The position numbers were made by a program, and so were the translations under genes. A DNA stretch of 55,294 nt from Candidatus Poribacteria bacterium (GTDB lineage: Bacteria; Poribacteria; WGA-4E; WGA-3G). Location: positions 1 through 55,294 of the forward strand of contig JAJDWI010000166.1 in the NCBI GenBank assembly GCA_022825665.1. Direction: 5' to 3'. Below, piece by piece: positions 1 to 55,294 of the stretch (position 1 is the stretch's first letter; each line of letters opens with the position of its first letter). Under the pieces are notes generated by a model. It saw nothing but the letters and a program-made list of their open reading frames with translations. It was not told the DNA's origin and did not search any database.

Positions 1-362
1 GGTGCTTGGTTACTGGATGCATTGATGTTTCTATACACCTGTCGCACCGCGGGTGCTGCCGAAATAGACAATAAAATTCTTTTTCTGTGAGTTTCATACA
101 GTGTTTTAACTCAACGAAAATATGTCAGAAAAGTGGTAGTCCCAGACGGATGGAATGTATATAGATCATTTCCAGTCCCACTCCAAGCCCCAGCGGGGCG
201 GAATGTGTATAGAACGTGTAATGAACTGAACATAGAGCCCCAGCGGGGCGAAAGATATATAAATTGCAACTTGTTTGAATTTTAGGCGTTTTCACAACAT
301 ACTACGAGAAGTTTCAAAACTGTCCAAACTATAGTAACTAATATCAATAGGAGGAATTCACG
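1..362. repeat. Dispersed intergenic repeat, copy 1, with GC-rich palindromes
   Basis: There is no gene here. From about 90 to 336 the sequence matches, in the opposite orientation, the element at 16107-16378. Two copies of the palindrome GCCCCAGCGGGGC lie at 187-200 and 237-250, and a related unit with a different core is at about 43-60. The right end TGTCCAAACTATAG occupies 321-334 and is followed by TA, as in the second copy. I do not see the opposite terminal repeat, so this copy is degenerate or begins outside the window. It stops about 25 bases before the start codon of the first gene. Confidence 0.7.
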
Positions 363-1079
363 ATGAGATTTACAGTTTTCTGTTTAACTGCTTTGATAGT
401 TCTATTGATTACACCAACAGTTTACGCAGTTCATGACGAAGAAAAAGGACCAGATAAATTCGGACGTTACGAATTCAAGGAGCAAGACATCAAAGCAGCA
501 ACAGATGCTTGTGAGGCTGGTGGTAAGCCTGGTCCTGAATATGTACCAACGGTTCGGGATGAACAACCAAACTTGGCATTGTTGAAAGATACTAAACCTG
601 ATGCATCTTCTTTATTACCGGGTTGGTGTCCTCAACGGCATTGCACCGAATACTTAAATGATGGATTCTACAACAACTGCCGAAGTTGGATTATAAATAC
701 AATTCCCGGTTGGGCACAAATTGACATCGGTGCAGTGGCAAATGTTAACAAAATCTATTTCGGTAGTGACCATTCACAGGGTTTTCTTGATCGAACAACG
801 GCAGATTTTGACATCCTTGTTGCAACAACCAAAGCCGATGCAGACTCTAATGCAGATACATGGAAAAAAGTATATACGCACAAAGGTGCACCTATCAGCG
901 AAACTACTGAAATAACATTTGACGATGTAGAAGCGCGATGGTTGCGTATCCATATCCGTTCCAATAACGGTGCACGTATAGACGAAATAGAGATATACGG
1001 TGGTCCTGATCCAATGGCAGTTGAACCAACAGATAAACTAACAACAATCTGGGGACAAGTGAAAACTAACAAATACTAA
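363..1079 (+). CDS. Secreted discoidin (F5/8 type C)-like protein
   Basis: The 238-residue product starts with a signal peptide (a hydrophobic stretch at residues 4-20 ending VYA). Residues about 70-217 look like a galactose-binding F5/8 type C domain. Supporting features are the opening NLAL, the aromatic/glycine core GWAQIDIG, and the closing RWLRIHI plus IDEIEIYG strands. Such domains bind glycans or proteins outside the cell. No catalytic module is fused to it. The last 19 residues (VEP..KL..WG.VK) resemble the tails of the next two proteins. A good ribosome site (AGGAGGAATT) precedes the ATG. It probably forms one unit with the following secreted gene 19 bases downstream. The ligand is unknown. 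Confidence 0.75.
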   Translation: MRFTVFCLTALIVLLITPTVYAVHDEEKGPDKFGRYEFKEQDIKAATDACEAGGKPGPEYVPTVRDEQPNLALLKDTKPDASSLLPGWCPQRHCTEYLNDGFYNNCRSWIINTIPGWAQIDIGAVANVNKIYFGSDHSQGFLDRTTADFDILVATTKADADSNADTWKKVYTHKGAPISETTEITFDDVEARWLRIHIRSNNGARIDEIEIYGGPDPMAVEPTDKLTTIWGQVKTNKY

Positions 1080-1098
1080 CCTTCTATAAGGAGATAAA

Positions 1099-1809
1099 AT
1101 GCGTTTTGTAATCTGTTTAATACTGATGCTGTGTGTCTGTACAGTTTCTGCTGACATACTTTTTCAAGATGACTTTGAGAGTGGTAAAGTTGATAACAAG
1201 AAATGGATGCCGCAAGGTACTTGGGTGATTGAGGACAATGGTGACGGTCACGATGTTCTCGGTGAAAAAGTGCTTGCTGTCCAAAGTAGTGAGATAGGTC
1301 TTAGTGTTGATGCGTTTCCCGAAGAATTTGATTATTACGCTGATTTTAAAACAGTGTCGGCGGGTTTGACAGGTTTTGTTTTCCACGCACAAGACGCTAA
1401 TAATGTATATATGCACCAAGTTTCAACGGCTGGTTCAGCACATACACCACAACACATCCGTTGGCATAGGAAAGTAGGTGGTGGATATACAGTTGATGCC
1501 AAACCCTTTGACGATAAGGTAAATCGCGACCAAAATGTATGGTATCGTGTTAAGTTTGAGGTGCGTAAGGACTATAAGTTTAAAGTCTATCTTGGGGATG
1601 TTGGCGTAGAAGACGATGAACTTACACTTGTCAGTGAATGGACAGATGCTCAAAAATCATTTGAGAAGGGTAAAATAGGTATACGGATGAGTGGAGGTGA
1701 GCGCGCCCAATATGACAACATTGTTGTATCTTCTGCAGGATTCGACATTTTTTCTGTTGAACCAAATGGGAAGTTAACCCTAACTTGGGGAAACCTTAAA
1801 CGTAAATAA
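1099..1809 (+). CDS. Secreted LamG/DUF1080-like beta-sandwich protein (paralogue A)
   Basis: This 236-residue protein has a signal peptide (residues 1-18, ending VSA). It also has a single concanavalin-like jelly-roll of the LamG/3-keto-disaccharide-hydrolase (DUF1080) type. Seen features are the opening ILFQDDFE, a central GFVFHAQD and WYRVKFEV, and the closing YDNIVV strand. I do not identify catalytic residues, so a glycan-binding role is as likely as hydrolysis. It is about two-thirds identical by eye to the protein at 2018-2728, so the pair is a tandem duplication. The C-terminus VEPNGKLTLTWGNLKRK is shared with its neighbours. The ribosome site AAGGAGAT precedes the ATG. Confidence 0.7.
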   Translation: MRFVICLILMLCVCTVSADILFQDDFESGKVDNKKWMPQGTWVIEDNGDGHDVLGEKVLAVQSSEIGLSVDAFPEEFDYYADFKTVSAGLTGFVFHAQDANNVYMHQVSTAGSAHTPQHIRWHRKVGGGYTVDAKPFDDKVNRDQNVWYRVKFEVRKDYKFKVYLGDVGVEDDELTLVSEWTDAQKSFEKGKIGIRMSGGERAQYDNIVVSSAGFDIFSVEPNGKLTLTWGNLKRK

Positions 1810-1819
1810 TCAAATAGAA

Positions 1820-1875
1820 TGATGGTTGTGTTCTAAGCGTGGAACGTGAAAATTGCTTATTCTACCATCACTTTT
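1820..1875 (+). terminator. Possible hairpin terminator after the first secreted gene pair
   Basis: TGATGGT (1820-1826) can pair with ACCATCA (1864-1870), with an inner TAAGC/GCTTA pairing, followed by CTTTT. The loop is long and the T-run short, so this is a weak candidate. It lies between the first paralogue and the promoter of the second. Confidence 0.3.
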
Positions 1876-1898
1876 AGTTCCCTTATGTGCGATAATTG

Positions 1899-1907
1899 TG
1901 ATATAAT
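1899..1907 (+). promoter_or_regulatory. Extended -10 promoter for the second LamG-like paralogue
   Basis: TGATATAAT is a perfect extended -10 element (TGnTATAAT) about 110 bases before the start codon of the 2018 gene. No good -35 box is visible, as expected for extended -10 promoters. It would let the second paralogue be transcribed separately from the first. Confidence 0.45.
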
Positions 1908-2017
1908 TTTCTAATATATTACGGTTATTAAAATGTATATAAAATCAACTTTCGGGAATAATATTGCTTACTACAGCACTATCAGTATTTCCGATTTACA
2001 CAAGGAGATGAAGTATT

Positions 2018-2728
2018 ATGCGATATTTAATCTGTTTAGCAATGATTCTGTGTGTTTCCACAGTTTCTGCTGAAATATTGTTTTATGATGATTTTGAAAA
2101 TGGTGAGATTGATGAATCTATGTGGGCACCACAAGGTACTTGGGTGATTCAAGATAATTCTGATGGTCACGATGTATTAGGTGATAGTGTTCTATTCGTT
2201 CCAGGGGGTGAGGTTGGACTTAGCGTTGACGAATTCCCAGAAGAATACGACTATTACGCGGATTTCAAAGCCACGCAGAATGGTTTAAGTGGGTTCGTCT
2301 TCCACGCTCAGGACGCAAATAACATATACATGCATCAAGTTTCTACAGATGGTTCAGCACATACACCACAACATATCCGTTGGCATAGAAGGGTTAATGG
2401 TGGATGGGCTGCTGAACCTGGGGCATTTGAAGATGGCGTTGATCGTAAAGCGAATGTGTGGTACAGAGCGAAATTTGAGGTGCGGTCAGGTTCCAATTTC
2501 AAGGCTTACATAGGACCCGTAGGCGGTGATTCTGACGAATTATCTTTTGTAAGTGAATGGACAGATTCACAGGGAGCCTTTTCAAGTGGGAAAATCGGTT
2601 TCCGTATGAGTGGTGCAGAACATGCACAGTACGATAATATTGCTGTCGTAACACCAGGAGGAACCCCGACACCTGTTGAACCGAAAGATAAGATGGCAGT
2701 GACTTGGGGCAACTTAAAACGTCAATAA
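2018..2728 (+). CDS. Secreted LamG/DUF1080-like beta-sandwich protein (paralogue B)
   Basis: This 236-residue secreted protein has the same length, signal peptide and fold as the product of 1099-1809. Conserved blocks include QGTWVI, GFVFHAQDANN, HTPQHIRWHR and YDNI. The divergence lies mostly in surface-like charged segments, consistent with duplication followed by drift. The tail VEPKDKMAVTWGNLKRQ matches the other two secreted proteins. A ribosome site (AAGGAGAT) precedes the ATG. Its stop codon TAA (2726-2728) touches the next reading frame, so translation may be coupled to the oxidoreductase. Function is unknown; carbohydrate binding is a family-based guess. Confidence 0.7.
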   Translation: MRYLICLAMILCVSTVSAEILFYDDFENGEIDESMWAPQGTWVIQDNSDGHDVLGDSVLFVPGGEVGLSVDEFPEEYDYYADFKATQNGLSGFVFHAQDANNIYMHQVSTDGSAHTPQHIRWHRRVNGGWAAEPGAFEDGVDRKANVWYRAKFEVRSGSNFKAYIGPVGGDSDELSFVSEWTDSQGAFSSGKIGFRMSGAEHAQYDNIAVVTPGGTPTPVEPKDKMAVTWGNLKRQ

Positions 2729-2766
2729 TGCAGAATCAACGCTCTGCTCAGGAAGGAAATGGTGAT

Positions 2767-3762
2767 ATGTCATTATCTATCGGCATCATCGGTGCAGGTA
2801 GGATGGGTGGGCATCACCATAGTGCGGTAACTAACTATGGCGCACGTATAGTTGCTGTTCACGATGTCCGAATAGAAGCCGCACAAGAACTTGCCTCAAT
2901 TGCCAATGCCGAAATTGCTACTGATGTGTTGAGTGATTTTTTTGATTTAAAATTAGACGGGGTGGTGATAACAACGCCACCCCCTGTTCGTTTAGAGCCA
3001 ATCAAGAAGGCTTGTGAACGTGGCATCTCAATAATGGTAGAAAAACCACCTGCCCTGAATATTTCTGATGGACGTAAATGTCTTGAATATATCGTAAATG
3101 CTGATGTCATCGCAGCAGTTGGTTTTCAACTCAGATATCACCCTCTGTATGAGAGACTAAAAGAATTAATCGCTAATCAGGCTATCCATCTGGTTAGAAC
3201 AGTCTGTACTATTAACTACTATCTCACATTTCAAATGCCAACATGGTTCTTACAGTCAGAGATTAGCGGTGGACCATTAGCAGAACAGGCTGTGCATGTG
3301 TTAGACTGTGCTCGATATGTAATGGGAAACCCGAAACCCTTGCAAGCACATGCTTTGACTGTAAAAAATATGGCACTTGACCGTACAGAATTTGACGCTG
3401 AAAATGCTATACAGATGACTTATGAATTAGACAATGGAGTATTCGGAACGCATATGAATCATTGCGGTACAGAGGAATTCTGTTTTGATGTTGAGGTGGT
3501 CGGACCGCATTTACGTCTGCAGGCAAATATGGCGGATAATGCAATTCGTGGTTATCTCAATGGTGAAAAGATAGATGAACCCGTTATATCACAAAACAGT
3601 ATAGGTTTAGACAAGACTGGAGCGTGGTTGCGTGCAATTGAAACTGGGGATAGAACACTCATTCGTTCCCATTTTGCTGACGCACTTGAAACACTTAAAC
3701 TAATAGATGCGGCTATAAAAAGTCGCAATACTGGTAAATTTATTAGGGTGGAGGAATTATGA
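2767..3762 (+). CDS. Gfo/Idh/MocA-family NAD(P)-dependent oxidoreductase
   Basis: The 331-residue protein has an N-terminal Rossmann motif, GIIGAGRMGGHH (residues about 6-17), and the family's EKP block (VEKPPA, near residue 95). These mark a sugar or inositol dehydrogenase-like enzyme that uses NAD(P). The substrate cannot be read from the sequence. I place the start at 2767, not the in-frame upstream ATG at 2728. GGAAGGAAATGGTGAT lies just before 2767 and the Rossmann strand begins four residues after it. The stop codon TGA overlaps the ATG of the following selenoprotein gene (ATGA), pointing to co-translation. Confidence 0.85.
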   Translation: MSLSIGIIGAGRMGGHHHSAVTNYGARIVAVHDVRIEAAQELASIANAEIATDVLSDFFDLKLDGVVITTPPPVRLEPIKKACERGISIMVEKPPALNISDGRKCLEYIVNADVIAAVGFQLRYHPLYERLKELIANQAIHLVRTVCTINYYLTFQMPTWFLQSEISGGPLAEQAVHVLDCARYVMGNPKPLQAHALTVKNMALDRTEFDAENAIQMTYELDNGVFGTHMNHCGTEEFCFDVEVVGPHLRLQANMADNAIRGYLNGEKIDEPVISQNSIGLDKTGAWLRAIETGDRTLIRSHFADALETLKLIDAAIKSRNTGKFIRVEEL

Positions 3763-4106
3763 TGATAGACTGGATCTATTTTAGAAAAGGTTGAAACTCC
3801 TGTAAAAAAGTTCAAGAGGTTCTTGACACAAACAACATACAAGCAGAAAACCGATCAGATGCACGAAAAGATAAACTTGAAGCAGATGCAGTATGGGAAA
3901 AAATGGGTTCTGCAGAGCAGATTGTTGTCGCTAAAGGTAAGAAGATAGAAACCTTTATACCAAACGACGATACCCGTGATGATGTTCTGAATGTAGTCCT
4001 CGGACGTAGTGGCAGCCTACGTGCACCAACTGTGCAAATCGGAAATGTATTCTATGTAGGATACAACGATACCATCTATTCTGAACCACCCTTCGGAAGT
4101 GGATAG
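3759..4106 (+). CDS. Probable UxxC selenoprotein, ArsC/thioredoxin-fold family
   Basis: One reading frame runs from ATG 3759 to TAG 4106 with a single in-frame TGA at 3792-3794. Read as selenocysteine, the 115-residue product begins MMIDWIYFRKG-U-NSCKK. That is a thioredoxin-fold strand followed by a U-x-x-C redox pair (U12, C15). The rest resembles ArsC/Spx-type proteins: a helical middle (QEVLDTNNIQ), then GRSGSLRAPTVQIG near residue 85, matching the family's conserved R..LRAP segment. A hairpin fitting a bacterial SECIS element lies 3812-3826. The ATG overlaps the upstream oxidoreductase stop and has a good ribosome site (GGTGGAGG). It is probably a small thiol/selenol oxidoreductase. The alternative is a gene with a nonsense mutation, but the TGA sits exactly at the redox position, which argues against that. 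Confidence 0.75.
3812..3826 (+). promoter_or_regulatory. SECIS-like hairpin downstream of the in-frame TGA
   Basis: TCAAGA (3812-3817) pairs with TCTTGA (3821-3826) around the loop GGT (3818-3820). Twenty-three bases separate the TGA (3792-3794) from the loop guanine. Known bacterial SECIS elements have a short stem with G at the start of a small apical loop about 16-37 bases after UGA, so both distance and loop fit. The stem is only six pairs and has not been folded computationally. Confidence 0.6.
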
Positions 4107-4117
4107 AGTAAACACCA

Positions 4118-4882
4118 ATGCCTATTGAAAAGATACTTATTACTGGTGCTGCAGGATATCTTGCCCAGTTTATAATTGATCGGTTGCACACATCATATCA
4201 ATTAACGCTTACCGATATTGTTGAGCCTAAGAAAGATTATGATGGAATACCATTTATTCAGGCTGACGTTACACATGCGTCTGAGATTGAAGCAGCGTGT
4301 GTTGATCAAGATGCTGTCGTGCACACCGTTGCATTAGTACGCGAACGGCACGGCAAACCTAACACATTGTTTGCAGATGTGATGGTGAAGGGAACATGGA
4401 ACGTCGCTGAGGCATGTGTTAGGCAGGGAGTACAGAAGTTGGTAAACATCTCCAGTATTTCGGCATGTCCACCTGCACCTGGTGTCCAGTTACCATATCA
4501 AGTTGATAAGCCGTTTCGATTCGGTGGAGGTGACCTTAATTATGCATTGGCGAAATATCTCGGTGAGCAGATAGGTTTAGCCTACCATCAAGCACACGGT
4601 TTGAAGGTAATTCATATCCGTCCGGGTGTAATTGATGGAGATGGAATGAACCCCGGTCCTTCAGCACCTGAGACTGTTACAGAACCCTGGTTCGTTTATG
4701 TAGATCCGAGGGATGTTGCACAATGTGTTGCACGTGCCATTGAAACTGAACATGTGAATTATGGTGCATACAACGCAGTAGCAGGTCGATCAGACTCGAG
4801 ATATGACTGGAAACAAGCAAAACAGGATTTAGGATATTCCCCAGAACACAACTGGGATGAGATTCCGGTTAACGAACCGTAG
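4118..4882 (+). CDS. NAD-dependent epimerase/dehydratase (extended SDR)
   Basis: The 254-residue protein carries the nucleotide-binding motif GAAGYLA (residues about 8-14). A VNISS strand follows, and then the catalytic YxxxK as YALAK (near residue 147), all typical of sugar-nucleotide epimerases and dehydratases. The late segment IRPGVIDG is also typical. It is somewhat short for an extended SDR (usually about 300 residues), mainly at the C-terminal substrate domain. It follows the selenoprotein by 11 bases and probably belongs to the same transcript. The substrate is not predictable. Confidence 0.8.
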   Translation: MPIEKILITGAAGYLAQFIIDRLHTSYQLTLTDIVEPKKDYDGIPFIQADVTHASEIEAACVDQDAVVHTVALVRERHGKPNTLFADVMVKGTWNVAEACVRQGVQKLVNISSISACPPAPGVQLPYQVDKPFRFGGGDLNYALAKYLGEQIGLAYHQAHGLKVIHIRPGVIDGDGMNPGPSAPETVTEPWFVYVDPRDVAQCVARAIETEHVNYGAYNAVAGRSDSRYDWKQAKQDLGYSPEHNWDEIPVNEP

Positions 4883-4890
4883 AGGTGCTT

Positions 4891-6321
4891 ATGACTTTTC
4901 AAAAAGACTCAGTTGATTCGCGGTCCGATAATCTACGTGCCGATATTACAAAGTTTGACACAGAACTCGCTGAAGATTTCAAATCACAAATGTCTATTGC
5001 TCCATTCTTGTCTCGCAAGATTGTAAGTTTTCAAGGAAACAAGTCGAAGCCAGCATATAATTGGTATAAATATAAAGAAGCATATTCTGCAGGACTTGTT
5101 GAATATTTTTTGAGTAATTATGAAGGTGGTACTCAAGGGAAGGTACTTGATCCTTTCGCTGGGATAGGAACAACCTTGTTTGCAGCAAGTGAACAAGATA
5201 TTCACGCTGATGGAATAGAATTATTACCTATTGGACAAGAAATTATCCAATCACGAATTATGTTGCAAAAGGGTTTGTCCACAAATGATACAGATAAGCT
5301 TGAATGGTGGATAAGTTCTCAGCCGTGGAAAGGATATCCGGAAAGAATTCCATTTAGTACGTTTCGGATTACAGAAGGTGCTTACCCATCCGATACAGTA
5401 GAGTCAATAGAACGGTACAGAGGTGCGATGCATCGAGAAAGCGAAAAAATACAAGCAATTCTTCGTCTTGCTTTGTTGTGTGTGTTAGAATCGGTAAGTT
5501 ATACGCGTAAAGATGGACAATATTTGCGATGGGATGCGCGTTCTGGCAAGATACGACCCGGGACAAAGCCTTTCGATAAAGGAGAAATCCTTTCCTTCGA
5601 TTTTGCAATAATCGCTAAATTAAAAGAGATTTTATCATATATAACTTCTCATCAAACACCTATAACACTTTTCCCTATACTTCATACAGAAAGCAATATA
5701 AGGTTGTTCCCGGGTTCATGTTTAGAGATTTTACCTGCCTTAGAAACGGAATCGTATACTGCTATCATGACTTCACCTCCATACTGCAACCGATACGATT
5801 ATACACGTACGTATGCGCTTGAATTGGCAATGTTAGGTTTGACACATGAGGATGTCTGTAGTTTAAGACAAGAAATGCTTAGCTGTACGGTAGAAAATAG
5901 AGAGAAGAATTTATTGAATATTAATCCAAAATGGGAACCATATATAGATACTGCAAACAATCAGAAATTACTAAATTCAATCAATACATATCTGGAAAAC
6001 GAAAAGTCGTGTGGCAGGTTAAATAACAACAGTATACCCAGAATGGTTCGCGGATATTTTTCTGAAATGGCATGTGTTATTGGGGAATGTTTCCGTGTGC
6101 TAAAACCGAATGCCCGTCTTTTCATGGTAAACGACAATGTTCGCTACGCAGGTATTGGCATTTCCGTTGACCTAATTTTATCGGATATAGCAAGAACGGT
6201 AGGTTTTGAGGTTGAAAAAATCCTCGTGGTCCCTAGTAAAAAGGGGAATAGCAGTCAGCAAATGGGAATGTATGGTCGTATACCTCTTCGCAAATGTGTG
6301 TATGTTTGGAGAAGAAGATAA
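4891..6321 (+). CDS. Type II DNA methyltransferase of the AvaI/BsoBI-type system
   Basis: The 476-residue protein has the AdoMet-binding motif I (DPFAGIGTT, near residue 88) and the catalytic motif IV TSPPY (near residue 294). The roughly 200 residues between them leave room for target recognition. TSPPY methylases modify the exocyclic amino group of cytosine or adenine. Because the next gene encodes an AvaI/BsoBI-type nuclease, protection of CYCGRG is inferred, with N4-methylcytosine most likely. An upstream in-frame GTG at 4885 is possible, but AGAGG at 4881-4885 is better placed for the ATG at 4891. The stop codon overlaps the nuclease start (TAATG). Sites CCCGGG at 5557 and 5709 lie within the gene itself. 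Confidence 0.85.
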   Translation: MTFQKDSVDSRSDNLRADITKFDTELAEDFKSQMSIAPFLSRKIVSFQGNKSKPAYNWYKYKEAYSAGLVEYFLSNYEGGTQGKVLDPFAGIGTTLFAASEQDIHADGIELLPIGQEIIQSRIMLQKGLSTNDTDKLEWWISSQPWKGYPERIPFSTFRITEGAYPSDTVESIERYRGAMHRESEKIQAILRLALLCVLESVSYTRKDGQYLRWDARSGKIRPGTKPFDKGEILSFDFAIIAKLKEILSYITSHQTPITLFPILHTESNIRLFPGSCLEILPALETESYTAIMTSPPYCNRYDYTRTYALELAMLGLTHEDVCSLRQEMLSCTVENREKNLLNINPKWEPYIDTANNQKLLNSINTYLENEKSCGRLNNNSIPRMVRGYFSEMACVIGECFRVLKPNARLFMVNDNVRYAGIGISVDLILSDIARTVGFEVEKILVVPSKKGNSSQQMGMYGRIPLRKCVYVWRRR

Positions 6322-7268
6322 TGTCATATATCCAACACTTATCTTGTAGTACTGACTTGATTACCCCGACTGAGGAAATTCGTTCTGGTTTTGTTACTCT
6401 TGCATTGGAAAGAAATAGACAAGCTACTCCTTTTGTTGAACAAGCAAGGGCATTGAGGGTTTTTGCAATGCAAGCCAAAACCCCTACTGAATTACTTCAA
6501 ATTGATGAAATTAGACCTGCGTTATTGACAGCTGCAGGATTTTCGGATAAGGCGGTTAGATATACAGATGAAGTTAGCCAATCGACGGCAATAGAACTAT
6601 TAATAGAGAATTTTTTAGAACCTGCAGGTACAGAATTTGTCAAGGAATTAGTTTACCGATTTCTGTTAACACGTGGGGATTCGTTAGGAGGGTCCATGCG
6701 AAACATCGCGGGTAAGTTAGCGGAAAGAAAAGTAACCAGATCAATCATTTCTGCACTAACGTTAACCGAGACAACGTTTCAGTGGCTTAACACTGTTAGT
6801 AATACATGGATCGCGGGAAAGAAAAGCGAACCAGATATAGAATTGAATGTCAAAGCACTTAGTTGGGTAAGGAATGGGGCAACACGAACACTGATTTACA
6901 ACCGGACTATTCCATTAGTAAGGAAGAATATTGATATATGTCTACTCCACTGTGAACCTGACGAGTTAATACCTGCGACTTTAAGAGTTCCTGAAAAGTA
7001 TATTGCTTTTGGCGAACTGAAAGGTGGAATTGACCCGGCAGGTGCTGACGAACATTGGAAAACTGCACAAACGGCATTAACCCGCATCAGAGCAGCCTTT
7101 TCAGTTGAAAACTTGTTGCCATTCCTCTTTTTTATTGGAGCAGTTATCGTTGACAACATGGCACAGGAAATCTGGAGACATCTTGAAGATAAAACACTGA
7201 TTAACGCAGCTAACTTAACAAACGCTGATCAAGTTGCATCATTATCTAATTGGCTTGTTAGTTTATGA
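6321..7268 (+). CDS. Type II restriction endonuclease, AvaI/BsoBI family
   Basis: The 315-residue protein resembles BsoBI (323 residues) along its whole length, with near-identical blocks such as IENFLEPAG, GDSLGGSMRNIAG and ELKGGIDPAGADEHWKTA. BsoBI uses D212, E240, K242 and H253. The corresponding residues here are D205, E232, K234 and H245, with matching spacing, so the nuclease looks active. Family knowledge gives cleavage at C^YCGRG. The start at 6321 overlaps the methylase stop by one base, so the pair is translationally coupled. No controller gene is visible. Its 3' end overlaps the convergent gene at 7258 by 11 bases. Confidence 0.92.
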   Translation: MSYIQHLSCSTDLITPTEEIRSGFVTLALERNRQATPFVEQARALRVFAMQAKTPTELLQIDEIRPALLTAAGFSDKAVRYTDEVSQSTAIELLIENFLEPAGTEFVKELVYRFLLTRGDSLGGSMRNIAGKLAERKVTRSIISALTLTETTFQWLNTVSNTWIAGKKSEPDIELNVKALSWVRNGATRTLIYNRTIPLVRKNIDICLLHCEPDELIPATLRVPEKYIAFGELKGGIDPAGADEHWKTAQTALTRIRAAFSVENLLPFLFFIGAVIVDNMAQEIWRHLEDKTLINAANLTNADQVASLSNWLVSL

Positions 7269-8889
7269 TTTCAGGATATAATGGGACAACACCAGCATAT
7301 TTCACTCCTGTTAGATATGCGATTTCACGTTTCCAAGTAGTTAGGTCATCAGTGTTGAAGTCGTTCAAATGTATATGTCCACAAGCACGTGCTAAAACCT
7401 GCATCAATTCAACAGATGCAGACAAGAAACGGTTCAACCGTTGCGCTGCTACTTCAACCTTTAATCGTTTGCGTAAATGTTCCTTTTGCGTTGCAATTCC
7501 CACAGGACAGTTATTCGTATGACAGGCTCGCATTCCTATACACCCGATTGCTTGCATTGCAGAATTGGCTATGGCGACTCCATCTGCCCCGAGTGCTAAC
7601 GCTTTGGCAAAATCCGCAGCTGTCCTCAAACCTCCTGTGATAATAAGTGTAATGTCTCCGTTTCCTGTATCATCAAGATATTTGCGTGCCCGTGCTAATG
7701 CTGGCATTGTCGGAACTGAAATATTGTCTCTGAATAACAACGGTGCTGCTCCAGTGCTGCCCCCTCGTCCATCCAATATAATGTAATCCACACCTATTTG
7801 GAATGCAGCATCAATATCCTTTTCAATATGTTGAGCAGATAGCTTAAATCCAATCGGTATGCCACCTGTTTCCTTTCGCACCAAGTCAGCGAATTTGGCA
7901 AAATCGTCAAGGGATTCCCAGTCAGGGAACCGAGCAGGTGAAATAGCTGGTTGCCCTACGGGCAATCTTCTGACAGCAGCAATTTCCTCAGTCACCTTGT
8001 TACCTGGAAGGTGTCCACCTGTACCCGTCTTTGCACCTTGTCCTCCTTTAAAATGAAACGCTTGTGCTTGATCCAATTTGTCGTAAGAGAAACCGAATCG
8101 TGCAGAAGCAAGTTCATAAAAGTAGCGACTGTTTTCCTTTGCCTCTGTAAGTAACATACCCCCTTCACCGGAGCAGATTCCGGTTCCAGCCATTTCAGCA
8201 CCCTTTGCCAACGCTATTTTCGCTTCTGCTGACAACGCGCCAAAACTCATATCGGATACAAAGATAGGTATATCTAATTTGAGGGGTTTTTTCGCATTTG
8301 GACCGATAACCAATTCAGTGCCAACCGCTGTATCGTCAAGATGTGGGGTTTTGTAGAGTTGTGCTACAACAAACTGCAAGTCATCCCAATTGGGTAAGTC
8401 TTTTCTCAGCACACCCATGGCTGCTGTTTGCCCGTGTTGTCCAACATTACTCAATCCATTACTTGCTAATTCCTGAATTTCTGCGACAAAAGGCTCGTCT
8501 TGTGTTCCGTGAATATCTTGGTAGTTTCCCTGATATTGATCACGGTGATAGGGCTGGGGGTTTTCCTTTTCCCACTCACGGATTTCATCTTCGTCAACAT
8601 ATACTGTGTCGTCTTCAATCCATGCCGTGAACTTAGCAAGCCGTTCAGAATTTAGGTATTCGCTTATACCCGTATCATAGCGGTAATCCCAAAAGTGAAC
8701 GCCGCAAATCAGGTTCTCACCTTCAATATAACCGTCTGCAAGCAATGCACCACGATGATGACATCTCCCGTATAGGACAGAAATCTGATTATCATATCGT
8801 ATAATGACTAAATCTACATTTGCAACAAGTCCGTATGCAGGTTCTCTGTCCTTGAGATCGCTGAAGTTAGCGATTTTTGTTTTCGTCAT
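7258..8889 (-). CDS. Rieske [2Fe-2S] domain fused to glutamate-synthase-type FMN domain
   Basis: The 543-residue protein has two modules. Residues about 1-105 form a Rieske domain with both ligand boxes, CHHRG (residue 43) and CGVHFWDY (residue 62). Residues about 160-520 form the FMN-binding glutamate-synthase (GltB central, archaeal type) TIM barrel. This part has SDMSFGALS, GEGGM, KGGQGAKTGTGG, DGRGGSTGAAP and a Cys cluster, CHTNNCPVGIATQ, that would hold an iron-sulphur centre. No glutamine amidotransferase domain is present. The Rieske domain probably delivers electrons to the FMN/Fe-S core, but the reaction, whether glutamate synthesis or another amination, is unproven. Confidence 0.85.
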   Translation of the reverse strand: MTKTKIANFSDLKDREPAYGLVANVDLVIIRYDNQISVLYGRCHHRGALLADGYIEGENLICGVHFWDYRYDTGISEYLNSERLAKFTAWIEDDTVYVDEDEIREWEKENPQPYHRDQYQGNYQDIHGTQDEPFVAEIQELASNGLSNVGQHGQTAAMGVLRKDLPNWDDLQFVVAQLYKTPHLDDTAVGTELVIGPNAKKPLKLDIPIFVSDMSFGALSAEAKIALAKGAEMAGTGICSGEGGMLLTEAKENSRYFYELASARFGFSYDKLDQAQAFHFKGGQGAKTGTGGHLPGNKVTEEIAAVRRLPVGQPAISPARFPDWESLDDFAKFADLVRKETGGIPIGFKLSAQHIEKDIDAAFQIGVDYIILDGRGGSTGAAPLLFRDNISVPTMPALARARKYLDDTGNGDITLIITGGLRTAADFAKALALGADGVAIANSAMQAIGCIGMRACHTNNCPVGIATQKEHLRKRLKVEVAAQRLNRFLSASVELMQVLARACGHIHLNDFNTDDLTTWKREIAYLTGVKYAGVVPLYPEIIN

Positions 8890-8941
8890 GTTTTCACCTT
8901 CTGCGTTTAAGATGGGTTAAACGCAAAAGATTTGTTACAGA

Positions 8942-9322
8942 TTACTCTACCTCTTCTTGACTGGTTGGTTCGGTTTGTTCAAGTTGAGAGAGACGTTGTT
9001 CTAATTTAGACTGCTGTCTACCTAAGCGCAGCACATACAGCATGATTGCAAGCCATATCACTAAGTAAGCTGCGAACAGAAATTTGAGTCGTCTTTTTTG
9101 TTTTGATTCCAGTTGCTCAACTACCAATTCTACAGATTTTGTAACTTCATCCTCATCTATCTGTGGTTTTGCTTCACCAGCCTCTTCAGCTGCGTTTTCG
9201 ACTTGTGCAATTGCATCCGATACAGCGGCATCAACTTCATTTGATGTTAACGTTACAGGTATTTGTGCTATCAGAAACAATCCAAAGATTCCGATAAAAA
9301 TAATAATTATGATTATACGCAT
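8942..9322 (-). CDS. CcmD-like membrane protein with N-terminal extension
   Basis: The 126-residue protein has an N-terminal hydrophobic helix (residues 2-20) and an acidic alanine-rich middle. A second helix follows at residues about 85-101 (AAYLVIWLAIMLYVLRLG), then a short charged coiled-coil segment. The second half resembles CcmD/CycX, the small haem-chaperone-release subunit of cytochrome c maturation. It abuts the ccmC stop with no gap, as ccmD does in other genomes. Normal CcmD is about 45-70 residues, so the first 75 residues are additional. No other Ccm subunits are in the window. Confidence 0.6.
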   Translation of the reverse strand: MRIIIIIIFIGIFGLFLIAQIPVTLTSNEVDAAVSDAIAQVENAAEEAGEAKPQIDEDEVTKSVELVVEQLESKQKRRLKFLFAAYLVIWLAIMLYVLRLGRQQSKLEQRLSQLEQTEPTSQEEVE

Positions 9323-10000
9323 TTACAGTTCTCCAAGTTGTCGTTGGCGAATTGTTTCATATTGCAGATTTGATTTTCCCATTCTGTATTGTAAAAGTAG
9401 CATTAGAACATAGAATGAAAGGAAAGCTAAAACTACAAACCAAAAAGTCAGTTTCATGGGTGTTGCCATATCGTATTTTGTATTTGTTCCTGGATGCATG
9501 TTTGATGCTGCTTGCCAGATATTGACTGAATGGTATACAATTGGCACGTTCAAACCAGCGAAGATACCTAATACTGCTGAAAAAGTTCTGCGTGTTTCTC
9601 CACTCAATATTGCCCGTAGGATAAAATAACCGACATACATCAACCACATAACCAGTGTTGTTGTCAATCGTGGTTCCCAAGTCCACCATGTATTCCAAGA
9701 AACGCGTGCCCAAATCGGTCCTGATAGTAACACGGCTGTGCAAAAGAGGAGTCCAATCTCGGCGGATGCTACTGCTAAAATGTCATGAATTGCTTTTCTT
9801 TTAATAAGAAACATGATACATAAGACAAAATTGACACCGAACGCTGCAAACGCTGTGAAAGCAGAGGATACGTGGAAGTAGAAGACCTTTTGTATTTCTA
9901 ACATGCTCTGTTCCATCGGTGCATAAGCAAATATAAGATAGATTCCGATGAAAATCATGATTGCTGATACAGCAGTTAGAATATTTATTGATTTTCCCAT
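9323..10000 (-). CDS. ccmC: CcmC, cytochrome c biogenesis haem-handling permease
   Basis: The 225-residue integral membrane protein has about six helices. It carries the tryptophan-rich haem-binding segment WNTWWTWEPRLTTT (residues about 100-113), the hallmark of CcmC/CcsA proteins. Flanking histidines include one in YFHVSSAF near residue 43 and one in VYHSVNIWQ near residue 155. CcmC loads haem onto CcmE in the periplasm-facing pathway. It overlaps the upstream map gene by 16 bases and abuts the ccmD-like gene, so all three are probably co-transcribed. E replaces the more usual D in the WD box, a common variant. Confidence 0.88.
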   Translation of the reverse strand: MGKSINILTAVSAIMIFIGIYLIFAYAPMEQSMLEIQKVFYFHVSSAFTAFAAFGVNFVLCIMFLIKRKAIHDILAVASAEIGLLFCTAVLLSGPIWARVSWNTWWTWEPRLTTTLVMWLMYVGYFILRAILSGETRRTFSAVLGIFAGLNVPIVYHSVNIWQAASNMHPGTNTKYDMATPMKLTFWFVVLAFLSFYVLMLLLQYRMGKSNLQYETIRQRQLGEL

Positions 10001-10773
10001 ATTGGACTCCCTGTAAGTATTTCTGGACCGTCCGATAGAATAGCTACCGTATGCTCAAATAGTGCAGACAAACTCCCATCTGAGGTGGTAACTCTCCATC
10101 CATCATCCAAAATATCCACACTTGATTGTCCTGCGTTGACCATAGCCTCAATTGCCAGCACCATTCCTGGTCTTAAACGAACCCCTCGTCCGGGTTTTCC
10201 ATTGGTTGGTACTTGTGGTTCTTCGTGTAGATGTCGACCAATACCGTGTCCGGAAAAATTCTGAAGGACGGAAAAGCCTGCTTCTTCAGCAACATTTTGT
10301 AGTTGATATGATACATCTCCCATACGGTTTCCCGGTTTTGCTTCTGAAATAGCGGCATATAACGATTCTTTGGTGACTTCAAGCAACTTTAGTGCATCAA
10401 GAGTGGTTTTCCCTACAGGAAATGTATAGGCGTTGTCCCCGTGATAACCGTCAACGTTGACAGCAGTATCAACCCCGATAATGTCCCCTTCTTTTAGTAC
10501 TTCTTTTACATCTGGAATGCCGTGGATAACGATGTCGTTGACAGAAACACAGATTGTGGCGGGATATGGAGGATGGTCTGGAATTTCATAACCGAGAAAT
10601 GATGAGGTAGCATTCAATTCTGCAATTGCTTTACGAGAGACCATTTCTAATTCGTAAGTCGTTACTCCCGGTTGAATTGCTTCAGCGATTGTATGTAGGA
10701 CTTTTGCAGCAGCTTGACCGCTACGTTTCATCTTCTCAATTTCTGTTCTGTTTTTAATTCTGATTTTTTGCAT
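9985..10773 (-). CDS. map: Methionine aminopeptidase, type I
   Basis: The 262-residue protein removes N-terminal methionine in the cytosol. All five metal ligands are recognisable. The two aspartates are in GVDTAVNVDGYHGDNAYTF, the histidine is in GHGIGRHLHEEP, and the glutamates are in VLAIEAMVN and LFEHTVAI. The N-terminus IRIKNRTEIEKMKRSGQAAA is typical of the short type I class without a zinc-finger extension. The length matches the family. The last 16 bases overlap the ccmC start, an unusual pairing for map, which often lies in ribosomal-protein operons. Confidence 0.93.
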   Translation of the reverse strand: MQKIRIKNRTEIEKMKRSGQAAAKVLHTIAEAIQPGVTTYELEMVSRKAIAELNATSSFLGYEIPDHPPYPATICVSVNDIVIHGIPDVKEVLKEGDIIGVDTAVNVDGYHGDNAYTFPVGKTTLDALKLLEVTKESLYAAISEAKPGNRMGDVSYQLQNVAEEAGFSVLQNFSGHGIGRHLHEEPQVPTNGKPGRGVRLRPGMVLAIEAMVNAGQSSVDILDDGWRVTTSDGSLSALFEHTVAILSDGPEILTGSPIWENQ

Positions 10774-11061
10774 AAAATATATAATCTATATCAAATAATA
10801 AAGGCGAGTACTTAATCTAAAATAGACTAAAGATTCAGAGTTTTCAGAGTCAAAGGATAATTTTCACAATTTTATCATGTACTACAAACCTGTATCCAAT
10901 ATGGTTTTATAGGACTATTATGACCTATTTAGTCAATAACGACTCTGAAAATTCGGATGCTTCTACATAAAACAATAACAATGGAATTTAGGATGTGGAT
11001 TCAGCCGATTCCGTAAGTTACTTATTCCGAACTCACGTTAGAATACGAACATTGTAACTTA
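10774..11061. other. AT-rich spacer between miaB and map
   Basis: The 288-base spacer has no convincing coding potential. I see no tRNA, strong palindrome or listed repeat in it. It presumably holds the 3' end of miaB and the promoter for map, but no clear -35/-10 pair was found. Confidence 0.5.
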
Positions 11062-12480
11062 TTATGTAACTATATCTCCAATCAATGTATGTGCAGTAGC
11101 AGATTGGATTTTGACGTTCACTATATCACCAACTTGTGCATTGTCCTTTGGGAAAACTGTGGTTTTGAATGTATCTGTCTTACCGTGATATTGATTAGAG
11201 GCTCGTCTGCTATCTCCTTCAACTAAAACGGGAACAGTAGTTCCAATTTTAGATTGGTTGATTTCACCTGAAATTTTCTCTTGTAACGCGATGATTTCGT
11301 TTAATCTTCTTGCCTTTTCTTCCTCAGGTACATCATCGGGTAGCATTTTGTTTGCTAATGTACCATCTCGTTCAGAATACTTGAACATAAAGGCAGAATC
11401 GAATCTAATTTTTTCCATTAGATCATAGGTCTGCTTAAAATCCTCTTCAGTTTCTTCACAAAAACCGACTATGACATCTGTTGAAATGGCAATCTGTGGG
11501 ATTCTATCACGGATTTTAGAGACAAGATCGCGATATTGTTCTGCCGTGTAGGTGCGGCGCATGCGTTGTAACACCTGAGTAGAACCGGACTGCAAGGGGA
11601 GATGGAGTTGCTTACAAACTTGTGGACAATTTTCCATTGCATCAATCATACTGTCTGTAGCATCGGCAGGATGTGGCGATGTAAATCGGACACGTTCTAC
11701 GCCATCAACTTCAGCGATTCGCCAAAGGAGTTCTCCAAAATCATTATTTCCATCGTGGTAGGAGTTCACCGTTTGTCCCAGCAGTACAATCTCCTTAAAT
11801 CCTTCATCCACAAGTCTTTGGACATCATCTGTAAGTAGTTTCAATGGAAGACTTCGTTCTCTACCTCGGACAAAAGGAACGATACAGAAAGTACACATTT
11901 TATCACACCCGCGCTGAATTGTTAGCCATGCTCGGATACCCTCTTTACGAATAGGTGCAATATCAGCGTAATCTTCACTTTTGTCCAATTGTAAACCAAG
12001 AAATGGATCACCACTTGCTACAGCATTGAGAGCCATCGGTAGATTACGGTAGGCATCGGGTCCCATCACAAGGTCAACATAAGGTGCTGCTTCCAATAAC
12101 TTATCACGGAGATGTTGTGCCATACAACCGCATACTCCGATTATAAGATTACCTTCCCGACGTTTTCTATGATTTAGATGCTCAAGTCGATTGATGACTT
12201 TAGTTTCAGCATTTTCACGGATAGCACAGGTATTGAGCAAGATAACATCAGCCTCATCAATATTAGAAACAGTGTGATGACCAGCTTGTGTTAAGATGCC
12301 TGCCATGAGTTCACTATCACTAACATTCATTTGACATCCGTAAGTTTCAATATATACATTTCGTGCGAATTGCGTATTTATCTTGTGTTTACGGATACTT
12401 ATGTCAGAGGGTTGTGCTAACAACTTACCGTCAGGATTTGGTTGTGATGTATAGATTGGAAGAGGAGATTTATTTTTCAT
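11062..12480 (-). CDS. miaB: tRNA-2-methylthio-N6-dimethylallyladenosine synthase MiaB
   Basis: The 472-residue radical-SAM methylthiotransferase shows all three expected domains. The N-terminal UPF0004 domain begins IETYGCQMNVSDSE near residue 47, with further cysteines in NTCAIRENAE and GVCGCMAQ. The radical-SAM core has CDKMCTFCIVPFVRGRERS near residue 190, the CxxxCxxC that binds the catalytic cluster. The C-terminal TRAM domain ends IQSATAHTLIGDIV. It modifies A37 of tRNAs reading UNN codons. An N-terminal extension of about 35 residues precedes the first domain. It lies 24 bases after the PmoA-like gene on the same strand. Confidence 0.93.
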   Translation of the reverse strand: MKNKSPLPIYTSQPNPDGKLLAQPSDISIRKHKINTQFARNVYIETYGCQMNVSDSELMAGILTQAGHHTVSNIDEADVILLNTCAIRENAETKVINRLEHLNHRKRREGNLIIGVCGCMAQHLRDKLLEAAPYVDLVMGPDAYRNLPMALNAVASGDPFLGLQLDKSEDYADIAPIRKEGIRAWLTIQRGCDKMCTFCIVPFVRGRERSLPLKLLTDDVQRLVDEGFKEIVLLGQTVNSYHDGNNDFGELLWRIAEVDGVERVRFTSPHPADATDSMIDAMENCPQVCKQLHLPLQSGSTQVLQRMRRTYTAEQYRDLVSKIRDRIPQIAISTDVIVGFCEETEEDFKQTYDLMEKIRFDSAFMFKYSERDGTLANKMLPDDVPEEEKARRLNEIIALQEKISGEINQSKIGTTVPVLVEGDSRRASNQYHGKTDTFKTTVFPKDNAQVGDIVNVKIQSATAHTLIGDIVT

Positions 12481-12504
12481 TGTGTAATAGAATATAAAAT
12501 TTGT

Positions 12505-13290
12505 TTATTGAGTATCACCATCACACCTTATATAATCTTGATAGCATTCTGATATGTCAGTAGTAAATAGGTCACCAACATAGATAATCATACGGTATTT
12601 TAATGTTCGGGTTGTATTTGTGTCTAAAGTAAACGGTTGTGATAGTGCACACAGATATCCGAGGTATGCATCTTCAGCAAGAAAGTGTGTTTCTCCATTA
12701 TCTGGATGTGGAAGAATCGCTAATCCAACAGCAGTGTTACCTAAAATGCCACATAATGTTCCCCACTCCGATTCCTTTTCATTCACTTCTAATTCACCAA
12801 TTCTCCCATTTGAATCTGCAGTTTTCCGATGTTCCATTTCGGCAGCGTTGTATCCTAATCGGACGTTATCAAAAGCAATTGAATTAGATGTAATATGCAG
12901 ATTTATGTTTATATCAACTATTTGCAAGTTATCTCGTCGTGGTAGAACTCTCGTTTTGCAGTTCTTTATTACCTCATAACTGTTTGCTTGGAAATTGGTT
13001 ATGCTAACGAAATTGGCATATTCCTCAGATTTTTCACATTCAAGGTTTGTAGTTTTCCTCTGTAACTGAACAGATTTTCCACTTTTATCCTTCACCGATT
13101 CAATTGAGAAACAGAGTCCTGGTAGATGCTTATCTTCAGTACCGTTCGTCAACACGTGTCCATTCGGAGCATATATAGGGTGAAAGTAGGGATGCGTTAC
13201 AGACTCACCAAAACAATAGGTGAGCGTTGGTTCACCTTTCTCAGTGATAGACAATTCTTTTCCAGGAACTTCTTCAAACCTAAATTCCAT
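12505..13290 (-). CDS. PmoA-related family protein (DUF6807-like)
   Basis: The 261-residue cytosolic protein matches the PmoA-like/DUF6807 pattern. An early PYFHPIYAPNGHVLTNG block lies near residue 33, an alternating beta-rich middle follows, and a closing YRMIIYVGD near residue 237 ends it. The family has a beta-sandwich fold. Despite its name it is not a methane-oxygenase subunit in these genomes, where it commonly sits with Gfo/Idh/MocA oxidoreductases and sugar-related genes. No signal peptide or catalytic motif is evident. It is the first gene of the minus-strand run containing miaB. The biochemical function is unknown. Confidence 0.6.
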   Translation of the reverse strand: MEFRFEEVPGKELSITEKGEPTLTYCFGESVTHPYFHPIYAPNGHVLTNGTEDKHLPGLCFSIESVKDKSGKSVQLQRKTTNLECEKSEEYANFVSITNFQANSYEVIKNCKTRVLPRRDNLQIVDININLHITSNSIAFDNVRLGYNAAEMEHRKTADSNGRIGELEVNEKESEWGTLCGILGNTAVGLAILPHPDNGETHFLAEDAYLGYLCALSQPFTLDTNTTRTLKYRMIIYVGDLFTTDISECYQDYIRCDGDTQ

Positions 13291-13475
13291 GTGCTAATTA
13301 TACCATGCCTACTATTATTATGCAAAAGTTATTGGTAGTAAACTAAAGCATTTCAATGTCTGATTTTCAATCTGAATCGCGGAATACACAGATTGCCCGG
13401 ATTAATGTAGATTACTGAATTTGAGGTATCGGAATCCTTTTGACTGTGTTGACAACTATTTGCAATGTTCGTGCT

Positions 13476-13510
13476 GAATGGCACAAACTAGAAAGTTTGT
13501 GCTACAAAAG
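13476..13510. repeat. Palindromic repeat GCACAAACT-AGTTTGTGC, copy 1
   Basis: GAATGGCACAAACTAGAAAG followed by TTTGTGCTAC forms a hairpin with arms GCACAAACT and AGTTTGTGC. The same 30-base unit recurs at 14182-14215 with one substitution in the loop (A to G), so the arms are conserved. It is a REP-like dispersed hairpin. Confidence 0.75.
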
Positions 13511-13588
13511 ACAACGACACTATGAGTACTGGTATAACATGTCGTAGGTCGCTAAGTTTGCTCCAACACACGGGATTGTATGTGAGAA

Positions 13589-13613
13589 GACGGGCGGGGA
13601 AACCCCGCCCCTA
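13589..13613. repeat. GC-rich hairpin repeat GGGCGGGG/CCCCGCCC, copy 1
   Basis: GGGCGGGG and CCCCGCCC form an eight-pair stem around a short AA loop, followed by CTAC. Related copies lie at 44914-44937 (nearly identical) and 16557-16580 (degenerate arms), with a worn copy near 13633. The GC content stands out sharply against the AT-rich surroundings. Confidence 0.7.
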
Positions 13614-13770
13614 CGATTAGTATGGGTGAATACGGTCAGGGAACTCCGCCCTACATTGGATACTCTAAAGAATGCTTATGCAACATGTTTGCGTGTCATG
13701 AATTTTGTGTAAGATTTGATTGCGAATTGTTTGTGCTTTTCATGTAAGGACATCGGTTTTTGCTCCTTCT

Positions 13771-13900
13771 AAAAACGAACCAAAAACGGCTTTTTTTCGG
13801 TTTTTGGTTCGTTTTGTAATTTGGGTTTATACCAGTCTGGAACTGGGTTTATAGGGGTTTTTGAAAATTCTGGATTTTTCATTTTTGGTTCGTTTTTTAT
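13771..13900. repeat. AACGAACCAAAAA repeat cluster with a 16-bp perfect hairpin
   Basis: AAAACGAACCAAAAAC (13772-13787) is the exact inverse of 13800-13815, forming a 16-pair stem around a T-rich loop. A third, direct copy of the right arm lies at about 13882-13899. The minus strand has an open frame of 75 codons across the region, rich in NEPK-type repeats, which I read as repeat DNA and not a gene. It could act as a strong terminator for flanking transcripts. Confidence 0.6.
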
Positions 13901-14181
13901 TTGCTTGGTTATGGTCAGTTCTTGGGTAAATATTTTTGGGTGACGGGTTGCGGTTTTTGTTGTGCATGTGGGGTGTGTGCGGTTTTTGATTTTCATAGTG
14001 GTCGTATTATAACAGGTGGTGGGAGGGGATGGAAGGGGTTGTGGGGATTGGAACCATAAGTTTCATGTATCTTTCATGTATGTTTCAGATTTTAGTTGTC
14101 TGAACCAGGATTTTCAGGATTGGCGTTTGGTGTATTGTATTCCGTTTCATAGGATGACGAGATATTGTGGCGTTGGTGGGG

Positions 14182-14215
14182 AATGGCACAAACTGGAAAG
14201 TTTGTGCTACGAAGA
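14182..14215. repeat. Palindromic repeat GCACAAACT-AGTTTGTGC, copy 2
   Basis: This is the second copy of the unit at 13476-13510, in the same orientation, with a G in place of A at the loop. A degenerate GC hairpin (GGCGAGAAAACCTCGC) follows directly, so the two repeat families are adjacent in both places. Confidence 0.7.
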
Positions 14216-14397
14216 GCAGGCGAGAAAACCTCGCACATACGAGGTTATGGTTCATGTCGGAGGTCGCTATATTTGCTCCGACCTACGATATGAGTCATTA
14301 CCTTTGTGAAATATAGGTTGTTTCGTCCATATTTTTTGAGTAACATGGTTAACATAAGAATGCTTTGTTAATTTTAAAATGAAGGTAGAAAGAACAA

Positions 14398-15096
14398 ATG
14401 AAACCTATAATTGGAATTCCAGTTGTTGATAGTGATGGCAATCACAACTTCAAAAATTACATTAATGCAGTTGAAGAACATGGTGGAGAAGCACAATTAC
14501 TAATTCGTGGTAGAGGAACATCTAAGGAATTTGTTACTGAAATTGATGGATTATTACTTCCTGGTGGTGGAGATATCCATCCAGACTATTTTAATCAAGA
14601 TTGGCATCCAAAAATCAAATATGTCAATGAAGATCGTGATGAGTTAGAAATATCAATTTTTGAGGAAGCATTCAAGGAAGATATACCAGTTTTTGGTATT
14701 TGTCGTGGGATACAGGTTATGAGTGTGGCAATGGGTGGTAGTCTCTATCAGGATATAGAAACGGTATATCCACAAGAAGCACTCACACATCCGAGCGTGT
14801 CTGGTAAAGATTCACGACATAGTATTGAGATTGAACCAGAGAGTATGCTTGGTGAAATAATCGGTAAGGGAATAGACGAAGTCAATTCTGCACATCATCA
14901 GGCAGTTGACGAGATTGGTGAAGGATTTGTTGTGACTGCTCGTTCAGATGATGGAATTGTTGAGGCGATAGAAAATCCATCAAAGCCGTTTATGGTTGGT
15001 GTGCAATATCATCCTGAGAGGATGACTCGAAATGAGAAGTTTAGTGAACATAGACGGAAGTTATTTGAAGCATTTCTTGAGGCAGCATCTAATTGA
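14398..15096 (+). CDS. Class I glutamine-amidotransferase-like hydrolase (peptidase C26, PuuD-like)
   Basis: The 232-residue protein has the nucleophile elbow GICRGIQVMSVAMGGSLYQD (catalytic Cys near residue 101). It also has the late HxE in QYHPERM (near residue 202), completing the Cys-His-Glu triad. The early GLLLPGGGDIHPDYF segment is typical of gamma-glutamyl-GABA hydrolases. Such enzymes release glutamate from gamma-glutamyl amides in polyamine breakdown. No other putrescine genes are nearby, so the substrate is open. GAAGG precedes the ATG by a suitable distance. It converges with the PorV-like gene 9 bases downstream. Confidence 0.8.
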   Translation: MKPIIGIPVVDSDGNHNFKNYINAVEEHGGEAQLLIRGRGTSKEFVTEIDGLLLPGGGDIHPDYFNQDWHPKIKYVNEDRDELEISIFEEAFKEDIPVFGICRGIQVMSVAMGGSLYQDIETVYPQEALTHPSVSGKDSRHSIEIEPESMLGEIIGKGIDEVNSAHHQAVDEIGEGFVVTARSDDGIVEAIENPSKPFMVGVQYHPERMTRNEKFSEHRRKLFEAFLEAASN

Positions 15097-15105
15097 GAGT
15101 TGAAG

Positions 15106-16035
15106 TTAGAAACTTGCGATCAAAGAGAATCGGTGTGTTAAACCCAAGTTACCGAATGGGACAAGTGCATAATCAATCTGAAACCGTTTAAGTGTCAATC
15201 CAAATCCACCTGCTAAACCTGATATAGCACCTAAATCATTTCCACCAAATTTGTATTTGTATCCAGTGCGGAGTTGTAGGATATTAGCCAGTGTATAACC
15301 GATTCCCGCCCCAACAGAATTATCGTTGTCGGTGGGACGAATGAAATCCAGAGTGAGAATAACTGCATCCTTCCATAGTCTATATGCAGTACCTAATCTG
15401 AGGACAAATGGAAGCGGAAATGAGTCCTCAATATATTTTATTCGTGGACCGACGTGTTGTGCATTGACCCCAATTGAGAGTGGAATATCTGAAAAAGAGT
15501 ATAACCCACCAAAATCGAAGGCGTATCCGTTTCCGCTTTCGTCAGCAATCTGTTCTTGTAAATATTTCGCGTTAATGCCGACTGCTAATGTATTACCAAA
15601 TCCGCGCGCATAAGATAGTATTACAGCAAGGTCGTAAGGACGGAATATTTCGGTCTCGTTTCCATCTTGATCGCGTCCTTGTAGTTCTCCAAATGATAGG
15701 AAATTTGCGCTTGCACCGACTGTATTGTTCCCAATTGGTAGGGCAAATCCGATGAATTCGTGATTTATTTCTGCGAACCATTCGTTGTGCATGAGTGCAA
15801 GTTGCGGTTTGTCGAGTTTTACGAGACCTGCTGGATTCCAGTAGGAGGCATATAGATCGTCTGTTGCTGCGACTTGCGACTCACCCATTCCCATAGCCTT
15901 TGCACCTACACCGATTTTTAAAAATGTCATAGCACGTGTGCCAGCATTTTCGTGGATGTCTGTGTTATCCGCTACAACTGATATTGAGGGAAAAATGAAA
16001 GAAAAAAGAAAAATGAATGTGTATATTCGATACAT
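15106..16035 (-). CDS. PorV/PorQ-family outer-membrane beta-barrel protein
   Basis: The 309-residue protein has a signal peptide (residues 1-21). The family signature follows: TFLKIGVGAKAMGMGESQVAATDD with ASYWNPAGL, then alternating beta strands with glycine turns to a final aromatic strand (HRFSLIASF). Ending in F is usual for outer-membrane barrels. PorV/PorQ proteins belong to the FadL-like UPF0164 group. They act in type IX secretion in Bacteroidetes, but in other phyla they occur without that system, and no other T9SS genes are here. It is probably a surface transport or secretion accessory barrel and implies a Gram-negative envelope. Confidence 0.8.
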   Translation of the reverse strand: MYRIYTFIFLFSFIFPSISVVADNTDIHENAGTRAMTFLKIGVGAKAMGMGESQVAATDDLYASYWNPAGLVKLDKPQLALMHNEWFAEINHEFIGFALPIGNNTVGASANFLSFGELQGRDQDGNETEIFRPYDLAVILSYARGFGNTLAVGINAKYLQEQIADESGNGYAFDFGGLYSFSDIPLSIGVNAQHVGPRIKYIEDSFPLPFVLRLGTAYRLWKDAVILTLDFIRPTDNDNSVGAGIGYTLANILQLRTGYKYKFGGNDLGAISGLAGGFGLTLKRFQIDYALVPFGNLGLTHRFSLIASF

Positions 16036-16106
16036 TAGGAAATCCGTATATTTACTGAATATTACTCAGTAGAGTTTTATGGTTAATATCTACCTATGTT
16101 AGTGTA

Positions 16107-16378
16107 TACTATAGTTTGGACAGTTTTAAAACTTCTCGTAGGATGTTGTGAAAACGCCTAACATCCAGACAAGTTAGAATTTATACACCTTTCGCCCCTC
16201 TGGGGCTTTTGTTTGGTGAGGGACACGTTACTATACACATTCCGCCCCTCTGGGGCTGCTCTCTATTACTTCCGATATATGTTTTCAGTGAGTTACAATG
16301 ACAGGAAAAACTGGATAAAAATGGAAAAACACCTGAAAACCCTATAAGCAAGGAACATAAATTGTCCAAACTATAGTA
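16107..16378. mobile_element. MITE-like element with 14-bp terminal inverted repeats and TA duplications
   Basis: The ends CTATAGTTTGGACA (16109-16122) and TGTCCAAACTATAG (16363-16376) are perfect inverse copies, each flanked by TA. That pattern is expected of IS630/Tc1-mariner-type insertions. The interior is non-coding and holds two GCCCCTCTGGGGC hairpins. It matches the repeat at about 90-336 in reverse, with arms differing in the palindrome centre (AGC versus AGA). No transposase is in the window. Confidence 0.65.
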
Positions 16379-16465
16379 GTGTATATCCGGTATCATTTTT
16401 TTATAATTAGTGGGTAAATTGTATCACATATTTTATCGGTAGTCAACATGCAATTGAGATCGTAA

Positions 16466-16692
16466 CAGAGCCATTCAGTTTTCATTAATTCATAGAAATA
16501 TATCGTAAAGTCGCGCCCGTGAGGTTGTTCCTACAGAAGAGGGTGTCGGGTGAAGACGGGCGAGGAGACCTCTCCCCTACGAGGTTGTCTGAACAAGGAT
16601 TTGCAGGAGAAAAGGTCGCGATTCGGAGGGTGCTTCTACAAAAGAAAGCTTAATAATAAAAATAATAAGATTTGAAAAACTGAATGGCTCTG
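16466..16692. repeat. Inverted-repeat element with 17-bp perfect ends
   Basis: CAGAGCCATTCAGTTTT (16466-16482) is exactly inverted at 16676-16692. Between them lie a GGGCGAGG-type hairpin and a GTCTGAAC-type unit, both seen elsewhere. A near-identical left end (one mismatch) occurs at 48321-48337. The right flank ATTGCGCGACTACGAAC also recurs at about 48676. No target-site duplication is obvious. Confidence 0.55.
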
Positions 16693-16794
16693 ATTGCGCG
16701 ACTACGAACTCATGATCTTTTATCATGATTAAAGTACCCAATACGATAGCGATTCATGACTATTAGATGTATACGAATCTGTTGTATTAAATAT

Positions 16795-16824
16795 TTGACA
16801 GAAAAGGCAATAATATGGTATCAT
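16795..16824 (+). promoter_or_regulatory. Sigma-70-type promoter for the membrane protein/secA run
   Basis: TTGACA at 16795-16800 is followed after 18 bases by TATCAT (16819-16824). The -35 box is perfect and the -10 box moderate. The start codon used for the downstream gene is 43 bases beyond. Confidence 0.45.
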
Positions 16825-16866
16825 TTTATGGTAAATATAGTGTAACCACATACCAATTTTGGTATA

Positions 16867-18054
16867 TTGTCTAAATTCCTTAACTCTCCGGTTTACACAT
16901 CCGACATACTGGCTAAGCACATGGGACAGTTCCAATTCAAGTACACCGATATCCTTAGGGTTTGCAGGTACGGGTTTAGTGGTAGAAGGATAGGTCTTCA
17001 TCTTGTAGGTATATTACTTGCATACTTAATATATGAGATTCTGGTCTATCTCAGCCTTGCAATATCAGGTGGATCAGAAGTAAATACGTATTGGGATGCC
17101 TACGGTTTCTTGCCTATACCCCCTTTTTTCGTTACCGATTTAAAACCACTCACTACGGTTGCAATGTGGTTGGGAATAATTATCTTCGCGTCAATCTTTT
17201 TCCTTGTCAGTGCGATGACATCCAAGATTACTATAGAACAATTACGTGGTGATACATATTTTTCTGTTGGAAATGCGGTAAAGTTTATAAAACTTAAATG
17301 GCAAACAGTGATCGGATCGTTCTTATCCTTACCTTTTCTTATACTTCTTTTATTGATGATTCCAGTTAGCGTTGCGCTTCTTGGCAATATTCCGTATATT
17401 GGTAAACCCATTCTCATTTTTGCATCAGTATTTTCACCGATTGGATTTTTTATAGGACTTATCATAGCATTTATTTTTGTAGTGTTTATTGCCAGTTTGT
17501 TCTTTATGCCAGCGATTGTTGCAACCACAGGTTCAGATGCCTTTGAAACAATTTATCAACTCTTCGCAATAGTATGGAATCAGCCGTGGCGACTCGTATT
17601 TTATGGGTTACTGCTATTTCTTCTTAAGATGTTTCTTGTACCAATTTGGGGGATTTTCTGTGTTGCAGGAATCATGATAGTCATAGTTCCAACATTTAGA
17701 CTACACACTCAATTTATACAAGAATCAATTGCAATTGCAAATAAATGGTTGGGTGGTGGACTACAAAAAACAATAGAATTTATATTTAGAGATGATGCAG
17801 TTCTTTTTGGATTTGATAATACCTCCCAATTTCCTGTAGCAACAATCTCGACAGTAATCTGTGCCATTTTGCTAACCTTAACGTTAATAAGTTTAGCCAG
17901 TGGTGTAGTCGCCTATCTGTTTTCATTAGCATCGGTTGGAACAACGTTAATCTATGTAGTTATACGGATGCGTTTAGACGAAAATAATCTAATAGAAATT
18001 ATCGGAGTAGATGGACAGTTACATACATCACCACAGCATATAGGAGATGAATGA
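16867..18054 (+). CDS. Multi-pass membrane protein of unknown function
   Basis: The 395-residue protein has a cytosolic-looking start (FKYTDILRVCRYGFSGRR). About seven or eight hydrophobic helices follow, from residue 45 to residue 375, and the tail is polar. I do not recognise a family. The frame opens with TTG at 16867; the first ATG, at 16921, would remove 18 residues. Neither start has a clear ribosome site, so the N-terminus is uncertain. It precedes secA by 80 bases on the same strand and probably shares the promoter at 16795. The hydrophobic pattern and lack of pumps or catalytic motifs leave the role open. Confidence 0.7.
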   Translation: MSKFLNSPVYTSDILAKHMGQFQFKYTDILRVCRYGFSGRRIGLHLVGILLAYLIYEILVYLSLAISGGSEVNTYWDAYGFLPIPPFFVTDLKPLTTVAMWLGIIIFASIFFLVSAMTSKITIEQLRGDTYFSVGNAVKFIKLKWQTVIGSFLSLPFLILLLLMIPVSVALLGNIPYIGKPILIFASVFSPIGFFIGLIIAFIFVVFIASLFFMPAIVATTGSDAFETIYQLFAIVWNQPWRLVFYGLLLFLLKMFLVPIWGIFCVAGIMIVIVPTFRLHTQFIQESIAIANKWLGGGLQKTIEFIFRDDAVLFGFDNTSQFPVATISTVICAILLTLTLISLASGVVAYLFSLASVGTTLIYVVIRMRLDENNLIEIIGVDGQLHTSPQHIGDE

Positions 18055-18134
18055 TATTGAACACTTACACCACATTAAGATTGAATGATAATGTGATGTA
18101 ATTTGTCTACGTTTAATACCGTTTATATTGGGAT

Positions 18135-20840
18135 ATGTTTGATAAAGTAATGACTAAAGTTTTCGGTAGTAAGGAAGAGCGCGATGTCAAACGTTTTCGT
18201 GATGTCGTTGAAGCAGTCAATCGACTTGAACCGGAAATTCAAAAATTAAATGATGCGAAACTTCAAGCCAAAACACCCGCCTTTCGTCGACGGTTGGATG
18301 CAGGTGAGTCCCTTGATGATATATTGGTAGAGGCATTCGCTGTTGTTCGAGAAGCAGCGGTTAGAACACTAAAACAACGTCACTATGATGTGCAAATTAT
18401 TGGCGGTGCAGCACTACATCAAGGTGCTATTGCTGAAATGAGAACGGGTGAAGGAAAGACGTTAACATCAACACTTGCGGTCTATCTTAATGCTCTTTCA
18501 GGAAGAGGCGTTCATCTTGCGACTGTGAATGACTATCTTGCGCGTCGTGATGCTGAGTGGATGGGAAAGATATATAACTTTCTTGGTTTATCAGTTGGTT
18601 TAACCCTGAGTTTGATGCCGCATGAACAGAAAAAACTTGCATATAAAGCGGACATAACTTATGGAGTTCACAGTGAGTTCGGTTTTGATTACCTGAACGA
18701 TAACAGAGCACTCACCCTAGATTCAAAAGCCCAACGTGGGCATCCGTATGCTATACTTGATGAAGTAGACAGTATTCTAATTGATGAAGCACGGACACCG
18801 CTCATTATTTCTGATCCTTCCAATAAACCCGCAGAACTCTATCGTAAAATAAATCATGTTGTTACACAACTTCGTAATGAGGAACATTACGAAATTGATG
18901 AGAAAGGTAAATCCCGAGGTAGTGTCGTTCTGACAGATGATGGCATAGAAGAAGTCCAACGTCTTCTCAACATAGAGAACTTGTATGATCATAACAATAT
19001 TATGCTTGTACATCATCTCAACCAATCTCTAACTGCACATCATCTCTACAAAAGTGATATTGACTATCTGGTTGAAAATGGTGAAGTGTTATTGATTGAT
19101 GAATTTACAGGACGAAAGCAAATCGGACGTAGACTAAGTGAAGGACTTCATCAAGCCATTGAAGCGAAAGAACGGGTAAGAATAGCACAGGAAAATGAAA
19201 CTTTTGCCAAAATTACTTACCAAAATTATTTCCGTATGTACGAGAAACTTGCAGGGATGACGGGTACTGCTGCAACAGAGGCTAATGAATTTGGACATAT
19301 CTATGGGTTAGATGTTGTTGTTGTGCCAACCAATGAACCGATGATTCGGCTTGACCATCCAGACCAAATATACAGATCTGAAGAAGCAAAATATAAGGCT
19401 GTTTTAGAAGATATAGTAGAGCAGCATGAAAAAGGTCGTCCTGTGCTTGTTGGAACAATATCCATTGAGAATTCAGAAAAGTTAAGCAAACTACTTCGAT
19501 CAAGACTTCGTAATATCAAACATCAAGTGTTGAATGCTAAAGAACATACGCGTGAAGCAGATATCGTGGCACAAGCGGGAATACCTGGTGCAGTCACCAT
19601 TGCTACGAATATGGCGGGTAGGGGTGTTGACATTCTACTGGGTGGCAATCCTGAAGGTTTGGCGAAAGATATGATACGGAAGCAAAAGTTAGACCCGATA
19701 GAGCATTCTTCTGACACAGAATCTGATGAGTGGAATGCAGCATTTGCCGAAGCTGAAGCGATTTGTAAAGCGAACCAAGAACGTGTATTAAAAGCTGGTG
19801 GACTCCATATTGTTGGTACCGAACGTCACGATTCTCGTCGTATTGATAACCAATTGCGGGGTCGTTCAGGTAGACAGGGGGATCCAGGTTCTTCAAGATT
19901 CTACCTATCGCTTGAAGACGATTTAATGAAGAAGTTTGGATCGGAACGGCTACAAGGATTCATGAGTCGCGCCGGAATGACTGATGATATGCCGCTTGAA
20001 CACCCATGGATCTCAAAATCAATCGAAAAAGCACAGACGCGCGTTGAACAGATTAACTTTGATATTCGTAAAAACATACTCAAATTTGACGATGTTATGG
20101 AAGCACAACGTAATACGATATATTCATTAAGAGACTCAATCCTATCGGAAGAAGATCCGAAAGAAACTGTATGGGAAATGATTGAGAACGTAGTTGAAGA
20201 TCAAATATACGATGCTATACCTGAAAAGGGCACACGTGAAAAAGAGGATATTGAGCAGCTTGAGAAATGGCTTACGACTACGTTTCCCTTTGACATTACT
20301 ATCAGTAAACCGTTGAGTGAAATACCTGCAGACGAACTTAACGAACAACTCATTGGCTGTTTGAAAGCCGCCTATAAACAACGTGAAGAGGAGATGGGTT
20401 CTGAAACTATGCGGTTATTGGAACGTCTTCTGCTTTTGGATAGAATTGATAGTCATTGGAAAGATCATCTTTATAACATTGACTTTATTGAACAGGAGAT
20501 GAGATTATCGGGATATGGTGGAAAAGATCCGATAATAGTGTTCAAGGGTGAAGCACTTGGTGTGTTTGAATCTATGTATCAAACCATAGAAAAAGAGGTA
20601 AGTGAATTTATCTTCAAGTCACGTGTAAATACAGAAGCCCCGCGACGCACACCGAATCGCAGACCGAGTGGGTCACGTCGACCAGCACAACATAGAGCTG
20701 CTGCAGCTGCAAATGATAGTGCTCAAACCTCTGCTGAATTTGCTTCCCAACAAGCAATGGGTAATATGCCGAAGGTTGGAAGAAATGCACCTTGCCCCTG
20801 CGGTAGTGGAAAGAAATATAAGAAATGTCATGGTAGGTAA
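18135..20840 (+). CDS. secA: Preprotein translocase ATPase SecA
   Basis: The 901-residue protein is a complete SecA. It has Walker A MRTGEGKT near residue 101, a DEAD-type box in [15 protein letters not shown] near residue 210, and GTDILLGG-like [11 protein letters not shown] near residue 495. The helicase motif [15 protein letters not shown] lies near residue 575. A C-terminal zinc site, [15 protein letters not shown], binds SecB or ribosomes. SecA drives Sec-dependent export, used here by the secreted and barrel proteins of the window. The length is normal, and the variable proline/arginine-rich linker before the zinc site is usual. A Trm112-like gene follows after 52 bases. Confidence 0.97.
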
Positions 20841-20892
20841 AAAGATGATTACTAAATGCTTGTTGTAAGATAATTACTTTTGGAGATATGTG

Positions 20893-21087
20893 ATGAATGC
20901 TGATAAACCGTATGAATTATCGAAGACATTGCTCGAAATTCTTGCGTGTCCCGCATGTATGGGTAAGATTGAACACGTTGAAGCTGAAGAAAAATTAGTT
21001 TGTCTTGGAGAATGTAAACGTCGTTATCCTATTCGAGATGGAATTCCGGTAATGTTGATTGACGAAGCGGAAAAACCTTCAACATAA
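20893..21087 (+). CDS. Trm112-family zinc-binding protein
   Basis: The 64-residue protein has the family core LLEILACPACMGKIEH. A second half follows with a cysteine (LGECKRRYPIRDGIPVMLIDEA). Trm112-like proteins are small zinc-ribbon folds that stabilise partner methyltransferases or sit in lipid A/LPS gene sets. Here it opens a polysaccharide block. I use the ATG at 20893, not the adjacent GTG at 20890, because TGGAGAT precedes it at suitable distance. A tail KLVCLGECKRRYPI supports the family call. Confidence 0.85.
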   Translation: MNADKPYELSKTLLEILACPACMGKIEHVEAEEKLVCLGECKRRYPIRDGIPVMLIDEAEKPST

Positions 21088-21114
21088 AGATGGACAATAT
21101 TGGTTTCACAGAAA

Positions 21115-22350
21115 ATGCGTATCTTATTTTTAAGTCTAAGATGTCCATATCCACCACATCGTGGAGACCGCATTCGATCGTACCATTTTATCAAACAACT
21201 CTCCAAACGGCATGACATAACATCAGTTTTTTTTGCTGAGTCTGATTCTGACATTGAAGCAGTTGAGTATCTCCAACCTTTCTGCGAAAGAGTAGAATGG
21301 GTTCGTTTTAGACCCTCTTTTGCGTCAATTAACACTGCTATACATTGTTTATCACCTAACCCTTTACAGGTGCATTATTGGTATTCTCCCCAGATGCAGC
21401 GGAAAATTAACCAACTTCTTGCTGAAGTAGATTATGATCTGATACATGCTCAACTCTTTCGTATGGGACAATATGTAAAAAAGACATGTGGTATTACGAA
21501 GATATTGGATTTGTGTGATTCGTTAGCACTAAATTTGAGTCGTCGTGCGGAATTAGATTGCACACCAAAACGATATTTGGTAAAATTGGAGGAAAAACGG
21601 GTTCGTCGGTATGAAGTTGAGATTATGAAATCATTTGACGGTGGTACTGTCGTGGCGAATTTTGACCGTGATTATTTACTTAATCAAGATAAGGATCTCA
21701 ATTTATCGGTCGTACCAATGGGGGTTGATCTCAAGTATTTTAACCCCTACCAAGATAATGTAGAAAATGGTGATGAATCCTATAGTATGACATCATCTAT
21801 TAAAAACAACGGATCGAAAGATAGTTCCAAAAACTTGCTATTTACTGGCACTATGAACTATTTTCCTAACTCAGATGCGGTCGTATATTTCTGTAATGAT
21901 GTTTTTCCATTGATACAAGAACAGCATCCAGACATCACTTTTTATATTGTTGGTAACCATCCGACTGAACAGGTTCGTAAACTTTCAGAGAAAAAAGGGG
22001 TGGTTGTTACAGGTTTTGTACCAGATATCCGTCCATATTTTCAGAATGCCTCTGTATTTGTAGCACCCTTACGCGCAGGATCAGGAATACAAACGAAGAA
22101 TTTAGAGGCAATGGCAATGGGAACACCGGTGGTAACTACTTCAATTGGTGCGATGGGATTAGAAGCAGAAGCAAATAAGGAACTACTTATTGCTGATACA
22201 CCTGAATTATTCGCAGAACATGTCATTAATTTACTTGATAACCCAAATATACAACAACAACTTGCTAAGGCAGGGAGGAAACGGGTTGAAACAAGTTATG
22301 ATTGGCAGGTTCTCGTAGAACGTCTTGAACAAGTTTACACACAAATATAA
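21115..22350 (+). CDS. Glycosyltransferase family 4 (TIGR03087-like sugar transferase)
   Basis: The 411-residue GT-B enzyme begins MRILFLSLRCPYPPHRGDRIRSYHF, typical of the TIGR03087 group associated with EpsH/exosortase-linked polysaccharide synthesis. The C-terminal half has the GT1-type donor site: GTMNYFPNSDAVVYF, GFVPDIRPYFQNASVFVAPLRAGSGIQTKNLEAMAMGTPVV. The glutamate in the KNLEAMAMG motif contacts the donor nucleotide-sugar. The frame opens at a TTG at 21100, but the ATG at 21115 begins exactly at the family N-terminus. A low-complexity stretch rich in Asn and Ser at residues about 215-245 breaks the two lobes. No exosortase is visible here. Confidence 0.85.
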   Translation: MRILFLSLRCPYPPHRGDRIRSYHFIKQLSKRHDITSVFFAESDSDIEAVEYLQPFCERVEWVRFRPSFASINTAIHCLSPNPLQVHYWYSPQMQRKINQLLAEVDYDLIHAQLFRMGQYVKKTCGITKILDLCDSLALNLSRRAELDCTPKRYLVKLEEKRVRRYEVEIMKSFDGGTVVANFDRDYLLNQDKDLNLSVVPMGVDLKYFNPYQDNVENGDESYSMTSSIKNNGSKDSSKNLLFTGTMNYFPNSDAVVYFCNDVFPLIQEQHPDITFYIVGNHPTEQVRKLSEKKGVVVTGFVPDIRPYFQNASVFVAPLRAGSGIQTKNLEAMAMGTPVVTTSIGAMGLEAEANKELLIADTPELFAEHVINLLDNPNIQQQLAKAGRKRVETSYDWQVLVERLEQVYTQI

Positions 22351-22431
22351 TAAATCATAATATTAGTGATTGGAATTATACTATAATTATTTGGTAAGTG
22401 TGCTTTGATACACAGAAGCAAAGGAGGTAAT

Positions 22432-24405
22432 ATGGAAAAATACAAAATAAAATGGAGTTCTTCTGTTATTGTTGATATATTGCTTGTTAATTTGGCATTC
22501 CTATTAACCTATTTTACTTGTAGACAACTTAAATTTGATGTACTCACAAGTTTTGAACAGATATTTTTTTTCTCATCTCTAACTTCCTTACAACTGTATA
22601 TTTTTCTTGCTTGCGTTGTTACATTATTCCGTATTGCTACCTTTATATCCTTTAAAATATATAAGCCTATCTGGCGGTATGCTGGAGTCAAGGAATTTCG
22701 TTCCTTTGCCGCTGCAGTTGCGCTATCTTGTTTACTTCTAATTTGTCTTGCAATAATACTAAAACGTTTTGATACTTGGACTTTCTTTTTAATTGATGGG
22801 ATATATAGTGCTCTGCTTATTGGATTCATAAAGTTCTCACATTGCATTATAAAGGAAGGTAGATTAAAAGAGGTTGCACCACCACGAACTAAAGTTTTAA
22901 TTGTTGGTGCAGGAATGGCTGGAATTGGTGTCTTAAAAGAGCTGCGGGGTCATCCGGAAAAGGGCTATTTGCCTGTTGGTTTTATTGATGATAATCCTGA
23001 GAAGGTTGGCAAATATATTGCGGGACTTGAAGTACTTGGTACGACTCGTGATCTTACCTATATTGCACGTAAACGGGAAATTGAGGAAGTTATCATTGCA
23101 ATGCCATCGGCACCAGCCGGTAAAATTAGAGATATTATACGTCAGTGTGAATACAGACGATGTCAATTCAAGATAGTTCCAAATATACACGCTATACTTG
23201 AAGGTAAAGTTAGTATCAGTCACATACGTGAGGTAAAGTTAGAAGACTTACTGAACCGTTCCACCGCTCCGATAGATTTGGCAGAGATTTCTAAGAATCT
23301 TTCTGGTAAACGCGTAATGGTGACTGGGGCAGGGGGTTCTATTGGATCAGAACTCTGTAGACAGGTAGCTAAACTTGATCCCGAATTATTGATATTATTC
23401 GGACGTGGTGAAAATAGTCTCTATCATATTGATCTGGAATTACGCGAATCTAACCCAGAACAGAATAGGGAATTGATTATAGGAGATATTAGAGATAATT
23501 CCAAAGTATATCAAATTATAGAACGGTACCGACCTCATATTATCTTCCACGCTGCCGCACATAAACATGTCAAATTTATGGAGAATCATCCTGATGAGGC
23601 AGTGAAAAATAACATACTTGGCACAAAAAACCTTATTGATGCTGCAATAAAACATCACGTTGAAGCATTCATACTTGTTTCCTCAGACAAATCTGTTAAT
23701 CCCACGAGTGTGTATGGTGCTTCCAAACGAGTGACAGAAAAGCTTATCCAATGTAAAGCCAATCGCAACGGTACTAAATTTATTGCTGTACGGTTTGGTA
23801 ATGTTATCGGTAGTCGTGCAAGTGTACTGCCAAATTTCAAACGTCAGATAGCGAAAGGTGGACCAGTCACTGTCACACATAGAGAAGCAACACGTTACTT
23901 TATGACTATACCTGAAGCAGTCCAACTCCTAATTCAAGCAGGTGCGATGGGAAATGGTGGAGAAATCTTGATGTTAGATATGGGTGAACCGATTAAGATT
24001 CTTGACCTTGCTCGCGACTTAATCCGACTCTCAGGCTTAGAACTTGATAAGGATATTAAGATAGACTTTACTGGTCTGGAACCGGGAGAGAAATTATATG
24101 AAGAACTTCTGACACCGAAAGAGGGAGTAACAGCCACTAAACACCAACGTATCTTTGTTGCACAAATGGAAAATATTGAAGAGGAACAGTTGCTATTACA
24201 AATAAGTGAACTTGCTGAATTTGCTGAGGCACTTGATACAGATGGTATAATCGCTAAACTACAAGAATTAGTTCCAACTTACCAACCGAATCGTGCATTC
24301 ATATCAGATTCTGACGACAATAAGCAAGTTGATATACGTCGTCATCTTATTTCATCCACTGATGAGGCGGAAGTTGAAGAAACTGGAACAGTGGATACAG
24401 TTTAA
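22432..24405 (+). CDS. Membrane-bound CapD/FlaA1-type nucleotide-sugar dehydratase/epimerase
   Basis: The 657-residue protein has four or five N-terminal transmembrane helices (residues about 10-130). A CoA-binding-like Rossmann domain follows (VLIVGAGMAGIGVLKEL, near residue 150). A C-terminal SDR domain begins VMVTGAGGSIGSEL near residue 297 and contains DKSVNPTSVYGASKR (the SxnYxxxK-type active site). This is the WbpM/PglF/CapD arrangement, expected to act on UDP-GlcNAc in exopolysaccharide synthesis. The ATG at 22432 is chosen because AAAGGAGGT precedes it. It lies between a glycosyltransferase and the initiating sugar transferase, which fits a polysaccharide operon. Confidence 0.88.
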   Translation: MEKYKIKWSSSVIVDILLVNLAFLLTYFTCRQLKFDVLTSFEQIFFFSSLTSLQLYIFLACVVTLFRIATFISFKIYKPIWRYAGVKEFRSFAAAVALSCLLLICLAIILKRFDTWTFFLIDGIYSALLIGFIKFSHCIIKEGRLKEVAPPRTKVLIVGAGMAGIGVLKELRGHPEKGYLPVGFIDDNPEKVGKYIAGLEVLGTTRDLTYIARKREIEEVIIAMPSAPAGKIRDIIRQCEYRRCQFKIVPNIHAILEGKVSISHIREVKLEDLLNRSTAPIDLAEISKNLSGKRVMVTGAGGSIGSELCRQVAKLDPELLILFGRGENSLYHIDLELRESNPEQNRELIIGDIRDNSKVYQIIERYRPHIIFHAAAHKHVKFMENHPDEAVKNNILGTKNLIDAAIKHHVEAFILVSSDKSVNPTSVYGASKRVTEKLIQCKANRNGTKFIAVRFGNVIGSRASVLPNFKRQIAKGGPVTVTHREATRYFMTIPEAVQLLIQAGAMGNGGEILMLDMGEPIKILDLARDLIRLSGLELDKDIKIDFTGLEPGEKLYEELLTPKEGVTATKHQRIFVAQMENIEEEQLLLQISELAEFAEALDTDGIIAKLQELVPTYQPNRAFISDSDDNKQVDIRRHLISSTDEAEVEETGTVDTV

Positions 24406-24409
24406 TTGT

Positions 24410-25063
24410 ATGAAATCCTATTGGGCTAAACGTACTTTTGACATCATAGTATCAACGTCAGTTCTCCTCATATTTTCTCCTCTTTTCCTACTTGGGTGTA
24501 TTCTTGCCAAAGTCCAATCTTCAGGTCCCGTATTTTACAAAGCAAAACGTATTGGATTAGGTGGAAGAATGTTTGTATTGTTTAAGTTCAGAACAATGAT
24601 AGAAAATGCTGATAAAATTGGAATCGGTCTTACGACACATAAGGATTCGCGAGTTACATCAATTGGTAGGTTTTTACGTTATACAAAATTGGACGAACTA
24701 CCAAACTTTATCAATGTAATCAAAGGAGACATGAGTTTAATTGGTCCACGTCCAGAGTCTCCAGATTATGTGAAATATTATACTGAAACCCAAAAACAGG
24801 TTTTACTTGTAAAACCTGGAATAACAGGTCCATCTCAAATAGCGAATAGAAATGAAGAAGAAAAATTAGCATCACAGCCAGATCCTGAAACTTATTACAT
24901 TACAGAATTAATGCCGAAAAAATTAGCAATTGACCTTCAATATGTTGCATCACAGTCCTTTATTTCCGATATAAAGTGGTTACTCAAAACCCTTTGGGTG
25001 CTTGTGTTTCCATCAAAGCGAAATATACAGACCAACGAGACAGGGAACCTACACAACATTTAG
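24410..25063 (+). CDS. Initiating sugar transferase (WbaP/EpsL-type phosphoglycosyltransferase)
   Basis: The 217-residue monotopic enzyme moves a sugar phosphate to undecaprenyl phosphate, the first step of polysaccharide assembly. Motifs are KRTFDIIVSTSVLLIFSPLFLLG (membrane helix, residues 7-29), GPVFYKAKRIGLGG, FKFRTM, LDELPNFINVIKGDMSLIGPRPE, and VKPGITGPSQI. These are the bacterial sugar transferase (Pfam Bac_transf) hallmarks, including the DE catalytic pair. The open frame extends upstream, but the ATG at 24410, five bases after the dehydratase stop, aligns with the family start. Confidence 0.9.
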   Translation: MKSYWAKRTFDIIVSTSVLLIFSPLFLLGCILAKVQSSGPVFYKAKRIGLGGRMFVLFKFRTMIENADKIGIGLTTHKDSRVTSIGRFLRYTKLDELPNFINVIKGDMSLIGPRPESPDYVKYYTETQKQVLLVKPGITGPSQIANRNEEEKLASQPDPETYYITELMPKKLAIDLQYVASQSFISDIKWLLKTLWVLVFPSKRNIQTNETGNLHNI

Positions 25064-25077
25064 GACGACTTCAAAGT

Positions 25078-25944
25078 ATGAAAAAGAAACGTGTCTTGAT
25101 TATTATCTCAGTTATAGTTGTGTTCTTTTTTTTATCTCTTATGCTGCGTTTTATGATGGGTTCTGTATCACTTGGTGAAAAAGTTGCTATTATTGATGTT
25201 GGCGGGATCATCACAAAATCTGATGCTTACATCAAACAGATCCATGTTTATCGTGACGATCCAAGTGTGAAGGCAATTGTCTTACGTATCAATACACCGG
25301 GTGGGAGTGTCGCACCTGTTCAAGAGATTTATCGGGAATTAACGAAGTTAGAGAAACCGATTGTAGCATCCATGGGAAGCACTGCTGCTTCTGGAGGTTA
25401 TTATATTGCTTGTGCATCGGACACTATATTCGCAAATCCGGGAACATTGACAGGCAGTATCGGTGTAATCATGCAATTTACAAAGATGAAAGGACTATAC
25501 GAGAAAGTCGGCTTAGAACAACAAGTCATAAAAAGTGGTCAGTTCAAAGATTCAAGTTCAATATTCCGAGATTTAACCGACGAAGAAATTGCTATTCTTC
25601 AAGAAACCGTTGATGATGTATATAATCAGTTTGTTGACGCTATTTCTGAGTCGCGTCAAGACCGTCTAACAAGGGATGAGATAACTAATTTAGCAGACGG
25701 ACGGATATTTTCAGGTAAACAGGCTCATACGCATAAACTGGTGGACAAATTAGGGAACTTACAAGATGCCATTGTACTTGCTGGTGAACTTGGGAACATT
25801 GAAGGCACTCCAAGAATCGTACGCAAGCAGCGAAAGTCATCTTTGCTTGAGCAAATACTTGGTATAAAACAGAATTCCTACTTTGATGACATCATAAACC
25901 TTCCCGGTGTTACCTTTCGATATGAACTTAGCTTTGGAAACTAA
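25078..25944 (+). CDS. sppA: Signal peptide peptidase SppA-type serine protease (S49)
   Basis: The 288-residue protein starts MKKKRVLIIISVIVVFFF, one membrane anchor. It continues with the S49 fold: VAIIDVGGIIT, RINTPGGSVAPVQEIY, the serine nucleophile in GSTAASGGYYIACASD (Ser near residue 105), and the general-base lysine in SGQFKDSSS. Small SppA enzymes degrade cleaved signal peptides in the membrane. The usual length is about 300. I chose the ATG at 25078, 14 bases after the previous stop, as it begins the membrane anchor. The next gene begins 12 bases after its stop. Confidence 0.9.
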   Translation: MKKKRVLIIISVIVVFFFLSLMLRFMMGSVSLGEKVAIIDVGGIITKSDAYIKQIHVYRDDPSVKAIVLRINTPGGSVAPVQEIYRELTKLEKPIVASMGSTAASGGYYIACASDTIFANPGTLTGSIGVIMQFTKMKGLYEKVGLEQQVIKSGQFKDSSSIFRDLTDEEIAILQETVDDVYNQFVDAISESRQDRLTRDEITNLADGRIFSGKQAHTHKLVDKLGNLQDAIVLAGELGNIEGTPRIVRKQRKSSLLEQILGIKQNSYFDDIINLPGVTFRYELSFGN

Positions 25945-25956
25945 GGTCTATCCATC

Positions 25957-27111
25957 ATGAATCATGAGTACCAAATTAATGCTGATTGGAAGAGACTCGC
26001 AGAAAAGATCGTTCTTCCGAACCAACGTGTGCTCGTACTTGGTGCATCTGATGTAGGTAAATCTACTTTTTGTCGTTTTCTTGTAGATTATGCATGTGCT
26101 GCATCAATGCGTGTGGCATTTGTTGATGCTGATGTTGGACAATCTCAAATTGGTCCACCTGCCACTATTGGAGTGAAACAGTTTATAGCAGCAGAAGTGG
26201 ATGGCAATGTATTGTTACCTTTTGGTGGATACGCTAATCAACATAACCAACCATATCATAAATCTGATACAGATTCACCCTCATCGAATGTTAATAGAAT
26301 AGCTCCTAATGATGCATATATACATAATGCAGATGTTCTCTACTTTGTAGGATCTATATCGCCTCAACGGAATCTTCTTACAATGTTGACCGGGACACGA
26401 CTGATGGTAGATTCCGCATTAAATCTGGGATCTGATTTTATTGTTGTTGATACAACAGGGTATGTTCATGATGGCGCAGCTGCAATGCTTAAGCAACAAC
26501 AGATAGAACTCATTCGTCCGCAGCATATAATATGTATTGGTCGCTCCATAACTTTGGAAAGGATTGTTGGCTGCTTTGACAATGTTAACTGGTTAACAAT
26601 TCATTATATGCAACCACACAGGTTGGTGCGAAAAAGAAGTAGTGAAGCGCGGAAACGTAATAGAAAAACTAAGTTTAAGACATATTTTGCTGGCAGTAGT
26701 ATTCATGTGGTGCCATTTGAACAAATTCGGGGTGCACGCACTTCATTTTTTAATGGAAGAATTGCTAATCAGAAAGAATTGGATATACTATCTGGTTTGA
26801 CTGAAACTGAGATAGTTTTTGCTGAATGGGGTAATCGATCCTTAAGTTTGATAGCACGAAGAAAGTTAACTGCAAATGCAACTAACAGTCTTAGAAATTA
26901 TCTTAGCCTAACACATATATCATCTGAAACGACTGCATATTTTGAACAACGTTTGGTTGGTATGGTCAACGAATCAGGTGATACCGTTGGCGTTGGAATT
27001 ATTGACAGTGTTGACTTTGATAAACAAGTGCTTCATATCAGATGTGCAGACGGAATTTCTCCTTTAACTAAGGTGCTACAGTTTGGTGATTATCAATTTA
27101 CTGGTAAATAG
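25957..27111 (+). CDS. Clp1/Grc3/NOL9-type P-loop polynucleotide kinase-like protein
   Basis: The 384-residue protein has the Clp1-type P-loop, VLVLGASDVGKSTFCRF (near residue 33), and DADVGQSQIGPPATIG just after it, the DxDxGQ signature of Clp1/Grc3 proteins. VVDTTGYVHDGAA follows further on. Known family members are eukaryotic and archaeal RNA 5'-kinases, with scattered bacterial homologues of unknown role. The C-terminal 150 residues are beta-rich, including a final region that could bind nucleic acid. Co-transcription with sppA (12-base gap) gives no hint of function. It could instead be a GTPase of related fold. Confidence 0.75.
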   Translation: MNHEYQINADWKRLAEKIVLPNQRVLVLGASDVGKSTFCRFLVDYACAASMRVAFVDADVGQSQIGPPATIGVKQFIAAEVDGNVLLPFGGYANQHNQPYHKSDTDSPSSNVNRIAPNDAYIHNADVLYFVGSISPQRNLLTMLTGTRLMVDSALNLGSDFIVVDTTGYVHDGAAAMLKQQQIELIRPQHIICIGRSITLERIVGCFDNVNWLTIHYMQPHRLVRKRSSEARKRNRKTKFKTYFAGSSIHVVPFEQIRGARTSFFNGRIANQKELDILSGLTETEIVFAEWGNRSLSLIARRKLTANATNSLRNYLSLTHISSETTAYFEQRLVGMVNESGDTVGVGIIDSVDFDKQVLHIRCADGISPLTKVLQFGDYQFTGK

Positions 27112-27186
27112 TAATGTCAGCATTCCATTACAACTACAAGATTAATTGATAAGAAGTAAGAGACTTCGTAATTAGGTGAGTAATTT

Positions 27187-29010
27187 TTGCAGCAAAACAA
27201 TATCCTTCCTCGGTTTCTTCGTTCCCTTAAACCCTACAGAGGTTCAATAATATTGGCAATGAGTTGTTCCTTGGTTGCCTATATTTGTTATCTTGGACCA
27301 TTTCAGATTTTAGAGGATACACTTGATTCTCTAAATAAGTTAGAAGGATTCAGTCAGTCAGCCCAACCTATTATTATAAATTTTTTTTTCATAGAGAATA
27401 TATTTGAAGGTTTTGATGTTACATTGACAGATGTGGGTGATGCCCTTCGTTTCTACTTCTTGGTATTAGTTGGTGCAGTCAGTCTTGTTTTTATTAAAGG
27501 GATTTTTGTATATGGTAGCGATTTTTTGATGGAACGTGTAGGGAATAAATTTAGTTTCCATATAAGGAATGACCTATTTGAGACTCTTGTTTCTGCACCT
27601 ATTGAATCCCTATCGGAACGTCACAGTGGAGATATGATGACAAGAGTCACCGATGATGTTCGTCAGTTGCAGCAAGGGGTTGCTGCAACTGCATTAATTA
27701 TGCGTTCAATTCTTCAAGTCATAGTCTTTAGTGCATTCTTGCTCTATAAAAACGTCCAAATGACGTTATTCTCCATGTTAATCCTACCGGTTGTTGCATA
27801 TTTTATTAGTAACATAGGAAAACGTGTCCGCAAAGCAAGTACAGAAATACAACAACATAGTGCGGATATTTATACACAACTCAAGGAAACACTCACTGGA
27901 ATCAACATCATAAAGAGTTTTACAGCGGAAAAAATTGAGATGGATAGATTTCAATCTATCACGTCTGGACAGTACAATTCAGCAATTCGTCGCGCAAGAT
28001 TCGCATCACTTCTTCCCCCGCTAATTGAATGGATGGCATCTATTGGAACTGCAACAGTCTTGTTACTTGGGTGTTGGTATATCATAGATGATAAATTATC
28101 CATTGGTGGATTTGCTGGTTTTATCTTAGTAGTCGGATTAATGTACAAACCGATTAAAAACATCGGAAGCGTAAATAATGTGCTACAACAGAGCATGGCT
28201 TCTGCGGAACGCATTTTTTACTTGTCTGATTTTAACGCTGAAAAAACAACTGTTTCGGAAGGTGATACGGAACTAACAAACATAAAAGGTGCAGTCGAAT
28301 ACAAAAATGTCACCTTTGCATATCAAGAGCATCCAGTCATTAGAAATGTGAGTTTCAAAACAGAACCGGGTCAAGTTGTCGCTCTTGTTGGTCCCAGTGG
28401 AAGTGGAAAAACGACACTTCTAAATCTTCTTCAACGTTTCTATGCAATAGACTCTGGTTCAATTATAATTGACAATGTTTCAATTGATGAAGTTACACTG
28501 AAATCGCTAAGACAGAATATAGCACTTGTACCACAGGATACTTTTCTTTTTCATGGGACTGTTCTGGAGAATATAGAATACGGTTCTCCTGGGTCAGACA
28601 GACAAGAAATCGTTGATGCTGCAAAAAAAGCGAACGCACACAGTTTCATCACCAAACTACCAAAAGGATACGATACGCCAATAGGTGAATCAGGGGGAAC
28701 ACTCTCTGGTGGAGAACAACAACGTCTTTCTATTGCTCGCGCTATTCTAAAAAATGCCCCGATTCTCGTGCTTGATGAAGCAACTTCCGCACTTGATACT
28801 CAATCTGAGGCAGTAATTCAAGAATCCTTATCAAACTTAATGAAGGGTAGGACTTGTTTTATTATCGCACATCGACTTACAACGGTTATGCGTGCAGATA
28901 ACATTTTAGTAATTAGTGATGGACAAATCGTGGAAAGTGGTAACCACACAGACTTGTTAGATGGAGACGGACTTTATAGAAGGATGTGTGAACAGCAAAT
29001 GTTTGGTTAG
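27187..29010 (+). CDS. MsbA-type ABC exporter (fused permease-ATPase)
   Basis: The 607-residue half-transporter has six membrane helices in residues 15-330. The nucleotide-binding domain follows with Walker A GPSGSGKTT (near 400), signature LSGGEQQRLS, Walker B ILVLDEAT and the H-loop AHRLTT. It would work as a homodimer exporting lipids, lipid-linked sugars or drugs. The polysaccharide genes upstream make lipid or glycan export plausible. The start is TTG at 27187: TTAGGTGAG lies seven bases before it, and the encoded N-terminus (ILPRFLRSLKPYRG) is the usual one for this family. Confidence 0.88.
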   Translation: MQQNNILPRFLRSLKPYRGSIILAMSCSLVAYICYLGPFQILEDTLDSLNKLEGFSQSAQPIIINFFFIENIFEGFDVTLTDVGDALRFYFLVLVGAVSLVFIKGIFVYGSDFLMERVGNKFSFHIRNDLFETLVSAPIESLSERHSGDMMTRVTDDVRQLQQGVAATALIMRSILQVIVFSAFLLYKNVQMTLFSMLILPVVAYFISNIGKRVRKASTEIQQHSADIYTQLKETLTGINIIKSFTAEKIEMDRFQSITSGQYNSAIRRARFASLLPPLIEWMASIGTATVLLLGCWYIIDDKLSIGGFAGFILVVGLMYKPIKNIGSVNNVLQQSMASAERIFYLSDFNAEKTTVSEGDTELTNIKGAVEYKNVTFAYQEHPVIRNVSFKTEPGQVVALVGPSGSGKTTLLNLLQRFYAIDSGSIIIDNVSIDEVTLKSLRQNIALVPQDTFLFHGTVLENIEYGSPGSDRQEIVDAAKKANAHSFITKLPKGYDTPIGESGGTLSGGEQQRLSIARAILKNAPILVLDEATSALDTQSEAVIQESLSNLMKGRTCFIIAHRLTTVMRADNILVISDGQIVESGNHTDLLDGDGLYRRMCEQQMFG

Positions 29011-29370
29011 CTGTAGGATTATTTAGTTGGTTTTACGCTTTGATACAATCCATGTATTGTTTTTAATAGGTATGGACTAATGGTTTTACATACATACAAT
29101 GTCCAACATATTCAAATCATACAACAAGTTATTCAAATATTTACAAAAATATAGAAAAATGTATGTAATTGTAAACTAATTTGTTTGTAACACGTCTCAC
29201 TACTATGCAGGCTTAATTAACCTTTTAAATGGAAAATCCGATACCTGATAGTACTTATAGATTACTATATAGAAAAAGCCCCAACCATTTGTTAGGTCAG
29301 GGCGGTTATGAATTAATTTGACGAATAATATTATAGAAATTATCAGCAAAAAATAGTAGTTTAGATTCAG
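29011..29370. other. Spacer between convergent genes with a terminator
   Basis: The 360-base AT-rich stretch has no gene that I can support. It contains the terminator at 29273-29303 for the minus-strand pentapeptide gene. A loose inverted pair of TACATACATAC-like sequences lies near 29093 and 29160. Confidence 0.55.
29273..29303 (-). terminator. Rho-independent terminator of the pentapeptide-repeat gene
   Basis: On the minus strand GCCCTGACC pairs fully with GGTTGGGGC (nine pairs, two of them G-U), across an eight-base loop, and runs into TTTTT. It lies about 70 bases after the stop codon at 29371. Confidence 0.7.
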
Positions 29371-29946
29371 TTAATTTCTTCCTTGTTTAGTTATAGCACC
29401 TTCAAGGTCAGATTCACGGTAAATTGCTTCAGACAGGTCTACCTCATAAAGGTATGCACCCTTAAAATTGGCACCGAGTAAGACGATACCGTCTAATTTA
29501 ATTTCACCAAAAATTGCCTCTTCAAGGTTAGCATTTTCAAAAGTCGTGAGATTTCCAAATGGAGCAGTTGGAACACACTGAGGACATCCGAGTGTCGCGC
29601 GTCTTAAATCAGCACTCCGGAAATTTGTTCCGGATAACAGACTCCCACTGAGAAACGCGCCAAATAGATTCGCGTTCTCCAATGTTGCATCTGTTAAGTT
29701 TGCCCCGACTAAATAGGATCGTATAAGGATTGCCCCAGATAGGTCGGCACCAGCGAGATTTGCATCGTTAAGATTTGCATCCGTTAAATCAGCATTTTTT
29801 AGATTTGCCCCGCTCAAGTCTGCAGCTGAAAAATCAGCACCGACAAGCGATTGGTTTGATAAATCTATATTAGCTAAGTTTTCACTTGCAAAAGATTCGC
29901 CTTTTGATATACGTTCAACAACATTACTATTACTTTTTTCTTGCAT
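29371..29946 (-). CDS. Pentapeptide-repeat protein
   Basis: The 191-residue protein is built of about 25 A(D/N)LxX pentapeptides (for example ADLSG, ANLKN, ADLTD, ANLND) from residue 22 to the end. This forms a right-handed quadrilateral beta-helix. A short insertion around residues 120-130 with two cysteines (LGCPQCVPTA) breaks the helix. Roles in the family range from DNA-mimic gyrase protection to scaffolding, and nothing here decides. No signal peptide is seen, so it is cytosolic. It is divergently oriented to the sigma factor, with its own promoter in the 253-base gap. Confidence 0.88.
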   Translation of the reverse strand: MQEKSNSNVVERISKGESFASENLANIDLSNQSLVGADFSAADLSGANLKNADLTDANLNDANLAGADLSGAILIRSYLVGANLTDATLENANLFGAFLSGSLLSGTNFRSADLRRATLGCPQCVPTAPFGNLTTFENANLEEAIFGEIKLDGIVLLGANFKGAYLYEVDLSEAIYRESDLEGAITKQGRN

Positions 29947-30156
29947 AGATTACCTCTATTATTTATTAGATTTAATTCGATATTCAGATTTTGACGATAG
30001 TCAATCGCATTGATAGGAACCTTGTGTGACAGACTTATCTGTAAGACATTATTAAATTAATTGTTTGATAATTTCATGTTCTAATACAGTATATATCGAT
30101 AATTTTGACAGATATCCCGTAGTAAGGTTTGGAACATTAGTGTCTATTTTAGTGTG

Positions 30157-30181
30157 TATGTAATTATATAGTAATTACATA
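30157..30181 (+). promoter_or_regulatory. Perfect 10-bp palindrome before the sigma gene
   Basis: TATGTAATTA (30157-30166) is inverted as TAATTACATA (30172-30181), with a five-base spacer, 18 bases before the sigma gene's start codon. It is a candidate operator or translational hairpin; the sequence alone cannot tell which. Confidence 0.35.
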
Positions 30182-30199
30182 TACATGAGGAATAAATAA

Positions 30200-31849
30200 A
30201 TGAAAGACTTTTTCACCAACGATTCAGTGGATTATGATCTGTATCCTCCGGATGAAAAAAAAGAGGAATATTCAGCACCCGTTAAGGATGAGACCTTCGC
30301 ATATTTACAAACAATAGCAAAAACACCACTTTTAGAAGCGTCTCAAGAGAAAGCACTCTTTGAAGAATACCAAGACGGTATACAAAGATTCAATGCATCT
30401 TTCAAAAGACTACCGCACTGGGTTCTAAACACATTAGAAATGCCGGTAAAAAACCGTCGCACACCAGAGAAAAGGTTAAAACCTGTACAAACAGATCATG
30501 GTACAATTATAGATCAAATTACAAAATACGTTCAATCCATTGAAGACCTACTGCAAATGCTGGAACGTAAACGGAAAAAGTTAGAGAATGTAAAGACTAA
30601 ATTACTGATGGGTAATTTACATCTCCTGAAAAAATATGTAAATAAACCAGATTCTGCAAATGTTGTGTCTCCTGAAATAATTCAAGCAGGTTATCTCGGT
30701 ATAATTAATGCTATTGAAACTTGGATACCGACAAGTGGTCAAAAGTTTAGAGTATATGCACGAGGTGCAATTAGAACCAGCATTTCTGCAGCTCGCAACC
30801 AAAATGAATTAAATAGGTTGCCAATAGTAGAACAAAAATATGATTCAGTCATTAATGCAACACCGCTTGATGAGGAAGAAGAAACTCGTTTACTTGAGAC
30901 ATTTGCATTAACACAATATGAGATAGCACAACTTCTTGATAAATTACCCACTGAGTTTTTAGAAGAAATAACTTATTCTAAGGTCGAACAATCTCCTGAA
31001 GTTCAATGGAATGTCAGCACACTAAATCCACTATTAGAAACACTTCAATCTGATCTGGTCAATCTCAAAACGTTGTTGGTTAAACTTAGAGAAGCAGACG
31101 AACTTGCACACGACACCAAAAGGAAAATTGTAGAAGCAAACTTAAGATTAGTAGCGAGTATTGCTAAACAACACCATTTCAACAAAACAACTCTGACCTT
31201 TCTTGATCTAATGCAAGAAGGTAGCATTGGACTTATGAAAGCTGTAGAGAAATTCGACCATACCCTTAGATACCGTTTCAGCACTTATGCCACTTGGTGG
31301 GTAATGCAATCCATTAAACGCGCATTAGACCAGCAAGGACAGATCATTCGTGTTCCTTGCTATATCGGTGAAACACGTAGACTGATTAAACAGGTGCAGT
31401 CAAATCTAACCGTGAAACTCGGGAGAGAACCGACTATTAAAGAGATTGCAAAGGAAGTAAAACTCACCGAGAAAAAAGTTGATGAGATTCTGCAAGCAAC
31501 TAAAGACCCTATTTCCTTAGATGCACCAATCAATGATACCTCACCAGAGGTGCCGATTCGGGATATGATACCAGATAATTCTCAAATCACACCGGAAACT
31601 GAGTTAGTCAATTACTCAAAAATTGAAGTTTTGGAAGAAGTCCTAAACAGGACCCTCAATCCACGTGAAACACACGTCATTGTACTACGATACGGGTTAA
31701 TTGATGGAACAGAATACACACTTGCGGATATCGGTACAAAGCTCGAAATCAGCAGAGAACGTGTTAGACAGATTGAAGTTGAGGCACTCAATAAACTCAG
31801 AAGAAATGAACCTAAAGAGTTATTGATTGAACTGTTCCAAAAATATTAG
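30200..31849 (+). CDS. Sigma-70 factor (RpoD-like) with a second, degenerate region 2
   Basis: The 549-residue protein is a primary-type sigma factor. Region 1.2 (ETFAYLQTIAKTPLLEASQE) is near residue 30. Canonical region 2 is at residues about 308-385 (EANLRLV, LDLMQEGSIGLMKAVEKFD, RFSTYATWWVMQSIKRAL). Region 3 (GREPTIKEIAKEVKLTEKKV) follows, and region 4.2 carries the helix-turn-helix TLADIGTKLEISRERVRQIE. Unusually, residues about 133-205 look like a worn copy of region 2: GNLHLLKKYV, then QAGYLGIINAIETW and KFRVYARGAIRTSISAA. The usual non-conserved region therefore holds a region-2-like domain. AGGAATAA precedes the ATG. No RNA polymerase genes are nearby. Confidence 0.9.
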   Translation: MKDFFTNDSVDYDLYPPDEKKEEYSAPVKDETFAYLQTIAKTPLLEASQEKALFEEYQDGIQRFNASFKRLPHWVLNTLEMPVKNRRTPEKRLKPVQTDHGTIIDQITKYVQSIEDLLQMLERKRKKLENVKTKLLMGNLHLLKKYVNKPDSANVVSPEIIQAGYLGIINAIETWIPTSGQKFRVYARGAIRTSISAARNQNELNRLPIVEQKYDSVINATPLDEEEETRLLETFALTQYEIAQLLDKLPTEFLEEITYSKVEQSPEVQWNVSTLNPLLETLQSDLVNLKTLLVKLREADELAHDTKRKIVEANLRLVASIAKQHHFNKTTLTFLDLMQEGSIGLMKAVEKFDHTLRYRFSTYATWWVMQSIKRALDQQGQIIRVPCYIGETRRLIKQVQSNLTVKLGREPTIKEIAKEVKLTEKKVDEILQATKDPISLDAPINDTSPEVPIRDMIPDNSQITPETELVNYSKIEVLEEVLNRTLNPRETHVIVLRYGLIDGTEYTLADIGTKLEISRERVRQIEVEALNKLRRNEPKELLIELFQKY

Positions 31850-31934
31850 AATCAATAATTCACCAACGTTTCGGGCAGGAAGCCCAAGTTTTTAAACTTG
31901 GGAGGAATGCCCGATCCCACGATCCCATATTTTC

Positions 31935-31964
31935 CTTGACAAAATATGTCAAACTTGATAACAT
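31935..31964 (+). promoter_or_regulatory. Promoter TTGACA-N18-TAACAT in the sigma/IleRS-like spacer
   Basis: A perfect -35 box (31935-31940) is followed by TAACAT (31959-31964) after 18 bases. No coding start follows for this strand; it points into the hairpin-rich stretch that runs to 32210. Confidence 0.5.
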
Positions 31965-32210
31965 ACTTCCGCAACAAGTCGGAAGTGTCTTGTTTTAGGG
32001 ATACGTGCATAGCGGTATCCAAGTAACTCGAAGACGATAGTTCGCTCGAACAACTTCCGAAGTCGGAAGTGTCTGAGGTTCTGTATCGTGGGTCGCTGGG
32101 ACCCCTCGGTGGCATACAAGTAAAGTTACGAGCCAAGACCGAAGAACATCAAGTCTGGCAGAGGATTGAACAATCCCATGCCTTCAGGCTTGGGTACCTG
32201 AATTCCTAAG
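31965..32210 (+). ncRNA. Candidate structured RNA, omegaRNA-like (IS605 right-end type)
   Basis: Downstream of a good promoter there is a run of stems on the plus strand. These are GGATAC/GTATCC near 32000, CTTCC/GGAAG (32054-32069), GGGTC/GGACCC near 32090-32104, GCCAAGAC/GTCTGGC near 32130, GATTG/CAATC and a final CCCA.GCC/GGC.TGGG near 32176-32195. TnpB guide RNAs end in such right-end hairpins. The minus strand at 54929-55150 has the same order of stems with different base pairs. No tnpB lies here, so it may be a relic or a freestanding RNA. Confidence 0.4.
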
Positions 32211-32244
32211 TATTCCTATAGAAGTATAGTTATAACTTGTACAT

Positions 32245-34797
32245 TCAACGATTCCACTTGTCATTCGTGTCGTTATTTCCAACAATTTGTGGTAACAAAC
32301 TCCATTTTTCTTCAAATATACTTCTATCAGAAGATAATTCTTCAGCATATACCTCTTCTGCCAAATAGGGAAGGAATGGAGCAATACGTTGAATGAGTAT
32401 TTTGAATATTACAGATAATGTAATTATTGCTGAATCTGTGACATCTGATTGACATAATCCGATATAATAGTTTAGATCCTTTTTACAATAATCATAAAGT
32501 AGTTGCCACATATTGAAAAACTCTCCGTTCTCATAAGCAACTTCATAACTATTCAAAAGTTGATTAGTTAAAGAAATTGCATACGAATCTTGTTCTGGTA
32601 GTTTTTCATAAAATTGTTTCTTCGGATTAATTGAGAAAAGATTTTGTTTATTGGAGTTTTTCTTCGTATTGATTTCGTTCAATAATTGGTATGCCTTATA
32701 AAATATCTCTTTGAGTTGTGTATATTTTTTATTAAGTTTTTCTATTAAATTATCAAGTTGTTGTACCCCGTCTTTATCAAGTCGTACTTGATATAAATCG
32801 GGTGATATTGAAATAAGTCTGATGACATCCGCGGGATATTTTTGGAGGATATCATCTTGCAGCTCAATTTCCCAAACTGCGTCTTCAATTCCATGTAGTT
32901 TCAAATGTTTAAATGGGTGGCTTTCTTTTGAAGGTCTACTGAGTTGAAGACAGACTGACAACACGCTCAATTCACCTAACCATTTTAAAAAGGCATTTCT
33001 CGGGGCAAATGCAACATTTACTGCAGTTTCCACTGTCGACTTTTTGAAATCCGATGTATCAAGTGTTTGCAGTAAGTTTGCAAAATAACTTTCAATATAA
33101 GTTGATTCTTTCCTGAAGTCCTTAGAATGACAATTCATACAAATAGCATCAGTAGGTAATAATTCTTCAACGCTCAAACGGAACCAATGTTCAGAACCGC
33201 GTCGAATAGAACCTCGAACAGCACGCATGATTTTTTTGTCAGTAATAAGGTTGTTACAATTATCGCATCTTAATACAGGGAGAGGGATACCCCATTGTCT
33301 CTGTGAAGAAATTTGCATATCCGATACCTGCATCACCACATTTTGAATATCTTCCCGTATGGAATCGTCGTAATGTTCCCAGTATTCAGGTGATGTTGAG
33401 ATTTCATCTGCAATTCCGTCAGAAGTAGATGAAAATGCCCAATGTCTGTATGGGCGTAATACCGATAAATCATTGCAATGCTGACATTCAAGTTGTTCAG
33501 TTTTGTGTTTTCCAGCTGTCATTAATAACCCGAGATTTTCTAATTCATCAGTAATTAACTGTCCAGCATTTATTAGATTTAATCCACATAACGTTTCAGC
33601 ATCTTCAGTAAACCGACCAGTTTCATCAAAGATGGGGGTTATTGATGTTGATGATAGATGCTTCGTATTTACAGAATTCCGTATCTCCGGTAATAGATTA
33701 TAGATATGATAACTAAGTAAATGATGTGCTGGATTAATTGGAATGATACCATCAATTAATTCATTTCTTTCAGATGGATCCGTTATGGTATCAATGATTT
33801 CGGTAGGAATTATTACAAAAGGCAGTTCGGATAGAGAAAATAGTGGGTGTGAAATAAAAGATTCAATTAGTTGACTTGAATCTAATTTTGCTATCGGTTC
33901 TGGATATTTCTTACGTTTTGCTTTTGGATCAACAAGTTTTTTCAATTGCAGTTCAGAAAAGATAATATACTGATTTTTAAATTCTGTCAGATAAAAGTCA
34001 GTGCCTTCATAAATACCTAATCCAATTGTTCCTGCGATTTCCCATATATTTGTCATTGGAAAACGCACGGCGAAAAAGATATCTTTACCAAATTCTTCAA
34101 AACCTTTGTTGAATGGAAACTTTACAAATGAATAGTTTATTTCTTTTAATGTAGGATTAACTGTTTTTCCCATTTCTAATGGAACAACACATTGTGGACA
34201 CCAATGACTGAGTTTTAGTTCATCACGTAAATATTTAGAATCCCTTAGTCTATCAAAGAAACTAAATAATTTTGTTTCGTGTCGTGCTTCCAAGGTCTTG
34301 TCTGATGAAGACCAATCTGCAAATATACCGAGATTTCGTAGTTTTTCCTGTTGAGATTTCAAATTTTCGCTAAATAATTGTCGGCACTTTTTTCTGAAAT
34401 TAATGATATTTCCTGGAGTAGAAGCAATGTTTTCTTTTATGACACTCGCCTCAATGCTAAAAGGAAATGTTTCCCAATGAGGAGAATAGGAAACAGTATT
34501 CCCTTGCATCGTTTCGTATTTTAAAAATATATCTTGGTGGATTTTTCTACAAAGGGTATCAATGCTGAGTCGATTAACAGGAGTGGGCATTTCACGTATC
34601 ACATAATTTGGCAACTCAGTTGTCTTATCATCAACATTATATATTTTTCGTTTTTCCCACAAATTGAGTATTTTTTCTTCGCATGTATTCTGTATGATGT
34701 TTTCTTTGTGCGTAGTTGTTTGGTCATTCTTCTTTGATTTATTGGTATTTGCTCTTTTTGTAGTGGAACTCATGGATTTAGAATTTGCCTTTTTCAT
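32245..34797 (-). CDS. Isoleucyl-tRNA-synthetase-like protein lacking catalytic motifs
   Basis: The 850-residue protein follows the IleRS plan from end to end. The opening segment after residue 60 (NYVIREMPTPVNRL..) aligns with the active-site strand. Zinc-type pairs CPQC, CQHC, CDNC and CMNC are kept, and SQRQWGIPLP (residue 500) matches the WGIPIP block. The end (IAPFLPYLAEEVY) matches the anticodon-binding domain. But HxGH is LSID (residues 77-80), GWDCHG is HWETFP, and the KMSKS site near residues 630-645 reads HGIEDAVWEIE. Aminoacylation and editing are therefore unlikely. A basic N-terminal extension of about 35 residues is present. A regulatory or RNA-binding role is a guess. Confidence 0.8.
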   Translation of the reverse strand: MKKANSKSMSSTTKRANTNKSKKNDQTTTHKENIIQNTCEEKILNLWEKRKIYNVDDKTTELPNYVIREMPTPVNRLSIDTLCRKIHQDIFLKYETMQGNTVSYSPHWETFPFSIEASVIKENIASTPGNIINFRKKCRQLFSENLKSQQEKLRNLGIFADWSSSDKTLEARHETKLFSFFDRLRDSKYLRDELKLSHWCPQCVVPLEMGKTVNPTLKEINYSFVKFPFNKGFEEFGKDIFFAVRFPMTNIWEIAGTIGLGIYEGTDFYLTEFKNQYIIFSELQLKKLVDPKAKRKKYPEPIAKLDSSQLIESFISHPLFSLSELPFVIIPTEIIDTITDPSERNELIDGIIPINPAHHLLSYHIYNLLPEIRNSVNTKHLSSTSITPIFDETGRFTEDAETLCGLNLINAGQLITDELENLGLLMTAGKHKTEQLECQHCNDLSVLRPYRHWAFSSTSDGIADEISTSPEYWEHYDDSIREDIQNVVMQVSDMQISSQRQWGIPLPVLRCDNCNNLITDKKIMRAVRGSIRRGSEHWFRLSVEELLPTDAICMNCHSKDFRKESTYIESYFANLLQTLDTSDFKKSTVETAVNVAFAPRNAFLKWLGELSVLSVCLQLSRPSKESHPFKHLKLHGIEDAVWEIELQDDILQKYPADVIRLISISPDLYQVRLDKDGVQQLDNLIEKLNKKYTQLKEIFYKAYQLLNEINTKKNSNKQNLFSINPKKQFYEKLPEQDSYAISLTNQLLNSYEVAYENGEFFNMWQLLYDYCKKDLNYYIGLCQSDVTDSAIITLSVIFKILIQRIAPFLPYLAEEVYAEELSSDRSIFEEKWSLLPQIVGNNDTNDKWNR

Positions 34798-34872
34798 AAA
34801 TTGTCTGCCATTTTAGGATTATGTTCACTATTTGTTGAACATCTCAATTGCAATACGCAGATATAAGGACAC

Positions 34873-35139
34873 CTATGGTACTAACATCCTTTTGAGAAGT
34901 AAAATTAAAAAGATCAATACAATTGGTGAAAAGTCAATGCCTATATTGCGACTCATCGGTTGCATTACATTACGAATTGGTTGAAGAACTGGGTCTACAA
35001 ACTGACCAGTAAAATAATAGATGCGCCGAACAGTTTCGTTCTGTGTACTAAAAACAATCCATGAGAGGAAAACGTTTACAAAAATAATCAATGTGTAAAT
35101 TTCAAGCAAACGACTCAGAAGAAGTGCGAGATACGGCAT
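34873..35139 (-). CDS. YggT-family membrane protein
   Basis: The 88-residue protein has two hydrophobic helices around the YggT core. FVNVFLSWIVFS lies at residues 20-31 and YFTGQFVDPVLQPIRNVMQP at residues 42-61. The last helix is typical too. YggT proteins are conserved neighbours of proC and yggS, as here; their role in envelope/division is not settled. It starts 17 bases after proC, in the same direction, and is the last gene of the cluster. The length is normal for the one-repeat version. Confidence 0.88.
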   Translation of the reverse strand: MPYLALLLSRLLEIYTLIIFVNVFLSWIVFSTQNETVRRIYYFTGQFVDPVLQPIRNVMQPMSRNIGIDFSPIVLIFLILLLKRMLVP

Positions 35140-35156
35140 GTAATTATTATCCTTAC

Positions 35157-35975
35157 CTATTTATTTGTGCCAAGTTGTTTGGCACGCTCCGTAGCAGCTA
35201 TAATAGCTTCAGCGATTGTAGCGCGGATACCACCACTCTCAAGCGTGTGGAGTCCTGCAGCCGTTGTTCCACCTGGTGTTGTAACCCGGTTTTTTAAAAT
35301 TGCTGGATGCTCCTGCGATTCTGCCAACATTGATGCTGCTCCCAAAACGGTATGGATTGCGAGAGTTTGTGCTTCCTGACGAGGTAAACCGACTTGTACT
35401 CCTGCATCTGCTATTGCTTCTATGAAAAGGGCAACATACGCAGGTCCGCTACCACTAACACCTGTTACCGCATTCAGATGTCGCTCTTCCATTACTAATG
35501 TCGTGCCGCAAGTGTTAAATATCTGCTGTGCTACAGTAATATGATTTTCATTTGCAGCACTGCCAGGGGTTAATACAGAAATTGCTGCTTGAACAGATGC
35601 TGCTATATTTGGCATTACACGAACAATAGGAGGCGGCTTATTAAAATAGGATTCAAGTGATTCTGTTGTCACACCTGCGGCAATGCTAATTACCCATTGT
35701 GGTGAAGAAAGTGAGGAAGCAACTTGTGGGAGGATATGTGGAACTGCCACTGGAGGAACGGCACATAATACAACATCAGAGCGATCAATTAAACTTTCAA
35801 TGTCTGACGTAGATTCTACTCCTTTTTCCTGACAGATTTTTGCAACAAGTTCCTTATCAAGATCTGTAATCAAGATCTGTTTTGATGGTAACAGACGGTC
35901 AACGATACTCCTAACAATGATACCGCCCATTTTTCCAACACCAATCACTCCTAAGTTCATGTTTTCTATCACCAT
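35157..35975 (-). CDS. proC: Pyrroline-5-carboxylate reductase
   Basis: The 272-residue enzyme reduces pyrroline-5-carboxylate to proline with NAD(P)H. It begins LGVIGVGKMGG (Rossmann GxGxMG). Other conserved stretches are VVLCAVPP, SIAAGVTTESLE, VRVMPNIAASV, the active region AVTGVSGSGPAYVALFIEAIADAGVQVGLPR and VTTPGGTTAAGLHTLE. The start at 35975 is preferred because TAGGAG lies just upstream; an alternative Met at 35960 begins right at the Rossmann strand. It is in the classic yggS-proC-yggT grouping. Confidence 0.95.
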   Translation of the reverse strand: MVIENMNLGVIGVGKMGGIIVRSIVDRLLPSKQILITDLDKELVAKICQEKGVESTSDIESLIDRSDVVLCAVPPVAVPHILPQVASSLSSPQWVISIAAGVTTESLESYFNKPPPIVRVMPNIAASVQAAISVLTPGSAANENHITVAQQIFNTCGTTLVMEERHLNAVTGVSGSGPAYVALFIEAIADAGVQVGLPRQEAQTLAIHTVLGAASMLAESQEHPAILKNRVTTPGGTTAAGLHTLESGGIRATIAEAIIAATERAKQLGTNK

Positions 35976-36060
35976 GATACTCCTAACACAACGCAACTAA
36001 TAACCAATCAAACTTTAGTTTCTACAAACCTTATAGTAAAACCATAATTATTACACACTA

Positions 36061-36134
36061 CGGTAGGTTCGGTTTCCTAACCGAACCGCTGTTTATTCAG
36101 CCTCATAAATGCGGTTAGGAAACCGCATCTACCG
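36061..36134. repeat. Nested palindromic repeat between yggS and proC
   Basis: CGGTAG and CTACCG (36061, 36129) enclose two hairpins. One is GGTTCGG..CCGAACC with the loop TTTCCTAA. The other is ATGCGGTT AGGA AACCGCAT, a perfect eight-pair stem. Both carry the same GGTT..AACC core, suggesting one repeat unit duplicated in inverse form. It separates yggS from proC, which otherwise would be one operon. Confidence 0.65.
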
Positions 36135-36214
36135 GGGAGTGTGCACTTATTTTTAAGTTTCACTATAAATGATTGTGATTTCTACATCATAACAATCTTA
36201 GATGATCTAATGAG

Positions 36215-36931
36215 TCAATTTACACCTTCAAAGATAGCTCTCCCAATTCTTACGATGTTTGCTCCTTCTTCAATTGCAATTTCAAAATCGTTTGTCATAC
36301 CCATTGATAGGTATTGCATCGTTATACCTGGAAACTTCTTGTTAGTAATTGTCTCTGATATAGATCTAAGTAGGGCAAATGCGCTCCGGTTTTCATCTGC
36401 AGATGCAGTAAACTTTCCCATCGTCATCAACCCAACAATGCGTGCATGTGGATAGGACAAAGAACTTTCAATAAAATCGATTACACTGTTTGATTTTAAA
36501 CCGAATTTACCTTCTTCACCAGTTGTATTTATTTGGATTAAAATATCTGCTTTTTGGTTTCTATTTTCTGCTCTGTTTGCTATTTCCACTAAAAGTCGCA
36601 TACTGTCAACAGAATGTATTAATGTGAACATTTCTAATGCAGACTTAACCTTATTTCGCTGAAGATGTCCAACAAGATGCCATTCACAAACATGTTTGTC
36701 CAAAAGTATTGATGAAATAGAATGTATTTGATCGTACTTTTGCTTTGCCTCTTGTACACGGTTTTCACCGAGTAAGTTCTGTCCAACATCAAGTAATGTC
36801 TGTATCTCTTCTATTGAACGACCTTTTGTTACAGCAACAAGCTTAATTGCATCTGCTGTACGTCCACTGCGTTTCGCTGCTCCGTTAATTTGTTCCTTAA
36901 CTCTTGCAAGGTTTTCAGCAATTTGTTTCAA
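36215..36931 (-). CDS. YggS-family PLP homeostasis protein
   Basis: The 238-residue single-domain TIM-barrel protein binds pyridoxal phosphate without known catalysis and helps balance PLP levels. The PLP lysine lies in [11 protein letters not shown] (near residue 36). Other family blocks are [49 protein letters not shown] and [28 protein letters not shown]-like ending. The length and gene order with proC and yggT are standard. It lies 25 bases downstream of the small membrane protein gene. Confidence 0.93.
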   Translation of the reverse strand: [238 protein letters not shown]

Positions 36932-36956
36932 TTGCTATTCTCCTTACACAATTCAT

Positions 36957-37259
36957 TTATTGATCTGAATCTTTTGTATTCTTTTTGAAGATTTTGATGA
37001 TACTTCTATATAAGTTTTTTATTTCGTCTGTGTGTATCAGTCTACCGATGGATGCTGTCAATATTCCCAGACATATTATCCCAATTCCAACCACAACAAT
37101 ATGTGTTGCCTCAGCATATATTTGTGTAACCCTAACTGCAGTGGTAATTTCTTTTGACAATTCCTTTTGATATTTATTTGGATGGACACAACCTCGAATA
37201 ATAATTATGAGACCGAGAATACATGTTAAGATTGATAACAATGCAAAAAAGGACCGCAT
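36957..37259 (-). CDS. Small membrane protein of unknown function
   Basis: The 100-residue protein has two hydrophobic helices. One is at residues 3-20 (FFALLSILTCILGLIIII) and the other near residues 52-72 (AEATHIVVVGIGIICLGILTASIG). A basic, lysine-rich tail (IIKIFKKNTKD) follows. I use the ATG at 37259 because TGAGGATTGAA precedes it. The frame is open to 37352 upstream, without a better ribosome site. It precedes yggS on the same strand. No family was recognised. Confidence 0.55.
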   Translation of the reverse strand: MRSFFALLSILTCILGLIIIIRGCVHPNKYQKELSKEITTAVRVTQIYAEATHIVVVGIGIICLGILTASIGRLIHTDEIKNLYRSIIKIFKKNTKDSDQ

Positions 37260-37443
37260 TTCAATCCTCACTTTGGTCTGAGACCGAGTGATTGCATTAT
37301 CACTTAATGATACCATTTTTTTCGTGGCAATGCAAATTTGTTTGAGTGTCAATATGTGATTGAGATTCGCTGTGAAATGGTATTTTCATTAGAACGAATA
37401 CCAATACAGTGTGAACTGGCAAAATTCGTATTGTGTTGTGTAT

Positions 37444-38214
37444 CTATATGAGTTGAATAAAAGATAACATCCTGCCTGTTTGCCCTCCTTCAACACGATA
37501 TGAATAAAAATCGTCGGTATTGCATGCAGTGCAATATGGAGAAATTGAAATAGAATCATGTGGAACACCAGCATCTACTAACTGATAGAGATTAGCAGTT
37601 TGTAGACATAGACATTGTCCATTGTGTACGTCTTTTCCGAATAGTTCTATAAATTGTTTCAACAGTTCAGAACTCACTTCATAACAACACTTTTGAATAG
37701 AAGGTCCTAAATGGATAATACAATTTTCTGTATCAGTTCCAAAATTGATTTTCATTTCTAATATGGTCTTAACTGCAATTCTGGCGTATGTTCCTCGCCA
37801 TCCAGCGTGTGCAATTCCGATTACTGGTGTTGCTATATCCAAGATAAAAATTGGCACACAATCTGCAGTAAACACTCCCAATGTTACATCTGGTTGTGTC
37901 GAAATCAGTGCATCTCCAATGATTTCGGATGTATTCTGTTGATCAGTCAACCATCCAGAATGTGGAATTTTATCTGCATTAATGACTGTATCACTGTGGA
38001 TTTGATTACAATATTTAAGAGTTTTGATTCCAGTAGAATCTGAAAAGCGTTGTTGGTTTTGTAAAACAGCTGCTGGATCGTCACCGAGGTGTAATGCCAA
38101 ATTTAATGATGTAAATGGAGTTGTGCTTACTCCTCCAGAACGGAGACTTATTCCTGCCTTGACCAAACTTGTTTGCGTTAACTCATGAATGGAATGATAC
38201 AACTTTGTTGTCAA
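37444..38214 (-). CDS. pgeF: PgeF/YfiH-type purine nucleoside phosphorylase (LACC1 family)
   Basis: The 256-residue enzyme has all three zinc ligands of the family: CNQIHSD (His near residue 70), TADCVPIFI (Cys) and HAGWRGT (His near residue 136). Other signatures are SLNLALHLGDDP near residue 38, LGPSIQKCCYEV and YRVEGGQTGRMLSFI at the end. The family was long called polyphenol oxidase and is now known to cleave purine nucleosides. In E. coli it also acts in peptidoglycan precursor proofreading. Its start overlaps the cupin stop by four bases. Confidence 0.9.
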   Translation of the reverse strand: MTTKLYHSIHELTQTSLVKAGISLRSGGVSTTPFTSLNLALHLGDDPAAVLQNQQRFSDSTGIKTLKYCNQIHSDTVINADKIPHSGWLTDQQNTSEIIGDALISTQPDVTLGVFTADCVPIFILDIATPVIGIAHAGWRGTYARIAVKTILEMKINFGTDTENCIIHLGPSIQKCCYEVSSELLKQFIELFGKDVHNGQCLCLQTANLYQLVDAGVPHDSISISPYCTACNTDDFYSYRVEGGQTGRMLSFIQLI

Positions 38215-38537
38215 GATATATAATCTTCCCGGGGTGGGCTAAATATGTCAAGTGCTGTTGCTGCTGTGTCGAATGCTTTTGCGCTGTGTTTTACATGAGA
38301 GGGAATCAGGTATGTATCACCTTTTTTGAGGGAACGGGATTCTCCATTGATAGTCAATTCAAAGGTGCCTTCCAGTACCATTCCCATCTGTTCATGTGGG
38401 TGGCTATGTTCAGCAACTCTACTATTAGGTTGCAGTTGAACATAGGATATCATCAGTTTTTCACCATGAATTGTCCGAATTGTAACACCGTCGAATACCT
38501 GTATTTCTGGTTGGTTTTTGATATCCAAAAAAGGCAT
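38211..38537 (-). CDS. Small cupin-domain protein
   Basis: The 108-residue protein is one cupin barrel. RVAEHSHPHEQMGMVLEGTFEL carries the metal-binding His-x-His and Glu/Gln of motif 1. DTYLIPSHVKHSAKA carries the later His of motif 2. Single-domain cupins of this size are often metal-dependent enzymes or sugar-isomerase-like proteins, and nothing here settles the substrate. It overlaps pgeF by four bases (ATGA) and lies 51 bases after the coiled-coil zinc-ribbon gene. Confidence 0.85.
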   Translation of the reverse strand: MPFLDIKNQPEIQVFDGVTIRTIHGEKLMISYVQLQPNSRVAEHSHPHEQMGMVLEGTFELTINGESRSLKKGDTYLIPSHVKHSAKAFDTAATALDIFSPPREDYIS

Positions 38538-38588
38538 AAGTTCTTCTCCACTGATTATATCAACGTGAGAACGTGTTAATTGGCTACA

Positions 38589-39332
38589 CTACGGATAAGG
38601 TATGTCCGTTGACGGTGGTTCTACATAGAGGACTCGCTTACAACTTGCACAAAATACAAGTTTCTCATATTTTTGAGCTTCTTTAAGGTTCTGAGGTTGA
38701 ATTGTTAGTCGGCAACAACCACAAGTACCGTTTTTACCTAAAGCAACAAAATCACCCTTTCTTCGTTCAATCCATTGATGGTAAAGTGTGCTGAGTTTCT
38801 TGTCAATTTTTGGTAAATATTGTGTGCGTTGTTTCATCTTTTCATCAATAAGAGCCTTTAGGTTTTTGCGTTCCTCTTGATATTCAGTTGTTTTCTTATC
38901 AGTATTCTCATCCTCACGTGCTACCTCTGCTTCAAGGTTTTCCAATTCCTCCTTCAACTGATCAGCAGTTTCCATAAGTTCTAAGATTTCACCCTCTGTT
39001 TGGTCATCCTTTTGATCAAGAAATTCAATCTGGTTTTCCAGTGCAATATATGCATCATTTGAAGTGACTTCACGTTGTTCTGTCCTATATTTTTCGCGTT
39101 GCACCTCATTCATTTCTAAATCAGCGTTCTTTGATCGCAGAGATTTTTCTACTTCTGCGAGTTCATCTGACTTAGTTGTAATATCTGTTTTTGATTTTGT
39201 GACATTTGCTTCTAACTGCTTTATTTGTTGAGGGATTAAATTAAAACGTTCATGGATTGACAACAACTCTCTGTCATGCTCCTGAAGTTGGTAGAGCAGA
39301 CTAAGTTGTTGTCTCAATGATTCGTTAGCCAT
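38589..39332 (-). CDS. Coiled-coil protein with C-terminal zinc ribbon (CT398-like)
   Basis: The 247-residue protein is a long coiled coil (residues about 5-190, with heptads of Leu and Glu/Lys). A C-terminal zinc ribbon follows: CGCC and CASC near residues 207 and 231 with a typical GTCGCCRLTIQPQ. The family (CT398/zf-RING_7) occurs in most bacteria with unknown function, possibly linked to sigma factors or flagellar export. The start codon overlaps the tatC stop by one base (TAATG), so the two are translationally coupled. Confidence 0.85.
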   Translation of the reverse strand: MANESLRQQLSLLYQLQEHDRELLSIHERFNLIPQQIKQLEANVTKSKTDITTKSDELAEVEKSLRSKNADLEMNEVQREKYRTEQREVTSNDAYIALENQIEFLDQKDDQTEGEILELMETADQLKEELENLEAEVAREDENTDKKTTEYQEERKNLKALIDEKMKQRTQYLPKIDKKLSTLYHQWIERRKGDFVALGKNGTCGCCRLTIQPQNLKEAQKYEKLVFCASCKRVLYVEPPSTDIPYP

Positions 39333-40153
39333 TATATTTCAGCCTCCTTTTCAACGAGAAATGCAAAAAATATACCAAGTTGATATAAGAAAAAGAGTGG
39401 AATCGCCATCAGTAGCATTGAACCTGGGTCTGCTGGAGTTAACAAGGCAGATATTACGCAGATACCTAATAATGCAATACGTTGTTTTCCACGAAATCCG
39501 CGTGAATCAATTATCCCGATACGCGCAAGAAACGCCATTACGATAGGTAACTCAAAAGCAATACCAAACCCTAAAATTAACCCAGTTACAAATTTGAGAT
39601 ATCCTTTCAAATCCCAGAGATTATTCAATTCTTGAAATAGTCCAGCAGCGAATTGTAACACAACTGGTACTACAATTAAGTATGCAAAGACTGCTCCAAG
39701 AAGAAAGAAGAAAATTATTGTCGTGAAAAGCGGTAAAGCATATCGCTGTTCCTTTTGATTCAATGCAGGAAAGACAAACATCCAGATTTGATATAAAATG
39801 ATTGGTAATGAAAGCAACACTCCAGCAGTTATTCCGATTGTCAGGTAAGCCATTATAGCTTCAAAAGGACCAGTTAGAATCAGTTCTGCTTCTACATTTG
39901 ATGTGCCTGATCTCAGAGAAAGTGCCAGAAAACCGAGTGTTGAACCATCATCACCTGCAGTTGCTTCAATTGCAGTAACAACAAAGTTTGAAATTGGACT
40001 CTGCATTGGTAGTTTAAGCACATATAAGATCGGATTTGAAAATGCGAAGCCAAGAACGGAAAAAACTCCTAAAGCGATAAGACATTTAATTATTCGTCGT
40101 CGTAGTTCCTCAAGATGTTCCCAGAAAGTCATTGCCACATCGTTAGTTTTCAT
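39332..40153 (-). CDS. tatC: Twin-arginine translocase TatC
   Basis: The 273-residue protein has six membrane helices and the N-terminal signature MTFWEHLEELRRRI, which contacts the twin-arginine signal peptide. Family residues include FSPEAFEA-like GPFEAIMAYL, PLFTTIIFFFLLGAVFAY and LGFGIAFELPIVMAFL. A periplasmic loop of about 50 residues after helix 1 (MQSPISNFVVTAIEATAGDD..) is longer than in E. coli TatC. It follows tatA by 20 bases on the same strand. Together they make a minimal TatAC translocase of folded proteins. Confidence 0.95.
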   Translation of the reverse strand: MKTNDVAMTFWEHLEELRRRIIKCLIALGVFSVLGFAFSNPILYVLKLPMQSPISNFVVTAIEATAGDDGSTLGFLALSLRSGTSNVEAELILTGPFEAIMAYLTIGITAGVLLSLPIILYQIWMFVFPALNQKEQRYALPLFTTIIFFFLLGAVFAYLIVVPVVLQFAAGLFQELNNLWDLKGYLKFVTGLILGFGIAFELPIVMAFLARIGIIDSRGFRGKQRIALLGICVISALLTPADPGSMLLMAIPLFFLYQLGIFFAFLVEKEAEI

Positions 40154-40173
40154 CTCATTGCCTACTCACGGAG

Positions 40174-40386
40174 TCACACAGATTTGGGTGGGTCGTTTTT
40201 ATCATCTATATCATTTTCCAATTCATCAGCAGCTTTTGTTATTTCATCTTTGATTTCATCACCAGCACTTTTAAATTCACGGATAGCTTTTCCTAATGAT
40301 CGTCCCATCTCTGGTAATTTTTGCGGTCCGAACACTACCAACGCAATCAGGAGAATTATAAATATCTCCATACTACCAAACCCCAT
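40174..40386 (-). CDS. tatA: Twin-arginine translocase subunit TatA/E
   Basis: The 70-residue protein has an N-terminal membrane helix (MEIFIILLIALVVFGPQKLPEMGRSLGKAI) with the FGPxKLPE motif, an amphipathic helix, and an acidic tail. It forms the pore part of the Tat system. It is the first gene of the run leading to tatC and the coiled-coil gene. Confidence 0.95.
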   Translation of the reverse strand: MGFGSMEIFIILLIALVVFGPQKLPEMGRSLGKAIREFKSAGDEIKDEITKAADELENDIDDKNDPPKSV

Positions 40387-40526
40387 GTTCCTATTTCCTC
40401 CTATGATAAGATATGGCAGACTGATGTTATTGATAGTATATCACATACAAGCAATATTGACAAATTATTTTAGGTAAATTAGTTCTGCATATTATCCTGA
40501 ATTTATGCAGTTCCAATGCTATCATG

Positions 40527-41717
40527 TCAACGACGGGGAAAGAAGGTATCTATTCCTGCTTCAATGTCATCAATGGGATGTCCATGTTGTTTTTCATAGC
40601 TTGCATTCGTACTATTTTCTGTTTCGGTTAGTTCCTTTATTGGGAATAGCAACGTCTCACGACTACGTTTGCCAGATTCGTTCATTGCAATATTCATCTC
40701 TTGATCTTGTCTTGCAAGTGCAGCTCCGTATTCTGGTTCAGTATCATTGAGTACTGCGGTTGCTATGCTGAGAAGTTCATCCGCTACAGCACTTTGCCCC
40801 TCAGATAAGGGATAGTTCTTAAGCGGATTTTCCCACGTCACTGTTTGCTCAGGAAGTTCTAATTCTATCTTTTCTATTACATCCACACCGTCAACGTCAA
40901 TTGTTGTGCGTTTGGCACGGTGGGGTATGCCTTTCGCACCTGATTGTAAATCTGCCTCAGGTGTCACATAAATATCTTCTCCAACGATTGTTCCTTTACT
41001 ACCGTCAATTTGTGAGATACCTGTTTGCCCTCTTCCAAGAGATCGAGCATGAATCACATTTGAGTACACCATTAATGCAGTGGCACTGTTATCAAATTCA
41101 ATAAACCCAAGACTCCATCTTTCGCTTGTATGATTGCGTTTCATACGATCTATTATCGGTATAACTGGACTTGATTGTGTGATACCGAGAGCAGATTTTG
41201 GGTTTCCACCAGCACGTAGACGAAGCATACTCATACCGTGGTAACCACCTTCGTAGAAAATTCGGTATATCCGTGCCACATCACCGATAACATCTGCTTC
41301 AATCACTTTTGACAGAAATCGTTCGCGTGGTGCTCTGTAGTAATTTTCTGCTACTTCAAGTTTGACATTGTTTGCTTTGGCACTTTCAATCATTAGGTCC
41401 GCTGTCGGAAGCGTTACTGCTATTGGTGTTTCACATAGAATATGTACGCCAGCATCTGCCATAAAACATGCAATAGCATGATGTGCTACTCCCGGAACCG
41501 TGATATCTACGACATCAATTTCTTCATGTGCTACCAGATCACGGACATTGGTATATGGATTGGCATCATATTGCTTGGCATACTTGGTTGCCGTTTCTTC
41601 GTCTATATCGCAAATTGCGACAAGATTGTATACATCTTTGAGTTTGGCAATTACCGGTAGATGTGAACCGCCACCGCGTCTACCAGCACCGACTAAAGCT
41701 ATATTGAGTTTGGACAT
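40527..41717 (-). CDS. Gfo/Idh/MocA-family oxidoreductase
   Basis: The 396-residue protein is longer than the paralogue at 2767 and shares its Rossmann start: LNIALVGAGRRGGGSHLPVI. The family motif here is CETPIAV instead of EKP (ILCETPIAVTLP near residue 95). Downstream blocks are AENYYRAPRERFLSKVI and an unusual low-aromatic C-terminal domain. The cytosolic protein likely oxidises or isomerises a sugar-type substrate. It starts upstream of tatA, after 140 bases, and may not belong to the same operon. The substrate is unknown. Confidence 0.85.
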   Translation of the reverse strand: MSKLNIALVGAGRRGGGSHLPVIAKLKDVYNLVAICDIDEETATKYAKQYDANPYTNVRDLVAHEEIDVVDITVPGVAHHAIACFMADAGVHILCETPIAVTLPTADLMIESAKANNVKLEVAENYYRAPRERFLSKVIEADVIGDVARIYRIFYEGGYHGMSMLRLRAGGNPKSALGITQSSPVIPIIDRMKRNHTSERWSLGFIEFDNSATALMVYSNVIHARSLGRGQTGISQIDGSKGTIVGEDIYVTPEADLQSGAKGIPHRAKRTTIDVDGVDVIEKIELELPEQTVTWENPLKNYPLSEGQSAVADELLSIATAVLNDTEPEYGAALARQDQEMNIAMNESGKRSRETLLFPIKELTETENSTNASYEKQHGHPIDDIEAGIDTFFPRR

Positions 41718-42014
41718 AGGTTACTCCTTGATTAAAATACAGGTTACCTTAGGTTTGGAATCATCTCAACATCGGTACTAAAAATAACATCAATTTATGA
41801 TTGCGTCAATGAAATTCAATGAATGGACAAGAATGTAGTTTCTTGATAAAATCATAAGTAACATGAGTTCGATAAATCAAACACGAATATCTCCGTAGGT
41901 TGGATTGAGAGACGAAACCGCACCTACAGCGATAATTGGATTTAATTATCCAACTCACGTTAAGTATGTTATTGGGGTGTCGTTATTTACAATATATCAC
42001 ATTGAAAGCATTAT
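41718..42014. other. Divergent spacer
   Basis: The 297-base spacer separates divergently transcribed genes. I see only weak, imperfect palindromes (near 41894-41932, with GTAGGTTGGA and CCTAC arms) and no coding potential. Confidence 0.5.
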
Positions 42015-42776
42015 ATGTTTGCACTTATCCTCAAAGACCTTCGCTCATTTACTAATACAAGGAAATACCTATTATTTCAGTTCATAGTCATTGCTGTAAT
42101 TGTGTTTCTTTTTATTGTTGCTGCTATAGAATTCTATGCACAAGCAATTGATACTAATCAAAGTAGAATTACACTGGATGTTGGTAAACAAACATATACT
42201 GTAATAGTTATATGTATTTTCTTATCACTATTTCACATTCCAAAACATGCTATCGAATCAGTGAATTTGGAAGGGACAAGGTTTGAAAACAAAGAGCGGG
42301 GAAATTACATTAACATTAAAATACTGATGTTATCACCTTTAGCAAACTGGAAAATCTTGTGTGGAAAAATAGCTGCTGTTGTGATCTGGGCATTATCTGG
42401 TATATGTTTGACAATTCCCTTATTCATTTTATCAATTTACATTGGGGGATTACCCTTAATTCATTTGGTTAAATGTGGGACAGTATTGTTTGTAAGTTGT
42501 ATATTCTTCACGTTAATTGGTATTGTATTCGCAACATGGTTACCTCTTATTCATGCAAAAGGAATCGGTTATGGTATTATACTTGCCTTTACATTTCTAC
42601 CGTTGTTACCGATTACACCTTTTAATTCAATACCACTATTTGAAGTATTGAGTCCATTCTCTTCGTTATTAACAATACTTCAATCCGACATATCTCAGTT
42701 GTGGATTTGGAACACATGCTTTCTATGTGGTTTATCTCTCCTTATATTTTCATTACTGATCAGAATTTGCCGGTAG
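42015..42776 (+). CDS. ABC-2-type permease (CcmB-like)
   Basis: The 253-residue protein has six hydrophobic helices with an N-terminal cytosolic MFALILKDLRSF.. start and no ATPase domain. The pattern resembles ABC-2/CcmB permeases: a strand-like FENKERGNYINIKILMLSPLANWKILCGKI loop after helix 2 and helices toward the end. A partner ATPase is not adjacent, and the nearest is the LolD-type at 48837. The gene is followed after 76 bases by the large DUF6785-type protein. The transported substrate is unknown. Confidence 0.6.
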   Translation: MFALILKDLRSFTNTRKYLLFQFIVIAVIVFLFIVAAIEFYAQAIDTNQSRITLDVGKQTYTVIVICIFLSLFHIPKHAIESVNLEGTRFENKERGNYINIKILMLSPLANWKILCGKIAAVVIWALSGICLTIPLFILSIYIGGLPLIHLVKCGTVLFVSCIFFTLIGIVFATWLPLIHAKGIGYGIILAFTFLPLLPITPFNSIPLFEVLSPFSSLLTILQSDISQLWIWNTCFLCGLSLLIFSLLIRICR

Positions 42777-42852
42777 ATTTCTTAAGTATTACATATAAAC
42801 ATCTATTGAAGTGTAGTAAACTTGGCTGTATCACTACACTGTAACTTAACCT

Positions 42853-44826
42853 ATGAAAAAAACATCAATATTTCAGAACCTAAACATACATCCACAGGAA
42901 AATAAACAGCCGGGTGTTACATTTCGTGCAATACTGATAGGTATCATTCTCATCCCACCTAATACCTATTTCATTATGGCGAATCATCTCCGTTTTTGGA
43001 GTACTTTACCAACAACAATGTCGCTTATCTACAATGTTGTGATAACTTTGACAGTGTTAATATCACTAAATTTCCTAATAAAATTACTAATACCTCGTTT
43101 CGCGCTTCGACAGGGAGAGTTACTTACGATATTTGTTATGCTGTCATTATCATCAGCGATTGCTGGACACGATATGATGCAAACCGTTGTACCAGTTATT
43201 CCAAACGGGTTTTGGTTTGCCACACCAGAAAATGAATGGCAACCGCTCTTTTGGAGATTTTTACCCAGTTGGATGACACTGAGCGACCTATCGGTATTAC
43301 AAGATTTCTATGATGGGGATACAACTTTTTACACCAAAAAGTATATGACTGCTTGGTGGGAACCGATTCTATGGTGGACACTGTTTCTGTCTGTTGTGAT
43401 ATGGGTTATGATTTGTATTGACCTACTAATACGTAAGCAATGGATTGAACGTGAAAGATTGACATATCCGATCGTTAGACTACCTATAGAGATGACTCAC
43501 TCGGATGGAAGGCTCTTTAAAAACAAGTTCCTATGGGCAGGTTTTGCAATTGCGGGTGGAATTGATTTGATAAACGGTATACATGCATTCTTTCCGGTAT
43601 TTCCTGAGATACCGGTACGTAACGCAGACTTAGGAATCTATTTTACTGAAAAGCCTTGGGATGCTATGGGTTGGACACCCGTTTATATACTATCATTTGG
43701 AGTTGGACTTGCTTATTTAATGCCGTTGGAAATGTCCTTTTCACTCTGGTTTTTTTACCTGTTTTGGAAGGGAGAACGTATTTTGGGTAGGGCTATGGGT
43801 TTACAGGTACTACCCGGTTTTCCTTATGATGGTCCACAAGGTGTTGGGGCATACCTTGCTATTGCTTGTTTTGCTCTCTATGGTGGACGAAAACACTTCT
43901 ACTCAATGTTCAGAAGCGTGATTAGTTCATTTAAAGTGAGAGACTCTGTAACTCAGTCAACACATAATTTTACTCCCGAGATGAGAGATTCAACAGACTA
44001 TCGACTTCCGTTAATAGGTCTTTTTGCTGGAGTGTTATTCCTATTTATCTTCTCAAATTATGGAGGTATGGTTGTTTGGATGATTGCCTTGTATTTTCTA
44101 ATCTATTATCTCCTTGCACTTGGCATTACACGAGTTCGGGCAGAAGTAGGTCCTCCAACCCATGAAATGTTTGTTGCAAATCCGAGACAGTTCATCTTGG
44201 ATTCGCTTGGATCTCGACCTATACCACCACCAAGTCTTACGATGATGTCTCTGTTTTACGCATTTAATCGAGGTTATCGTGCTCATCCGATGCCACACAC
44301 GTTGGAAGGGTTTAAACTTGCAGAAGTAGGAAATATGAAAGCTTGGAAAATTACTATCGCTATGATGTGTGCAGTGGTTTTTGGGATTCTTGCATCGTTT
44401 TGGTCATATTTAGTTGTATCGTATGATATTGGTGCAAATCCGGGGTTGGGCAACGGAGGGTATAATAGACTGAGAACTTGGTTATATTATCCAAGTGAAA
44501 CAAACGTACCTGCAGTAGCATTCATGGGAATAGGTTTTCTGTTTACGGGATTGTTGTGGTGGTTGCGCACTCGTTTTCCTGCATTTCCTTTTCATCCGAC
44601 AGGATATGCAGTGGCAAGTAGTATGTGGACTTTTGGGTGGTTATGGTTTTCAGTATTTATTAGTTGGACGGCTAAGAATCTGATCTTAAGATTCGGTGGA
44701 ATACGACTATATCATCGTGTTTTACCGTTGTTTTTAGGGTTAATCCTTGGGGAATTTATTGTTGGAGGTGCATGGGTAATAATTCGATTGATATGGGGTG
44801 TTTCTGTTTATTCATTTTACAGATAG
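42853..44826 (+). CDS. Large multi-pass membrane protein, DUF6785-like
   Basis: The 657-residue protein has about thirteen hydrophobic helices and a WMICIDLLIRKQWIERERLTYPIVRLPIEM loop near residue 180-210. This motif is typical of the DUF6785/DUF6784 pair of large membrane proteins of Planctomycetes and Poribacteria, distantly like OPT-type transporters. Another conserved loop is GITRVRAEVGPPTHEMFVANP. No signal peptide is needed because the first helix starts at residue 26. Function is not established; transport is plausible from topology. The upstream neighbour is the ABC-2-like permease. Confidence 0.7.
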   Translation: MKKTSIFQNLNIHPQENKQPGVTFRAILIGIILIPPNTYFIMANHLRFWSTLPTTMSLIYNVVITLTVLISLNFLIKLLIPRFALRQGELLTIFVMLSLSSAIAGHDMMQTVVPVIPNGFWFATPENEWQPLFWRFLPSWMTLSDLSVLQDFYDGDTTFYTKKYMTAWWEPILWWTLFLSVVIWVMICIDLLIRKQWIERERLTYPIVRLPIEMTHSDGRLFKNKFLWAGFAIAGGIDLINGIHAFFPVFPEIPVRNADLGIYFTEKPWDAMGWTPVYILSFGVGLAYLMPLEMSFSLWFFYLFWKGERILGRAMGLQVLPGFPYDGPQGVGAYLAIACFALYGGRKHFYSMFRSVISSFKVRDSVTQSTHNFTPEMRDSTDYRLPLIGLFAGVLFLFIFSNYGGMVVWMIALYFLIYYLLALGITRVRAEVGPPTHEMFVANPRQFILDSLGSRPIPPPSLTMMSLFYAFNRGYRAHPMPHTLEGFKLAEVGNMKAWKITIAMMCAVVFGILASFWSYLVVSYDIGANPGLGNGGYNRLRTWLYYPSETNVPAVAFMGIGFLFTGLLWWLRTRFPAFPFHPTGYAVASSMWTFGWLWFSVFISWTAKNLILRFGGIRLYHRVLPLFLGLILGEFIVGGAWVIIRLIWGVSVYSFYR

Positions 44827-44913
44827 TTGTAAGGTTTAGTCGGTTATCTGCATTAAATTTTGGTTTCATCAGTGTAATCCGTGTACTGTGTTTGTTCTTA
44901 TAGATTGAAACAT

Positions 44914-44937
44914 CGGGCGGGGAGACCCCGCCCCTAC
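44914..44937. repeat. GC-rich hairpin repeat GGGCGGGG/CCCCGCCC, copy 2
   Basis: CGGGCGGGGAGACCCCGCCC plus CTAC is the same repeat as at 13589-13613, differing only in the loop. It lies between the convergent DUF6785-type gene and the sulfatase gene, and could double as a bidirectional terminator though it has no T-run. Confidence 0.7.
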
Positions 44938-45010
44938 AATGAAATAGCCTGCGGTGAGAGCATAGAATGCCATCTAATAATCGGATTAATGAGATACATT
45001 CTAAGTATAT

Positions 45011-46390
45011 TCATTTTAAAAGCTTGCTTTCCCACCAGCCGAGATAATCTTTGTCACTAATATTTGGTGAAAGACCACGACTCTCCATTTTATTACTGAA
45101 ACTATCATCCATGTTTTTATCCCAGTAATTTTTGGTTTCCTCAGATTCAGGTGTTTCACCCATATCTCCTGTCGCAGCGATCCATTCATCCAATTTGTTG
45201 CTGAGATCAATTCTAACATCATTAAAACTATTGTTTTTCGCAAGATTGTTGACTTCATACGGGTCATTCTGAAGATCATATAGTTCTTTATCTGGACGTG
45301 TCTGTTTCAGAAAATGTTGCTGTGCTTCAGTCAGTTCACCTTTTTCAGATAAGATTCGGATTAATGTCCATAAAGGATATTGTAGCTTCTTATATCCATT
45401 GAACTGCATATATGGAAGTTCAGGATGATAGTTACGGATGAGTTTATACTGTTTTGTGCGGATACAACGGATGCGATCATCAGTTCCATCGCATCTATCA
45501 CGTGCAGCATAGATTGCATCACGTGATGTTGCTTCTGATCCGAGAAAGATTTGTCCCTGTACATAGTTTGGTATATCAATTCCAGTGAGAGATAGTGAAG
45601 TTGGCATAAAATCTACACCGCTAACAAGTTCATCGCTAACAACTCCTGCGTCCACATTTCCTGGATAACGCACAATCAATGGTATTCGGATTCCGCCATC
45701 GTAGAGAAATTGTTTGCACCGGATATGAGCACGTCCGTGATCACTGATGAAAAAGACAATGGTATTGTCTGTGAGACCTTCTTCATCTAATCGATCGAGA
45801 ATCTTACCAACCTTTCTATCTAAAATTTGGATGCTTTCCAAATAGAGTGCCCAATCCTTTCGTGTAAGTGGATGGTCAGGATAGTAAGATGGCAATTCAA
45901 CGTCATCAGGATTGATTGGACGATCCGGAAAAGGTTTAAAGACCCGATGTGTGTCAGGAATGTTGATTTGTGCATAAAAGGGTTGTCCCTCATCACGTTC
46001 ACTCCAATCAATACCATCAAAAGGATTTTCACGATGAAAGTTAAAATCGGTTTTTCCGCGACGGTTATATGGTGGTCCAGGACTGTTACTGGTGAAATAT
46101 CCTGCTTCACGAAAACAATCGGTGATGAGTTTCATATCTGAACGTAAAGGTTTATCACGATTACTGCGGTGATTATGAGCATCAAAATGGGTTTGATATG
46201 TCCCTGTGATGAGGGCAGAACGACTTGGTGAACAGACAGGACAAGTTACAAAAGCATTCTTAAAAAGCGTTCCTTCACCAGCAAGACGGTCAATATTTGG
46301 TGTTGCAACTGCAGGTGTACCGTAGCATGCTAAATCTGGCGAAAGGTCTTCACCGTATATCCATAATACATTTGGTTGTGATTTTGCCAA
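45011..46390 (-). CDS. Type I sulfatase (arylsulfatase/sulfamidase-like)
   Basis: The 459-residue enzyme carries the formylglycine motif C53-S-P-S-R57 (CSPSRSALITGTY). It opens with NVLWIYGEDLSPDLACYG (metal-binding E-D). The metal aspartate-histidine pair is at FFISDHGR near residue 215. The pattern and the ANLYDLQNDPYE-like ending (ELYDLQNDPYEVNNLA) fit SGSH-like sulfatases. The Cys is converted by a formylglycine-generating enzyme, not seen here. No signal peptide is visible, so it may be cytosolic. It sits with two PhyH-like genes on the same strand. Substrate could be a sulfated sugar. Confidence 0.9.
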   Translation of the reverse strand: MAKSQPNVLWIYGEDLSPDLACYGTPAVATPNIDRLAGEGTLFKNAFVTCPVCSPSRSALITGTYQTHFDAHNHRSNRDKPLRSDMKLITDCFREAGYFTSNSPGPPYNRRGKTDFNFHRENPFDGIDWSERDEGQPFYAQINIPDTHRVFKPFPDRPINPDDVELPSYYPDHPLTRKDWALYLESIQILDRKVGKILDRLDEEGLTDNTIVFFISDHGRAHIRCKQFLYDGGIRIPLIVRYPGNVDAGVVSDELVSGVDFMPTSLSLTGIDIPNYVQGQIFLGSEATSRDAIYAARDRCDGTDDRIRCIRTKQYKLIRNYHPELPYMQFNGYKKLQYPLWTLIRILSEKGELTEAQQHFLKQTRPDKELYDLQNDPYEVNNLAKNNSFNDVRIDLSNKLDEWIAATGDMGETPESEETKNYWDKNMDDSFSNKMESRGLSPNISDKDYLGWWESKLLK

Positions 46391-46418
46391 AACTATCTCC
46401 TTTCAATATCGTGTGTCG

Positions 46419-47264
46419 TTATTTATTATTATTGATTCTGTCCACTACAAATCTACTACGGAACAGTGTTTGTCTCAACGGTGGCATCTCCTCAAGCAGT
46501 TTAGGATGTGGCTTAAATACTCTTGCATACCCACTGTCCACAGGGCTATATAAATTAAAAATCGCCAGTCTGTTGTTGTCTGTATTTGACCAAGGATTCG
46601 CACTGTGAGTCAATGCTTCTGTAAAGAATAGAAGAGAACCTGGAGGACATCCATAAGTGCTCCAAATGTCAGAATCTGGATTTTGAATTTCTGCGGGTGC
46701 TGTGTAAACGGATTTATGACTTCCTGTGACCAACAGTGTTCCACCTTGTCCTTTCTTCACTTCATTCAATTCCCGTACAATACGAGTATGTGGACTATAC
46801 CCCTTACCGGGGAAAGCATTATAGTAATGTACATCACCAGGGAATCGAAGCAATCCGTTTCCGTTGTGTGGACCAAATCCACCCATTCCTGGTTCTCTAT
46901 AAAAGAGATTCGTGCTTTCAACTGTATAGCCATAACTTTCTAAACTTGACACAGATGGATGTGCTGTGAATTCATTGAGCAGTGAAACAACTAACGGATG
47001 GTCAATTAGTTTTTGGAGAGGTCCTCCGAGAGTGCTACGTTCATATTCGGGAATTGAATCGGGGTCATGATGCAATCTATGAGCAAAATCCTGCATCTCA
47101 TTTAGTTCTGTACCTGTATAGACTTCTGGTATCAAAAACCAACCGTGTGTGTCGAACTCATACCTTTGTTCCACAGTCAATTCTGGAACAACTATCCCAT
47201 CTGCGTTGTGGGTTGGGAGTTCACAAGTCTCTGTCGGTAGTAGAACGTTTGAATACGTCTGCAT
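46419..47264 (-). CDS. Phytanoyl-CoA dioxygenase (PhyH)-like protein, paralogue A
   Basis: The 281-residue protein has the PhyH cupin-like fold: FDTHGWFLIPEVYTGTELNEMQDF near residue 36, GGTLLVTGSHKS near residue 175, and GSLLFFTEALTHSANPW near residue 210. The last contains a likely distal His, followed by the 2-oxoglutarate arginine in NNRLAIFNLY. The usual HxD iron pair near GPHNGNG (residue 110) appears as H-N, so canonical binding is altered. It lies 40 bases downstream of a paralogue. Substrate unknown. Confidence 0.75.
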   Translation of the reverse strand: MQTYSNVLLPTETCELPTHNADGIVVPELTVEQRYEFDTHGWFLIPEVYTGTELNEMQDFAHRLHHDPDSIPEYERSTLGGPLQKLIDHPLVVSLLNEFTAHPSVSSLESYGYTVESTNLFYREPGMGGFGPHNGNGLLRFPGDVHYYNAFPGKGYSPHTRIVRELNEVKKGQGGTLLVTGSHKSVYTAPAEIQNPDSDIWSTYGCPPGSLLFFTEALTHSANPWSNTDNNRLAIFNLYSPVDSGYARVFKPHPKLLEEMPPLRQTLFRSRFVVDRINNNK

Positions 47265-47303
47265 AATGTTGTTTCTTTCTCATAATTCATTGTAGGAATA
47301 ATG

Positions 47304-48236
47304 TTAATTTTCTATAGGATAAGCTGAAGTGCGATTACCGAAGTCCCCATTGATAACATTTCCTCCAGCGTATACCTCTCTGAAGAGTGTTTGTCGCTTA
47401 GATGGCATCGCTTCTATTAATTTTCGATGAGGTAACCAATTCGACCAGCGACTGGCAACTGTGTTATACAAATTTGAGATTTGAACTCTGTTCTTGTTTT
47501 GTGGATCGGATTGTTCTTGTATAGTCATCTGGGTCATTGATTCTGTAAAAAAGAAGAGAGAACCTGATGGACATTCATAGGTTTCCCAGATTGGTGAATT
47601 GTCATCGTAAAGGGTATTTGGTGTTGGATAGGAGGATTTGTGGCTACCCGAAATAAACCGAAAGTAATTTGTATCCTGATTTACATCTGATAATTCCCAT
47701 ATTGCACGCGTGAGTCCGCTCCATCCGCGTCCTGGAACACATCTGTAAATATGAGAATCTCCAGGTAGACGAAATAGACCGTTACCTTTATTGTGTGAAG
47801 AGTGTTTATGATTGGCATTCTGGTCACTGCTGAATATGATATCGGATTCTTCAAGACGAAACCCGTAACAATCTTCACTTGCAGCGGGTGGATACGCCAA
47901 AAACTCGTTTAACAATCCTACAACAACAGGATGGTCTACGAGTTTCTGTAGAGGACCACCGAGTCCACAACGTTCTTGTTCTGGCAGGCTGTCTGGTTCA
48001 TTATTCAATTGATAGCAGAAATCACGCATTTCCTCTATCTCTGCTTCAGATAAAATATTCGGAATTAACAACCATCCTTTACGGTCAAAGTCGTATTTTT
48101 GTTTCTGTGTCGGGATAATAACGGGTAGACCGTCTGTATTTGTGCTTGTTAATTCTTCGGGTTCTACCTCAACAGCACTTCCGAGGTTTTTGTTGACAAC
48201 AAAAGGTTGTTTTGTTGCAAATTCTTTGTAAGACAT
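47304..48236 (-). CDS. Phytanoyl-CoA dioxygenase (PhyH)-like protein, paralogue B
   Basis: The 310-residue protein is the diverged neighbour of the one at 46419: FDRKGWLLIPNILSEAEIEEMRDF, ERCGLGGPLQKLVDHPVVVGLLNEF, FISGSHKS and GSLFFFTESMTQ. The position of the distal His reads TQM, so the ligand is lost. The proximal motif reads SHNKGNG. The PhyH reaction is therefore questionable. It carries about 25 extra residues at the N-terminus. It is the first gene of the PhyH-PhyH-sulfatase run. Confidence 0.72.
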   Translation of the reverse strand: MSYKEFATKQPFVVNKNLGSAVEVEPEELTSTNTDGLPVIIPTQKQKYDFDRKGWLLIPNILSEAEIEEMRDFCYQLNNEPDSLPEQERCGLGGPLQKLVDHPVVVGLLNEFLAYPPAASEDCYGFRLEESDIIFSSDQNANHKHSSHNKGNGLFRLPGDSHIYRCVPGRGWSGLTRAIWELSDVNQDTNYFRFISGSHKSSYPTPNTLYDDNSPIWETYECPSGSLFFFTESMTQMTIQEQSDPQNKNRVQISNLYNTVASRWSNWLPHRKLIEAMPSKRQTLFREVYAGGNVINGDFGNRTSAYPIEN

Positions 48237-48364
48237 GCAAATCCTTTCTCAAAACACATTAACTGATACACTAATCTATCACGTAATTTAAAAACTGTCA
48301 AGATCACCATATTTCACCATCAGAGACATTCAGTTTTCGGTTTTTCTGTCTGAATCGCTTGTCG

Positions 48365-48532
48365 TCTGAACCAGGATTTTCAAGATTTCAGAATTTCCAG
48401 GATTAGGAGTTGGTGAGTATATCTTCCGTTGTCCAGGATAAAGGGCTACCTTTTGTAAAGGAACATTGGCATACTAATCTCTTATCCTGAAAATCCTATA
48501 ATCCTGTCCATCCTGGTTCAGACAACACGTCG
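48365..48532. repeat. GTCTGAACCAGGAT inverted-repeat unit
   Basis: The two arms are exact inverse copies 140 bases apart and each is followed by AATCCTG/CAGGATT-like echoes. Single arms occur also near 14098 and 16588. It is a dispersed intergenic repeat family. Confidence 0.6.
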
Positions 48533-48759
48533 GAGTTCGCGCTTTACTCGCTCAGACATACGATATAAACGCTTAGTAACACTCGTCTACTTAGAAATCT
48601 TAAAATTATACCAATTCTAATAAATAAAACCACATTTTGAGACTTTAATAAATTCCAAATGTAAGAGGCGCAATGAATTGCGCGACTACGAACGCGTTCT
48701 TTGTTAATGAAAAGTTGTTATTTAGAATGGTATTGATAACCCTATATAATTGTTTTATC

Positions 48760-48788
48760 TTGACATAGAGAAAATGACAGGATAAAAT
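48760..48788 (+). promoter_or_regulatory. Strong sigma-70 promoter for the lolD/FtsX operon
   Basis: TTGACA (48760-48765), 17 bases, then TAAAAT (48783-48788): the optimal spacing with a perfect -35 box and a near-consensus -10 box. The start codon of the ATPase gene is 49 bases beyond. Confidence 0.7.
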
Positions 48789-48836
48789 AACATTGTCAAA
48801 TTTGTCATAAAATGATCGGAATTTATACTAATTAAG

Positions 48837-49532
48837 ATGCAAAAATCCGGCGGAAAAATCCATCAACTTAATGTATCTAATCTATCTAAAGACTTTGGTA
48901 ATGTAGAAGTCTTGCGGAATATATCTTTTAGTTTTAGTGCTGGCGCGTCAGTTGCTATCACAGGTCCATCTGGTTCTGGAAAAAGCACTTTACTACATAT
49001 CATTGGGACTATAGAAGAACCTACCAAAGGAAAAGTTGAGATCAATACTACTGATCCCTTCCAATTATCTGAACCTGAACTTGCCCGTTATCGGAATAGT
49101 GTAATAGGTTTTGTGTTTCAGGATCATCACCTATTACCGCAATACTCAGTCCTCGAAAATGTCCTGATTCCTACCCTTGCCTTCAAACAGAAACATGACG
49201 TATCCACACTTGCACATGACTTATTGAAACGTGTGGGTTTAACGCATCGAATTTCACATCGACCAGCGGAACTCTCTGGTGGTGAACGTCAACGTGTTGC
49301 AATTGCGCGTGCACTTATCAATCGTCCAAGCATCCTACTCTGTGATGAACCGACAGGTAATTTAGACGCTGCAACTGCAAAAAATATTACAGATTTACTG
49401 TTTGAAATGCACAGTATAGAAAGAAATATCCTTATCGTTGTAACCCATAATCTTGAACTTGCTTCACGTTTCCAGAACAATCTTAGACTTGCTAATGGAA
49501 CTTGCTCTGTAGAGACAGCGGAAGATAGTTGA
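48837..49532 (+). CDS. LolD/MacB-type ABC transporter ATPase
   Basis: The 231-residue ATPase has Walker A GPSGSGKST (near residue 43), the LolD/MacB-type DHHLLPQYSVLENVLIP loop, signature LSGGERQRVA, and Walker B ILLCDEPTGNLD. It pairs with the FtsX-type permease beginning 37 bases downstream, so the pair likely forms a lipoprotein-release or mechanotransmission complex of type VII ABC systems. No LolA/LolB homologue is in the window. Whether it exports lipoproteins or handles another envelope substrate is not decided by the sequence. Confidence 0.88.
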   Translation: MQKSGGKIHQLNVSNLSKDFGNVEVLRNISFSFSAGASVAITGPSGSGKSTLLHIIGTIEEPTKGKVEINTTDPFQLSEPELARYRNSVIGFVFQDHHLLPQYSVLENVLIPTLAFKQKHDVSTLAHDLLKRVGLTHRISHRPAELSGGERQRVAIARALINRPSILLCDEPTGNLDAATAKNITDLLFEMHSIERNILIVVTHNLELASRFQNNLRLANGTCSVETAEDS

Positions 49533-49569
49533 TGTTTGATATAGATCTTTTGGACTGTGAATTGAATCT

Positions 49570-52500
49570 ATGCGAACCTTTTTGAAGACTGCAAAACACT
49601 ATTGGCGAATTCATCTTATTGTAGCACTATGTACTGCTGTTGCAACGGGGGTACTTGCAGGGGCATTGATCGTTGGAGATTCCATGCGTGGAAGTCTTCG
49701 CAACATTACATTAGAACGGCTTGGTAGAATTCAGCATGCACTTATCGCAGATCGCTTTTTTCAACCTGAGATCGTAAAACGGCAGAATATGGTATCAGCA
49801 ATTTTGCTGAATGGGACGGTTGTCGCGGCGGATACAGATTTTCGAGCTTCAAAGGTCAACATCTACGGAGCTGATAATACATTCTTTGACTTTTGGGATT
49901 TGGAAGATGTTCCGGACTTGACCAAATCACCAAACCAACCCTTTGCACAGATTGCTATCAACGAAGCACTTCAAAATGAATTGAACGTCAAGGTAGGGGA
50001 TGCGATTCTGCTTAATCTCCCACAAGCAACTGAGATTCATCCAGAATTCCTTCTCGGCACACGCGACACTGACGACGTGATACAAAGTCTTCGTGTGATT
50101 GTCGGTGATATTCTTCCAACAACCAACGTAGGCAGATTTAGTATCCAGTCCCATCAAAGTCTGCCTCTAAATGCCTATATATCTTTGTCAATCTTACAAA
50201 AGGCTATTGGTCAGATCGGTAAAGTCAATGCGGTCTTTACTGCAGATGCAGAACCGCTTTCGTCTGATATACTTGAACCTACGATTGAAGGACTTGGCTT
50301 GAAAATTATATCTAATGAAAACAATTTCGAAGTACAAAGTCAGCAGTACCTTCTTGAACCGATATTGTCAGAGATAGCACTCAATGTCGCATCTGAAAAC
50401 AACATTCCAACCCTCCCTACTTTGACTTATCTTGCGAATTCCGTATCCATAGTTGATACATCACAGCAAGAGGCGGCAAACGGCAAATCAGTTCAAGTTC
50501 CATATTCAACCATATTGGCATTACCTTTTGAAACAGAAGATTTTACAGAACTATTAAACAGATCTACAACTGCAAATGATAAGAATCTATATCTACAAGA
50601 ACAACAAAAGGAAATCAAGCGACGCGAATCAAGAGATGGTGAAGAGTGGGAAAAAATTGGAGAAGCGTTACAAAGAATTCAAAAAGATAAATCAGACATA
50701 CAATATGTAGAAGGATATAAAATAAACTCGCCTGTTAGCAGAAAGATAAAGGCTGACAGTGATAAGGCATTAGCAGAGGTTAACAGAAAACTTAAGGGAT
50801 TCTCATCTATCAACCCATTACATTTACCAATTGTGTTGAATAAATGGACCGCTGATGACCTGGATGCAAAAATCGGTGATAGAATCAAGATTACATACTT
50901 CAGTGTCAATGCAGAAGAAGAGTATATTACAGAAACTGCATATTTTATATTAAAAGCTATTGTTCCTATAGAAGGAATCGCTGCAGATACTGATTTGATA
51001 CCCTCATTTCCGGGTATCCACGATACAACCAACCTATCCGATTGGGATCCTCCTTTTCCATTTGATTATAGTAAAGTTCGTAACAAAGACGAAGCATACT
51101 GGGATGAATATAAGTCGACTCCGAAGGCATTTGTTACTTTAGATATGGGCAAACGCCTGTGGGAGAATCGGTTTGGTGACCTCACTTCTATTCGGATGGG
51201 AAAAGCACCGGGGATGGATATTAATGCAACGCAATCACTGTTTAAAACTGAATTTCTCAAAAGAATTGAGCCAGAACAGATTGGATTCCAATTCCTATCT
51301 TTACAAGAAGAAGGACTTAATGCATCTACAGGTTCTACAGATTTTGGGATGTTGTTTAGTAGTCTTAGCATCTTTATTATATTAGCTGCTGCAACACTTG
51401 TTGGTGCTACTTTTGCTATTGGCGTAACACAACGGTCACGTGAAATCGGAATACTACAAGCAGTTGGTTATAGACTCGCAAAGATTCGTCGTCGTTTTCT
51501 TTTAGAGGGGATCTTAATTGCTGGTATCGGTAGCTTATTTGGATGTCTACTTGCAATCGGGTATGCACAACTGATGATATTCGGGTTAAAAACGTGGTGG
51601 TTACCTGCAATAGGAACACCTTTTATTGATCTACATGTTGGTAGATGGAGTTTGCTTATTGGAATTGTTGCTACACTTGTAATAGTTGTTTTTTTCATTC
51701 GTCAAGTTGTCAAAAGACTTGGGAAGGCACCAACCGCAGCACTCCTTGTGGGAGAGACTGATTTTGATGAAACACCACGAAAACATAAAACACATAGCAC
51801 CCAATTATCTGTAAATCGAAATATATCTATATTCCTTGGATTTGTTTTTGGAATACTTGTTGGTTATTTCATCCGTATGGATGGTTGGTATGGTGTCATT
51901 CTTTTACTTATATTACCTATGTTTGTTTTTTTCATGTTTAATAGTAAATTCGGTTCATTTATGATGGATAGACTCAATCCTACAGTAAATTATCATCAAG
52001 ATAAACCACGACAAAAATTACAAATTGTTTGGTGGAAATTCGCATTAGGATTGGGTATTGGAACAATAACAGGTTATATCGGAACAATATTGATTTTGTC
52101 TCAGGATGGTAGTCTTATTTACGACACAGTTGAAAGTGTGGTCAAGCATCCCATAGTCAGATTGTTAGGTTCTGCACTTGGCATTCTGGCAACAGGATGG
52201 TTAGTCTTTGACAAGTGGTTAGGATCGCAAAGGGTACCGAAACGTCTCAGTCGTATGAGATTTGGACTGAAGAATGCGGCATGGCAACCAATGAACAGCA
52301 AAAGTTCTGTGATGATCATGAGTTTTGCTTGTTGTATCATAGTTGCAGTAGGCGTAAATCGGCATGACGCGATGCCTGAGACAGAATATGCGTTTGTCGC
52401 TGAGTCATCCCTTCCTATACACCGTAGTCTGAATACTGCGGAAGGAAGACTTGAACTCGGTTTTGATGCTGAAGGTTCTGAGTTGTTAGCTAAATCTGAA

Positions 52501-53358
52501 ATATACCCGTTTAGAGTTTTGCCCGGTGAGGATGTAAGTTGTCTAAATCTCTATAAACCTGAAAAGCCACAGATATTAGGTGCACCAGATGGTATGTTAT
52601 ATGAAAATCCGTGGCATTATTTACAAGAGGATTCAAGACATGAGAGTAGAATACATGCTATTGGGGATGATAATTCATTACGTTGGATTCTACATCATGA
52701 CCCAAAAGAGGATTTTGTAATTCAAGATGAATTTGGAAACAATTTAGGTCTGCAAATTGAAACGGTAAGTAATAGTCTTTTTCAGAGTCAATTAATTATA
52801 TCGGATAACGATTTTACAAAGTATTTTCCAAGTCAAAGCGGGTATCAATTTTTCCTTATCAAAACATTGCCTGAATTACAAGCGGATACACAAAAAGTTC
52901 TTGAAAAGACATTAGAAGATTACGGGTTTGATGTATCGTCTGCATCAGAACGGTTGGCAAGTTTTCGCGCAGTAGAAAATACATATATCTCTACATTTCA
53001 AAGTCTCGGTGGATTAGGGGTTCTTCTTGGGACATTCGGTTTAGCGTTAGTTTTATTCCGGAATATCATAGAACGTCGAAGAGAATTGGCAACTTTACGG
53101 GCTTACGGTTTTAGACGAAAACTGCTATTTAATATGTTGATCCTTGAAAGTGGATTCCTACTCGCTGTGGGTATGCTTATTGGGATTCTGGCGGGTATCG
53201 TTGCCATTTTTGGGTCACAGGGACATCTACCCTCATTTCCATGGCAATCACTAACGATTACCTTGATATTGATTTTTGGGTTTGGTATAATTGCTAACAG
53301 TATTGCCGTGGTTGTTGCACTTCGTAGTCCGTTATTGTCAACGCTGAAATCGGAGTAG
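49570..53358 (+). CDS. Large FtsX-type ABC permease with two FtsX domains
   Basis: The 1262-residue protein starts with one helix (HLIVALCTAVATGVLAG, residues 15-31). A large extracytoplasmic domain (about 35-580) follows. The first FtsX domain is at residues 593-735, with REIGILQAVGYRLAKIRRRFLLEG. A middle group of about four helices is next (760-870), then a second external domain. The second FtsX domain is at residues 1140-1262 (RRELATLRAYGFRRKLLFNMLILES). This is roughly two to three times the size of LolC/E and looks like two fused halves. It pairs with the ATPase upstream. Confidence 0.88.
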   Translation: MRTFLKTAKHYWRIHLIVALCTAVATGVLAGALIVGDSMRGSLRNITLERLGRIQHALIADRFFQPEIVKRQNMVSAILLNGTVVAADTDFRASKVNIYGADNTFFDFWDLEDVPDLTKSPNQPFAQIAINEALQNELNVKVGDAILLNLPQATEIHPEFLLGTRDTDDVIQSLRVIVGDILPTTNVGRFSIQSHQSLPLNAYISLSILQKAIGQIGKVNAVFTADAEPLSSDILEPTIEGLGLKIISNENNFEVQSQQYLLEPILSEIALNVASENNIPTLPTLTYLANSVSIVDTSQQEAANGKSVQVPYSTILALPFETEDFTELLNRSTTANDKNLYLQEQQKEIKRRESRDGEEWEKIGEALQRIQKDKSDIQYVEGYKINSPVSRKIKADSDKALAEVNRKLKGFSSINPLHLPIVLNKWTADDLDAKIGDRIKITYFSVNAEEEYITETAYFILKAIVPIEGIAADTDLIPSFPGIHDTTNLSDWDPPFPFDYSKVRNKDEAYWDEYKSTPKAFVTLDMGKRLWENRFGDLTSIRMGKAPGMDINATQSLFKTEFLKRIEPEQIGFQFLSLQEEGLNASTGSTDFGMLFSSLSIFIILAAATLVGATFAIGVTQRSREIGILQAVGYRLAKIRRRFLLEGILIAGIGSLFGCLLAIGYAQLMIFGLKTWWLPAIGTPFIDLHVGRWSLLIGIVATLVIVVFFIRQVVKRLGKAPTAALLVGETDFDETPRKHKTHSTQLSVNRNISIFLGFVFGILVGYFIRMDGWYGVILLLILPMFVFFMFNSKFGSFMMDRLNPTVNYHQDKPRQKLQIVWWKFALGLGIGTITGYIGTILILSQDGSLIYDTVESVVKHPIVRLLGSALGILATGWLVFDKWLGSQRVPKRLSRMRFGLKNAAWQPMNSKSSVMIMSFACCIIVAVGVNRHDAMPETEYAFVAESSLPIHRSLNTAEGRLELGFDAEGSELLAKSEIYPFRVLPGEDVSCLNLYKPEKPQILGAPDGMLYENPWHYLQEDSRHESRIHAIGDDNSLRWILHHDPKEDFVIQDEFGNNLGLQIETVSNSLFQSQLIISDNDFTKYFPSQSGYQFFLIKTLPELQADTQKVLEKTLEDYGFDVSSASERLASFRAVENTYISTFQSLGGLGVLLGTFGLALVLFRNIIERRRELATLRAYGFRRKLLFNMLILESGFLLAVGMLIGILAGIVAIFGSQGHLPSFPWQSLTITLILIFGFGIIANSIAVVVALRSPLLSTLKSE

Positions 53359-53399
53359 TTAGGGTAGAGATTGAAACTGATGATGTGTGGATGTAAAAT

Positions 53400-53993
53400 A
53401 TGGTATTGAAATTATATATTTCTAACTCAACTATAATAATCCTTGTTTTACTTCTCACAGTGATTGGTTGTTCAGGGGATTATGATACTGAAACCTCTTC
53501 TGCTTCAACCCATACGCAACAAGGTTGGCAACATTACATGTCAGGGGATTACACACAGGCAATCATTAGTTTTGAACGTGCTCTTAACACAGATCCAGAA
53601 TTTGCCGATGCCCATAACGGAGTTGGTTGGAGTCAACTTAGTCTTTCACTTTCCATACCACTTGTGCAAGAGGCATTCCAAAATGCTGTCCGTTTTGATT
53701 CTTCAAATGCTGATGCATGGGTCGGTCTGGCAACTGTGCTTTATTTACGCAATAAAGATTCCTCTGATTTTCAATCTGCTATTCGTGCTATTGATAATGC
53801 CTTACAGTCGGATGGAGAAGAGTATCTTTATCGACATGATTATCAATCTGAGGCGGCTCTGTTTGCTCTTAAAGCAACTTGTTATTTCTATCTCGGTGAA
53901 AATCAACTTGCACGACAAGAGATTGGCAAAGCACGCGAAATTGATGAGCAAAATAGATCTGTAATTGCACTTCAAAATCTACTACAGGAATAA
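53400..53993 (+). CDS. TPR-repeat lipoprotein
   Basis: The 197-residue protein has a lipoprotein signal with lipobox VIGC (Cys near residue 24). TPR repeats follow, at residues about 40-195 (GWQHYMSGDYTQAIISFERALNTDPEFADAHNGVGW is the clearest). It should be tethered to the membrane by its N-terminal cysteine. It follows the FtsX-type permease by 41 bases and may be a partner of that complex. The ligand is unknown. Confidence 0.82.
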   Translation: MVLKLYISNSTIIILVLLLTVIGCSGDYDTETSSASTHTQQGWQHYMSGDYTQAIISFERALNTDPEFADAHNGVGWSQLSLSLSIPLVQEAFQNAVRFDSSNADAWVGLATVLYLRNKDSSDFQSAIRAIDNALQSDGEEYLYRHDYQSEAALFALKATCYFYLGENQLARQEIGKAREIDEQNRSVIALQNLLQE

Positions 53994-54028
53994 TCCATAA
54001 TATAATTGTATTTACTTAGGAGAATAAT

Positions 54029-54928
54029 ATGGCTCAAAACGTTATAACATCTACAAAATTAACAAATCTAACACCTTTCCATAGTGGTAAAGTCCGCGAT
54101 CTTTATGACCTTGGTGATGAATTTCTGATTATATCTACAGATAGATTATCAGCCTTTGATGTTGTTTTACCAAATGGCATACCAGATAAGGGTAAAGTGC
54201 TGACAGGATTGTCTAAATTTTGGTTCAACTATACCAAATCCGTTGTTGATAATCATGTAATTTCAACAGAGGTAGAGGATTATCCAGAAGAGCTACAAGC
54301 AGATGCTGAACTACTTAAGGGTCGTTCAATGCTTGTTCTTAAAGCTGAACGAGTTGATGTAGAATGTGTTGTCCGTGGTTATCTTGCAGGTTCTGGTTGG
54401 TCATCGTATCAGAAAACGGGAGAAATCTGCGGTCAGAAATTACCTGCCGGATTACGAGAATCAGACAAGTTACCTGAACTTTTATTTACACCGACAACAA
54501 AAGCAGAACAAGGAGAACACGACGAACCGATCTCAATAGACGAAATGCAAAGTCAAATAGGTGCAGACTTAACAGATCAGTTAATTGAAATTAGTTTCGC
54601 TTTATTCAATTCAGCAAGTCAACATGCAGAAAACTCAGGTATAATTCTCTGCGATACTAAATTTGAATTCGGTTTACGTGATGGAAAGATTATCCTGATA
54701 GATGAAGTATTCACACCAGACTCTTCGCGATTTTGGCCTGCAGATTTGTATGAACCCGGTAAGCCACAACAGAGTTTTGATAAACAGTTCGTCCGTGATT
54801 ATCTAACTGAAATCGGTTGGAACAAACAACCACCTGCACCTGAATTGCCTGATACTGTAATTACCAAGACGAGTGAAAAATATCGAGAGGCATATCGACT
54901 TATCGTTGGGGAAGAACTCAGCGTCTGA
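54029..54928 (+). CDS. purC: Phosphoribosylaminoimidazole-succinocarboxamide synthase
   Basis: The 299-residue enzyme of purine synthesis joins CAIR and aspartate with ATP. It carries the family blocks FHSGKVRDLYDLGDEFLIISTDRLSAFDVVLPNGIPDKGKVL, ECVVRGYLAGSGW, PTTKAEQGEHDEPIS and LIDEVFTPDSSRFWPAD. The eukaryote-like longer form of about 300 residues is seen instead of the 237-residue E. coli form. TAGGAG precedes the ATG. Its stop codon is inside the end of an IS605-like unit (TGACATACTCCCAC). Confidence 0.96.
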   Translation: MAQNVITSTKLTNLTPFHSGKVRDLYDLGDEFLIISTDRLSAFDVVLPNGIPDKGKVLTGLSKFWFNYTKSVVDNHVISTEVEDYPEELQADAELLKGRSMLVLKAERVDVECVVRGYLAGSGWSSYQKTGEICGQKLPAGLRESDKLPELLFTPTTKAEQGEHDEPISIDEMQSQIGADLTDQLIEISFALFNSASQHAENSGIILCDTKFEFGLRDGKIILIDEVFTPDSSRFWPADLYEPGKPQQSFDKQFVRDYLTEIGWNKQPPAPELPDTVITKTSEKYREAYRLIVGEELSV

Positions 54929-55294
54929 CATACTCCCACAACTAAAGTAGTGGGATTCTTCAATCCCTATATTAGTTGTGAAATCGTGGGATCAACGACC
55001 TTTGCTACAAAGTAGTCTGACAAAGCCTACTCCAACAGTTGATGTCCCAACTGCACCTCACAAGGAGGTCGGACGAACGATTAGTACACGTGATTTAGAT
55101 AGGATGAGCTATTACGCTGCTTTCCCTGAACGTGCAATAGATGTTACAAAGAACTTTAGCAGTATTGAAACGCAAGGCTTTTACATAGTTGTTTCATTGC
55201 TTAGCTGTCTACCACAACATCAACTACAACCAATGCCGACTGCTACGAACATACTAACAGATTTGGCATTTTCTGTCAAGTACAACATTTTAGC
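54929..55294 (-). mobile_element. IS200/IS605-type right end, cut by the window edge
   Basis: On the minus strand the sequence ends GGATTGAAGAATCCC, ACTACTTTAGT and GTGGGAGTATGTCAG, the hairpin characteristic of the 3' end of tnpB-type elements. Further inside are the stems CAGTTG/CAACTG and ACCTC/GAGGT, as in candidate guide RNAs. A tnpB gene would lie beyond 55294; no clear reading frame of it reaches this far. The boundary is directly at the purC stop codon. Confidence 0.5.

What the first reader, a model, noticed from the sequence alone, without database searches (positions are those of the whole stretch)
3759..4106. UxxC selenoprotein of the ArsC/thioredoxin-fold type, with SECIS-like hairpin
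Seen: one frame with a single TGA at 3792-3794; U12-N-S-C15 occupies the exact position of a CxxC/CxxS redox site after the first beta strand; the rest of the frame has no other stop and matches the family; a six-pair hairpin with loop GGT lies 23 bases after the TGA. Known: bacterial SECIS elements sit 16-37 bases downstream with G at the loop start. Inference: translation as a selenoprotein, and therefore a Sec insertion pathway (SelA, SelB, SelC, SelD) in this genome. Gene callers would split it or call it a pseudogene.
Basis: partly seen in the sequence, partly recalled or inferred. Interest (0 to 1): 0.85.

Follow-up and report, generated by a model that had tools for sequence, protein, structure and literature searches.

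The report
Known ArsC-like selenoprotein in a Poribacterium
A small redox-protein gene in an uncultured bacterium (Candidatus Poribacteria) carries an in-frame stop codon that is almost certainly read as the rare amino acid selenocysteine; the reading is right, but the protein belongs to an already catalogued selenoprotein family.

Summary
The observation and its reading hold up. Window 3759-4106 (+) is one 115-residue frame with a single TGA at 3792-3794. It scores 121.9 bits (cut-off 85) against NCBIfam NF041106, "ArsC family (seleno)protein". The genome is a Candidatus Poribacteria assembly with selA, selB, selC and a TGA-containing selD.

Taken alone, the hairpin is unremarkable. Comparative evidence is decisive:
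- All 71 Poribacterial copies found carry TGA at that codon.
- The synonymous codons forming the stem (CAA, GAG, CTT, GAC) are frozen in 70 full-length copies while neighbouring conserved codons vary; stem changes include compensatory ones.
- 51 Sec-coding relatives outside Poribacteria keep the hairpin in register, loop starting with G; 13 relatives without the TGA all have Cys there and mostly lack the hairpin.

It is a real selenoprotein, most likely a Sec/Cys thiol-disulfide oxidoreductase of Spx/ArsC-type thioredoxin fold. It is not new in kind: a UxxC "arsenate reductase 2" was reported from ocean metagenomes in 2008 and NF041106 is listed in a 2026 review. Added here: all-Sec, near-universal presence in one Poribacterial order. 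Substrate unknown.

The parts
3759..4106 (+). ArsC-like selenoprotein gene (NF041106), 115 residues with TGA read as Sec; start may be 3762
   Evidence: Translation; NF041106 121.9 bits; 70 other Poribacterial copies with the same TGA
3792..3794 (+). UGA codon for selenocysteine (U12; U11 from the second ATG)
   Evidence: Conserved TGA in all 71 Poribacterial copies; Cys codon in 13 of 13 copies without TGA
3801..3803 (+). Cys15, likely resolving residue of the UxxC motif
   Evidence: C in 70/70 Poribacterial full-length copies; Ser or Ala in some relatives elsewhere
3810..3829 (+). Bacterial SECIS hairpin: stem TCAAGA/TCTTGA plus two pairs beyond a bulge, loop GGT at 3818-3820
   Evidence: Frozen synonymous codons and compensatory changes; same register in 51 Sec forms, mostly lost in 13 Cys forms
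2704..3762 (+). Upstream Gfo/Idh/MocA-type oxidoreductase whose TGA stop overlaps the selenoprotein start; likely same operon
   Evidence: Pfam PF01408 60.1 bits; an upstream match in 56 and a downstream match in 54 of 72 loci searched
4118..4882 (+). Downstream NAD-dependent epimerase/dehydratase, conserved neighbour
   Evidence: Pfam PF01370 79.8 bits; present next to the gene in 54 of 72 loci searched

Best explanation
It is a functional selenoprotein gene. A ribosome reaching UGA 3792-3794 inserts selenocysteine, because SelB carrying Sec-tRNA binds the hairpin whose GGU loop lies 23 bases downstream. The product is a one-domain Spx/ArsC-type thioredoxin-fold protein. Its selenol at position 12, at the start of the first helix, attacks a disulfide or similar substrate, and Cys15 resolves the Se-S intermediate, as in a dithiol glutaredoxin. 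Shown by comparison: Sec at a Cys position, a conserved SECIS, and the Sec machinery in the genome. Inferred: oxidoreductase chemistry and the role of Cys15. Unknown: substrate and electron donor.
For: NF041106 match over full length, 121.9 bits. TGA in all 71 Poribacterial copies. CAA 70/70, GAG 67/67, CTT 70/70, GAC 68/68 in the stem against 42, 40, 11 and 28% usage elsewhere in the same genes; loop GUU or GGU in 70/70; paired changes at 19/36 and 25/29. Sec forms keep all five core pairs in 45 of 51, Cys forms one or two in 11 of 13. selA, selB, selC, selD present; selB in 25 of 26 Sec-form genomes and 8 of 13 Cys-form genomes tested. Confident fold model with Spx/ArsC-type relatives.
Against: No experiment. 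The hairpin alone is not significant by folding energy. Cys15 is missing in some relatives, so the two-residue mechanism is not general. One Sec-form genome (G760, 90% complete) shows no selB.
Confidence: 0.97

Rival explanations
1. Pseudogene or sequencing error: the TGA is a true stop.
For: A stop codon is the default reading of TGA; assemblies are draft MAGs.
Against: Same TGA in 71 separate species-level assemblies, intact frame after it, frozen stem codons, Cys in the TGA-free relatives.
Confidence: 0.01
2. TGA is reassigned to an ordinary amino acid across the genome (code 4 or 25).
For: One in-frame TGA is read through.
Against: It is the only in-frame TGA in the 55-kb window flanked by strongly coding sequence, and genes such as the upstream one end in TGA. 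A Sec pathway is present.
Confidence: 0.01
3. On function: it is a true arsenate reductase using Sec as the nucleophile.
For: ArsC-type fold neighbours; family name.
Against: PF03960 12.3 bits, cut-off 24; no hit to the arsenate reductase model TIGR00014; no shared arsenic genes recognised beside it (neighbours compared but not all named).
Confidence: 0.1
4. On function: an Spx-like, RNA-polymerase-binding redox regulator.
For: Best sequence and fold relatives in the PDB are Spx proteins; 17 of 24 aligned members hit TIGR01617 weakly.
Against: 18.6 bits against the TIGR01617 cut-off of 75 and 13.2 against 123 for Spx. Polymerase-contact residues were not tested.
Confidence: 0.1

Closest known systems
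NCBIfam NF041106 ArsC_rel_Se_1, 'ArsC family (seleno)protein'; 'Arsenate reductase-like protein, UxxC' in PMC13188914; probably 'Arsenate reductase 2' of PMC2398784
   Same: Full-length match over cut-off, Sec in UxxC
   Different: Nothing in kind; here the lineage is Poribacteria, where every copy found is the Sec form
UxxS arsenate reductase selenoproteins (TIGR00014 / PF03960 type; PMC1088965)
   Same: Sec at the catalytic Cys position of the ArsC fold
   Different: UxxC rather than UxxS; not matched by the TIGR00014 model and below the PF03960 cut-off
Spx / YffB (PDB 1z3e, 3gfk, 6ghb, 1rw1)
   Same: Fold, CxxC position and LRxP motif
   Different: Roughly 13-22% identity in fold alignments, Cys instead of Sec, well below family cut-offs

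Membership tests
NF041106 (ArsC family (seleno)protein) | Profile score over the curated cut-off, full length | tested here: met
   121.9 bits, cut-off 85, profile 1-107 of 107
NF041106 (ArsC family (seleno)protein) | Sec or Cys at the redox site | tested here: met
   TGA at U12; TGC or TGT in 13 TGA-free relatives
Bacterial selenoproteins | In-frame UGA with a SECIS hairpin downstream, G at the loop start | tested here: met
   Conserved hairpin, loop GGU or GUU, 23 bases after the UGA
Bacterial selenoproteins | selA, selB, selC, selD in the genome | tested here: met
   All over cut-off
Bacterial selenoproteins | Selenium in the protein | not testable with these tools
   Needs expression or proteomics
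Arsenate reductase ArsC (PF03960, TIGR00014) | Profile score over cut-off | tested here: not met
   PF03960 12.3 bits, cut-off 24; TIGR00014 not among hits up to E = 1
Spx/MgsR regulators (TIGR01617) | Profile score over cut-off | tested here: not met
   18.6 bits, cut-off 75.05
Thioredoxin fold, Spx/ArsC branch | Predicted fold matches solved members | tested here: met
   pLDDT 90.6; Spx, ArsC-related proteins and YffB top the PDB list with Foldseek probability 0.96-1.00, though TM is only about 0.5

The most novel reading that the evidence does not exclude
In Poribacteria this Sec protein has become a fixed part of an operon with a Gfo/Idh/MocA oxidoreductase and an NAD-dependent epimerase, with a lineage-specific task that a Cys form does not fill: no Cys form was seen in 71 copies, whereas the class of G219 holds many of both kinds.
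Probability: 0.12. Interest if true: 0.4.

Novelty: new member of a known kind. Interest (0 to 1): 0.22.

Why it matters
It shows that a sequence-only reading of a recoded stop codon was right, and documents selenocysteine use across an order of uncultured bacteria for which no paper in the held library mentions selenoproteins. The paired Sec and Cys forms, with and without the hairpin, make a neat natural test set for SECIS requirements. The protein family itself is known, so the surprise for a specialist is small.

Tried and rejected
Single-sequence RNA folding as evidence: not significant, and a loose SECIS rule fits 12% of all TGAs in the window; dropped in favour of comparative tests. Rfam scan of the window: nothing. 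Gene neighbourhood outside Poribacteria as a clue to substrate: in 20 loci of about 8 kb no neighbour cluster was shared by more than two loci, apart from two five-locus clusters lying at the place of the query gene. Error and pseudogene: rejected by 71 assemblies sharing the TGA. Arsenate reductase and Spx as family names: both below cut-off. A first protein alignment failed because loci were on the other strand.

Full report
Observation. The stretch 3759-4106 (+) reads as one frame with a single TGA at 3792-3794. The motif is U12-N-S-C15, after the first predicted strand (E3-8) and at the start of the first helix (H13-24). On one sequence it is weak evidence: folding z-score +0.32, and 12% of all TGAs in the window have some hairpin that meets a loose SECIS rule. 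The in-frame TGA itself is exceptional in the window: a codon-usage scan gives it 23.5, the next best 9.9.

Identity. The protein matches NCBIfam NF041106 'ArsC family (seleno)protein' over its full length at 121.9 bits, cut-off 85. Its close relatives in named contigs are Candidatus Poribacteria assemblies, so the window is Poribacterial. The 71 order-level genomes with a match, own included, all have one TGA in the frame at the same codon; G065 and G069 of that order show no match. One copy (G071) is cut short downstream of the TGA. Class-level relatives outside the order show no match.

Sec machinery. The genome has selC (78.1 bits) about 60 bases after selB (353.9), selA (611.8) and selD (362.1), all over cut-off. 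selD itself carries one in-frame TGA at codon 11 of the matched stretch, which from general knowledge is its usual Sec/Cys site.

SECIS conservation. In 70 Poribacterial genes read in register from the TGA on, the codons that build the stem never vary synonymously: CAA 70/70, GAG 67/67, CTT 70/70, GAC 68/68. Usage of those codons further down the same genes is 42, 40, 11 and 28%. Conserved residues next to the stem do vary, for example Ser14 (TCA 43%) and Cys15 (TGT 60%). The loop is GUU or GGU in 70/70. The stem shows paired changes: T-A to C-G at offsets 19/36 and A-T to C-G at 25/29. These counts are of related sequences, not independent events.

Sec against Cys. Outside Poribacteria, loci of several other groups were read. 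Of 51 Sec forms, 45 keep all five core pairs in the same register, and all loops start with G (45 GUU). In 13 forms without the TGA the codon is TGC or TGT, and 11 keep only one or two core pairs. selB is over cut-off in 25 of 26 Sec-form genomes tested and in 8 of 13 Cys-form genomes. The class of G219 alone holds many copies with and without the TGA. This is what a SECIS kept only where Sec is used should look like.

Fold and function. AlphaFold2 gives pLDDT 90.6 and pTM 0.84. Foldseek against the PDB ranks Spx first (E 5e-4), followed by ArsC-related proteins and YffB, with TM about 0.5. The sequence profile agrees: Spx at about 1e-7. Invariant residues in 24 members are W5, Y7, R9, U/C12, G60, G82, G85, L87, R88, P90, G95 and G101. 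The second Cys is replaced by Ser or Ala in several members of another phylum, so the U/C12 position is the constant one. I infer thiol-disulfide oxidoreductase chemistry with the selenol as nucleophile. Arsenate reduction is unlikely to be the main role: PF03960 is below cut-off. Substrate and electron donor are unknown. In most family-level relatives the gene sits between a Gfo/Idh/MocA oxidoreductase and an NAD-dependent epimerase; the neighbourhood is not kept elsewhere.

Known or new. A UxxC 'Arsenate reductase 2' was listed from ocean metagenomes in 2008 (PMC2398784). A 2026 review lists 'Arsenate reductase-like protein, NF041106, UxxC' with that paper as source (PMC13188914). No paper held mentions both Poribacteria and selenoproteins. 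So this is a new member of a known kind, very firmly supported.

Noticed in passing
Phylum of G168, for example G825:C214:3207-3515, G770:C172:553-858, G841:C49:16937-17245: A second, more distant group of TGA-containing relatives (about 27-51 bits, below the NF041106 cut-off), some in genomes that also hold the main form: perhaps a neighbouring ArsC-like selenoprotein family.
   Followed up: no
L062, minus strand (own genome C115:56502-57428): selD of this genome is itself a selenoprotein gene, with one in-frame TGA at codon 11 of the matched stretch.
   Followed up: partly
window 4885-7268 (+): A DNA methylase (PF01555) followed by a BsoBI-type restriction endonuclease (PF09194, 453.8 bits): an apparently intact type II restriction-modification pair.
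   Followed up: partly
window 1099-1809 and 2018-2728 (+): Two tandem secreted-looking paralogues, 65% identical; the first matches the 3-keto-disaccharide hydrolase family, the second no Pfam family at E 0.001.
   Followed up: partly
window 7258-8889 (-): A Rieske domain fused to a glutamate-synthase-type FMN domain in one 543-residue protein.
   Followed up: no
Phylum of G109, for example L139, L142, L143, L145, L147, L154: Family members that keep Sec but have Ser or Ala instead of the second Cys, so they lack the usual resolving residue.
   Followed up: no
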